A DNA stretch of 64,000 bases. Origin: Gossypium raimondii (taxonomy: Eukaryota > Streptophyta > Magnoliopsida > Malvales > Malvaceae). This document shows, piece by piece, positions 1-64,000 of the stretch (its first letter is position 1; each line of letters opens with the position of its first letter). Under the pieces are notes generated by a model. That model was given only the letters and a program-made list of their open reading frames with translations. It was not told where the DNA came from and ran no database searches. The position numbers and the translations under genes are program-made. The stretch covers positions 48,206,501 to 48,270,500 of the forward strand of contig NC_068566.1 of NCBI RefSeq assembly GCF_025698545.1, in the 5' to 3' direction.

Positions 1-601
1 ATACAAAACAAGTGACCGTACAAGTTCGTCATTGGGTTCGGGTGAATTGGAAATTGGTAAGGAGTTTTCTAGTAAGGATAGTTTTCTTGGTGCATTGAAA
101 CAACATAGCATCATGAACGAGGTTAACTACCACGTGGTTAAATCTAAATCTGAGAAGTTCGAGGCCAAGTGTGCAGTGCAAGACGGTACACCTTTGTGGA
201 AATCATGGCTTCGGTTAGGAAAAAGAAAAGCTTGTGGGAGATAAAAAAAGTACAAAGGCCCACATACTTGTGTTGCCAGTACAATATCATTCAGTGTTTA
301 GGGTTTTTGAATAATACTATTATTACTTAATGTTGTATTATTTAACATACTTCGTTGACAGGTGTTTCAAAAGATCATCCTAAATTGGATTCAGATATGA
401 TAGCTAGCTTAATACTACCAATTGTAAAGGAAAATCCCAGGACTTCCGTGTCGGTCATAATTGTCAATATTTGTAGCCAAATTAGGTACACACCCTCTTA
501 CCGCAAGGCTTGGATAGGTAAACAAAAGGCGTTAGAAAAGATGTATAGCAGGTGGGACGCTTCATATAATGAGGTGTGGCAGTAGTGTCAGGTGCTGGAG
601 A
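1..601 (+). pseudogene. Mutator-like (MULE) transposase, N-terminal fragment
   Basis: Two reading-frame pieces are visible. The first (about 32-290) has the MuDR/FAR1-like DNA-binding look: a phenylalanine near the start of the domain, then NYHVVKSKSEKFEAKC, then a conserved W and GPHTC. The second (about 361-598) reads PKLDSDMIASLILPIVKENP and SYRKAWIGKQKALEKMY, which I recognise as the region before the DDE domain in plant MULE transposases. A possible intron separates them (near 295-360, ending in CAG). An in-frame stop follows EVWQ at 583-585. The frame is then cut by an LTR at about 602 and resumes at 6702. The DDE catalytic domain is absent, so this copy cannot be autonomous. The left end lies outside the window. 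Confidence 0.8.
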
Positions 602-724
602 CGTAACGACCCAAATTTCAGTGGTGTCGAAATAGTGATTTGAGATCACTAAATTCGACATGTGAGTTTAGATATTAATAAGTAAAAGTTAGGTGTGATT
701 TTAGAAATATTTTTGGATTAGTGA

Positions 725-3700
725 TGTAACAGCCCGATTTTGGGTCTAGTCGGAACAGTGATTTTGGGACTACAAATCCGATGAGGAAAAAATGTAAGGG
801 CCTGAATTTTCAGAGGTGTCGGAATAGTGATTCGATATCACTAAATTCGACAAATGGGTATAAAATATTATTAATTTAGTGAGTATAAGTTAAATGTGAA
901 GTTAGGAAAATTTTTGAAAAAGTGAATAGTACACTAGAAATAAATAATAAAATAATTAGAATCGAAAATAAGGTATCAAGACCTCGGGGATTTTAAACCA
1001 AGCCATAAATATTTTTATAAATATTTATGTAGTGTTAAAAAGTTAGTATTAAAGTTTCGTTAAGAAATTTTAAAGTTCCGATAATTAATTGAACAAAAAG
1101 AACTAAATTGTAACAAATGCAAAATTATGGGAAATGATTAAATAGCTTAAATGATAAAAGGAAGAGGGCTTAAAAGGCAAATAGACCCAAGGTCTATTTG
1201 GGCTGGACGGCAAAGGCATGAAATCAGCAACAAAGTAAGGAGAATTAAGGGCAAAATTGGAATATTACAAAATTTACTTAATAAAGTTAGGACCAAAGTG
1301 GAATTATCTAGATTTCTCTTCATTTTTCTGCATTCTCATCAGCAAAAACACCATAGAAGGGTTTCCTTAAGCTGGTTCTTCCTATTTTTACTGCATGTAA
1401 GTTCAATTCTTGATTATTTCTTGAAAATTTTATGTTTTTGTGACTTTTACAACTAGGCCCACTTGTTGAATTCATTAGTTTTTGATTCTATGAAAGAAGT
1501 TAAAAGTTGCTATGAATATGTGCTGGAAGTATATGATGATTTAGCATGGAATTAGAGCTTTAAATTGTTCATATGCTGATTTTATTGAAAGAATTGAATA
1601 GAAAGTGAATGTTTGGGACCTAAAAGTAAAAGAGTTTGAAGATAGAGTTATATGTGAAAATTCTGAATTTAAATAGTTGTGTAGCAACTTATAATGTCTA
1701 GGTAAAGTATTAATTGAGAAAATTATATTAATTGAGGGGTTACTTGAGAAAGGACCGAATTGTATAAACTGTGAAATTTGGGGCAAAATGGAAATCAACA
1801 TTTTGCACTAAAGCAGTTTTGGACAGCAGCATTAGTCTAACTTTGAAAAATCACCAAAAATTGTGGAAATTGAATTAGAGGATGAATAAAATATTAAATT
1901 AAAGCTTCTTGAGTCTAGTTTCTAATAGAAGAACCGGTGTAAGTAATGGAATTGTAAATTTTGAGATATTTGAAGTTTAGTTAGACCGAGTCAGAATGAT
2001 TTCAGAATCCCCTGTTCTGACTTTTGAAAATTGTTAAAAATTTAAAAAAAAAATAATTATGAGTTATAGTTTATATGCTTAGAATCTTTGATGAGTCTAT
2101 TTTCAAAAGAAATAAACGGAAATATCATCCGAATTCTGTACAATGAGATAATTAATTTTTAGTGAAGAGAGGTCAGAACTGTCAGACAGTGAAACAGATG
2201 AACTTTAAAGAATAAACTGTACTATTTGGCTAAACTAAAAATTTTGAAATTTTTATGGTAAGAATATATGTGAATCTAGTTTCAAGGAAAATTTACGGAT
2301 CTTAATTTGGAGTTCTGTAGCTCCATCGAAAAATAATTTAGTGACTCTAACTCAGACGGACAGCTTGAATTTTACATACAATAAAATAGTGAAAGTACGA
2401 ATAATGTTGTTTAAATGTGTTATACACATTAAGGATGAGGCATGGAGAGGAGGTGGAGGAAAATTGGGAAATATATGAATGATTTGTGTATAATTGGTCA
2501 TATGTTTGATTATAATTGATAAACGATGAAATATGAATGATGCTTATATTTGTGCATTATGAGTCATGGTTTAAGCTCATGTGTGAAAATAAAGTTTCAT
2601 AGTATGTGTGTATGGTATATTCGGTATATGATTTGGCATGAAATAATGTCATGAATGGTTTATCATGTGGTTAGTTTCAAAAAGAGTTATGTTTAAATAC
2701 ACTAGCTTGCAACTATGGTTGAATGATATGTTTATATCTTGTGTGATGTGCATGGGAACAAGTGTGGAAAGATAATGAAATAGTAAGTTCATATGGCTGA
2801 AATTTAATGATTAAACGTTAATTTCATGAATTATATAATGTATGATGAAATATATATTTATTGTTGAAATGAGAATAAAATAAAAATGCGAAAACTGAAT
2901 AAATGATCAAATTGAGCGGAACGCCGGATTTGAGTACTTCTGATCAGTGACAAAGTGATAAGTGGTAGCTTTATCTACACTTATCTGATCAATATACAAA
3001 GTGATAAGTGGTAATTTTAGCTACACTTATCTGATCAAGAGACAAAGTGATAAGTGGTAGCTTTAGCTACACTTATCTGATCAAGTGACAAAGTGATAAG
3101 TGATAGCTTTAGCTACACTTATCTGATCAAGTGACAAAGTGATAAGTGGTAGCTTTAGCTACACTTATCTGATCAAGTGACAAAGTGATAAGTGGTACCC
3201 TTAGCTACACTTATCTGATCAAGTGACAAAGTGATAAGTGGTAGCCTAGCTACGCTTATCTGATCAGGGACAAGTGATAAGTGATCATACATAAGACCAT
3301 AGTTATACTATGGCCAAGAGAAAGTGAATTACTCAATTTTCCGTAACCGTTCCCTAATTTGATTAAGGATGGTAAGTGACAAATGAGCCCAAAAGAATTA
3401 AAGCAAATGGATAAGTGGTTGTGTATTTATAACAAGATGATATTGTTATTTAAGCTAAAGTGATATTTTCATTGCAAAATTGAGAATTTCATAAATGTGT
3501 TATTGAATGGTATAATCGATAAACATTGAGATAAATGGTAAATACGTATTAGTGTTGAACTTAATGTCATTGAATTGTATGTGAATTAAATGAAAATTGC
3601 CAGTGATATGATTTAAATTGTGAGTATGAGAAATTGCGAATTGAATGAAATGGAAATGAAGCATTGAATTGCATGAGTATGTATCGGGTCTTGTAGGCCT

Positions 3701-3883
3701 TAATTATTATGATTATAATATTTTGAGGATATATTGTGAAAAGTTATAGAAGCATGTTAATTATTTTGAAAGTTTCAATTTAGATGAAATTTTATAACTC
3801 GGTTTAATACGTTTACAAGTGTATGTGTTTTGGTAATGCCTCGTACCCTATTTCGGTGTTGGATACGGGTAATGGGTGTTACA
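725..3883 (+). mobile_element. Inner solo LTR (3,159 bp), nested
   Basis: It begins TGTAACAGCCC at 725 and ends GGGTGTTACA at 3883. It is flanked by a perfect 5-bp duplication AGTGA (720-724 and 3884-3888), as expected for an LTR retrotransposon insertion. No retroelement proteins are encoded. The sequence on either side is continuous outer-LTR sequence, so this copy inserted later. Unusually, a second terminus-like head (TGTAAGGGCCTGAATTTTCA) begins at 792, 67 bp inside the first. The 2940-3290 section is a minisatellite, annotated separately. Family assignment is inferred from ends and size, most likely Ty3/gypsy type. Confidence 0.85.
2939..3290 (+). repeat. 46-bp minisatellite of palindromic units inside the LTR
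   Basis: There are about seven tandem units plus a partial one. The consensus has a linker TGATCAAGTGACAAAGT followed by a core with inverted arms GATAAGTG and CACTTATC around TAGCTTTAGCTA. TGATCA is itself palindromic. Units differ by a few substitutions. The sister LTR (3889-6701) has only about two units, at roughly 5691-5795, so copy number varies between copies. Confidence 0.9.
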
Positions 3884-5689
3884 AGTGAATTTTGCGTATT
3901 AAAGGAAATTATTAGATAAATTTAGATAAAAATGAGGTATCGAGGCCTCAGAATTAAAAATCGAGTCATAAATATTTTTATGAATATTTAAGGAGTGTGA
4001 ATAAGTTAGTATTAAAGTTTCGTTAGGAAATTTTAACATTTTGGTAGTCAATTGAATGATAATGACTAAATTAAAAAGGGTGCAAAACTTGCTAAAGTGA
4101 TTAAATAGCTTAAGTGATGAATAAGGAGGGACTTAAGGTATAAATATGGCAATAGGGGATAGTTGAGGCCGCATAAGAAAGAAAAAAATCTAGAAAATTG
4201 ATGTAATAATGGCAAAATTGGAAAATTTGCAAAATTAACAAATAAAAATATTAATTAAAAGAGTTTTTAGGCAATTCTTCATATTTCCCAGCCAAAAACG
4301 CCATTGAAGAGTCCCTCCAAGCTGGTTTTTCACATATTTGAATCATGTAAGTTCAATTCTTGATTATTTCTTGTAATTTTTGTGATTTTGTGACTTTTAC
4401 AACTAGGTCCACTTGTTGAATTCATTAGTTTTTGATTCTATGAAAGAAATTGAGAGTTGCTATGAATATGTGCTGGAAGTATATGATTATTTATCATGGA
4501 ATTAGAGCTTTAAATTTTTTATATGCCGATTTTATTGAAAGAATTTAATAGAAATTGAATGTTTGGGACTTAATAGTAAAAGAGATTGAAGTTAGGGTTT
4601 TATGTGGAAATTCTGAATTTCAATAGTTGTGAAATAACTTATAATGTCTAGGTAAAGTACTAATTGAGAAAAAAAATAGCTTAATTGAGGGGTTAATTGA
4701 GCAAGGACTGAATTATATGAACTGTGAAATTTGGGGCAAAATGGAAATCAACATTTTGCATTAAAACAATTTTGGACAGAAGCAGTAGTCTAACTTTGAA
4801 AAATCACCAAAAATTGTGGGAATCGAATTAGGGATTAATAAAATATAAAATTAAAGCTTATTGAGTCTAGGTTCTCATAAAAGAAACAGTGTAAGCAATG
4901 AAATTGTAAATCATGCGATATAATAAAATTTGTGAGACAATGTTAGAATGATTTTGGGTTCCCCTGTTTTGACTTTATAAAATCATCAAAAATTGAAAAA
5001 AAGTAATTAGGGACTTAAATTTATATGTTTAAAATCCTGAATGAGTCTATTTTCAAGAGAAATAAACGGGAACATCATCAGAATCACATACGAGGAGATA
5101 ATTAATTTTTAGTGAAGAAGGGTCGGAACTGTTAGATAGTAGAACAAAGGTGACTTTAAATAATAAACTGTACTTATTAGCTAAGCCAAATATTCTAAAA
5201 ATGTTATGGTAAGAAGACATGTGAGTCTAGTTTCAGAGAAAATTAGCGGATCCTAATTTGAAGTTCTGTAGCTCAAGATAAAAATAATTTAGTGACTATG
5301 ACACAGATGAACAGCATTAAATATACATAAGTAAATAGAGAAATTATAGATAATGTTACTTATAAGCAGGTTATAAACATTAAGGATGTGAAATAGAGTG
5401 AATGTGAAGTCAATACTGATAAGTGAATGATTTTACAATGATAGATCGAGAACCCGAAGCAAATCGAGGAAAAGAAAAAGTAGTTAATTAGTCCCTGAAC
5501 TTTCAAAAATTCTGTAAATCGACCCAGGTAAGTTCATATTGCTGGAATTTAATGATTAAATGTTAATTTCATGGATTATATAATGAATAATGTATAATGA
5601 GATATATTTAGTGATGACCTGAGAATAAAATAATAATGCGAAAACTGAATAAATGATCAAATTGAGCGGAACGTCGGATTTGAGTACTT

Positions 5690-5815
5690 CTGATCAGTGA
5701 CAAGTGATAAATGGTAGCTTTAGCTACACTTATCTGATCAGTGACAAGTGACAAGTGATAAGTGATAGCTTTAGCTACGCTTATCTAATCAATGATAAGC
5801 AACAAGTGATAAATG
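5690..5815 (+). repeat. Short version of the same minisatellite in the outer LTR
   Basis: About two units of the TGATCA / GATAAGTG...CACTTATC repeat are present, with degenerate extra GTGACAAGTGATAAG pieces. It sits at the equivalent place in the outer LTR, upstream of the shared CCGTAACCGTTCCCTAATTT block. Confidence 0.8.
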
Positions 5816-6701
5816 TGATCCGTGTAAGACCGTGACAGGGCAATGGCTTTAGAAAGTGATAAGTAATCATACGCAATACCATAGTTATACTATGGCAAAG
5901 TGGAAGTGAAGTACTCAATTTTCCGTAACCGTTCCCTAATTTGATTAAGGATGGTAAGTGACAAATGAGCCCAAAAGAATTATTGTAAATGGATAAGTGG
6001 TAGTGAGTTTATATAAGGGAAGTCACCAATGATTGTGGTTGATAGGTGAACTTAGTAATGGTGTTTAATGTATGAGTCTATGAATGTTTGGTAAGATTTA
6101 TATTTTATGCCTATGAACTTATTAAGTTTCTATAAGCTTACTTGAGTGTATTCAATGCCTCTTGTAGATTGCTGTGAAAATATACGGAGGATCAGATCAA
6201 CACTGAGGATCACGCTATCCAAATTATCTCCGGTAGCTTTTGTAAATTTCTTTTAGATTTATATAACATGTATATGGTTTGATAATTACATAAATGCCAA
6301 AACTTGTTTAATGAATATGTATTAAAGTAAAGAGTGATAATATGCTAAATGGTATAATTATAATACAAGTATGATTTGGTATCAAATTGATTGAAATGGA
6401 TTGGTTGGTTTGGATTGGTCTCGGTTTTAAATTTTGCAAGGAAGGTTGGACATTTACAAAGGGATTATATTGAGTTCATAAATTTTTCTTTTGGATTTTG
6501 CAAAAAATTCCCTATGGTTTGATTTCATCCTGGTTTGGTCCCGAAGTATGTTTTGGGCTTTGGAGACCCATCTAAAGGACGTCATGACATATTTCGGTAA
6601 ATGAATAGTAATTAACTCGTAATAATAAAAATTTAATTTGGTAAACTCTGGTAATGCCTCGTACCCTATTTCGGCGACGAATACGGGTAGGGGGTGTTAC
6701 A

Positions 6702-6780
6702 CGGGAGGTATGTCCCAGGTTGCATAGCAGAACTTGAAACAAACCCTACGTACTACAACAACCGCTTGCTCCATGGATTC
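6702..6780 (+). pseudogene. MULE transposase continuation after the LTR
   Basis: Directly after the LTR the sequence reads RYVPGCIAELETNP and then YYNNRLLHGF. This is the continuation of the transposase frame that ended in CQVLE just before 602. Similarity stops at about 6780, where the sequence becomes the tail of an opposite-strand plant mobile domain pseudogene. The transposase was therefore truncated by deletion or rearrangement as well as split by the LTR. Short fragment; identity rests on continuity with the 1-601 fragment. Confidence 0.75.
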
Positions 6781-6784
6781 AAAA

Positions 6785-7809
6785 TTACTGCTCGAACTGC
6801 CGGATCCTCGTATGGTGTCCATTGAAACTATATGAACGTGATAAAAATATTAGTTATATACATGATACTAAATACTAAATATAAAGCGACTATGTTATGT
6901 ATATATATTATTTAATACTTACATGCGCTTCAGACCGTTTGTCTAATAAAAGCCGTATATCTTCAAGAGTGGTAGGTATTCCAACATAACTCGTCGAATG
7001 ATTCCACCAAATTAAATAAAATTTTAGCATAAAATTATATTTTAAATTTATGTAATAATTGTAAAATCTAATTATATGAGTGGTTCACTCCATGTCGTGC
7101 AAATGAAAAACGAAATCAAACCCATTATTGCAATAGTGAAAGACAACCTTCGATTTGGCTTTATTTGGTGGCGTCACCTCTCACATCTCCCGGTTAAATG
7201 TTGCCAACGCAGCTGACCCTCAACTAAGTTCGCCAGCTGATCTAATATCAACGAGTTTCAGCAGCCACCTCAGATGTACGAGGTTTCGTGGCAAGTCTGG
7301 CATTAGATAACCTCCAATGATCTCTAGGATGTATGCCCGAGCATATTGTATTCTTTCTACTCCAGTTGAATCATAGCATATTGAACAAACCCGGTGGGTA
7401 CAGACCCATCCATTGGCAATCCCAATTATAATTGCATGTCCTTCAAAGTGATGGTACACTCTTCGCATGGAATATGAAATGTGTGCGTTTTGGGTCTACA
7501 CCTCTCTATGAACGCACTGATGAGTTTCGGGTCCAACTTGTACCTCCAACCTATATTGGCCACGTGCCAAAAACCCGCTTCCCTTAAGTAATTTTCAATC
7601 AACGGTGATAGAGGGTCATACATATTACAAATATAACATTGTAATACCCGATCTACAGGCTGTTATAAAAAATTATAAAATAAAAGTTAATTAAAAATAC
7701 ATAAATGAAAAAAAAATAATAATATTCAAAAATTGAAATTAACCCTTACCATTTTCGTTTGTTCGACTGAGATATGTTTATGATCGAGACGAATTAATTC
7801 TCCGGCCAT
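6785..7809 (-). pseudogene. Plant mobile domain (PMD) protein pseudogene
   Basis: Reading leftwards, exon 1 (7809 to about 7752) starts MAGELIRLDHKHISVEQTKM and ends at a GT donor. The next exon (from about 7658) gives the PMD hallmark, containing GFWHVANIG, KLDPKLISAFIERC and THTFHIPCEECTITLKD. Further fragments read ARAYILEIIGGYLMP, NLVHLRWLLKLVD, SYVGIPTTLEDIRLLLDKR and, after a GT...AG gap, FQWTPYEDPAVRAVI (about 6790-6845). In-frame stops replace expected tryptophan and tyrosine codons (for example after AGELS at 7220-7222), and frames shift, so it is dead. PMD genes (aminotransferase-like, 'phosphatase 7 long form homolog') are often carried by or near MULEs in plants. Its 3' end abuts the truncated MULE transposase at about 6780. 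Confidence 0.85.
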
Positions 7810-9643
7810 TGCTAACACAATTAAATATTTTTGAAATTAAAAAAAATACCAATTTAGAAAAAAATTAAAGGAAATAATTAATTAAAGAGAGCTTTGAGAA
7901 ATTTAGGGAGAAATTTGAGAGCTTTTTTTGAGAAATTTGAAAGAAATGTCGTGTGAACAAAATAGGAGGGGGTTTTTATAGTTTTTTTTTTATCGTTGGA
8001 CACCCCAACAGTCAAAATTTTAAATGACTTTTGGTAAAAAACACGAGCTAAAATGCGTCCCTAAGGGAGCGATTTTGCCACGTCAGCAAAGCGCGTCCAC
8101 GTCAGCGCGTTTTGTGTTGACATGGTAAAATCGCTCCCTCAAAGACTTGTTTTGCTGGAATTTTACCCCTAAAACGCTCCTACGTGGACACGTTTTGGAG
8201 TTTTCGGCCCATTCATGTAAATAATAAAAAAAGTGGCTCATTTTCATAAATAAAGTTGGAAATGAGCCTTTATTAGTAAAATAGTCTAATTATTGTTCTA
8301 TTTAATACTTATGAAAATAATGAGAAGTAAAGTGGAAGATGAAAAGGGAAAAAACTGGAAAAAAACGATTATGAAATAAGTGCTAAATTATGAGGGATCA
8401 TAGAGTTAAAAATATTTTGTTTAAATAATAAAATATGAAAAATTAATAAATACCAAATGATAAATATATCCTTATATAATAAGAAAAAAAAGGAAAATAA
8501 AGAAGTCAGAAAATGAGAGCAATGAATAACCTCATCATCTCATAAAAAATTCAAATAAATTGACAGGTTTAATAAAATACCATTTTCCTAGAAAAATTAT
8601 AATAAGTTAAAATAATTTAATTAGCATAATAATTTATAATATTCACAATAATCAATATAAATATCAAAGTTTTAAATTTATACAAATTTATTTCACTTTA
8701 ATTTTTAAAGACTTAAAAGAAATAAATACTACCTAAATTAAAACAAATAGAAAAACAATCAAAAGCACAAATAATTAAAATAATTAATTACGGTTTGTTA
8801 AAATATATCATTTGCTGTTAGCTTTTAATACTTAAATTACCCCTACTCGTAATTTTTAATAGCTAAACTAACCCTATTTACGCGTGCTAACTCTTGAAGG
8901 AGTTAATTTTATATAACATATAGACTTCAATTAAAAATAAAATCTAATAATTATAAATATGGTTTATTTAATTTTAAATTAAATTGTAAAATATATTATA
9001 TTATAGTATAATAACACACCACATAATGTATTTTTCAATCAATATAAATAAGGTTTTATTTTTGAAAAATTACATGTAAAGTTACGATTGCAATTATAAA
9101 AATTATATTCAAATAATTATAACAAAAATAATCATATTGATAATCAAAATACAAATGTAAATCAAAATAAATTTATAAAGGATTCAAATTTTGCGACACA
9201 TATACAAAAATAATTATAAATTCAAAAGCTAAATATGATTTATACATAGATCTTAAAATTACTAAAATTATAACATTATGGCCTCATTTATTGTAAATTT
9301 TTAATTATATTTATTTTATCTTCTATCTTATTATTTATTTATTTATTTTAAAATTTTAATTTAAGTATAATATTAACTCTGAGATAAATATTTTCTCATA
9401 AAATGTACATGTTTTAAAAATATATGTATTTATTAAAAATTGAATTATATTCAAATTATAATACCAAATAAATTTAGAAATTTAAATTTAATATTTAAAT
9501 TATTAAACATTACAGTTTTGCAAAGAAAAAAAGGGGGCTAAACTTGTAGTACAAAGTAAAAGTTAATTCAAATATTTGATAAGACCTTTTTGATCGAGAG
9601 GAAAGTGGAAAGGGAACCTACTGACGCTTGGGAAGGCTGGAAA
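7810..9643. other. AT-rich intergenic DNA with one GC-richer hairpin
   Basis: No coding frame is supported. A GC-richer island at about 8040-8200 contains an imperfect palindrome (8065-8138) and lies just upstream of the PMD pseudogene start, so it is probably part of the same dead element. The rest (about 8210-9600) is A/T runs and short homopolymers with nothing I can identify. Confidence 0.6.
8065..8138. repeat. Imperfect palindrome (about 32-bp arms)
   Basis: The left arm GGGAGCGATTTTGCCA (8065-8080) pairs with the right arm TGGTAAAATCGCTCCC (8123-8138) at 15 of 16 positions. Pairing continues inwards through GTCAGCAAA...GCGCG against CGCG...TTTGTGTTGAC with small gaps. The loop is about 10 bp. 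Confidence 0.75.
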
Positions 9644-9726
9644 CACGTGATTATCACGCCTCTTCACTCTCCTTACGTGGCAACCAATGATTTACCATTT
9701 TCAACGTGCGACATGTATTGCCACGT
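9644..9726 (+). promoter_or_regulatory. Cluster of ACGT-core boxes upstream of SCAMP
   Basis: A palindromic G-box CACGTG lies at 9644-9649, TACGTGGCA at about 9675-9683 and CCACGTAC at about 9721-9728. They sit 260-340 bp before the SCAMP start codon. Such ACGT motifs bind bZIP and bHLH factors in plants. Function here is inferred from motif and position only. Confidence 0.4.
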
Positions 9727-9984
9727 ACACCCACCTAAGAGAATAAGGTACTGTGTCTAGTGCGTACCAATACCATGCAAGCAAAGCCCAAACTCGTGAA
9801 TATTTCAAAATAAAAAGGGCAAATCTTGAATTTCATTCAATATCCCGCGTCACTCCCAAGCCAAGCCAAGCTAATTTACAAAAAGTAAAGTAGCGTCTCT
9901 CTATCTTCAAGTCACCCAACAAAAACTGGCGTAACTTTGGAGATAATTTTGGATCTGAAACAGAGAGAGAGATAGAGAGAGAGT

Positions 9985-12900
9985 ATGAATCGCCACCACG
10001 ATCCAAACCCTTTCGATGAAGAAGAAGTCAATCCATTTTCGGTATTGAATTTATTTCTTTCCTTTTTTTAATTTCCCTTTTTTGCCCATTTCAGATCTGG
10101 AAATTTTCTTCTTTTGTTTACGTGTACGTTAGTCGGTTTCTTCACTTCTCTAGGGTAGTTTGGGAATTAGATTTCAAGAATACTAGATCTGAAGAGCTTG
10201 CTTGCTAACATTTCGGGGATGAAATGGCTTCTAATTTTTTAATTTTTCTTTTGTTGCAAATGATTGAAAATATACGATTTATCGGCCGAAACTTTCACTG
10301 TATAGATTTTTTAGGTGCCTTTTTATATTCGAGCCTTAATATGTAATATAAGTTGAAATGTTGATTTTTCATATATTTTCACATTGACTGTAGTTTCAAA
10401 CCTGGTTACTATGATTTGGAAATTTATGGACTACAGAAGTTCAATATAAGCCGAATGTGAGCCTCTGGTGCTTCTCAATTATTAACCGTGAGACCATATA
10501 TGATTATAATGTATACCATGTTAATTGCTGTTATTTGGACCATAAATGCTTAGTTGGCATGATTTTTATTTCTGGTACAGATGTTGTTCTCGTCTTACTT
10601 GGTCGTGTTTTGTTGTTTGGATGTGCATTAAATTTAAATATATTAGACTGTGTTATTTAGTGTTACTTATTGAGAGTCATTGCAGAATGGTGGTTCTGTC
10701 GCACCTGCACGACCACTGGCATCCGAACCTCTGGGTTTTGGGCAGAAACATGATGCTACTGTGGATATACCTCTGGATTCAATGAATGTAATGGAGTTTC
10801 TGTTTCCTTTATATTTCCATATCATGAATACACAAGGGATGACTGATTACTTTGCTTTATTGATATTGATAATTGCAGGATTCTAAGAAAAGAGAAAAGG
10901 AGCTCGCAGCTTGGGAAGCTGATCTTAAAAGAAGGGAAAAGGTTATTTTCAACTTGGTGCTTGTTTAGAAGCATAAATTACTTGCTTTCCTTTTTCCTTT
11001 GAATAAAAACTTAGTCACTTGATTATATCATGAGATGACTCCTTGTGCACGACATTAACTGTTCTTATGATTCGCCTGCAACTTGAGTTTTGAGTTTTCT
11101 ATTTAACTTTTATTCTTCTATGTTATCTTTTAATTTTCAGGATATAAAGAGAAGAGAAGATGCTGTTTCCCAAGGTAAGAGAACTGGACCATAAGCAATT
11201 GTGTACTTTTACTTTCTTTTTGGTTGGTCCGATATAGTGCTTAATATTCCCTTTTTTGTTTTGGTATATCAGCTGGTGTTTCTGTAGATGATAAAAATTG
11301 GCCACCAATTTTCCCGATTATACATCATGATATAGCTAATGAGATACCGGTTCATGCTCAGAGGCTGCAATATCTTGCATTTGCAAGTTGGCTTGGTATG
11401 CTTTTTTATGGATTTTCCACTACTACTGTCCATTCTTTCCTTTTCTTTTTTTTTTTAATGTTAATTGTCTAAGCATTTATACAAAAGAAAGACCATCTTG
11501 TAATTTTTATGCACTGAGTTTCATTGTTATATCAATCTCTGTCCCTTTTTTGCAAGTTGTTATTGTGTAATGTATTCAGAGCATCTTCTTAATCCTTTCA
11601 TTGTTTGAACCTTGGAAATCTCAAGTTGGGTGTCCTTGAATCTTCATTTGACAGTTATAGTATGATATTGATTTTGGCAATTATGGTAAAGTTTACACCG
11701 TAGTACCTCATTGTTTTGTATTACTGACATGCTTCGTTTTTTCACGTTTCAGGCATAGTTCTTTGCCTTGTTTTTAATGTTATTGCAGTGATTGTCTGTT
11801 GGATTCAGGGTGGTGGTATGTATTTTCTGTTTGTCTGGTATTTTACCTTTATTATGGAATGTGGTCTAGGCATACAATAATATTTATATTCTAACTTGGT
11901 TCTTATGTTTTAGGTGTTAAGATTTTTTTCCTTGCTGTAATCTATATGTTGCTTGGATGCCCTCTTTCATATGTGTTGTGGTACAGACCACTTTACCGAG
12001 CAATGAGGTAAATATTTAGTGATTGGTTTAAATATTCTATTTGTAGCATGAAAATAGAAAATTTTGGAGTGCTGATGGTTGTTCTACTGGGTTTCATCTT
12101 ACAGGACAGATAGCGCCTTGAATTTTGGTTGGTTTTTCATGTTCTACTTGGTGAGTTTAATTGTGATTGGGAGGCATTATTATTATTGGTTTCTTTTTGC
12201 TTAACTTGTCTATTTGCTTTGTGTAGCTCCACCTTGGATTTTGCATTTTTGCTGCAATTGCTCCTCCTATTGTCTTCCATGGGAAGTCGTTAACGTAAGT
12301 TCTTTATTCCTTAATTCTTTCCTGAAGTTGGAAAGACCTTGAGTTGGCATAGTTGGTGATTGTCTAAGCAATTTTCTGCACATTTTAGTTGCGATTGATT
12401 GTATAGATGATCCTAGCATGTTTAGCTGTTGTTATAGACACTGTAGTTACTGGGACATTCTGACCTCTTTTTGTTCAGTTTTGCCTTGTTAAAATTGTTA
12501 GATGTTGGAATGTTCTTATGATTGTATCATTTCATGCGCAACTAGTGTGATTCAATTTAAGTTTGTAATTTACTATATTTTTCTGTTGCCTTTAATTGCA
12601 GTGGTATCCTGGCAGCAATTGATGTTATCTCTGATCATATGTTGGCGGGGGTAAGTTTTATTGCTTTTGAATGTAGGAATTTAAGGATGTGCATTCTTCT
12701 TTCCATCACGATTTTGTTTTTGACAAATGTAATTTATTAACTTGGTACAATTGTTTGGGCAATGTAGTTCGAAGGAGAGTTACATGGATGCTTTTTCTTT
12801 TCTTTTTCAAACTTTTTTTTTATTTGATGTTTGGGCTTAACTAATGTATTTGTGCTTTTACAGGTATTCTTCTTTGTTGGTTTTGGGCTATTTTGCTTGG

Positions 12901-13308
12901 AGTCACTGCTGAGCTTGTGGGTTATTCAGGTTAGTTTATTGTATTTTATTGAAAAATGGATATGTGGCAATGTCATCTGATTTCTCTCTTTTAAGATCTA
13001 GACACTAATTAGCATTCTTGGTAAGAAATGTTTCTTTACTCACTCTACATTTAATAATACATAACGTTTCCTAGTAAATAATGTTGCACGTGAATCTGCA
13101 TAATAATTGCTTTTTTAAGTTTCATTGAACATGTGAAATTGGAGATCTATATGCTAGATTTCTTCGAATCAGTGTCATAATATAGTAAGTTCATTTATTA
13201 TGTAGCTGCTTTGCGTTGATATTTAATTGTTTTTGACGGAATGTTTTACCCGTGTGTGTTGGTTGGTATGTGCAGAAAATTTACTTGTACTTTAGGGGAC
13301 ACAAGTAA
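9985..13308 (+). CDS. SCAMP: Secretory carrier-associated membrane protein (SCAMP)
   Basis: A post-Golgi and plasma-membrane vesicle protein with four membrane spans, acting in exo- and endocytic traffic. Twelve exons: 9985-10041, 10686-10787, 10879-10941, 11141-11174, 11273-11395, 11753-11815, 11914-12007, 12105-12150, 12227-12294, 12602-12650, 12864-12929, 13276-13308. They sum to 798 nt, 265 residues, with GT-AG at every junction and phase kept. Visible features: two NPF motifs (residues 8-10 and 16-18) that in the family bind EH-domain endocytic adaptors; a charged heptad-like coiled coil ([19 protein letters not shown] then DIKRREDAV); the family signature [13 protein letters not shown]; then four hydrophobic spans with [10 protein letters not shown] between spans 2 and 3. 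The C-terminus is short (YFRGHK). The 5' UTR has a GA-rich run just before the ATG. Length is normal for plant SCAMPs. Confidence 0.95.
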
Positions 13309-15730
13309 GAGATATGAAGTCAGGCTGTGCTATGATTACTTTTGGGGAACAAGAGATATAAAGCGAGGGTATGGCGGTATGCTGTGGTCGTATGTGGATG
13401 ATTGTTGATGGTGCCAAGCCCTATCTATGGGGTATTATATATATTTTATACCTTATGATTGTGTTTCTCATTTCATGATATTGTCTAATGGATTTTGATA
13501 TAATGGGTTTGTATGCATTACAACTGAGGTAGATTCTAGGGAATTAGTTCTTACTGCCATTTAGAGTTGAGAGGGAAGTGTTCAAGCAAATAATTTCAAA
13601 TTCATTATTATCGCAATTTATTTCCCATTCTTGGTTATTTTTTCAAGTATCACAATTAAAGACAATTAAAACAATTATTTTTGCTAATTTTGTTTTAATT
13701 AAAAAACAACAATTTTAACTTTTAACATTTATACATTTTATTAATTTGGAATTAATTCTAAATTTGTTGATATTTAATATGAGCTAAAATTGATGAAAAC
13801 TTTAAAATCATGATAGTTTTATTATTTTTAAATTGAAAATTTTAAAAGGAATTATTTTGCTTAATCGCAAAATTAATATTAAAATTGTAAAAAACTTGAA
13901 AATAATATTTTGAAAAATAATCAGAGTTTATTAATCAAGTATATATGGCACTGTCCATTACATCATCATGAATTTTAATATGGTAATAAAAACTAATTAT
14001 TGTAATATATTAAATTTAATAGTAAGATGTGTTTTGAATTCAATTGTAACAGTGATTTTAAAGTGAGATATTGTTAAAATATAAAATGATAATTAAAGGC
14101 ACTCGATTAAAATGTATATGTTTTAATTTATATATAGAGGAAAATTTTAATTTATTTGATATTTATGAAATTAATAAATAATAAGTAATTATAAAAATCA
14201 TATTAATGCGAAATAATAATTTTATTAAAAAGTAATAGAATTATATGTTTATTGTTTACGGAATTATTTTTTAGTTATAAGATTTATATGCTTATTAAAC
14301 TTTGATAGAAGGAACTCTAAAGAAATAAAAAAGCATATGTCCTTGAATTGCCATCTCACCATGAGTGCCATGGAATACAAAGGAAGCCTTGTATGAAAAA
14401 CACTCATGCCCTTTTCTAGTCTAAAAGGTGGTCCAATACTGACCACTTTAATAAGCTTAGTGATTAATGTTTGCATTTTCTAAGTGTAGTCTAATAGTTG
14501 GCCCAATAATGATCGCTTTGATAAGCTTGGTGATTAAGAAATCTCACTTTGAATTTCACAATGTTTGCAATTTTCAATTCAGATAATATATAATACATTC
14601 TCCAATTTAATTGAGTAATAAATAAATTAGTATTGTTATTATTATAATAATTATAAGGACGTGAATTTGAACTCATTTAAATATTTTTTCTTTCCACAAA
14701 AATATTTATAAATAAAAATAAAGTTTGTATAAATATAATACTTCTTCTCACTCACAATAAACCTGTCATAATCTTTGACAATGATACCGATCTAGCCGTA
14801 TCATTAAGAGCTCTATGACCTTTATATTTGTAATTAAATTTGGGCTTCATCCAAGCATTGAGTTAGTAATGGCCCTTTAAGAGGTCCAACAAATTTCATA
14901 CATATACCCCCGACTTGAAGGGCTTAGAAAATAGCTAACAATTGAATCTTCCTCCCACCCCATCTTAGTTTTGATTTTTGAAATAAGGTCCGCAAAGCAC
15001 GGCTATTTTTGCATGAAAATAAATAAAACATGTGGCTGCAAAGGCCCAATGACCCACAGTCCCAGAAAAAGCTATATCGCAAACCGGAGGCCGCTGTTCT
15101 TCTGTCCTAGTTTTTTGCCCATTTATTTCTTTTGTGGATATGAAAATGAAATCACCCTTTAAATGTTACTAAATTGTATTTATTTTTAATAAAAAACATG
15201 ATATTAAAGAATAAATTGATCATTTTTATTAAAATTTTATCTATTTATACTATTAAAATTTAACATTATTGACAAAATAATTAAATAGCGGCACGTGACA
15301 TGCCGTATATACCTCATGCTAACAATTGGGGACCAATTTTTAATAATAGAAATTAATAAAAATTTTAACAAAAACACCAATTTACTTTTTGATAGAATTA
15401 AAATTTTCAATTTTTTAATAAAGGAGACTTTTACTATAAAAAAAATTAATAGTTAAATTTTATAAAATTTTTCACTTGAATTTCTTAAAAAGAATTTATT
15501 TACATTAGTGTTGGAATTTAAATTTCATAAAATATTTTAAAATTTTAAAACGGTTAAAAGATGAGGATGTTGACAATAAAGATTATAATTTATGGTAGAC
15601 TTAACTTCCCCACATTTGCACAAAGGAACAGTACAAATGCATGGCACAAGGTCCATATCGCCTCACCACCACCACTCCACCACTCCACACCCCCAAACCC
15701 CTCATCTTTAACCAGCCACTCCATTCATGC
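13309..15730. other. SCAMP 3' UTR and AT-rich intergenic spacer
   Basis: The first ~200 bp is likely SCAMP 3' UTR. From about 13,540 to 15,600 the DNA is AT-rich without any coding frame I would defend. Isolated small open frames here have no recognisable protein. From about 15,600 base composition rises as the PRK promoter begins. Confidence 0.5.
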
Positions 15731-15736
15731 CACGTG
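15731..15736 (+). promoter_or_regulatory. G-box upstream of PRK
   Basis: The sequence GCCACGTGTCA centres on a G-box CACGTG about 390 bp before the PRK start codon. G-boxes are common in promoters of light-regulated photosynthesis genes. A second CACGTG lies farther up at about 15,293. No clear TATA box was assigned. Confidence 0.5.
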
Positions 15737-16127
15737 TCACCAGAATATCCAAACTACAACGAATGACAACCCCATGCTCTGTAACAAAAGCATTTCAAAT
15801 TACTCTTTTGTCCCTTTCCAATTGAATCAAGTCCATTCATGCACACCTGCAAAACCCGTCCAAAACTAGGGGCAGTCACAGGAACCCACAAACGAAATAC
15901 ACCTCAGCTGTTCAACCATTTTTCTTCAACCTTTTTCCTCCTCTTATTTGTGTTCCATAATTTCCCTTGTAAGGACAATAATCCAAACACGTTTTTATGT
16001 GGTCTTTGATTGAGGACCATCTAACACTATTTGCCCATTTTTAGCAACCTCTTCTTCTCTTAAAGCTCTCTACTCTACAATTCTGCTTCCTAGCAGACAG
16101 AACCAGAGAGAGTGAGGTAGCTAAACA

Positions 16128-17823
16128 ATGGCAGTTTGCCCAGTATACACCACCCAATCTCTCAATTCAACATGTTCAGTCTCCACACCATCAAAAACCC
16201 ACTTCAGTTCTCACCACAACCACCTAGTTTTCTACAGAACTAGCAAGAGAACTAGCAAGAGAGGTGGCAGCAGCTCATGTGTGATAACCTGCTCAGCTGG
16301 TGACTCACAAACAGTTGTGATTGGTTTAGCTGCTGACTCAGGATGTGGGAAGAGTACCTTCATGAGGAGGCTAACAAGTGTGTTCGGTGGTGCAGCTGAG
16401 CCACCAAAGGGAGGCAACCCTGATTCCAACACACTGATCAGTGATATGACCACTGTGATATGTTTAGATGATTATCATTCACTTGACAGAACTGGAAGGA
16501 AAGAGAAGGGAGTGACAGCACTTGACCCAAGAGCCAACGACTTTGACCTCATGTATGAACAAGTTAAGGCTCTCAAGAGCGGTATTGCTGTCGACAAGCC
16601 TATCTACAACCATGTTTCTGGTCTCTTGGATCCTCCTGAGCTAATTAAGCCTCCAAAGATCCTTGTCATCGAGGGACTGCACCCCATGTAAGTCATAAAC
16701 TACACATTACAACCATTCATTCATTCATTCATTCTTTCTCCTAGCCTGTTGGGCCTGGACGCATTGAATTTGTTCCAATAGTGTTAGCAAGCACTCCTCG
16801 ACTTGCATGTTACAGTTAATGAGTGGTTTGTTCTATAATATATAGGTTTGATGAACGTGTGAGGGATCTGTTAGACTTCAGTATCTATTTGGATATCAGC
16901 AATGAGGTCAAATTTGCATGGAAAATTCAGGTGACCAACTTTGTATTTTTTTTAAATGTGAGAATTGTGCAAATTCTAAGCATGGGTTTTTGCTCATTAG
17001 CTTCATCTTACAAACATTGCAGAGGGACATGGCTGAGAGAGGACACAGCCTTGAAAGCATTAAAGCCAGTATTGAAGCCAGGAAGCCTGATTTCGATGCC
17101 TTTATCGGTATAAACACTATCATGATTCTCTCTACTGCTTATTTAATTTTATTCAAAACCAGACCAAGACTGGTAGCTACAAGCATACAAAACTTAGGAC
17201 CTTGTCCAATCTTGTACTGCAGATCCTCAAAAGCAATACGCCGATGCAGTAATCGAAGTGCTCCCAACTCAGCTGATCCCAGATGACAATGAGGGGAAGG
17301 TTTTGAGAGTGAGGTTGATAATGAAAGAAGGGGTGGAGCATTTCAGTCCAGTTTACCTATTTGACGAAGGCTCAACCATCTCATGGATACCATGTGGAAG
17401 GAAGCTCACTTGTTCTTACCCTGGCATCAAATTCTCCTATGGCCCTGACACATACTTCGGCCATGAGGTATTTATTCTTCCTTCTCTATTAAAACCATTA
17501 ATGAACCGCCCTCATGTTGTAAACTTTTGTTTTGAACTCTTTGATGGCAATGCTATGCTTCTTGTCTTTAGGTTTCTGTTCTGGAGATGGACGGGCAATT
17601 TGACAGATTAGATGAACTGATATACGTAGAAAGCCATTTAAGCAACCTCTCTACCAAGTTCTATGGAGAAGTCACTCAACAAATGTTGAAGCATGCTGAT
17701 TTCCCAGGAAGTAACAATGGAACTGGCCTCTTCCAAACCATTGTGGGGTTGAAGATAAGAGACCTGTATGAGCAAATTACCGCTAGCAAAACTGCAGCTC
17801 CATTACAAGCAACAAAAGCCTAA
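16128..17823 (+). CDS. PRK: Phosphoribulokinase, chloroplast precursor
   Basis: Phosphorylates ribulose 5-phosphate with ATP to ribulose 1,5-bisphosphate, the Rubisco substrate, in the Calvin-Benson cycle of the chloroplast stroma. Five exons: 16128-16687, 16846-16930, 17023-17107, 17223-17467, 17572-17823; 1,227 nt, 408 residues. The first ~57 residues are rich in Ser/Thr/His/Arg, a typical transit peptide. The P-loop GLAADSGCGKSTF is at residues 66-78. Cys73 and Cys112 are 39 residues apart, matching the thioredoxin-regulated Cys16/Cys55 pair of the mature enzyme; a second pair (CGRKLTC) matches the C-terminal regulatory cysteines that respond to CP12/GAPDH binding. All redox residues are kept, so the enzyme should be active and light-regulated. 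The start context AACAATGGC is a good plant context. PRK converges with PLGG1 on the other strand about 720 bp away. Confidence 0.97.
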
Positions 17824-18543
17824 GAGTTTCCTCATACATTGGGCAAGGCTTTGGCTTTGGCTTCACTCTTTTAAGCTTTCCACAATTTCCACCTCCTATG
17901 TATTTATTTTCTCCTGTTGTAATTTAGAAAAACGAATCAGAGATCAAATTCAAGAAGTTCATACAAGGATTCCATCATCTCTACGCTTCTTGTTTGTAAT
18001 CATTAATGATGCTTATGATTTTTGTTTTTTTTTGTTTTTGTTTTTGGAATAAGAGGATTGGCTATGGAGCATGGCCATAATGTGACATTCTCCAATCTGT
18101 TGCGACACTTTTTAATAACGTGTAAAACAAAATTAAAGAAAAAAAGCGCAAACAAGTAGTGCAGAAAAGGAAATAATATCCAAGATGATGTTATTTTGAC
18201 AACATTGTATGTTACGATTACAATAAGGAACTAAAGGATGTTCCTTCTATGAGTATGTGCCATATCTATCATGGTGGCATAATGATCACGTCTGTAATTT
18301 CCAGTTTTTTAACTTTTTTTTCCTAATATCCTCCAAGTAGCATTTGTTGATTAGGTGTCTTTTTTTTAATTGAAAGTTAAGTGGTAAGAAAATAAAGAGC
18401 ATTTTATAAAACGATATTCAAAACACAAATAATGATATGATGAAATATTTGCAGCATCATTGTTTAGAGTTGACCTAATGCTGTATAATATAATCAATCT
18501 GACGGGGACAAGCAAGTGTGCAGAATTGTTACAACCGGTAGTG
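17824..18543. other. Convergent intergenic region PRK / PLGG1
   Basis: This ~720 bp holds the 3' UTRs and polyadenylation regions of two convergent genes. No additional gene is seen. Confidence 0.6.
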
Positions 18544-21500
18544 TCAGCCGACGATTGCGAGCAAGCTTTGTCTGATTACCGGTACTGAGCAAAACAATGA
18601 GCCAAATATACCAGTGAGACCATAAGCAATGGCACAAAATGGAAGGGCTTCAGGCTCCTTGGCTGATAATGCAGCTGTTCCCAATCCATGGGCACTGGAC
18701 CAATACAAGTAAAGATGTCAACAAAATGAGAGTAGATACATAATCAAGAATAGTTAGCTCTCACTGGTTTTATCAGGTATATACCTAGATGCAGTCGCTA
18801 TTCCTCGAGCAATAGGATCACGAAAACGTAATTTGTCAAGTGTTGCTTGCACGAAATTTGCACCAATTAGACCAGTCACTACAACTGCTGCAGCTGTGAG
18901 AGATGAATTGGCGCCTACAAGCAATATAGACAAGCTATTATATCTACTGAAGCATGGTTTATCTTCTCCATTTATGTGCTTAGTTATGTCATAAATGAAT
19001 CAGAAGACATAGTTGCCTGCAAAGTCCTATAGAGTGTAGACCGTGTAGCGAGTTATCTTACCTTCAAAAAGGGAAACAATGCTGAGAGCTAATGCCACAG
19101 TTATACATCTCGGTAGAATTGAAACTGTCAGACTTGGTTCTAATCCAACAAGACGTCCAACAAGAGCAGTTGAATACAAAGAAAACAAACTTGACAAGAT
19201 GATTGATATGAAAATCTCAGCTGCATGTCTCTTGACAAGCTGTAAAAGTCAAGTGCAGCAGTTATTAGTACTCATCAAAGTATTTCATTAGTTAGGACTT
19301 ATGTTACTCGTACTCGATGGTAGGTATCAAATATGAGTACGTGTCCAACTTTGGTATAATTATTATTTTTAATTATCCATATATTTGGAGCATAAGGCCT
19401 GCCATTAAGTTGGATATTTCATAACGGTAAAGTTGACCCTTGGGATTAAACTTATTGTTGGCTTATGGATCATTGATAGTGTGAAAGGGAGATCATGAAA
19501 TTGTGTTGTTTGCTGAATTTGAAGGGCGGTAAGTTACCTTTCTTTGTTTGAACATTGAGAAAGCAAAAGAAAGAATGACAGAGCCCAAAAATCCCATGAG
19601 AACATCACCAGCTCCAGGATTAGATGACACCTTTGTAAGGTAATCTCCTGCAGGAACCAAGACCAACATCGTTATATCTACATAGCATAACAAAGACTTG
19701 CACGTAAAGCACGAACCTTAATACAAGAAACTTGTCAAGAATTGCAAATTCGAGGATGGAATGCATTTGTGACACTCCCATGTTGGATTTCCTTTAATTA
19801 AAGAACAAGAAAGATCAGCTTTTAAATAATACCTAATACCGCATCAACTCCCGACTGTGAAATGTACCCAAAAGCCACTGCTGCAAGATCTGCTGAGAGT
19901 GCACAGCAAATAATCGGATGAAGAACTTTTTTCACAGCAGATGGCAACCTGAAATCAGAAGAATACAAATTAGCACAAATTTCATAAAATTATGTTATAG
20001 TTGTTATTAGGAAAAACCTGTCCATATGAATCTGCTGTAAAGATGAAAAAAAATGAAAACTTACCCCGAACCAACCATGTAGCCTAGCACAGTGGAAGCA
20101 AGTAGGAAGGGAAGGCATGTTCGAGCAGTTGTCCCTAATGCTGTGGGATAAAAAATTGCACTAACAAATGATGCAAGAAAGATACCACCCCAAGTCCAAA
20201 ATTCTATAGGAGCAAATGAGGAAGGTTTTGCCATAGGCTCAGCATCTACCATTTCTGTATTCACAATTTTCCTAATGGCAATAGCTGTAAAACCCGCAAC
20301 ACAAAGAGAAGCTAACCATCCTCCAGCTGCAGAAGAATCAAGCACACTTATTTGCAACTATATTAGAGATTAAAACAGGTGAAAAATGAATAACAGATTG
20401 ATGTAATTCGTGACAAATGAACGTAAAAATGAGGCATGAATATCGGTCTCAGACTACAGGGTACCTACCTTCATAACGGTGAGTTCGGGATCAAAGCAGA
20501 AAATATCACCCAGTTTTGTCCTGGTGGATTGGTGATTCATTTCAAAGTGAAATGGACAACATTCAAAACGATGCTGACATTTAAAACTAAACAGAAAGAC
20601 ATGTACATACATCCTATACTTGCCACGCCTCTGCACATATAGGTAGCTTTTGGTGTTTCGAAATGTGAATCCTAATAAAATGAATGTCGGGGAAGTTACT
20701 TTAAAGAATGTGAGTCTTGGGAAAGTAATTACCGAAAAAGTTACCTTTTGATTTAGAAAATACTTTTTTTAAGAATGTAATTATAATTTATGAATTTACT
20801 CTTATTAAATAAAATAAAATATTTATGTTTTTGTCAAAAAAATATTTATATATTTAGTTTTATAATAAACTTTATTCTTAATAAATATCTGGTTTAAATA
20901 TTAAATAATAAATTTTAATTGATATTTAAAAAATTATTTATAATATTAATAGAAAGAAAAACTGTTTCAAATTTATCCTACATATATTTTTAAATATAAT
21001 GTATATATAAAACCTTTTGGAATAAATTAAAAAATTAGGCATATATAATACTTGCAAAGTAATAGCTTTTTTTAGTTTATTAATAAATACCTTAAACCAA
21101 TATTTTGAATTAATTTTGTCTTTATATTATTTTTAACTTTCCAATCTAATTTTCCCATATTTTATTAGAAAATTACATTCTCATGTTTATGATAAATAGA
21201 TTCCATAATAAATAAATAAAATCATGATTAAATTATCAGAAAAGTTATTATAACAAAGGCGACCATAAGTTGAGAGGAAGTTTCCAGGTAGGGCACTATT
21301 CACCCCTTTTCATCTCATAAGTACGAAACTTAAAATTCAAGTTTCCAGTATCAAACACGTACTAGCAACTCAAAATAAATAAACAGAACCTTACAAGAAA
21401 GGTTCCAATTGTCACAAATCTTCTATTTTACAGTTGGAAGCAACAATGGCATGTGATGTGTGAGGCAATTTCCTTCCACAGTATCTGTGATTCTTGGAAG

Positions 21501-22345
21501 AGAACAGTAATATACCATTCTCATTGAGAAAGGCAAATGACTTTAATTGATGCAAAAATCAATCCAAAAAGAATCAACAATTAAGAAATATCACCCTTAA
21601 AGTATACCTATGATGAAGCATATCTTGAGGCCTGAAGCAGCAGGAATATCTCTAACAGAAAGTGGCAGAACCACCAAAGCTGGAACATAAAACAGTGGAA
21701 GCCATCTCTGAATGAACATGAGGGCTGGCTCAAAAAAGTTCATCAAGCTTGTTGCAGCAGCAGGGATAGTAGTATCAAGTATGACCAAAACAGAAAATAT
21801 ACAAAACATTCCGAATAATGCACTGGGGAACTTTATAGCAGCAGCCACAAAAGCTTGTTTCAAGAACTTATCCATTGCCAGAACTATCCCAAGCGAAACA
21901 ACCAAGTGCAAAACCCCAAACACCTATATAACTAAATCATGTCAATAAACATTTGGTAAAGCTTTCATTTTTGATTAAAAACAAAAGGAAATTTACTCAC
22001 TTTTTGAGATAGAGTGGAGATGACAGTGTTACTACTGTCTGATGCAGAGGATTTGACTAAAATTTCTCTGCTACAGCTAGTTTCTGAAGGACCCATTTGC
22101 AAGAAATTGGATTTGGGTCCAAGAATTCTGGTGGATAGCAATGATTTATAGGTGGAATGATGATCTTCGTGGTTAAATAAGTGTGGGTTTCCATAGGAAG
22201 CAAGAAGTGATGGGCTTCTACGGACTCTGTGGAGGTTTGGCTTAAAAGGGAAACAAGTAGAGGATAAGGAACTGGAAAGACGGTGGAGATGGGTTGAAAG
22301 AGAAAGGGACAAAGTGGTGGACGTGGTGAGGAATGGCGTTGCCAT
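18544..22345 (-). CDS. PLGG1: Plastidal glycolate/glycerate translocator 1
   Basis: An inner-envelope chloroplast carrier that exports glycolate and imports glycerate in photorespiration. Eight exons in transcription order: 22345-22001, 21923-21608, 20326-20065, 19948-19833, 19647-19538, 19239-19062, 18914-18785, 18694-18544; 1,608 nt, 535 residues, all GT-AG with matching phase. The N-terminus is Ser/Thr/Leu-rich without acidic residues, as in a transit peptide. The first half is LrgA-like (hydrophobic spans including VFGVLHLVVSLGIVLAMDKF); the second half is LrgB-like, with GDYLTKVSSNPGAGDVLMGF and the C-terminal SAHGLGTAALSAKEPEA typical of LrgB/PLGG1. Arabidopsis PLGG1 is slightly shorter, mainly because of the transit peptide. 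The gene lies next to PRK, a partner in plastid carbon metabolism. Confidence 0.95.
20683..21300. other. AT-rich section of PLGG1 intron 2
   Basis: The 1.28-kb intron between PLGG1 exons 2 and 3 (20327-21607) contains a very AT-rich stretch without coding potential. No inserted element with clear ends was found. Confidence 0.4.
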
Positions 22346-22542
22346 TGAGAATGTTTTGGAGTGAGCAAAAGAATTTCCAAGAAACTCTCCATTTTCACAA
22401 GTGAGGTGACGCGTATCATCAAAAGTTTGTATGGACGTAAACTAACGTCTCATCAAACACGATGAGATTTTTTTCCCCTTTGTTTTGATATGAAGGTGTC
22501 AGTAACCGTAAAAACAAGCGGTCTATTTCATCAAATCTAAAA

Positions 22543-23151
22543 GGGATAATACAATTATTAGCCCTTCAACTTGGCAACTAACTACACTTTGGTACCTGTA
22601 CTTTTTTTTTGGTTCACTTTGATCTTTAAACTTGGCAACTAGATCTATTTTTGTCTTTAATGATGTGACCAGTGTTATTGAAACATAAACGGATTGGATA
22701 GATTGAGAATTAATCTATATAATAGTCTAAACAAAGGTGTTGAACCGATTGATTCGAAAACTATTTGAAATTTGTAAAAATAAAAAATTAGGACAAAAAT
22801 GACAATTGAAAAGGATTAATAAAAATTAATTTTTTAGAATGGTGATTGAACTGATCAAATTGGTTGAATCAGGGACAAGTATTTTGACTTGTTCAACCAT
22901 CAACCAGGTTATTAAAATACTAAATGTGATATTCTGAAATTGTACCACATCTTCTGAAAATTTATATAAATATTTTAATTTTCAAGTGATGATGTGGCAC
23001 AATCTTAGAGTGCCACATCATCAATTTTTCATTATATATTTTACCAAAATGAATCTAATTGTCAAGTTTAACTGCCAAAGTAGACAAAAAAAATGCAAAT
23101 ACCAAAGCAAACCTAGTTGCCAATTTCAGGGACCAAAAATTATATTATCCC
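22543..23151. mobile_element. Mutator-type MITE, 609 bp, with 9-bp target duplication
   Basis: The left end GGGATAATACAATTATTAGC and the inverted right end (GGGATAATATAATTTTTGGT when read on the other strand) form a terminal inverted repeat. Similarity continues about 100 bp inward (CAACTTGGCAACTA against GAAATTGGCAACTA). The element is flanked by a perfect 9-bp duplication AATCTAAAA (22534-22542 and 23152-23160), the size expected of Mutator transposition. No protein is encoded. It lies between the PLGG1 start and the 3' end of the 4CL-like gene, about 200 bp upstream of the PLGG1 ATG. Confidence 0.88.
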
Positions 23152-23350
23152 AATCTAAAATTATGCAATATCTATGTATTTATCTCATCATTATGCAATG
23201 GTAATATAATGGAAGTAAGGTAGTAGGAGTTTTCTTCCAATTTTTGCAGAATCTGAGGATTCTATTTCACTGCAGATATGGTAAATATAATTACATGAAG
23301 CACAAATATGGAACGTTGAACTTAAAAGGCGAATAAACTCAAAGATGATG

Positions 23351-25525
23351 TTACAGTCTACAACTTGAGCTTAACAACTTTTTAAGTTCTCTTCGAAGGA
23401 TCTTGCCTGTAGCAGACTTTGGTATTGATTTTGTAAACACCACCTTTCTTATTTTCTTATAAGGTGCAACCTAATAAATAATAAAGAAGAAAGTAGCTGG
23501 TAAGTGTTTAATAAACAAGACAGCAAAAAAATGAAAAAGCTGGCGGTATTTGGTATGATTTGGCAACAACTTGCTCACCTGCATAGCCACAAAGCCCATC
23601 ACATCTTCCTGGTTGAGTGTACTACCATGCCTTGTTACCACAAATGCCACTGGTATCTCCCCATATACTTCATCCATTTCTCTAAGGCACTCAAAATAGA
23701 AACAAATAGGTTCATTTATCCTTCGAGGAATCAAAGGCAAAATGCTTCCTTGTTTAGCATTGGAGAAAATTACTACTTACCCAATTACAGCAGCGTCAAG
23801 TATATGGGGATGGGAAATCAATATTGCCTCTAAATCAGCAGGTGCTATCTGAATGATACATGAAATTGTAAATACCATGTTAAAAGGGATTTTAGATCAT
23901 TAGATTATGACTCGTTGTAAAGTATGAAAGCCATGCCTGATAGCCATTGTACTTTATAATCTCTTTTAAGCGGTCAGATACATACAAATACCCATCTTCA
24001 TCAAAACAAACTATGTCACCAGTACGTAGCCAACCATCTTCGTCAATTGCCATCTTGGTGGCCACATCATTATTCAAGTATCCTGCAAAATCACATAAGC
24101 TACCTAATCATATTCAAATGTATGAGGTCACCCCATATTTTAATGAAGAGTTCGTTAATTGTTTACGTTGCATAATCGCAGGTCCCTTTAGCCAAAGCTC
24201 GCCATAATATTCCGGAGGCAAAGGAGAGCCAGAATTCCAATCCATCACTTTAGCTTGCATATTTGGGGCAAGAAGTCCTATTGAACAATATTTATGACAT
24301 TGTTGGGTGTTGAATCCACGAGTTCCTACTGCACTTGTTTCAGTCATGCCATAACCCTATTAACATATAACATTCAATCAAGCTTAAGAATCAAATTCTA
24401 GGGCTAATAGTTACTTAATCACCAAGTAAGTGCTAAGCCTTAATATATATATACCTGAATGAAATCAACGTGAGGAAGAACCTGAAAAAAGTCCTCTATG
24501 ATTTTCCTGCTTGTGGGAGCAGCACCACAAGAAACCTGTTTCAAACTCTTGAAGCTATTTTCAGTATTGGTAGCACCTTTGGCTGTCATTATCAATGTTG
24601 TTAGTATAGGTGGAACAAGTGGAAAGTGAGTAACTCCGTAGTAATCAATTAGTTTCACCGCTTCATTGCCATCAAATCTCCGCATGAGAACAATGGTAGA
24701 ACCCAGTGATAACAATCCAACCACAAAAAGTGATAATCCATAGATATGGAACATAGGCACCACAGCTAAATAAACATTCTTTGAACTTGAATATTCATAC
24801 TGTGAAGCTTCAAATTTTACAAAAAGCTCAACCGTAGCTATTAAATTCCCATGTGTTAATACAACTCCCTTACTAACACCTGTAGTACCTGATGAATACA
24901 TAATTACTGCAGTGTCTTGCTGCCTAATTACTGGCCTTGGTGCTTTACCAAATCGGCCACCATTAAGCTCATGGAAAGGGGAAAAACCAATATTTTCTGA
25001 ATCAAAGTCGATGTTTTGTGGTACCCCAATTGCATGAACACCCAAGTTGTTGAGTTGGTCAATCTTTTCAAGTGAAGTAAAAGCAAAACGTACACTACAA
25101 TCAGAAACCTGTTTCTTGATCTCAAACGTACTACTTAGTGGATTCATGGCACTAACTATTGCACCTAAATATAGAACGCTGAAGAAAATGATGGGAAAGT
25201 GAGAAGAATTTGGCAACAGAAGCAAGACTACATCACCTTGAGAAACACCTAGGTGGTGGAGACCAGAGGCCATGGATTGGATTAAAGGTAAAAGCTTTGA
25301 ATAAGGTATTGAATACCCAGAGGAGGAATCGATCAAAGCAGTGACCCCATCATGTTTGTGAGAGAAAACGAAGGAAACAATATCAAGAAATGGATCCGTG
25401 GGGAGAGATATAGAGGGATGTTTGCTGGAATAGATTCCTGTTTCCGGCGAATACCAGTCAGGAAAATCACTAATTTTGGATTCTGAAGTTTGGAGGCTTA
25501 TATGTGAGCTTAAGCTTGTTGCCAT
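23351..25525 (-). CDS. 4-coumarate:CoA ligase-like acyl-activating enzyme
   Basis: An ANL-superfamily adenylate-forming enzyme that makes acyl- or cinnamoyl-CoA thioesters; exact substrate cannot be read. Six exons in order: 25525-24455, 24356-24167, 24082-23937, 23848-23781, 23681-23579, 23470-23351; 1,698 nt, 565 residues. The AMP-binding motif [16 protein letters not shown] is at residues 210-225; [11 protein letters not shown] follows in exon 2; [19 protein letters not shown] and [10 protein letters not shown] are in exon 3; the catalytic lysine motif [15 protein letters not shown] is in exon 6. The C-terminus Cys-Arg-Leu resembles a non-canonical peroxisomal PTS1, suggesting kinship with peroxisomal 4CL-like proteins such as OPCL1. 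Exon 3 appears to end at a GC donor (CAG|GCATGG). The ATG at 25525 fits family alignment; an in-frame ATG at 25726 would add 67 residues with no family resemblance. Confidence 0.88.
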
Positions 25526-28500
25526 TGATAGAGGGAGAAAATATGTTGATATTGTAGGTTTGCAGTAGTTTGAGCTTCGTCGGGTGCTGCAAAAGGATGG
25601 ACTGCTATGGATTTGGCTTTGGCGACCTTTGCTTTGCCTTTGAGTTCCAATCTCAAAGGACTGACATATAAATAACAGGGAGGGGCAATGGAAAACGGAA
25701 TTATCAATTATTGATGTCGGCTTCATTGATAGGCAATAAACGGGTCAAACGCAGAAAATTTGGAAGATGAAAACCAACATTCAACTTTTCTCGAAAGACA
25801 GTTTTTATAGAAAAGTCCATTTTAAATATAGTCTCTAAATTTTTTGCCTGTTAATGTTTCAGTCACCAAATTAGAACCACTTTTTTCTATTTTGTCACTG
25901 ATCCGACCTCTTTTGTTTTGTATTTAATTGATATAATAATACATTTACTCCTTAATAATTATACATTCTATCAATTGTGTCTTAATTCTAAATAATTCAA
26001 AAATATAACCGTTTGCATTTATAAATTCTATTAATTTAGTCTTCAAACACATCTTCATCTTCTCCTTGTTAGTTTTTCATTTTTATATTCTCTCTTAATC
26101 TTAGAAGATCAACATTGACATAGAATAAAATTATTCAGTTAACGTTTGAATATTTAATAATTTAGACATAAAATAATTTGATTCTATTAACCAATTTAAA
26201 ATTATCACATGTAGTGAAATTTAAACTAGAATAAATCGTATAACAGATTGATAATTGTTTGTTCATGTAATAATTTCATTTTAGTTGTAGTTACATGATT
26301 TATTTTGACATGATTTATTTTGATCTAAATTTAAATATCTTTGAGTTATTCATGACAAATGTTGCTCACCATCAGCCCTCCGGTGCTTGCCACCTAGCCA
26401 CTGGCGGTTGTTGAGGCAAAATGAATGTTGCCCCCACCCCGTTAAAGACAGACGAATAAAGTTGGTATTCCACCCGCTCCCATTTGCATGGAGAAATAAG
26501 CTGGCTCACCTTCACATCTCTAGGAAGAGCACCCAACGCGCACTCCCCCAACTCCGTCAAACTCCATCTAATAGCCGCCTCTTGTCCAAGTAAAAACTCT
26601 CCCTTTTTAAGTATAAACGCTCTTCTCTCTCTCTGTTGAACATTAAATATACCCCTTTTTTAAAGAAGTGATGTAAACCCTCTCGGCTATTAAAGGAATA
26701 AAAAAATGGTTTGGAATCTAAGGAAACTTATGAAAATAAAATTCTCTTTAATTGGCAATTAAGGAGATACATATACTTTTAATTTCATCTACAGTATATT
26801 CATTTAGAACCACAAATAACATAATCATCATATCTCTTCCAATTCTATAACATAAGGGCCAACAAATTCTACATATGCACAAAATGATGTAAAAATAATT
26901 TGTTTATTTATTCAATTCTAAGGAATATATCATTATATTTATCAAATAAAAAATAATTTTCTAATTTATCTTTTAGATGAATGATGAAATTTATTAATCC
27001 AAGAATACAATTAAACTGCTACAAATTTTTAATTTAACTAAATAAAATAACAAAAATTAAGTTAATAAATAAGATTTAGGAATAAATTTCAAATTTATAC
27101 ATGAATTTTAATAAAATGTATAATGTGTTACATACACTTTGATTTAATGTAATTATACATATGAAATTTTAATTTTTATTCAATTATATGCACAAAAAGT
27201 CATGTTGTTTATATTAGGTCGTTTTCTCATAATAATCGCTTGAACGTACACTACATCCAAAAGGAATCACCCAAATAGAAATTTATTACTAGATGCTCAA
27301 ATCTGGTTGAATTTTACGAGTGAATAACCTTTAATCACTAGGCCAAACACGAAAATTCACTATAAAAAATATCTAAAATCAAATTGTCCCGACTTAAATA
27401 ACCTTAAACAATTTATTATTATTAATGAATAAACAAATTACCCTTAATTCATTTCGTAAATAATAAATAATTGGAGAAACCCATTCTGATGGTTATTATA
27501 AAATCTTCAAAAAAATCATTTTCTTTTACGTATAAACTTTTATTTGAGAACTAAAAGTTTGGATGCAACGTTTTCTATATTATAAACTGAAGTCAACCCT
27601 TTACTTTCTCCAGTAAATTAAATTTATGAGATTCAGCTCTCTAGATTGATTTGATTAAATAAAGATGAGTTTTAGAAATGCAAATTGAAGGCGCAGACAC
27701 GCATGTTTAGCCGGACAACCGATAATGTGTTGGCAGGCATTTATTTATTCTGTTCCGCGGACATTAATAGTTGAGTGATCTTAACTTGCATGAATAATAT
27801 TATTGTATATAGATTAAAAAGACTAAGTTTAAAATGTTCGAAGAGTATATAGATTAAAGCATAATTAAACCATAAAAATTTGAGAAAATCTAATTGTATG
27901 TAATGTAATAAGTTGAGTCATTTCATTGTTTGCAAGGCTGCAGTTGAGTTTTGAATGTATACCAATTATTTTCTCAACTGTTTGCAGTAAAAGTCTCACT
28001 AACTATTGATCCAGAGACCTAGACCAACCCAATTGCAAATTCCACAGGGGACATTGGAGGATCAATATTTTGGTCCAACTTGGCAATCACGAGCAAATTG
28101 CTTTGCTAGTAAACTCCAAGCATTATAATAATATTTATATTCAAATAAATATAGAATAAAATACATTAAAAAATATAGTATATATGCCTTATTTTCCTGT
28201 AATTAGTTAATTATTTGAATGGACTGAATGGGATGCTCATTATTCATTTGTTTTATTTCTAGTTCTATATATGTGTTGGTTAAGCAGCCATTGCCTCGTC
28301 ACACTGCCTATATTCAATTCTTAAATTAATTTGGTCTATGTTGTCACACTTTACATTATTCAACATTTTAACTTTTATTGAAAGTGACATTTGAACTAAA
28401 TTTCAATCAAATTTTACTTTCCATAACTTTTCAATTTATCGCTTAGTATTTAAACACGCAATTATGTATTTTCTTTTCTTTTACATTTTAAACTAGAATA

Positions 28501-29290
28501 ATTGCATACATTGTATAAATAATTTAGTTAACACATACAATGATATACAACTAAAAATTTTGAGAAAATAATCAATGACATATTGTTAATGTAGTTTAGA
28601 TTTAACTTACGTTTGCAAGGACGTCTAGAAATGAATTTACCATATCACATAATTACAATAAAAGATTTTAAGTCAAACCCATTCAACAAAAATATTACTC
28701 TCTCACTCACCTTTCCAACCGAAAGTAAAAAAGCAAACTCTCAAAAGTATAAAACAAGGCACGTAGAGAATTCCTTACAAACGAATTGAATTCGTAAATC
28801 TTCACTGCTTTGTATTATCACCAAATAAAATCCCTGAAATTGCTTAAAATTATCTTCAAGAAATGCATCAAGTAGCGCCGATAAATAAGCATCATTTATT
28901 ATTTCTTAGTCTTTCCTATCACGCCAACTACATTATAAGAGAAGATAATTATCACGATATACCATTCATATTCTCAACCACAAAATGATAGATAACACAT
29001 TATAATATTGCAAAAAATGATGAAAATAGCATGGCCATCATCCATCACAATCTCTTCATCTCTTCTATTTGCTCCATAGTTTTATATTTCCTTCAACAAA
29101 TAGCCAGCCAGAAATAGAATTAACGGACAAAACAATTTTCATTTTCTTTTAACTACTTTTCTTGAATATCCTATTTGGGAAAAAAATGATGGCATCTTCC
29201 TTGAATATTTAATGACAGAGAAAATGTGAATGAAAGTATGAATATCAGAAGAATGATTCGTATAAAATCAGTTGCAGTCCGTCAACACAA
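25526..29290. other. Long AT-rich intergenic spacer
   Basis: About 3.7 kb with no supported gene. A GC-richer block at about 26,360-26,600 opens short frames on both strands (about 62-68 codons) but matches nothing I know. The remainder is AT-rich with homopolymer runs. It separates the 5' end of the 4CL-like gene from the 3' end of EDR2-like. Confidence 0.55.
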
Positions 29291-32200
29291 TCAAGATGGA
29301 TCAGTGTCGAGCTTTGGAACTATGGCAGACGATAGCTCTATATGAGAAACACGGACCGCACCAATTAGCCGCTCTGGCAGCTCATCCGTCATATTTGCCT
29401 AAGGTGGAGAAAAGAAAAGGAAATTTAAAAGAAAAAAATGCAACCACTTTTAAGCCAACATATAGTAATGCAACACAAGTAAATCACAAATGTGACTACA
29501 ATGGCCTACGCCTAAATTCTACCAGCGATGAGCAGTAGCCCTGTATAGCCCTATGAAACCAGAATTGTGTGGTTAGATATCATGTGAAGACTATTATGAG
29601 TATACTCTTTGCTCCTAACATGCCATTAATAATGAAAACAATCATTAATGCCACTTCCTACTAAATCTGAATGCTCGCAAGTCAGTGTACAGTGCGGTGA
29701 TAAATTGCAAAGCAAGTATTATTTTCCCGATAACAGTGCTGTTTAAGGCAACTTATGTTTTAGAAGAACCTTACCTGTACAAGAAAAGCCATGTCAACCA
29801 CCAATGTTGTAATTACACCAATAACAAGCCCCAGGACTCCATTAGCAACCGTAGAAGAACCTATGTCAATATCAACCTACAGAGAGAAATAAACAAATAA
29901 ACCTACATCACAAAGATCCTTACATATTGCTACATTTAGGTATTAAAAAAATCATAAGGATCCTTACTTCTAAGTACTTAGGACCACGGATATAGTTGCA
30001 ATCAACAGCTTTTCCCAACAAACAAGGGGTGCTCCCAACACTCTGTCGCACAATCCATGATCCCTGCAAGATCCCAGGTGAACAATTCAAGAACAAGGTT
30101 TCAAAGGAGAATAGCAAAGGATAGACAAAGTAAATGGACGGAAAGAACCATGGAGGGACAATTAGAAGGAAGACTGCCTCCAACTGTTTCAAACATCCTG
30201 ATTTAAACATTAGTCCAAACACAATGAAGAGAGAGATACCTTTGGTACTGATGGAATAAGCTTCAGTCTACTATTGCGGAATTCATCATCACCGTCAACA
30301 AATCGATGCAAAAGGGAACCAGGTACTAGTTCCTTTGTCACAAAATAAAATACCATACTATAGTGTGTTGAGCCAGGAACCTGGGGCAAAAACAACATAA
30401 ACCACTCAACATCCAGATCCATTAGTATAGGATACAACACTACCTGCATCATGAATACTTACTTGAACATTAAAGACCAAAGAGAAAAGCCCCATTTGTG
30501 AAGCAATCTACAAAAGGAAACAACAAGGATTAGAGAACTGTAAATATACTTCATAAAATAATTAATTGATTTTCCACATCAACATAGTTCATGGTGACAA
30601 TCCAAGAAAACCATAACCAAAGAAAACTTGGCCAAGACAAAGCATGGCTCTTATAAGTGTAATGTAACTCTTTGTTCCATTTTTTTCACCAAAAAAATTA
30701 GCTTAATCACAGTAGTAACATAAACATGGTACTCTAATTTGGAGTTCCTTCTACTAAGTCTGTAGGTTCAGGTTAATTATACTTCATTTCCATTAAAACG
30801 TTTCCTGTTTAGTTGTAAAACTATCATATACCCTTCATTTAATAAAAAATGTGGATATATTTGAAGGTTGTGGATTCTATTCCCAAAATACCATCAGACA
30901 AGTTTGAGGTCCTAGTTTCAAGTCTTAGCACGCAGATGGGGTGCCCAAAGGAATGAGACTCTGATACCTCCATCTTGCAACCTAACTAATGGAGCTAACA
31001 AAAGAATTTTGATCTGCCACATGCATAACCTGAATCCAATCTAAATGACAACTATTTCAGGTAGTGGAGTTGCTACAACAAGAAATGCAACTCAACATAT
31101 AAGTAAACCAATCAGTTACAATGCAACCGGTTTTGTCTCCCATGTGTATCACAATGTGCACCGTGATTTGAAGTAAAGGCTTAAAGGACGGCAGAACAGA
31201 GACCATAATAGCAAATGGAGCAGAAATAACTAAATAAACTAACCATATACTAACAATCCAGCTTTCTCAGGAAATAAGGTACAGACTATTGAAGTGAAGC
31301 AGAAGAGTACAGAGGCAAACTACAATAAAACATAACTTCTCAGACTCACTTGTGCAGCACATCCTTGACGCCTAGCAACATGATCCATTCTTTTTGTGTC
31401 TTTAAACCAATCAACAGCAACAAGATCCATTAAATGCTTCCCCGCAGGAATCTTCATTGCATATAGGGAGAAGTGCAAACAAAGACATAAGATATTGATT
31501 TGCATGTACAAAATGTAACTAGAAGAACAAGCACAAGAATGGGAACCTTTGTTTTATTGTAACAAAAATGTTGGCTACGGACTCTGAAATTGTTACCATC
31601 TGATATAGTCCAACAGTTACGAGAATTATCGCGGTCATCGCGTCGTAGATTACCAGAAAAGCATGACAAATCAATTTTCTCAATTGGTTCTTCTTCCAGG
31701 GCTTTAATTCATAAAAAAACATTGTATATTTGAGATAAAAAGTCAGTCCCACAAATTTATCTTATCCAATTACAACAAAAGAATCCAATATAAGATTATT
31801 AGTAGGACCCCACCTGTTCTCTTGAAATCATTGTCACTTTTAGTTGGATATGCCTGAAAATTTTAGTGAAATAAGAAACCTACAGTTAGGAATAATTCAA
31901 ACAAAAATTATATAAAGATAATGATAATATGAAACCTCTTGTTCTGCCTCAGGCATTTGTTCTTCATCCTCGTCAGAGTATTCATCCATCAACACAGAGT
32001 TTCGGTTTGCAGCATTTGTTTGATCAAGAGAAGGGGCAGAGGGAACAGATAACTCAAACATCCTCTGAGTCTTCTTTGAGGAAACTGAAGATGAGGCCAT
32101 ATTGACCATAACTGGAATTCTAGGAGTAGCACCTCTTTCATCTGTTTGAGCAAACCATTCACGCAATCCTGCAGTGAGAGGTTAAAAGATGTTTAAACAA

Positions 32201-35200
32201 GGATGATGAATACAGCCATTAAAAAAGACAGAATTGTAGTTTTCTTAACATTGCATTACACCATTCTTTTTAATTCTTCAACCCTGTTTACTAGGACAAG
32301 TGGGATGTCAAGGTGCAGATCAGATTGGTATTGCAAAAAAGAAAAAGAAAAAACTTTTTCTTTTTGTTGATGGAAGTAATGAGAATAGAAAGAAATATAA
32401 CAAGGAAATATGAAATATCATCCCATCTTTCAATGTGATGTAACAATGAAAATAGAGAAACAAAACTCACCGGCAACACTATTTAACATCTGAAGAAGAC
32501 AGTGTTGCTGAAATGATGAAATATAACCCACGCCCCATCCTTTTAAATCAATCTGCATGAGATGCTGCACCTGTGTTCTGGGCTTCCCATTTTGAGATTT
32601 CATAGGGGAAATGTTGAACCCTCCACCTGAGAAAATTGGACTTAGCGTGCAATATACTACAAATTAAATACTCGTCTTTCAAGTCTCAACACAGCCAAGG
32701 GATTAGCATAAGCTTACTCTCAACATGAGCCCGCACATATCCTGGTTGTGGGCCGCAATTCTCATGCTCCCTAGAACGAAATAATACAACTGCACCATAA
32801 CCAGAACAAGAGAAAAGGAGAAATATCTGAAGCTAGAAAATAAATATATATTTAAGATATAAGTTAATCTGCAAAGACTTACCATAACTTCCATCATCAT
32901 TTCGGCGCCAATAACGCACATAGCATAGGTCACGAGGCCATACAAACCTGGAAAAACATGGTGCATACACTTTAAAATTGCGCATACTTCATGAGCAAAG
33001 ATTTATTTTGAAAACTGAAGCATAATTATAGAAATGTTCCACAAAGTTGCAAAAATGACACTGAATGAAGTGAACAAAGTGTTATAAAAAAGCTTGGATG
33101 ATAGTAATAATAGTAACCCCCTAACCCCTAAAACCAATAATAATAGTAAGCCCCTAAGCCGTAAAACCCTCACTCCCGTTGTCGAAACATACATACATAC
33201 ATACATAAAGATTTATATGAAGAAAATTTAGTAGGCAAAGCCACTAACTCTTCATCAATCTTAGCGAAAGCCATTCCAGATTACAAGGTAATACTTCAGT
33301 AAAATATCAAAGCCACAAAATGCAAAAAAAAAAAAAAAAAGAAGAAGAAGAAGAAGAAGAAGAAGAAGAAGAAGAAGAAGAAAAAGAAGCTTCAATTTCC
33401 AATTCTTGTAGTACACCTATACACATAATCATTTCTCTCCATCTCTAGGCCTTTTCTATTACTTCTGTCCCAATTGCTCAGCTTTCCCTTTTACTTTTTC
33501 TCCTCGCATTTTATTCATACAGAGTGAAGTTTATCTTTTCTCATTCCTTCTTTTGATGCTTACCAGCATGTGTCCGGCATACTTAGCGTAACCTGTCCAT
33601 TTTTCGGATTTTCTAAATGCTTTGGTTAGATAAAATATAGTGTCAACAACCAAAGTTTGCCTCGCATCAAAAGTAAATGTGCTAAAAAGGGTTCACGATC
33701 TCTAAACATGTTTTCCTAAGAATTTTTGGTTCCCAAAACAGAACTATGCTGGTACTGCTTCAAAAGATAAATATTCAATAAAAGAAAATAGAAATTATTT
33801 AAATTGGAGAGCATATATTACACAGGGAACCAGTCCAACTGAAGCCTGTGATAAAGTATGGCAGTATGCCCATCTACCTCTTCAACTAAACTACCATACT
33901 GAAAGCTACAATCCCACCTGCAGAAAGTAATTAATATAAATAAGAAATAGGGAAATTTCCCAAAATAACTCTTGAAAAGTCTCACAAATTCAGTGGATAA
34001 CCTAGGTATGAATCTGTATCACACATTGAGAAAACTAAAAGATATATTTTAACAGGAAAAATAAGGAAACCTACTCAAATCGAGTTCCATCCATGCTCAT
34101 TACAAGACCAAATATTTCCTCACATGTAGCTTCCACAACACCGACAGCCTTCATTGCCCTACTACAGCTCCTTGGCTACATAAAGAAAGTATAAGCTATA
34201 ATTATCACCCACAACAATTTAATGCACTGAGAAAATAAATAAATAGAAGACATAAAGCAAGAAATGGAACAGTTCCATACAAGGTAATCAACTTCAAGAA
34301 GCTCTTCAAAAATGCGAAGTCCTGTCATTTCAAATAAAATGTTCAGGTTCATAAATGATCCATCAATGGCACTGCAACATTATGATAATTAAAATACTCT
34401 TCTTGTCTTTCACTACAACCTATTTTTACTTGGATTGAACTTTAAAGCCAATAAAATGGAATGGTAAATGAAAAACTAACCGTTTTGACATTGAAGGAGG
34501 CGCCAATGTTTTCTAGAAAAAGCTTGGTTGTTCGCATTTTGATTTGACAATTCTGAGTCAAAGTCCTGTGTCCAGTCAAATATTGAATCTGGAGGACCTG
34601 ACATTTTTATATAGATGTTGAGTTTCCTAACATTGCACTAAATAGTGTAGAAAAGATGAGAAAAGGAAATCAAATGAGAACCGTTTCCAATTGTCGTTCT
34701 CCTCAGTAAATCTGGAGGAGCATCATCTTCATCCTCCTGGGCACTAAACCTGAAGAAAATATTAAGAAATTAAAAGTTTGGCCAAGAATTGCTAATCTTT
34801 TGCCTTATCATTACAAAGAAAACCTTGGGAGGATATGCCAATAACTGATAAGAAACAAAGTACTTCAATTCATTTTAATTTGACAATCAGCCTTATATGG
34901 AGTTGGAGCAAATGAACTAGGCTTTATTCAGCTCGTCGCTAAACTTAACAGGAGGCAGTTCAATTGTGCATTAATCTAGCATAGATGCAAGGATAATGAA
35001 CTACTTGATATTCATCTATAATCAGCAGACTAGTTACAAGATATGGGCTTATATTGAAATTAGCAAAACTTATATACCTGCTCCAAACATGAAATATCAT
35101 AGAATTCATCTATGTTGTACTTTAAAAGTTGCAACACGGGGTAAGATGCAAGACATGCATGAAATCCAACAAAACACAAGACACAATTAATTATTCTAAC

Positions 35201-37580
35201 CTTCTCCCACTCATTTATGAAAAAAACTCTCTACCCATGAGGATTTGATCCGAAGACTTGAAGACACTCAAGTAGCTTTACAAAAGACCACAGCCACACA
35301 CCCACCAGACTCGCCACAAAATAACATTCACTTTTATCAACACAGATAGACAACAGCAAAAAGAAAAATGGTGGTAAATTGGCACTTACTGACTTTCATG
35401 ATCTGATGATGAAGCAGTCCTCCCATTATCCATCCCAGATTTATATTCAAAAGAAACATATTTGTTTCCATTTGCAACTTGTGACTCTTGATGCTGCACA
35501 TGAAAATGATGTAACCACACAATTAAATCGATCTGGGTAACAGATTAACGTAAAAAATTTATATTAAGTTCACAAAGAAAATACGACCCTAGTCCATTGC
35601 ACAGAGGTTATAAGGGTGAACCAACTATAAAATGCAAGTCTTAAACATGGAAAGAAGCAGGAATTAGGTTACAAACTCAGCGATGTACCTTATCAATTAC
35701 AGACTCTATTTTTTCCTTCCACATTAGGGCTTCCTGGATGTTGAATGCTGCCATCTTGAAAGAAGAAAGCAGACATGGATCTATTTTAGGTTCCCAAAAT
35801 TCAAAAGCATAAGATTTTGTAACTGGATGTAAAAGGAAACATAGGGACCAAAGAGGTCACATAGTAAATCCAAAACATTTATCGCTTATGCTTCCACAAT
35901 GACAGAGAAACACAGTGCAATTTAAGCATGTATCACTTTGAAAACAGATGCCCCTCTAGTCTCGTCAGATAAAAATTTCCCATTTAATAATAAATTCACT
36001 CATAATAAAGAGGCTAACTCAATTCAGGATGTACCAAACCGTCAAGAGCAATCAAAGTGGAACTCAAGTACATGTCCATATAGTAAAGCTAAGCGCATCA
36101 CCAATATATGCCAATGTGACTAAAGTCCTTCAGCATAGAACTGGCAAAACCATTGTTCATTTATCAAAAAGTACATGAGATAAGTGATCTGCCAACAGCA
36201 AAGTAGCAATTGGGGTTCATTCCTAGAAACTCTCTCCTGACAGCAGGTAAGAGCCTAAGAGAGAAGAAGCCAAAAACATGTTTCATTTCTCCAAATTGAA
36301 TAACCAACATAACAACATGAGGTTATTAAGCATCTAAGAATATACATTCATATACTGTTTTCTATAATTAAAATAAGAACAAACCGTGATTCTGTGGTAC
36401 TTCTCTTTCTTGTTGTAAACAGATAAAACATAAACCATCTGCAAAATATAAACCATGAGAAAGTCAAAATGAAGGATAAACGAGTGTTCTATCAAAAGGA
36501 ATACATTTCACAGTGCACTAGAATATAACTTCTTATGAAACATAACTGTGATCAAACAACCATGCATAAACTGAGACAATATGCGAGAGCATTCATGAGT
36601 CTCAACAAAAGATACAGGGGACAGGGAAGAGCAATAAAATATAATAAGCAAAACAGCAGGTCAATAAGGAGACTACCAAATCTCTAGAAGACAACAATAT
36701 AAAATGCATAGTAATCATCAGTATAAGAATGCAGGTTACATCTGATCTGATAATATGCTTACGAATACACACATGTACACATACAAGTACATCTATGTAT
36801 ATATATGATATTAGAGAGTTTCAGCCTTGGCTACCGACAGCAGCATTTTGCACTGTAATTACCATTATAACATCGATATGCTAAAATAGAATACAAGCAA
36901 ACACACACATACAAACGAGGAGACAACAACTCACGTGTCCATGGTGGGTCTTCAAGCCTCTATCCTCCACTCTACAGTTTCCGTCTATCAACATAGTCTT
37001 TATTGGAACCTGATTTTGGGAACACAACCGTTCTTAACAGTCAACAACAGTGCTTGAATTTAGTTATAAAATGAACGCAATGCACAAAAGCGAATAGTCA
37101 GAAGAAACACAAAGGTTTTTCGAAAAAATGAAAATAAAAATTACTCTGCTCTCTTTTCATAAACAGTAAGAATGTGAGGCATCTTGTCAACAAGATGCTC
37201 CTGCTTTTACAAAAAGCACGGCATCATTAACCATAAAAGCTCCATTACTTAAAATAAAATTAAACCGAAGGCAATTGCTCTTAATTAACATTTTAAAAGC
37301 AACTTTTCTCTCTTCTGCAATCCTAAAAAACAAAAGACGAAATCAACTTCTTTTAATTATTATAAATACTTATATCCTTTAAGAAGCTAAAAAATGCCCA
37401 AGCAAAATTAAGAATTCTAAAACAAAAAAAAAAATTAAAGACCTGATTATCTTGTGGTTTTCTCTTGTAGTAAGCCAGAAGCCGATTTTCGAGCACGAAA
37501 TACCGCATGTGTATGAAGGAGCGGCCGATCTTCCTTCGTCCATATCTCACCATCCATCCTTCGTACACCACCTTTGACAT
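29291..37580 (-). CDS. EDR2L: EDR2-like PH-START-DUF1336 protein, with frameshift in exon 7
   Basis: EDR2 proteins bind phosphatidylinositol 4-phosphate and repress pathogen-triggered cell death. Twenty-two exons in order: 37580-37443, 37009-36935, 36438-36385, 35754-35689, 35493-35390, 34749-34682, 34598-34481, 34321-34281, 34175-34075, 33917-33822, 32947-32883, 32789-32718, 32626-32471, 32168-31936, 31853-31814, 31701-31547, 31451-31350, 30507-30463, 30380-30240, 30063-29968, 29876-29775, 29398-29291. The PH domain is at residues 1 to about 110 (MSKVVYEGWMVRYGRRKIG), START at about 195-390 (MSMDGTRFEWDCSFQYGSLV, WFPVFVWPRDLCYVRYWRR), and the EDR2 C-terminal DUF1336 at about 480-710. Without the defect it would be 724 residues, normal for EDR2. 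Exon 7 is 118 nt where 117 is needed: TTTT instead of TTT at about 34558-34564 puts a TGA after residue 181, before START. Either a real loss-of-function mutation or a sequence error. Confidence 0.93.
33324..33390. repeat. A-tract plus (GAA)n microsatellite in an EDR2L intron
   Basis: A run of about 17 A residues is followed by about 13 tandem GAA units and interrupted GAAAAAG. It lies in the ~870-bp intron between EDR2L exons 10 and 11. A short (CATA)n run sits nearby at about 33,188-33,207. Confidence 0.9.
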
Positions 37581-38031
37581 TCCTGTCCTCTCAAAATCCA
37601 CCAACAAGAACCGAAATTCCAGCTCACTATGCAAAATCGGAAGCTTAGATCGTAATCTTTGCTCCCGCGATATCAGTACCGCCTAAATCATTCGATCTCT
37701 AATCATCTGTCACTTTATCTTTGAAATAGGGACGAATCGAAGGTTCTTAATTCTCAGTTCTACAATAGCTTCAAAGATTCGAATTCAACGTTGCGGAGAA
37801 CACGAGAATCACAAAAGCGAATTTTGTTTTTGTAAGCTACGATATAGGGATAAGAAGAAACAAAGCGGCAACAAGAAAACAAGTAAACTTAAAGAGGGGA
37901 AAAAAAGAGAAAGAGACAAGAGCAAGCAGGATCAAATGAAGTTTACAAAGGAGAGCTGAATTTTTTTTTTTTTGAAAAAAAAATAGTGAGCGTATTTTGA
38001 AAGAGAGAAAAAAGGGGACGGTAATAGAATA
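37581..38031. other. EDR2L 5' UTR and promoter region
   Basis: The ~450 bp between the EDR2L start and the Pack-MULE-like insertion is the only proximal promoter DNA left to EDR2L. It contains a poly-T/A tract at about 37,960-37,980. No TATA box was confidently placed. An in-frame upstream ATG (37634) would add 18 residues but the family begins MSKVVYEGWMV. Confidence 0.5.
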
Positions 38032-38041
38032 TTTTATATTG

Positions 38042-39565
38042 GGGTAAACTACAAAAATAGTCACTTTTGTTTGGCTCAGGTTACATTTTAGTCACTTATA
38101 TTTAAAATGTTACGTCTTAGTCACTTATGTTATTATTTTTTTACGAAGTGATCACTCTTCCGTTAAGTTCCGTTATCTCCCAACAGTAATCCTACGTGGC
38201 AGTCTAACTAGATTTTAAGTGCCAAATTGGATTTCCTAATGGGATGAGAATATATTTTTAATTAAATAAATTTAATTAATTAAAAATTTTAAACCTTAAA
38301 TCTTAATTAAAAAACCGTTCATCTCCTTTTTTTTTAGTTTTCTTTTTCAGTTGACTAAGAAAGTTATTTTTTAGCCATGGTTAGATACACACAGCTGACC
38401 ATGCATTATTATTTAGTTTCTAACATATTACATGTTATTCAGTACTCTTAACTTACAGCCATGGAATTTGCTCTGAATAAGATTGATAAACACTGGGACA
38501 ATAACAGAAGCCTTAATCAGCATATGAATGACCTGAAAAGGAAAGTAATGGAATTGAATGCTGTGAAGGAAGATATAGATTCTAGAATGAAAGTAGAGCT
38601 GCAGCTAAGAAAGAAACTCAAGATGGAGGTCTAGATATGGTTAGAAAACGTTGAAAGAATCAATGGCGAAGTTCAAAACCTTAATGAACGAATCGGTGAA
38701 AGCAGTACTCTTACACGTGGATTTCATGCAGACGATGTGTTAAAGAGGACAAGAGAAGTTGAGGAACTTATTCAGCAAGGCAAATTTCAGGAAGTTTGGT
38801 GGTTGACAATCCTCAATGGATTGGATAGGTTTTGTCGACAACAAGATTATCAGGTGAAGGTACAAAGGTCTGTATGGAAGAGATTTGGAAGTGCTTGATG
38901 GATGATGAGGTTGGAAAGATTGGATTTTGGGGGATGGGTGGTGTGGGGAAAACAAGCATCATGAAACTTATAAACAATCAACTCTTACAAGAGAGGGAGA
39001 AGTTCGATATTGTGATTTGGATCACTGCATCCAAGGAGATGAGTATTGCTAAGCTACAGAAGGCCATTGCAAGTCAAATTAAAGTAACTTTTTGTGGTGA
39101 CGAATGTGAAACAAGAAGGGCACAGATGCTGTTTGAAACATTGTCTCGGAAGAGTAGATTTGTGGTGATCTTGGATGACATATGGGAAGCGGTTTCCCTT
39201 GAGAAGCTAGGAATTCCTGAGCCATCTACTGGGATTAAATTAGTGTTGAAAACTAAAAAAAGAAAACTAAAAAAATGGGGGAGATGAACCGTTTTTTAAC
39301 TAAAATTTAGGGTTTAAAAATTTTAATTAATTAAATTTATTTAAATAAAAATCTATTCTCATCCCATTAGGAAATCTAAGTTGACACTAGAAATCTAGTC
39401 AGACTGCCACGTAGGATTACCGTTAGGGAGATAATAGAACTTAACGAAATAGTGATCACTTTGTAACAAAATAATAACATAAGTGGCTAAAACGTAACAA
39501 TTCAAACATAAGTGACTAAAATGTAATCTGAGGCAAACAAAAGTGACTATTTTTGTAGTTTACCC
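38042..39565. mobile_element. Pack-MULE-like element (1,524 bp) carrying an NLR gene fragment
   Basis: The left end GGGTAAACTACAAAAATAGT is repeated inverted at the right end (ACTATTTTTGTAGTTTACCC). The inverted repeat runs about 300 bp on each side (38042 to about 38345, about 39255 to 39565) with scattered mismatches. Flanks carry a perfect 10-bp direct repeat TTTTATATTG (38032-38041, 39566-39575), of the size made by Mutator transposases. Between the arms lies about 900 bp of NLR resistance-gene sequence instead of a transposase. Long TIRs, a 9-10 bp duplication and captured host coding DNA together define a Pack-MULE. It is non-autonomous. Confidence 0.88.
38461..39250 (+). pseudogene. 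Captured CC-NBS resistance-gene (NLR) fragment
   Basis: It starts at ATG 38461 with a coiled-coil region (LKRKVMELNAVKEDIDSRM). An in-frame TAG at 38632-38634, from a CAG codon, interrupts the expected VQIWLENVERINGEV. A frameshift near 38,800-38,832 moves reading into a second frame that contains the P-loop GMGGVGKTS, the RNBS-A-like FDIVIWITASKEM and the kinase-2 FVVILDDIWE. It ends abruptly at about PSTGIKLVL, where the TIR begins; the rest of the NBS and all LRRs are missing. The pattern resembles the RPS2/At4g27220 class of CNLs. It could still be transcribed as a chimeric or small-RNA-producing RNA, but nothing here proves that. Confidence 0.88.
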
Positions 39566-39589
39566 TTTTATATTGGGTAAAATATATTT

Positions 39590-40113
39590 GGATAAACTGT
39601 GCTTAGTCACTAAACTGTTAGTAAATTTACATTTTGGTCATTAAACTTCAAAAAATTACAAAATAATCACTAAACTGTTTGGAAGTTTTCATTTAAGTCA
39701 TTAGGTTGTTAAGTTTTTTTTCTAAAGTCTAACTAAGGAGCTTCAAGTAAGGATTTGAGGATTGATGTAATGGATCAACACCCACTGATAAGTAGAAGAA
39801 TATACTATAAATTCAAGTCAATCTTATAGTCAATGTCAAAATCGAAAAAGAAAGCTATTTAAGTTTTGGTTTGTAGAATCTTGACGATTAAAGTTGTTTT
39901 ATAAAAAACTGAATCAAATAAGAGAAGTAGAATGAGAGCTTTTGATTAGTGCAAACGGTGTGAATAGAGAAGGCTATACAACATTGATTCTAATAGTCTA
40001 GTAACTTAAATGAAACTTTTGAATAGTTCTATAATTATTTTGTAATTTTTTAAAATTAAGTAACCAAAATATAAATTTACTAATAATTTAGTAATCTTAA
40101 GCTTAGTTTAGGT
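39590..40113. mobile_element. MITE-like element (524 bp) next to the Pack-MULE
   Basis: The ends form an imperfect inverted repeat of about 110 bp: the left arm (CTTAGTCACTAAACTGTTAG, then AAATTTACATTTTGGTCA) matches the right arm read on the other strand (AAATTTATATTTTGGTTA, AAAAAATTACAAAATAAT). A 9-bp direct repeat AATATATTT flanks it (39581-39589, 40114-40122). It begins only 14 bp after the Pack-MULE target duplication. No coding capacity. The end bases are divergent, so boundaries could be off by 1-2 bp. Confidence 0.7.
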
Positions 40114-40122
40114 AATATATTT

Positions 40123-40480
40123 TTGTTGCCTCAATTTGATTCATAATTTAAATTATATTTTGTTACCAAATTTTAAAAATTATGATATATAGTCATTAGG
40201 GTTATTGATTTGTTAATTTTGATCATTGAACTCTTAATTACTGTTAACAATTTAACTGTAAGCTAACGTGGCGGTCAACAATATTTTTTATTATTAATTT
40301 TTTCTAATCCATCTCATCCACGTCAAATTTTTTTCCCTTCTTTCTCCGTTCTTTCTTCTTCACTCTTAGCTTCCAAAGTGAGCTTGGCCAACTTAAACCT
40401 TAGAAGCCACAAGAAGATGCTTAAAATAGTGATTGATGGACACAAGACTCCGGAACCTTTTTTTTCTCCTTCTCGCCACT
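40123..40480. other. Spacer, AT-rich, nothing recognised
   Basis: No coding or repeat structure with clear ends was found between the MITE and the phosphofructokinase fragment. Confidence 0.4.
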
Positions 40481-41170
40481 TAGAGATATATCAGAGCAAG
40501 TCCCCGTAAACAGATTTTCTTTGACCCTTGTGCAACCAGGGCTGCTATCATCACGTGCGGAGGACTCTATCTTGGGATGAATACTTTTATAAGGGAGCTG
40601 GTTGTTGGCCTTTGGGAGCTCTATGGAGTGTGCCAATTTTACGGTTTCACCTCGTTGAGCTTAATCCCAAGATGATGCATAGCTGACATAGGAAGGGCGA
40701 AACTGTGCTTAGAACATCTACGGTTGTCTTTGACCTCACAAAGATTGTTGATGCTGTTGAGAACCACGTCTTTAATCAGGTTTGCTTGTTGTTTGCCAAT
40801 TATGTATATACATATATTAGTTTCTGAAGTAATTGGATGTGTTTCTTTTGTCTTAATTGGATAATGAATTTGACATCAACTAAATTTAACATATTATAGG
40901 TTTACATTATAGGCGAAGATGGCACAATGCGTAGTGTTGTCAAAATATTTGAGGAGATTCAGCGGCGGAAACTGAAAGTAGGAGTTAACGGAATTTCGAA
41001 AACTGTTGACAACGATGTGAGCATAATTGATAGATCATTTGGATTCCAGACAGCTGTAGAAATGATAGAGCAAGTAATCCATGTAGCTCGGTCGTATGAA
41101 TGGAATCGGCGTAGTGAAGCTAATGGGTGGAAGCAATACATGCAGTTTTGTCAAGTCCTACGCTAGCAAA
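40481..41170 (+). pseudogene. ATP-dependent 6-phosphofructokinase fragment, broken
   Basis: The first piece (about 40,481-40,779) reads SPRKQIFFDPCATRAAIITC then GGLYLGMNTFIREL, the start of the plant PFK catalytic core. After an intron with GT...AG ends (40780-40899) it continues VYIIGEDGT and [20 protein letters not shown], the latter matching the PFK substrate motif KTIDNDI...FGFDTAV. Frameshifts and in-frame stops (around 40,670-40,770 and after 41,090, where [11 protein letters not shown] appears in another frame) break it. Several catalytic positions differ from consensus (GEDGT for GGDGT). Because it keeps an intron it came from a genomic duplication rather than a retrocopy. Similarity ends at about 41,130; the rest of the gene is missing. 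Confidence 0.82.
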
Positions 41171-42196
41171 TTTCAGTTTTATTTTATTTTTACTTATTTA
41201 TTTCTGTCTAGTAACAACAATGGTAGTAACAGAGATTATTGCGACTGCAGCAGGGGCCTTATCCCCTCAAAATGGCAAAATATTATTTTTGTCTTGAAGA
41301 TTTTAAAAGGTTAAAATATGTGTATTTTTCAAAACATAGGAATTTAATCTCTGTTAACACTGTTAATTTTCTTGTTTACCCATTTAAATTTTATAATTTA
41401 ATTTTGCCCCAAAGATAAATTTGTTGCAGTGTCGATATTAGTTAAGATAGTTGTATGGCTACTACTAAGCCAACTAGGTTTTACCATTTCTACAAAAACC
41501 ATATTAAATGAAAGGGAATTCAGTTGTGAAATAGCAATAAGCCCATCAAGCAAACAAATCACCATTAAACAATGCTCCAGCATATATCCATTACCATTAA
41601 GCGAAGAAAATTCACAACCTAGAGCCCACTGCTGTATAATTCTATCAAAAGTCGTCTTACCATAGAATCTGGTGTCATTTTGAAGTTTAGCTAGCCCACC
41701 CTATATATCTTTTTAAGTGGTTCCCTTAGCCTAAGATCAAGCAAGAAATATTATAGTCTAAACAATCATTCTCTTCTCCTACCATATAATAAGCTATTTC
41801 GTGTATCATATTTAAGACGATACTCATGCTAGACATTCATACTCCAAGGGTCAGACAAGAGCAAAAACTTCATCAACAGTTTCTCAATAAGCATTTGCCC
41901 GCTAGATCTAGCATTGTTGAGAGGAGTGGCAAAAGCAATGCCCGTTGTATCTAGCATTGTTCAACCTCATAACTTGTCTTTTTTAGAGTTACAATTTTTG
42001 TAAAGAAAATCTTTGGGTTGTATTCTTTATTGATATTTTTTGGATAAGTATAAGCCCATATCTAAAGACCAAACCTTTTAGTCTTTGTCTCGATATTCAA
42101 TCTCAAATATAGTAATTCAACTCAAATAACCATTAACAACCCGATCCCTCAGTGCCCTAAACTAATCTTAAAGTTCTAGAAATTGTTGTGAGGAGG
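41171..42196. other. Unassigned sequence between PFK fragment and LTR
   Basis: Small open frames overlap on both strands at 41,398-41,665, but I recognise no protein. The block could be an old retroelement remnant or decayed host DNA. Confidence 0.35.
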
Positions 42197-43173
42197 AGAT
42201 GTGTCACACCCTAGTTTGGTGAACTGGATCAGTCCAAGAGACTACACCAATGAAGACCGCCTAAGTTGCAAGACTTAGATTGGATAAGGTTAGTAACTTC
42301 ATGGCGGAGTGCTATGAAGAACTTTTCCAATACCGTACGTGAAGCACCAATCTAAGTGACAGCAAGATTTTAGTTAGGGCAATGACCTTATTAGGCGGAC
42401 TCTATCGCTAATGAGATCGCCACTTGTGTTTTAGTATCGTTACTTAAGTAGGTATGATGGCTTGTAGGAAACGTTTAAGTCACCTGACATCCTAGTGAAG
42501 GCAACGAGTCAATAATTAGGACACTTGTAGAGCCTTGTAGGATGTGATTAATTAGTGGAAACGTGCGAGAAAAGGTAATAAATAGAGATAATCTTTGGTT
42601 GGGATTTGGACGAAGGTTATTTATAAATATAGTTTGATAGTAGAGGGAACATTTTTTATTCATCTTATTCACTAGAATTTGTTATCGTTAAAGAAACCAG
42701 GAGAGTTTTTTGCTAACAAGGTTGTTAACTGTTAAAGTTAGGAGAACTTCTATGATAATTGTATACTAGTAAATTCTTAAACATTCGTTTGAGCTTTATC
42801 AGATAGATCGAAATTGATTTAAGAAAGGATTTCTTGGAATACTGGGTAGGATGAACACTCCTATCCAGAAATTGTTTGCATGTCTATAGATTCTTGTTGT
42901 ATTATAAGTTTTTAGTCATTTTAATAATTAAAGAAGTAGTTTTATTGTTTTAGCTAAAGAAATGGGAGAAGATCTTAAAAATAAAGGGAAAGAATCGATA
43001 GAGTATACAAAACTCCAAGTAAAGTATTCTGGTGAATTCATTTGTACCTTGTGTTTGGTATCTACGTTAATTCGTTTACTCCTAAAACCCAATCAAGAGG
43101 TTGTGCATGCATGGTCACACAGGGATAAACAGGCTCGAAAAACCTAGTATATGCATGGTATGAGTACTCATTC

Positions 43174-43393
43174 TGTAACACCCCTTACCCGTGTCCGACG
43201 CCAGGACAGGATACGAGGCATTACCGGTCTTAAACACAAGCAACCATACAAAACCAGGCCATAAAGTTTCATTCAATTTAAAACTAACATACTTAGTCAC
43301 ATTCAATATGCATCGTCAACAACTCTTATATAAGTATAATTATATCTAATTAACATACCATACCGTTGAGCAAAACTTAGCCATTGGCATATA

Positions 43394-43440
<47 letters not shown>

Positions 43441-46283
43441 CTTATAACCAATTAGCTAAGTTAAACATTTGACCAAAACATAATGACTCATACACAAAAT
43501 GATTGAGTCCCTATACATGCCATAAACTTAAAATGCTTGAATACATTGATACCGATCAATAGCTTGATAGTGTGATAGAATCTCCGACGATCTCTAACCC
43601 AAGCTAGTATCTGTGACACTATAGGAAAAAGAAAGAGAGGGGGTTAGATATATAGCTTAGTAAGTTGGTATGTAAATAATAAGCAGTCTGTTAACATGCT
43701 TTTACCAATCCTCATAATATGTTCTCAAGATAATACAATCATAATTTCTCATAGTTCCACTATTTACTCATGTTCATATCAAGCTGTCTACTCGAGACAT
43801 AGTCACTAAATTATTTATATCTTGTGCTACGGAACTCCAAATTAAAATCCGCTTGATTTATCTGAAACTAGACTCACATATCTTATTACCATAAAATTTT
43901 CAGGATTTTTGGTTTAGCCAATAAGTACAGTTAATTCTTCAAAATCATCCCTGTTATGTTGTCTGACAGTTCTGACCCTTCTTCAGTAAAAAATAATTAT
44001 CTCTTAATACGGAGTTTGCATGATGTTCCCGTTTGTTTCTATTGAAATTAGACTTATTAAGAATTTTAATCATATAAATTCTAACTCATAATTCTTTTTA
44101 CACAATTTTTAATGATTTTCCAAAGTCAGAACAAGGGATTCCAAAATCATTCTGACCTTGTCTCACAAAAATTAAAATACCTCATAATATGAGATTCTTT
44201 TGCTTACATCATTCCTTCTATGTGAAACTAGACTCAATAAGCTTTAATTTCATATCTTATTCAACCTCTAATGTGATTCCCACAATTTTTGGTGATTTTT
44301 CAAATTTATACAACTACTGCTGTCCAAAACTATTTTATTGCAAATTTTAATGTTTCATGGTTTCTTTGTATTAATATTTAATTATTACCACAACCACATC
44401 ATATTTCAATTCTCATACTTGCTATATAAATAGTTTTTCACAATTTATTTCACATTTCATTATACAATTACATGATCCATTCCATAATCATTTCATCATT
44501 TTTCTCTATTAAATACTCGAATAGATTTCGTACGTATCTGTATCGTCTCGTACTAACCTCTTTCTCATTCATCTCATTCATTTACCCGTTAAACCATTCG
44601 GAATAGAAATCGGATGCTCAAATATCTTATATGGTAAGTACCTATACCATGGCCCGTAGCCAAATCAATGTAACTTATCCAAAGAACTATTTATCGTGGC
44701 CCGAAACCAATTTATCTGATATGCATGGCCCGAAGCCAAATCGGTATAAATCGCACCCGAAGTGCTAATATCATGGTCCGAAGCCAATTTATCCGATATG
44801 CATGTCCCAAAGCCAAATCGATATAAATCGCACCCGAAGTGCTAATATCATGGCCTGAAGCCAATTTATCTGATATGCATGGCCCGAAGCCAAATTGGTA
44901 TATCAAATTATAATATTTCACAAGTATCAAATTCTATTCCTAAGGTTCAACTGAGATTTCTAGCTTGTCGATTTTATCTTCGAATATATCTGTAAAGTCA
45001 TATTTACAATTCATACATTAATGAAAATCTCGTAATCACAGTTTAGGCATAATCAAAGTATTTAACATACATTCCAATGAAGTCATCACATTACGAACTT
45101 GCCTCGGTAGCATAACCGGTGAGAAGGACTTATTCGTCATATTCTTTATTTTTCTCCCGTTCTAAGTCCGAATCTCATCTTTCTTGATCTATAACAACAC
45201 ATTTAACTTATTTATTCATCATGCTACTCAAATTAGCTCAATTTCACATTTTTGGTAAAATTACATTTTTACCCCTAAACTTTGTCATATGTACACTTTT
45301 GCCCCAACTTTCACAATTTTTTTTGCAATTTAGTCCCTCATCAATTAACTCATCAAATGAGCTATTTTTTATTAATTAACACTTTATCTAAATATTATAA
45401 GCTATTACACAGCCTTTAATAAGCAAACTTTAATACCAAACCCTAAGATTTAATCTTTTCCACAATTTGGTCCTAAAATCAATTTTATTGAAATTATTTG
45501 ATAAAATCTTCATCTAACAAAATTAAACTTCAAATCCATGTTAATTCATCATAAACATCCAACATTCATCAATGGTAACTTTCAAAATTACCCATAAAAT
45601 CAAAAAACTAATGAATTAGATAGTTGGACCTAATTGTAAAAGTATTAAAAATACAAAATTACAAGAAAAGAGCAAGAATTGAACTCACATGTAGCTAAAA
45701 TATGAAAAACCAGATTAAGGAGCTCTCCTATGGCTATTTTTGGCTGAATTTTGGAGAAGAAAATGTCTAGAAATTAATTAGCCATTTGTTTTATTTTTTT
45801 AATTTCACTAAATGACCAATTTGCCCCTAATTCACCTTATTTTGTTTTTTATTCTCTGCTTTTGCCGCCTCAGCCATCTCCTTTTGGCTATTTTACTCCT
45901 TAAGTCCTCCCTTATTTACCGTTTAAGCTGTTTAATCACTATTTCTCTTAATTAGCAAGTTTTGCACATTTTCCAATTTAGTTATTTTTAATTAATTAAC
46001 TATCGAAACAATAAAATTTTCTAACGAAATACTACCTTATTGACAGTTCGTCAATATTTATAAAAATATTTACGACTCGGTTTATAAAATCAAGGTCTCG
46101 ATACCTCGTTTTAAATCCAATTAACCTAATAATTTCTTCTAAACTCAAATCACTGTTTCACAAATATTTCTAAAATTACATTTAACTCGTAAATACTAAA
46201 TAATAAAATTTACGAGCTTACTCATCGGAATTGGTGACTTCAAATCACCGTTTTCGTTACCACTGAAAATTCAGGCTGTTACA
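43174..46283 (-). mobile_element. Inner solo LTR (3,110 bp), reverse orientation
   Basis: On the minus strand it begins TGTAACAGCCTGAATTTTCA (46283 leftwards) and ends GGGGTGTTACA (43174). A perfect 5-bp duplication CATTC flanks it (43169-43173, 46284-46288). It belongs to the same broad family as the 725-3883 and 602-6701 LTRs: the reverse complement shares the head with FEATURE-like wording TTTCAGTGGTAACG, and the internal block matching TTTGGGGCAAAATGG-type sequence. No proteins are encoded. An (AT)n run lies at about 43,403-43,438. Confidence 0.85.
44721..44910 (-). repeat. 77-bp tandem repeat inside the reverse LTR
   Basis: Units start at 44721, 44798 and 44875 with ATGCATGGCCCGAAGCCAAA or a close variant, giving a 77-bp period and about 2.5 copies. 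Within each unit the phrase CATGGYCCGAAGCCAA occurs twice, so the repeat has an inner half-period. It occupies the position where the other LTR copies have the 46-bp palindromic minisatellite. Confidence 0.85.
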
Positions 46284-47357
46284 CATTCCTTAGGGCACAA
46301 GCTCCGTATCCAGAATGGTATGAGGAGGCAACAGGTAGGCAGGATCCTTTGGAATGACACTTTGATGCAAACCATGAATGGTGAAAACCCGACCTTGTGG
46401 GGGAGCACTTATGTGTTTATACACTGAAGGGAATTAGAAGGATAGGAATGTGATGTTGATATATAGCTCTGATGAGCGAATATGAAGTTATAGAAAAAAT
46501 TGGTTCTTTGGGAATCGGGATCAGAAGCTAGCACAATGAAGGGAGTATATGGAAAAATGGTGCATGTTGCATGAAAACATAAACAGTAAGTCTGTCAGTC
46601 ATAAATGGTAATCCACGCAAGTGGCATATTCGTGGAGCAGATGTGCCCATGACTGTCATATATGAGTTTAGAAACTAGTATTATTCGCCAATCGATTGAG
46701 TTCGATTGCGATATTGACCGCCAGATGATTACAAACTAAAGTAATGTATCCTCCAGCTATGGCGAACTAGTCAAGTATTTATTTTCCTTAATGTTTGATA
46801 ATAATTAAGGTGAGATTGTTTTTCTCAGGAACTCACTAAGTTCTTACGAACTTACCCAGTTTTTTCTTCCTTTCAAGTTCTTAGGTTAAGCGTGGTGATC
46901 GAAGGGATACATCCAGATTTGCGCCAAGTTGTGAGCCTTTTTATTTTTTGGGGGTTAATGTTTATTTGTTGGAGGTGTTAGGTCAATTGTTAGATACCTC
47001 CATTTTGAAATATTTAATCTATATTGAATGTTATAATGAACCCGTCGAATGTTGAATGGAAGCCTTGAAAGCATAACGTTATTGTGACCCATTGATGTTA
47101 ATTAAGTGGTCGCCAAAGGTCAAATCCGTGCATCTTTAAATCCTTAAATACAATTGGTTATTATTTTAAATCGTGCTTCTAAATAAAAGTGGTCTTAAAT
47201 GAATGGAATACTACTATTGGAAAAGGGGGTATTCGCCAAATGGTTAACGGTCTTTCCTTTAAAAAAAGGTGGAAATGTGTGTTTTTTAATCAGGTTAATC
47301 TTTGACGCTCCATACCCGGATCCAATAAGCGAGTCGGGCGTGGGGTGTTACAAGATG

Positions 47358-48399
47358 GTTTAAACAAAGGGTTTGGGGCTTGTTCTTCAAAGGTATGCAC
47401 TGGGTAGATGTTTGGTTGAGGAGGAAAATTGACATAAGCATGTTATGGGTGAATCCATCTTCTATAAACATCCACATAAGGGTTATAGGTCGCTTGTGGG
47501 GAACTAGCTTGACCAGCTTGTTGGGTGGAAGGATTTGTAAATGTTGTTTGGTTTTCAGGGTCGTACTCATTGGGATAAGCTATATTTGATCCATACTCAC
47601 CACACCAAATTGTTGAGGGGAAGAAAATGTAGGAGGCTTGGAAGACAATTCACATAGTGGTATGCGAAGAATTGTAAAGAAGTTAAGGTGTTATTGGTCT
47701 AATTAAGAGGTTGAAAAGGATAAAGAAAAAGGATCTCTCCCCAAAGTTAGAGATAGGTATTTTTAGGTGATGGTGACCCTTTCTTAACTTGGGGTCTTAA
47801 CACGCTTATGGTGCAAGTTCTATCATGATTACCATTTGAGGAGACACAATAACCTTCTTGGTGGGTAGTGATGAGATGGAGACAAGTTAAGTAAGGTCTA
47901 ACGTGTAAACTATGTAAGGAAATGCACAACACTTGTCTTTGATGAAGTAGGTTAAAGGAACTCTACATATTATGCGAACGTGGTTAATGGGATCTGATCC
48001 CGGTGAATTGTTACCCTTGACAAAGTTGAAACATTTGAGATAATTGCATTGATGAGGTTGTGGTGGCAAAACCTGGTCGGTTGAGCTACTTATAACAAAG
48101 TTAATTGTCCGTAACATAATATTATGAATGATATCCATGATCTGTACATTAAAAGAAAAGTTCACGAAAACAATAACAAACTAACCAGAAATTTGGTTGG
48201 AAGTCATTTTGTTGTAGAGATATGAAAGGAAAGAAAAGGAATAGAGGTTGGACGCGTGGGAATGTTGTCCCAAATCCCAGTCAAGGAGATTCAGACACCA
48301 GAGCGTCCATCATACGAGCTCAACATAATAGAGTAGGGCGTAGCGTAGAGAAGCGGCTGGCAAACGAGCGAAATACAAGCGTTTTCTCTTCTTGGTTCA
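47358..48399. other. Unassigned region upstream of the kinase gene
   Basis: Several minus-strand open frames (47,295-48,165) lie end to end and could be remnants of a decayed coding sequence, but I recognise no domain. The plus-strand frame at 48,222-48,464 is rich in charged residues and overlaps the likely promoter, so I do not call it a gene. Confidence 0.4.
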
Positions 48400-48455
48400 C
48401 ACGTGACAAGACGAGAGCAACAACTGCCCCGACCCTACCAACGTCAGTATTTAAA
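48400..48455 (+). promoter_or_regulatory. Likely core promoter of the MHK kinase gene
   Basis: A G-box CACGTG lies at 48400-48405, ACGTCA at 48441-48446, and a TATA-like TATTTAAA at 48448-48455. About 1.8 kb of probable 5' UTR with introns follows, starting at a likely donor after TTGGTTTTAAG at 48618. Assigned from motifs and spacing only. Confidence 0.5.
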
Positions 48456-48479
48456 GAAGAATAGATATTTCCCTTCAAT

Positions 48480-50227
48480 TCCCAAACACAAAGCTAAGCA
48501 TCAAAAATACAAAAAATTGTGCTAATTTTTGCTTCTTAGGGAGACGGAGAAATAGCGAAACTCTGGATTCCACCTCTTCCCGTCCTCGGCGACGGTGCTT
48601 ATGCCACTTGGTTTTAAGGTATCTCTTCTCTTCTCTTCTCTCATCCTTTTCTTTTTCTTTCTAATTCATAACTTGGATCTGATCCGACCTCATCTTCTCT
48701 CTCTCTTAAATGTCTAGGGTTAGATTAGAGTTTCTCTTTAGAATTTTTTTGCCTGTTTAATAATTAGGAACTAGTTTGGCTTCATAGATTTCAGTTTACT
48801 AGTTTATTAGGGTTTGCCCCTTTTATTTAGAAGAAATTTATTTGCATTTGTCGACCTTTCCTGAATTGATTCGTTGAATTTTTTTTCGTGATGCTCGTTT
48901 CACGGGGTTTCCTAATGGATTGCTGTTATATAGAACTGGGCATTGATTTTATCTTGATCTGATGAGTCGCTAGTGGTTTAGGTTGGTTGATTTTTGTCTT
49001 GAATTCGCTTTCTGGGATGGATATTCATTTTTTTCACTTTTTCCACATAATTGCATGAGATATGATTGAATCACTGCGTCTTATTTCATGGCAACTCGGT
49101 CCCTTTCTAGATTATTTACCAATTATACCATGATCTTGTACTATTTTACTATTCCTAATAGAGTTTATCATATTAGATTATCTGCTTCTATAAGACTCAT
49201 CTTGACTCAAATTTCAATTGATGTTTTAATGTTAGATTGCACCGGGCTTGGATTTAAAAGGATTTAGTTTCCTTTTCAAGACATGGAACAAGTGTGCTTC
49301 TGGTCAAATTGCTACCTTTTCCGGATGTTTTCATTCCAAGAAGTACTTGACTGGCGGTTTATCATCCATGGAGATTTTCTCTTGGTTTCATTTGTCAATT
49401 GCACTTAGTGCCCAGTCTCTTTTTAATACCCAAAGCAGGAAGCGTAATGCAAGTTTTTTCAGCGATAGGTGTTAGATCGCACTTCTGCAAGTAAGGTATT
49501 TTGTCTTTCTCCATTTGACTGAAAATAGATAGTAAGGTTCTAAAACAATTTTCTTGGCAGTGCTTTGCTGATACAACATTTGGTCAAAGATTTTGCGAAA
49601 ACACCTTCCAGGTATACACAATATATGCTTACATGATTATCTTTCCCCATATCTATTAAGTATTAACTTTTGTTCATTTTGTGACCTTTACTTTATTTTT
49701 CTATTTTCTTGTCAATTATCACAGGGCTGAGCTCTCACAGTAGACATTTAGAAGTTGCTTACTAAGCATTAGCTGGTGTAGTACTTGATTAATTTTCTAT
49801 TGTTGCTCCTGATTAGTGATGTGATGGTGGTTTACCTACAAGAGTTTGTTCTTAGTATATACGTTAATTGCAATTAAGCTTCTGAATTGGGCAAAGAGCA
49901 CCTTGAGCTTGGCATCCTTTATGTTGGCTGAAGCAACCATTCTGGTTGGTTCAAATCAGTATGTTTTGTGGAGCTCATGTATAACTTCTGTTGATGCATT
50001 ATTTTCATCTTGAAGCTGTGGGTTTAGTACCAAACTATGCTGTGAGGCCCATCCACCTTAAAACCTCTGGTGGATTTAGTTGATCTGCTACGCATTTCTT
50101 TTCTATAATGTTCTATAGTTTGATTTAATACAAGCAATCTTCTACTGAAGATAAATGTCACATGGGTATTGTTGGTTCTCATACCTCTCTTGAATAAAGA
50201 AAGAGCTACTCTTTGTTCTGCTAGGCA
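48480..50227 (+). other. MHK 5' leader with probable intron(s)
   Basis: The sequence from about 48,480 to the kinase ATG has CT-rich stretches and splice-like junctions (donor at 48619; a possible acceptor at about 49,235). No conserved upstream protein is seen. A 75-codon open frame at 49,248-49,475 is in this leader and is not supported as a gene. Confidence 0.45.
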
Positions 50228-53200
50228 ATGGAGAGGTAAGTTGTTTATCCTGTGATATACTTGTCAATAATTTTTCTATGCATGATAATTTTTTTCTTAT
50301 CAATATTTCAATGATATTAGGTACAAATTAATTAAGGAAGTTGGTGATGGAACATTTGGTACTGTTTGGCGAGCTATTAATAGGCTCTCTGGTGAAGTTG
50401 TGAGTATTCCTAAGATTTTATTCATTTGATTTGTGAACTTGTTTCTTCTAATATGTTGATATCGGTGTATTTTTTTCAATTAACTATTTCCTGTTCTGAA
50501 GGTTGCAATTAAGAAAATGAAGAAGAAATATTACTCATGGGAAGAGTGTGTGAATCTGAGAGAAGTTAAGGTAATATGAGTTGGATTTTCAGGTTTTGCT
50601 CTTACCCCCCCTTTCTTATACATGATTGTATGTTTCTTTTGACAGTCACTGCGGAGAATGAATCATCCCAATATTGTGAAGCTTAAGGAGGTCATTAGGG
50701 AAAATGACATTCTATACTTTGTGTTTGAATATATGGTTGGTAACCTATCTGTTTTTTACTATAACATGCTTTTAATTATTGGGAGTTAAGTTATTTTACT
50801 GAAAGCATGAAAATTTTCCAGGAATGCAACCTATACCAACTTATGAAAGACAGGGAAAAGCTTTTTTCAGAAGTTGACATTAGAAATTGGTGCTTCCAAG
50901 TCTTTCAAGGTCTTGCATACATGCACCAGCGTGGTTATTTTCATCGTGACCTAAAGCCTGGTATTGTGTTTATTCATTTTTTTAGTGAAATTCATGTTTT
51001 TGTTAATTTACTCAAGAGGAATATTCTGTAACTGCCTTTTTCTTTCCAGAGAATTTGTTGGTTACTAAAGATATAATCAAAATAGCTGATTTTGGTCTTG
51101 CTCGTGAAATAAGCTCACGTCCACCGTACACCGAGTATGTCTCAACACGCTGGTAGGTTTGATACTGAGAATTAGTGGTTTTTTCACCTTTTTTTATTTT
51201 TTATTTTTATATTCGTTCTAACTCTAAGCCTTGGGTTTCCTTTTTAGGTATCGTGCCCCTGAAGTACTTCTTCAATCATACCTATACACTTCAAAAGTTG
51301 GTGTGTTTTCTGTTTAATCAATAGAGAATCACTTAAGAAAAAAGTGGCGACAGCCCTTGTTAATTATGGTTTTTCTCCTTGGTTATAGATATGTGGGCGA
51401 TGGGTGCAATCATGGCTGAGTTGTTCACCTTACATCCTCTTTTTCCTGGCACAAGGTTTGTTGTTATTTCTATCATTATTCTGTGTTTACTTACTAGTGC
51501 CTTCTCAAGACCATACATTACCATGCATTTTTGTAGGTATTAGATGGTATTCAATTATGTTTTCTATTTTGTGGCAGTAGCAGATATTTGCCTGGCTAGT
51601 CACAGGATTGCTGCTAACCCTTCATTACTATTATGTGTGCAGTGAAGCAGATGAAATTTACAAAATTTGCAGTGTAGTAGGCACTCCAACTGAAGATTCA
51701 TGGCCAGATGGGCTTAATCTTGCAAGAACTATAAACTACCAGTTCCCGCAGGTATTTCTCTCTCAAATTGTTTCATATGGATTTTCTTGTGAGTGTATAG
51801 TATCTAAAATACTTTTCAACTTCTGTTATTGGACATGGAAGTTCGATGGGACACATCTGTCTGTGTTGATTCCATCAGCAAGTCATGATGCAATAAACCT
51901 TATTACAGTTGAGTGCATTCTACTGACTATTGGTTTTTATTCCTTTCCACCCTCATCCGGCTGCAGGAAGAGCTTTCTGTTATGTTTATTAATATTTGGA
52001 TTGTTTGAAGGCAAATTGACATATTCTTTGCTGTTTGTTTTTAGTCTCTCTGTTCGTTGGATCCTTGCAGAAGGCCAACTGCTGCTGAGGCCCTTCAACA
52101 TCCTTTCTTTCAGGTAGTTTCTTTTTGTGTGTGTTAATAATGTTTCTATTTGTTCGTTTATGAGGTCAAATGACATTTATGTTGTAGCAAGTGCTTGACC
52201 ATTAGGCTTCCTTATGATGTGCAGAGTTGCCTTTATGTTCCACCCTCTCTACGTCCTAGAGCAGCTGTTTCTAGAACTCCTCCACCTGGTTTGTTCTAAT
52301 ATACAGCCATTTTTGTCCTTTATTCTGGAGGGGTTTTGTTATTTGGTTATTATATGGCTAATCTCTAATTTGCATGCTTGTAGTTGGGGTGAGACAAAAA
52401 TTGGAGCAGCAATCAGCTAGGAGGTTTTCTGGGGTTCTACCGAATGCAGGGCTCACTGGCAATCTTTCTCTGAAGTCAAATGCATCTATGGGCACAATCA
52501 CAGGTGATAGATTGTAGAATATGTACTAATGCTTAAATAGTTTACTAATGATATTTGTTATGGAGAGCTTGATCTAGTTTTTACCCTTGTCTATTGTGCT
52601 GTTTATTTCCTAGATGATCATACATAGTGGATTTCTAATTATCATTAATTATTGCAGGTGTGCAACGCAAGCTGGAGATGGTTAATCAGGTAATTTTATT
52701 TATCATGGAATGTTTCTTAGTGGTTTTGCTTCTCTAGTAGTATTTTCTGTACATTGTGTCTAAAAATGATCTTGTTTTGTTTTCCTTCTCTTAAACGTAT
52801 GAATAAGAGTGATCATAAATCCTTGAAGAACACTGTGAAACAAACAAGGTATCGACCACCTGGAAGAAAGAGTCCAAGTAAGTCTTTGCTATATGAAGTT
52901 TGATTTAAAAAAAAAAAATCTGGATTCAACCATGCCATGACTATTTGTATCTGAATATTACCAGTCCATGGAGAATATGAAATATGCAACCTACATATAT
53001 ACTTATGTATATGTAATATAAATCAAGTTTCCTGGCTGCTGTTTACTGGATCTGGTTGTTGGATGGAAAGTTTCCAAGAGCCTGTTTTTTTATCAGTCTA
53101 GTCTTGTTTGATATTTGAAATTAGAAAATGAATTGCAGTGTCCATCGGCAAGCATAGAACTACTGTTGGAGCTTCGGATGTAGTGGAGAAGTTGGCAAAT

Positions 53201-53344
53201 GTGACCATTGTAAATCGCAGGCAAAGGCCAGCAGCAATGAAAGCTGGGGTACAGTGGACTGCGCAATCTAAGAATGACATGTTTCTTAGACCAACCCAAC
53301 AGATACAGTCTGGAGGAAGTTTTACCAGAAAAGTAGTGGGGTGA
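50228..53344 (+). CDS. MHK: MHK/RCK-type serine/threonine protein kinase
   Basis: A CMGC-group kinase of the MAK/ICK (RCK) family, called MHK in Arabidopsis (At4g13020). Sixteen coding exons: 50228-50235, 50321-50399, 50502-50570, 50646-50735, 50822-50960, 51050-51152, 51248-51300, 51389-51455, 51643-51751, 51842-51907, 52045-52113, 52225-52288, 52384-52503, 52658-52689, 52808-52877, 53139-53344; 1,344 nt, 447 residues. The glycine loop GDGTFGTV is at residues 11-18, the ATP-binding VAIK lysine at 33, the catalytic loop HRDLKPEN at 123-130, DFG at 142-144, and the activation-loop TEY at 156-158, the MAPK-like dual phosphorylation motif, followed by TRWYRAPE. The tail after about residue 280 is basic and low in structure. 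Exon 10 is entered through a weak acceptor (ACATGGAAG) lacking a good pyrimidine tract. Confidence 0.95.
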
Positions 53345-54793
53345 GATGGGTGGTGGCCCAGCATCTTGGTTTATTGTTATGTATGTGTAATCGGAGTCCA
53401 AATAATTTTCTTTTATGGAAATGAACGCTGTTTGAGTGCTTTCGTGGTAATATAATACTTGGTTTTCTGTTTCGGTTATGAAATAGAGACGTTTGTTCTA
53501 CGCATTAGCTATTGCTTTTTGTTTTGGAACGATTATGCAATATTTCGGAATTCTAACATGATTTTAATTGTGAAAATTTTCGTATCGAGTAATCCAACCT
53601 GCTAGGCTAATTTTGTATACTGTGCAGAGGAAGACCTTGGTCTTTTGGGACGTATGTTTGGTCAAATATTATTTTGTATTGAATACAAGATGTAATACAA
53701 GGTGTAAGTTACAGGTTATTTATGATTCTGAGCGAGTAAAATTGCCTTTTGTATTAATTATAATTTAAAATCAAAATTTTGTTTCCCTGCCTCGTAAGTC
53801 TTAACCTTGAAAACCAAAATCTCTAGGCTCTTGCTGTTAACGTAGCTCTAGACTTTCTTAAATACTATATGGATATTAGATTCAAACACCTATGATAAAA
53901 GATTAAGGGAAATTATTTGTTTATATATGATTTTTTCTGAGACGAAGATCACATTTTCGTTCACCATCCTCTATGCAGATTTCCAAGATTACTCATCAAT
54001 TCGATGAACACGAACTCGGAACACCATCAAGTGTTATACTGAGAATTTTGAGGCGTTATACTGATATCACAAGTCTTCAAATTCAATGGGTACAAGTTAG
54101 CTAATCCGTAAATATCAGGCAAGGTTTTTTCATGCCAGATTTTTAATATAACTTACCAACTAACTTTATGACATCTTATTCATTTTTAAGTCAATTAAAC
54201 ATTTTTAACCTTGCTATGTTTTCAAACATTTAAGGATTAAAACGTTACTTTACAAAGTAGAGGGATTAAAATGAACTTCTCAACATAATAGAGGGATTTT
54301 TGTGACACTTTAATGAATTCGAACACAACTCATTATGGTTTTAAAAACTTTAATTTAATCAATTTTATTTTAGTATAATTTTTATAAAAATATTTATTAT
54401 AAAATTATTTTTTACCGGTTGTGTCATGAATTATATTATTTAAGAGTTGGATTGAGTTAATATGATGTTGCTATTTTTCTTATGATCCAACAAATATTTG
54501 GACTTTTTTCCTTTTATAATTTCATATAACAAAAATATATAGAAGTTTCAAATCTCTAGCTAGATCTGTTTTCGTTTTTTCTCTTCAAAATCCGCCGGTC
54601 GGCTTAAATTTTTTTATTTTAAAAGAAAAAAAAAAACTCTCTAAAAACGCTAGGATCCCTAGCGCAGCGTGCTCTCTTTATTTTTCTCAGTTCTGACTCT
54701 ACAAAAGTCTCCGATCACCGGATAAATGGTCCCGGTGACCGGTCCACTTACAGGAAAACCGTCTAGCTTCTGTTAATTTGCGCTTTTGAGTGT
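53345..54793. other. Intergenic region after MHK
   Basis: The MHK 3' UTR is followed by AT-rich DNA with no supported gene. From about 54,540 the composition changes into the 5' region of the next gene. Confidence 0.5.
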
Positions 54794-56851
54794 ATGGATT
54801 CTCAAGAACTCCCCGATAATGGTAACAAGGGTTTTCGCTACATGTTACTTCGAATCGCTTTTGCCCTTCTCTTCCCCATCTTCGCTGTCTTTTCCTTATC
54901 ATTCTTAGTCGGACTTCTTGCCATTTTCATGGGGGAACTCTCAATTTCGAATCCCATCTCCATCCCCACACAGTGCAAGATAGTCTCTAGCAGTATGCTT
55001 CTCTCGGTTTCTCTTTACTAATCAAAACTTCGACTTCTCTTTGTATCATATTTTGATTATTTTTTCAAAATTGATATTTATTTCTTATCGATTACTATGT
55101 TTTTTTCGGTTATATCGAGGTAATGCAAGCTTGCCTCTTTTGCTATTTTTTTTTTCTTATTTTAAATCAGGTGTGGATATTAGGTCATCGAAGGTTTGCG
55201 AGCTTGGATTATTGAATTATAAAGCAAAGCATGTGTTTTATCCTTTCGAAAGGAGCAAATTTAGATGCCGTTATGATTATTACTGGACCTCAGTGTTCAA
55301 GGTAACATTATATCTAATTTAAGTCATTAGCTCAACTGTTTTTTTTTTTTGGTTGCAAAATATGGGTGTTCTTGATTGTGGCAAAATTTCATCTTGATTA
55401 TTTTGCCATTATTATATAATATTTGCTTTCTACTTGAATATTTTCCTAAGAATGGTATATTGATTGGTTTTGGGATTTGCCAAATCTTGTAATTTAGCTG
55501 TATTACTGAAAAGATTTGTGAAAGAGGAAGGCATCAATATTAGGCACTCTAAAATATCTCTATTTTTATACTATTGCGTAACGATTGCAGGTGGAGTACA
55601 GAGACCACTCTTTGGGTCAGACGCAACTTGCCTTTACAGAGGCACCGAATGAAGCTCTTCCGCTTAGTTGCAGACCTAACTTTGGTGCTGCTTGGTTGAC
55701 CAAAGATAAGTTTAAGGTAGCTTTTTCAAGTTCCGGTTGTTCCTTATGATCATGTGCAGACCAGATTTTTTAAGTGCAATTTTATGTAAATCTATCTAAT
55801 CAGTCCCCTCTTTCAGGTTAATGAAACCTACGACTGCTGGTATATATTAGGTATTTCCACAGTAAAGTTGTATGATGATGGTTTTTTCAGTTGCCAAGCA
55901 AAACATCCATCCTCAATTGAAATGATAAAGCGATATTTAATAATGTGAGTTTACTACTTAGTTTCATTTACATTTTATTTTATATAGTTGCAGGAAGTTG
56001 TTTTCGGTAGCTGCTTCTTAACAATGTGCTTTTCTGGTCGTTAAATTGTTTGGTTGGGATGAACTAGATTTGCATTTTGGTCCACCTTTATTTTGAACTT
56101 GAGTTTCTAGTTAGTTTTTTACCCTTGGGATCACATGATGAGTGCAGAGCTGAAGTTATTACACTGTTTTGGATGTAGTGCATATTCTGGGACAAACAGC
56201 AGCAGAGCTCTTTCTGAAGTTTGGGGGAGAGAAATTCTAATAAGGTAATGGATTCTGGTAAAAATGAAAAAGGTGAGAGAGAAAGAGAGGGTAGCGGGTG
56301 GACTTGTGAAAATTGAATGAAGATGGGATAATTTCTCTAGATTTAGACTGCAGTTGATATTTTGCTGAGAATGATGCAAAAGTTTTTATGCCTTAATTTT
56401 CATCATTAAGTTAATGTGCAGTAATCTTATCTGTTAATTACTTTTGCTGATCATGGTTGCAGAATATTTGAGTAGGAGATATTGTGAACTTCTCTGTTTT
56501 GATGTCTTGGTGAGTTAATGCTGCTTTCCTCTGTTTAATTATTGTTGTTTTGATGGCATCAGATCCACCAAGATTTTGCGGTCTTGGTTTTTGGGTGAGG
56601 GGAGAGCTAGATATTGGAGGTGGGAAACAATAGCAGGTGTCATCACTGGTTTTTCAACATCTATAATCACTATCAGCTTCGTTAGAATCCTACAGCATAT
56701 GAAGTCTTTATTTCCTGAAGCCATTAACACAGCCCCTATCAAGCGTGTTTGTTTTCTTGTAGTGTACTTTTCGGTTATATGTTGGTTGGCATCACAATAC
56801 TGGAAGAGGTTGAATATCCCATTGATTAGAGTCTATAAGTACTACTACTAG
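54794..56851 (+). CDS. Plant membrane protein of unknown function, cysteine-rich loop
   Basis: Five exons: 54794-54992, 55171-55301, 55591-55716, 55817-55944, 56563-56851; 873 nt, 290 residues, all GT-AG with consistent phase. A hydrophobic span (about residues 19-47) is followed by a ~150-residue loop and two hydrophobic spans near the C-terminus (IAGVITGFSTSIITISFVRI and CFLVVYFSVICWLASQYW). The loop has regularly placed cysteines in CKIVSS, KVCELGLL, FRCRYDYYW, LSCRPNF, YDCWYILG and FSCQAKH, which suggests disulfides in a lumenal or outer space. I believe it is a plant-conserved family (I recall similar 'vacuole protein' annotations in Arabidopsis, around At4g33625) but cannot assign a function. 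Confidence 0.85.
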
Positions 56852-57236
56852 GCGGCAGTTGGTTTGTTTTTTTTACTAGTGCAAGTTGCCCCTGGGTACA
56901 TAGTATGTATGATGTTGCTTTATATAGTGGAGATGTATGCTTGAGTTGAGTGGGTGAACAAGCAAGAAGCAGAGAGAAAGAGTGGTATACAGATGATTTA
57001 TTGTATAAAAAAGATGTATTCTGATGTATAATATTTGTTTGCCTGCAGTAGTAGGTAGGAATTTAGTGTACCTGAGAGATTCAACTCAGTAGTTCACAGT
57101 GCATGTTCTGTATGGAACAGGATTATGATTTATGAACAGAATCACTTTTGTTTTTTTGTTTACCTGCTGTAGTAGTTAAGAATTTTTCTTTTTCTTCTTT
57201 GGGTAAGTTACCAACATAGATGCTTCTTTGTGTAAT

Positions 57237-57500
57237 GTACAACGTGAATGTGAAGTGCGTTTGTTTAATGAAGAAAAAGAAACGAGCAGCGGAATTAGCA
57301 CCATCATCATCATGCAGTGCAAACTTGTCCATCTCTGCTTTGTTCTGCTCCTCTTCATTTCAATTTATGTACAACGTGAATGTGAAGTGCGTTTGTTTAA
57401 TCAAGAAAAAGAAAAGAGCAGCGGAATTAGCACCATCATCATCATGCAATGCAAACTTGTCCATCTCTGCTTTGTTCTGCTCTTCTTCAATTCAACTAAA
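57237..57500 (+). repeat. 132-bp tandem duplication
   Basis: Two copies start with GTACAACGTGAATGTGAAGT at 57237 and 57369 and differ at only a few bases. The period is 132 bp, so any frame is kept. Both copies contain CATCATCATCATGCA. On the plus strand an open frame of 129 codons (57228-57617) runs through both, giving a repeated hydrophobic segment IIIMQCKLVHLCFVLL. No family is recognised; the frame may be fortuitous. Confidence 0.85.
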
Positions 57501-57604
57501 TTCGGTAAAGCTATTGTTCAGACAATAATTAGAAACGTATCAACACAAACTAAGCTATTGGTTGTGGTTTTTGTCATCCTTTTAGATTATTACACTAATT
57601 GCTT

Positions 57605-57850
57605 CCTTATATCGTGAAAATCAAGCTGCATTTCATATTGCCTACAATCTCGTATTTCACCAACGTACCAATCATATCGAAGGTGGTTTTCTACGTCTTT
57701 CTTCTGTTGGCTGATATCTTTACTAAACCTCTTTATGGTCCTGCTTTTCAAACATTTGTAGCCACATCTTGCGGGGGAATATTACGGTTTAATAGTTAGT
57801 TGTTTGCTGATATTTTGCTTGTATAAATATTTTGAGCTGCAACGCTTCTT
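57605..57850 (+). mobile_element. Ty1-copia retrotransposon relic (RNase H tail)
   Basis: About 57,613-57,681 encodes ENQAAFHIAYNLVFHQRTNHIE, written here in parts: ENQAAFHIAYN then LVFHQRTNHIE, matching the conserved end of copia RNase H. After a frameshift, LADIFTKPLYGPAF (57,708-57,750) is the next conserved motif. A purine-rich GCGGGGGAATATTA at about 57,771 looks like the polypurine tract and LTR start. The rest of the element is missing upstream. Clearly inactive. Confidence 0.8.
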
Positions 57851-58573
57851 TTCTCAAAATAACAATAACTAAACAAGTGAACACCATACGTTAGCAACAG
57901 CCTTGTCGTAAACGTATAAAAATACATACGCACGGCGTCAGTCTCATTTATTCAATCATCTTTCCTACTTATATTACCACCTCCACTTGATATTGTTGCT
58001 CAACTTGTCCATCTCACAGTTCCCTAACACTTGATATTAAGTGAATTATATGATGTCGATTTAATCATAAAATGTTAATAAGGATAAGATCATTGTTGTT
58101 GTTCTCTTGGAATCAGGTGGAATGAATATGAGCAAAATACACTACACCTAACATAACGTCAAATCTCACTCTAATACTAAGAAGAAGAATGTCCCAACGA
58201 ATTATTAATCCAATTATAAAAAAGTGGTGTGAAACAATAAATCCTCTGAAATCCCACGCTCTCTAAATCAAATTTAAATATATATCAACGAAAGAAAAAG
58301 TGAGTAATACATTCCTAAAATCTAATTTCACGCCCATTAAAACTAAACGTATTTAATCAATCAATCAATCTCTTTCTCTATTATATGTACGTACTGAAAA
58401 TTTTTCCCCTATGACGGCAAGCCTTGCCGTGTGACACCATTTGAAGTTGATCTTTGTAAATAGTAATAATGATAATACCTGTGGCCTGCTGTGGCTGCGG
58501 GAGGGAATGCATCTCCACTGAATTTGATTATTGTGATGAAGCAGATGAGATGGCCCCAACCAAAGTTGTTAAT
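57851..58573. other. Spacer between copia relic and WAT1-related gene
   Basis: No gene is supported. The last ~150 bp is likely the 3' UTR of the minus-strand WAT1-related gene. Confidence 0.45.
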
Positions 58574-61446
58574 TTATGCATTTTTGTTGATCACAGTTTC
58601 AAAGGACCCAACCCCCTCCGGAGTGTGCCTTCCATTTTCTCTTTCTCTGTATCTATAGGAATAGGATGCCCAGGTGACCATGTATAGACCAGCAATTATT
58701 AGAAATCCCCCAATTACACTGTTGTTGCCATAATATGCAAAACAAAACCAAAACCAAATAAGTTCACCTCAGCCTTTGGAGCAACACAAACTACTTTTAG
58801 TGCAACAGATTAGATTGTAGTGGAAGCCTCAAGCCTGGTAGCAACAGAAATAAAACCAACCTTCCCAAATAAATTGGACTTCCAAGGAAAATTCTTGACA
58901 GAAAGGCTGATGCTGCAGGTTGAAGTGGATTATAGAGAGCAACTAAAGCAGGCCCGAAGATCTTGTTCGACCATGTCAGCAGTCCATAGTTTAGAGCAGA
59001 TGCAACAAATCCCTGCATTACCCTTCATCTCAGTTTCAGCTTTAACTATTAGGTAGCTTAGCTATGTTTTATACTCATTATAACCCAGTCAATCAGGGAC
59101 AACATATTATTGTTACTTCTGTGAATGTTATACCAAGCCTTTAATAATCGTTTTCCCAGCATCATTCAGAGGTCCAAGTTACAGACCCCACGGACAGCAC
59201 CAATTCTTTGTATGATTGGTACTTTCTTATTGAAATCTGTCTACCCTACTACTCTCTGCAAGAAATCATGCACTTCCCTTTACATGGGAAGAGCCTCACC
59301 AGTTGCTATTTATGATAACTTTTCTTACACTTCTCTTATTCTTCTGTCCCTATAGTTTGGCCTTGGTCATTAAACTAGCATCTCAAGCAGTGTCCCCAAA
59401 GGTTTAAAAATGTGCATCCTCATCAAATACCATTTCAAACATCCTGATAAAGCCATCACATTGATAATGGCTAAGAAATTAACTTCCAAAACTTATTTAA
59501 GATTTGCAATGACATAACATCAACGACAAACTTACAGCATACAAGACTGCAAAAAGCTCAGACTGTGTTAGACTCCAGTCTGTTGATTCATTCGTCATAA
59601 TCAATGCTGTTGCTACTATCAATACAGCACCAAAACAATAGGATAACGCGGTGACAGAAATGTTGGCAGGATACTTGGCCAAAATTGGAGCCTGGAATGG
59701 AAGTGTTAAAAAGTATTAATTACAACGAAATATACAAGCAAAGTTCAATCTATAATATAGTTGCAAAATGATGAAATAAGTGAGCACTGTTTTCCATGAA
59801 ATTTAATATAGTTTTCATCGATGAAATTCTACAAGATTCATTCCCATCACTACTTGTGACAACCACTAAGAAAATAGTAGATGTTGCATATTTCGTGCTT
59901 TCCAACCAAATACAGGCATAAAGGACCAAAGAGAGCTGCTCAAAAATATGGTTAAAACATGCATCGCAAAGCCTTGTAATGGACCTGAAGGCATTTCCAA
60001 AGCTGAAATTGAAACCCATACGAAATGCTTCGTAAAAAGTGTTGGCTATAAACAAGACAAATCTAATTATATAATCTTTTCTTTGGGGGGTGGAGGTGGT
60101 AGGATCCTATATAAGATTAGTTAATAGGAGTGATAAAAAAAGAAGAGAAAATAATAAATAAGTATCCGTATATCAGCCATGCAATGGCCTACCTGAATGA
60201 CCAGGAAAGCAGCCATGCACATACAGTTCCCAATCAAGCATAAAACTCCAACATGCCAATGTTCAAGCCCAAATGCGAGGAGACTAGAAATAAGCCATCC
60301 AGCACCTTCTGGTTGACTCCTGGCACTGATGTCATTTTGATCAGCAAAGTCTGCATCCATCTGTCCAAGCAAGGCTGGACCACGAAACAGAACCATTAAT
60401 ATTGCACCAGAAGCACAGATTAGGGTACCTCCAACCTTGGCTTGACCTTCAATGCTTAGCCAAGTCACTCTTTCTGTACTGCATGTAGATTTTCAAATAA
60501 ATTATGGCAAAAAGTAATAGAGACATTAAAATATATAAATGAACCAAAAAAAAAAAGATTCTTTTTTAGAAGAAAAAGTATAGTGCATAATGCCATTACC
60601 CCATCATTACAGCCAAGAGAAAGGCAAAGACTGGAACCGAAGGCTGTATGGCAGCAGCATAAGTTGGATTCGTAAGGCTTAGACCAATGAGAAATAAAAG
60701 CTGGTTGGCGAAAATCCTTTTCCAGTTAACCAAAAGCCGGATAAGTTGGGTGGCAGGAAGTTTTTAGAGGCGGAATTTATTAGATATTATATTGCCAGAG
60801 AGAAGCAATACTCACCCAGTTAACCCAAGAAAGAAGAAAGACAGGAGGAGGCGTTTGGTCATAGGAGGTCGAATACTTCTACCGGAAAGTGAAACATCAT
60901 CATCCACAAGTTATATTTTCAATCCAAGCGTTCAGAAAACCAAATTGTGAGTACATATCATATGATCAACAGAGATGCCAGATTGAGAATTGACTAAAAA
61001 TTACAGGAATTAGTTGGACGAGTCAGCAAACAAGCAAACTACGGTTATCAATTCAGTTGTTGATACATGTAGATAATTTTAATGAGATGAGAACAGGTCG
61101 ATTAGTAAGATCAATCACGATACCAGGTCAGTTTCATCTCTGTGAGAAACGGATGCAAAAAGGAGAAAAGAAAATGGCCCATTTTATCTAAAATGGTAGC
61201 GGAGAAGAAGCAGAGTTAAATACAGAAAAAAAAAGGGTCATACTTTTCATGAACATAGGCGATGGGGGCAAGAAGAGAGAGAGCAAGAACATCGCGGAAG
61301 GCGCAGAAGACAAGCTGGTTGACACCAACATTGAGGGCTACTTTGGTAATTACGTGATAGCCTCCATGCATGAGCTGCACCAACGCCATGGAGGCATGAG
61401 CTTTCCAAGCTTCTCCATGGGACGCTCCTCCATTCATTACAGACAT
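58574..61446 (-). CDS. WAT1-related protein (EamA/nodulin-21 transporter)
   Basis: A drug/metabolite-transporter superfamily membrane protein with ten predicted spans in two EamA halves; relatives such as WAT1 move auxin across the tonoplast and others move amino acids. Seven exons in order: 61446-61244, 60875-60816, 60716-60600, 60478-60193, 59691-59536, 59012-58861, 58718-58574; 1,119 nt, 372 residues. The N-terminus has [20 protein letters not shown] and [12 protein letters not shown], then [20 protein letters not shown] and [20 protein letters not shown], the EamA signature. The second half has [40 protein letters not shown] and [16 protein letters not shown]. The closest match from memory is the At3g45870/At4g19185 subgroup. 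A second in-frame ATG (61437) would shorten it by three residues. Confidence 0.93.
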
Positions 61447-61867
61447 CTTCTTCCTTCCGAATCCACATTAGACAGCAGAAATAATGATAACATATAAATG
61501 AGAATTTTGGGTGATTTTTGGTTATGGGAACGAAAACAGGGGCGAAGTGAATGGGCTAAGGGGGTAGGCTCTTGAGTCTCATATTAAAATTTTCGTTCCC
61601 ATTACCAAAAATCATATTATTTAATAGGACAACTTACATGGTTACTGAAATATTACCCGCTTTATATTTTAATCATTAAAAAAATTGAAAATAAAATTTT
61701 AATCACAGTTATTTGAGGTGAGCATATTTCTATTAATCTAATAATAGTTCAACATTTATCAAATAATAAATTTTAATTTTGAAATTTTTGTAAAAATGAT
61801 AAATTTTTATAGAATAAGACACAATTGAAATAAAAAAAAAAAATGTAAGAAGAATTTACAGAATGAA

Positions 61868-62077
61868 CTATTGTGATTTGATTTGAGCGAATGGCAAGAG
61901 GCAGTTAAGTGCAGCAAGTCCGAGAAACACAGCCTGAGATCCAACTTCTGAAAAGCTCACTTTTATGTTTGTTGTGGCATGGAAGATAGAGGATTTAGGC
62001 GGAGGCAGGGATCCCGGCTCCTCTGCTTGCTTGCAGTGATTGAGCTTCTCTTCCAAACAGTTGTTTTGAGAATTCAT
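61868..62077 (-). CDS. Possible small protein, 69 aa
   Basis: A single open frame starts MNSQNNCLEEKLNHCKQ and ends in LNCLLPFAQIKSQ. It has a mildly hydrophobic C-terminal half (VGSQAVFLGLAALNCLLPF) that could be one membrane segment. A clear TATATATA (62140-62148) lies about 65 bp upstream on the same strand, which supports transcription. I recognise no family. It could also be a 5' UTR or chance frame; it sits between two other minus-strand genes. Confidence 0.4.
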   Translation of the reverse strand: MNSQNNCLEEKLNHCKQAEEPGSLPPPKSSIFHATTNIKVSFSEVGSQAVFLGLAALNCLLPFAQIKSQ

Positions 62078-62139
62078 TGCTTGGAATTGGAAGAAATGTT
62101 AAGCGAAGGAGAAATTAGGAAACTACCCATCCACCAAGC

Positions 62140-62148
62140 TATATATAT
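62140..62148 (-). promoter_or_regulatory. TATA box for the 69-aa frame
   Basis: TATATATA-type sequence on the minus strand, about 65 bp before the ATG at 62077. Position fits a core promoter with a short leader. Confidence 0.4.
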
Positions 62149-62403
62149 TTCCGTTGTCTATAACTAATCAACTACTTTAGTGTCATCCAACCTCTTCAAA
62201 CAATCAGATAAGATACTTTTCAAATATGTTTTATTATATCTATAGTCTACAAATAATACATCCCAATGCATACATCAGTACGTGTAGTAACAAACAAGCA
62301 GGAACCACTCCTTGTTTCTAACATATATCTTACATACATAGCTTTGCCTAACTATCCTCTTTACTGAATGAAACAGAAGAGAAGAGAAGAGAAGGATCAA
62401 GTC

Positions 62404-64000
62404 TCATGTAGAGCCATTAAGCTTAGATAGCAAAAATAGGCAACCGGACGATAGTAGGACAGAAGCTGAGAAGCAAAGCAAATCCAGTGTAGAGTGTATT
62501 ACAGCCTTCTTGCACTTGTCAAAAAATCCTATCAGAAGAAGCATCACTATTACATGCCCAAGTTTGGTTTTCAGTTCACTCACTGATTTTATTTCCAACC
62601 ATCTTGGTCGTTCCTGGTACAAATGAAATTATATTCACAAGCTACTACATGAATGTGATAACTTCGAATTTTCCACAAGTGTTTTTCTTTCTTCCACCAA
62701 TTAATTAAATCTCACAATCAAGTAGTATAAAAGATCCTCATGACCAAAACTAGGAAGATAAAAGAAAAAAAAATTTGACTGACCTTTAAAGCAAACAATC
62801 CAAAGAGATTTGATGTTGATGTGGCCTTTTCCTTCGATTGTGTTTTTGCAATATCAAGGTTGCAAACAAAGAGCTCATAAAGACCCATTCCAAACACCAG
62901 CATTACTGTTCCCACTAGATAGATATCTGGAAGAACAATACAGTGGCAATTAGTGGCCTCATCTCAATAGGATCTAACTACAAGCATCAATCTGGGTTTA
63001 GAAACAATAAACCGCATACCTGTATTTTGACATTACAACACTAAACAGAACAAGTTTACTACATCAGATGCATAACCTACTTAAGAGCACAGCTTCTATG
63101 CAACTACTGAATAATTCTAATACACTAAGCTCATTTTTATATACATAAAGATAAAGACTTTCAACACCTTTGCTGTAGATTCTAATACTCAGCAAAGCAG
63201 CAATTTACCTAATAATTTAAGTCTAAATGGTTTAGAATCATCAAGGGTTTGTAACTGGTCGTAAGCATCACATTGAAAACCAACCAAAAGTCGTGGTTAT
63301 CTTTGAAACTTGGAAACCTAGCTAGATAGCCAGTCAAAATATTGTGAAATTGAGAAGGAAAAGATAGAAATCAGAGTCGCTGCTAGTTACAAGGATCTCC
63401 ATATCTGCCTTGAGAGATGATTAATTGGACAAAGTGTAACATGGTAAAGCATGAGGCAACAAAGGACACAATTCTAGGGTCATCACTTTGAATTAACAAG
63501 AATAAAACCATCTATGCAGGCTCAAAAGCACAAGAGGAGTTTACTTCAAGGTGGAAAACTTTGTTTAAGCTGGAGGCTGAGCATCTAGACTTTAATGCTC
63601 AGTAGCCTTAAAGTATAATAATCTTGCTCAAGTTATCAACTAACCATGCAGCTGGACACAAAATTATAAAGCCATCCCACCTCGTGAAGAAGAAAAGATA
63701 GAGCACTCTAATCAATCATTCAGAAAGGAGTAAAAAGACCATCAATCAGAATTAAAGAATAGAATCGCAGTTTCAAAATTATGCACAAAAAACAGGTTTT
63801 CCTCTAGGGTATAGTACTTGCGATTTGGGATATTGTCCCCCAGCTTCACCAAACAGGATCAGCAGAAAGGAAAGTTTTAAATGCAAACAAACTGAAAATT
63901 CATGTGTTTGTCTAACTAAGTATAACTTTTCTTCAACCTGAACGTTCTCATAATACCTATAAAAGCAAATAAGTAGAAGCAGCAAGAATAGGCTTGATAG
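62404..64000 (-). CDS. UPF0114 (YqhA-like) membrane protein, 3' part
   Basis: Only the last two exons are inside the window: 62926-62784 and 62613-62404; the 5' exons lie beyond the right edge. The penultimate exon reads IYLVGTVMLVFGMGLYELFV, the strongest UPF0114 motif. The last exon encodes ERPRWLEIKSVSELKTKLGH, then a hydrophobic span VIVMLLLIGFF, and near the C-terminus a second span LLCFSASVLLSSGCLFLL. Plant members (from memory At4g19390, At5g13720) are predicted plastid or membrane proteins of unknown function. The ~1.07 kb from 62,927 to the window end is intron without recognised coding DNA. Confidence 0.85.

Follow-up and report, generated by a model that had tools for sequence, protein, structure and literature searches.

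The window analysed here, 64,000 nt of the Gossypium raimondii genome, carries a 1,524-bp element of the Mutator family at positions 38042–39565, inserted upstream of an EDR2-family gene and enclosing a piece of an NLR gene. The left terminal inverted repeat (TIR; 38042–38362, plus strand) starts with GGGTAAACTACAAAAATAG and the right one (39257–39565, minus strand) ends with GTTTACCC; the arms, about 320 bp long and 88% complementary, align over 322 bp at 87.9%, with two gap-free blocks, 157 and 147 nt long, that are 88–89% complementary. A perfect 10-bp target-site duplication (TSD), TTTTATATTG, lies at 38032–38041 and again at 39566–39575. The initial annotation had described inverted ends of about 300 bp and a perfect 10-bp flanking repeat; both are there, and its coordinates, 38032–39575, are exact when the flanking repeat is counted in on both sides. 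Pfam searches of two pieces of this copy returned no transposase family between the arms and, below threshold, one match to gag (E=0.0014). The right edge of the cargo adjoins 14 bases of arm sequence that are duplicated.

The cargo is an 891-bp captured piece of a CC-NBS-LRR gene (38363–39253, plus strand) with a broken reading frame. It comprises approximately 100 bp 5' of the ATG, the N-terminal (coiled-coil) part and the region from the P-loop to kinase-2, the motifs GMGGVGKTS and LDDIW, which we take to be the P-loop and kinase-2, respectively, both being present. The NB-ARC fragment (38895–39248, plus strand) lies in a shifted frame after a 1-base deletion and matches PF00931 at E=1e-25 over profile positions 15–126 of 248. 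No LRR was found between the arms, and the cargo ends at about codon 264 of the parent, so that the earlier reading of a CC-NBS fragment with P-loop and kinase-2 but without LRR holds. From the captured start codon, 57 codons (38461–38631, plus strand) precede a stop at codon 58, a Gln codon in the parent; the 1-base deletion and a further stop at codon 123 complete the damage in this copy.

To the left, an EDR2-family gene runs on the minus strand from an ATG at 37580, and the element starts some 460 bp upstream of this ATG. The first exon of the gene lies within an open stretch at 37356–37580 (minus strand); this first stretch gives a weak PH match below Pfam's cut-off, EDR2_C pieces at 29923–30458 account for two matches above the cut-off, and two other stretches that were scanned have no Pfam match. 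The placement just upstream of EDR2L, as originally proposed, is therefore correct as to position and gene family, but EDR2 and EDR2L are not told apart by these matches. EDR2 is reported, in the part of PMC1955445 available to us, to negatively regulate cell death and salicylic-acid defences. On the right, the element is directly followed by a second inverted-repeat stretch (39576–40113), with arms at 39609–39688 and 40013–40092 that are 80% complementary and edges that, judged by eye, may bear a 9-bp duplication, AATATATTT. Given these arms and the possible duplication, the region upstream of the EDR2-family gene may contain two adjacent MULE- or MITE-type insertions. Just beyond the Mutator-family element, at 40900–41163, there is a phosphofructokinase piece (PF00365).

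The host genome (750.8 Mb in 281 contigs) contains, among the best 40 of 2363 candidates from a search with the whole stretch, at least seven full copies of the element that are 97–100% identical over its whole length. These copies (L001–L007) sit on six contigs, namely C2, C3 (two copies), C4, C8, C10 and C11, and each is flanked by a 9–10-bp TSD of its own sequence (7/7; six perfect, L005 with one mismatch). When left and right flanks were swapped among the copies, a TSD appeared in 0 of 42 combinations. The search for further copies suggested in the initial annotation thus yielded seven full matches, each inserted at a distinct target. Pairwise differences over the element range from 1.58% to 2.89%, except for L005 and L006, which differ by only 0.59% and for which a fairly recent move is therefore likely as judged from this divergence. 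Next to L005, inspection by eye suggests a reading frame about 570 bp away, on the minus strand from position ~934 and running away from the element, whose start resembles a mitochondrial targeting peptide; at this distance, L005 is possibly a second promoter-side insertion.

The cargo is contiguous with C11:3403437–3404331, to which it is about 94% (93.6%) identical, the element interior aligning to this NLR locus from edge to edge and the likeness stopping at both cargo edges. At the left junction, one base (G) is common to the arm and the parent, and at the right junction at most three bases (TGA) are. Since the cargo begins about 100 bp before the ATG, the segment was most likely taken as DNA. 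A genome search with the cargo alone returned, among the best 40 of 61 candidates, the seven copies first, followed by an NLR cluster on C11 and a relative on C10, as well as a 148-base piece on C1 at 93%. In a phylogenetic tree that took in six of the seven parent-like loci, and in which 4 of the 10 inner branches are weak, the seven copies form one clade (100/100), with the C11:3.403 Mb locus as its sister (100/99).

This closest relative of the cargo (L031, G000:C11:3398001-3408000) is a truncated NLR, near position 6539 of that locus, and its likeness to the 902-codon neighbour stops at codon 337, within a T-rich, AT-rich stretch. Neighbouring genes in the C11 cluster, at 3.385, 3.326 and 3.358 Mb, have open stretches of 902, 907 and 911 codons, respectively, and the two that were scanned (902 and 911 codons) match NB-ARC, winged-helix and RPS2-type LRR domains. 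The expectation that a parent NLR would be found elsewhere in the genome was accordingly borne out in that a parent-like locus exists in the C11 cluster at 94% identity, but the best-matching locus is cut off at codon ~337. Which gene served as donor is uncertain; it may have been the one at C11:3.403 Mb or a sister of that gene, since lost. The best-matching NLR locus is devoid of the TIRs, which argues against the alternative, raised alongside the initial annotation, that TIRs and NLR segment are contiguous at an ordinary NLR locus.

The coding state of the cargo bears on the time at which its frame was closed. Codon 123 is TAG in all seven copies and CAG in both closest loci, so that, on this comparison, the frame was most likely already closed when the spread began, the stop having arisen before or at its start. 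Every copy bears at least one further lesion. Six of the seven have one or two single-base indels, at least one of them frame-shifting in each (L004, L005 and L006 have one deletion in common), extra stops occur in four and one has lost its ATG. Changes among the copies are distributed over the three codon positions as 12/13/19, with five more outside the coding part; this flat pattern carries little weight by itself, as the differences between the two closest NLR loci are rather evenly spread too (20/24/29).

The arms of the element belong to a large family. The 29-mer at the start of the arm matches the genome exactly at 168 places and its reversed control at none, which speaks against the possibility that the TIR family is absent elsewhere. 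Among 25 members whose ends we examined (the seven copies, L038–L050, L059 and L060–L063), 23 have a TSD of 9–11 bp with at most one mismatch, compared with 9 of 600 mismatched flank pairs; L043, for which the second of two possible left ends was used, and L047 have no good TSD at the fixed ends. Examination of the spacing of the 29-mer matches, among the first 100 of the 168 places, led to L059, a 7.04-kb element on C7 with the same TIRs and the TSD TATAATAAC. Its minus strand holds three successive open stretches: the first matches PF10551 (MULE) and PF03108 (MuDR DNA-binding), the third matches PF04434 (SWIM), and the middle one is without a Pfam match. These separate open stretches hold pieces of a possibly defective Mutator transposase and, as they lie between the same arms, tie the TIR family to it. 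A genome search with the MULE domain yielded too many loci to be connected with these TIRs, and the L059 locus was not among the best 150 of 2055 candidates.

At least five kinds of internal sequence are enclosed by these TIRs in the genome, two of them without a Pfam match in the pieces scanned. Members L038–L041 contain a piece of an inorganic phosphate transporter gene and L043 carries at least part of the same piece; the frame is open in L038 and L039, and DNA alignment assigns L040, L041 and L043 to the same group. Among solved relatives, Inorganic phosphate transporter 1-11 comes closest to the L039 piece (E=4e-46). L038 (G000:C8:50543001-50551000, 2143–6211) is a 4.07-kb member with an insert of about 1.7 kb that recurs at many sites and is probably a nested repeat. 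At least three copies within the family, L060, L061 and L062, contain the 5' portion of a gene for cysteinyl-tRNA synthetase (PF01406 in L060 and L062; L061 by alignment). No Pfam match was obtained for the scanned pieces of the L042 and L063 interiors; the L042 interior has diverged matches elsewhere that fall into exon-like blocks, and its segment 1490–2305 has matches of 93–95% at four further places (C3, C8, C2 and C5).

The cargo copies bear a mutational signature that depends on sequence context. Summed over all copies, C-to-T (or G-to-A) departures from the majority base were counted at 8/165 CG, 14/364 CHG and 11/1896 CHH sites, that is, 22/529 in CG and CHG together versus 11/1896 in CHH (P=3e-8), whereas changes of other kinds are not biased in this way at these sites (2/529 versus 15/1896, P=0.55). 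The difference persists when each column is counted once (17/76 versus 10/271, P=2e-6). On the C11 parent's own branch, C-to-T changes amount to 0/26 CG and 0/57 CHG, and on the stem common to the copies, which predates their spread, to 1/26 CG, 3/57 CHG and 6/272 CHH, where a bias is not clear. The arms display a weaker bias with CHH raised too (CG 8/168, CHG 4/133, CHH 21/959). We interpret the bias in the cargo as the footprint of CG and CHG methylation over time, from which the copies appear to be, or to have been, methylated in these contexts. Together, the shared stop, the private decay of each copy and the CG/CHG deamination point to a silenced passenger.

Collectively, the sequence data make it very probable that the element is an amplified, silenced, non-coding Pack-MULE, a decayed passenger with an NLR fragment. 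The Pack-MULE identity put forward in the initial annotation is upheld by the TIRs, the 9–10-bp TSDs in 7/7 copies, the parent locus elsewhere in the genome and the sharing of TIRs with the transposase-bearing L059. Presumably, one member of the large TIR family acquired 891 bp of DNA from a CC-NBS-LRR gene in the C11 cluster, probably via template switching during gap repair; at the junctions, no more than 1 and 3 bp are shared. The cargo-bearing element would then have moved to at least seven sites, and since the TIRs are shared, relatives, for instance the 7-kb element on C7, may have provided a MURA-type transposase in trans. The codon 123 stop would have been in place before or at the start of this spread, and after insertion the copies would, as the deamination footprint suggests, have been methylated in CG and CHG contexts and, as non-coding passengers, decayed. 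We thus infer the order capture, stop, spread and deamination.

The assignment to a known phenomenon, a Pack-MULE with a captured piece of a host gene, is well supported. Pack-MULEs have reportedly been described in rice, by Jiang et al. in 2004. The present element resembles them in its long TIRs, 9–10-bp TSDs and host gene fragment between the arms, in the lack of a transposase inside and in the occurrence of several copies with different TSDs; it differs in that the cargo is an NLR fragment with the same stop in all seven copies and that one TIR family is associated with at least five kinds of internal sequence. For rice MULEs, the accessible part of PMC4858842 states that the parental sequences are low in methylation and that the internal sequences gain CG, CHG and, with one exception, CHH methylation with age; here, methylation is read from a mutation footprint rather than from bisulfite data. 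In the excerpts available, PMC5664825, PMC12405883 and PMC3256180 mention Pack-MULEs only in general or in references, and we found no description of this NLR-carrying element in the open-licence literature on Pack-MULEs, resistance genes and Gossypium. The case is rather complete in that one genome brings together a parent-like locus, seven siblings, a relative with transposase pieces and an inferred succession of events. It also places immune-receptor pieces among the cargo of the TIR family, and the copies, along with the C11 cluster, provide concrete loci for the idea that Pack-MULE copies silence their parents.

Several other explanations have to be weighed against that of a silenced passenger. 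That the element is not a MULE at all, being instead a Helitron, a retrocopy or an assembly artefact, has a practically negligible probability in view of the long TIRs, the TSDs in 7/7 copies with distinct flanks, the capture of sequence upstream of the ATG and the MULE-family transposase pieces in the relative L059. It is only slightly less far-fetched that a short coiled-coil or NB-ARC protein is made from the cargo and perturbs NLR signalling: although the start codon is kept in 6/7 copies and the first 122 codons are open in two of them (L004 and L005), an earlier stop or frameshift is present in the other five (L001, L002, L003, L006 and L007), one of which is also the copy without a start codon, and the codon positions change about evenly. 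We reject a protein function of the cargo given the stop common to all copies and their further lesions. An effect of the insertion on the EDR2-family promoter, via spreading of methylation or new regulatory sequence, is unlikely, yet the least so of the alternatives. The short distance to the ATG, the methylated appearance of the copies (as read from the deamination footprint) and the second inverted-repeat stretch directly adjoining the element would be in keeping with such an effect, but the captured gene piece points away from the EDR2-family gene, and many MULE insertions near gene starts are thought to be neutral.

A working small-RNA source along the lines of the hairpin suggested in the initial annotation, in which read-through transcripts would fold back through the arms, be diced and trim the C11 NLR cluster in trans, is improbable, more so than the promoter effect. 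The geometry of the arms would allow a foldback, and the footprint in the cargo is what RNA-directed methylation would leave. Moreover, of the 871 21-mers of the window copy, 247 match the C11:3.403 Mb locus exactly and 72 the locus of the 902-codon gene; across the seven copies, each with ~871 cargo 21-mers, these numbers range over 202–247 and 72–136, respectively. However, few 21-mers match the farther paralogs (0–7 per copy for L034, L035 and L036), the best-matching C11:3.403 Mb gene is itself truncated, and CG/CHG deamination is to be expected at any silenced transposon. Even smaller is the probability we assign to the joint scenario, in which the Pack-MULE copies act as a dispersed source of silencing RNAs damping the live C11 NLRs while also marking the promoter of an EDR2-family immunity regulator; if it were true, a single prolific Pack-MULE family would distribute non-coding fragments of an NLR cluster throughout the genome as a joint silencing source.

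Triggering of small RNAs by miR482 was considered as well. By sequence likeness, hairpins not being considered, miR482-like 22-mers occur at 13 places in the genome and represent nine distinct sequences, which were scored by the criteria of PMC3877274 (score ≤3.5, no mismatch at positions 10–11 and no two consecutive mismatches). On the given strand, 0/9 have a passing site in any of the seven copies or in the two closest loci, L031 and L032, which counts against a small-RNA source. The P-loop site does not vary among the copies (7/7), and all nine sequences are mismatched to it at position 11; the best score on the element is 3.0, again with a mismatch at position 11, and the best-scoring sequence (C11:6253944) may be the antisense of an NLR P-loop. 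As the position-11 mismatch breaks the published criteria, we rejected a miR482 trigger for the element as unsupported. Unlike the copies, four farther paralogs among the seven parent-like NLR loci (L033, L034, L036 and L037) hold sites that pass. Compared with the miR482-triggered phased small RNAs from cotton NLR P-loops covered in the available part of PMC3877274, the cargo is alike in that it includes the P-loop region read by miR482 in other NLRs, and unlike in that no miR482-like sequence satisfies the criteria on the element. One miR482-like sequence is present in five copies in the genome, and on C5 two sites start 186 bases apart, with 164 bases between them; for Gossypium raimondii, the same part of that paper lists five loci of miR482d along with a tandem pair of miR482 members separated by 164 bp.
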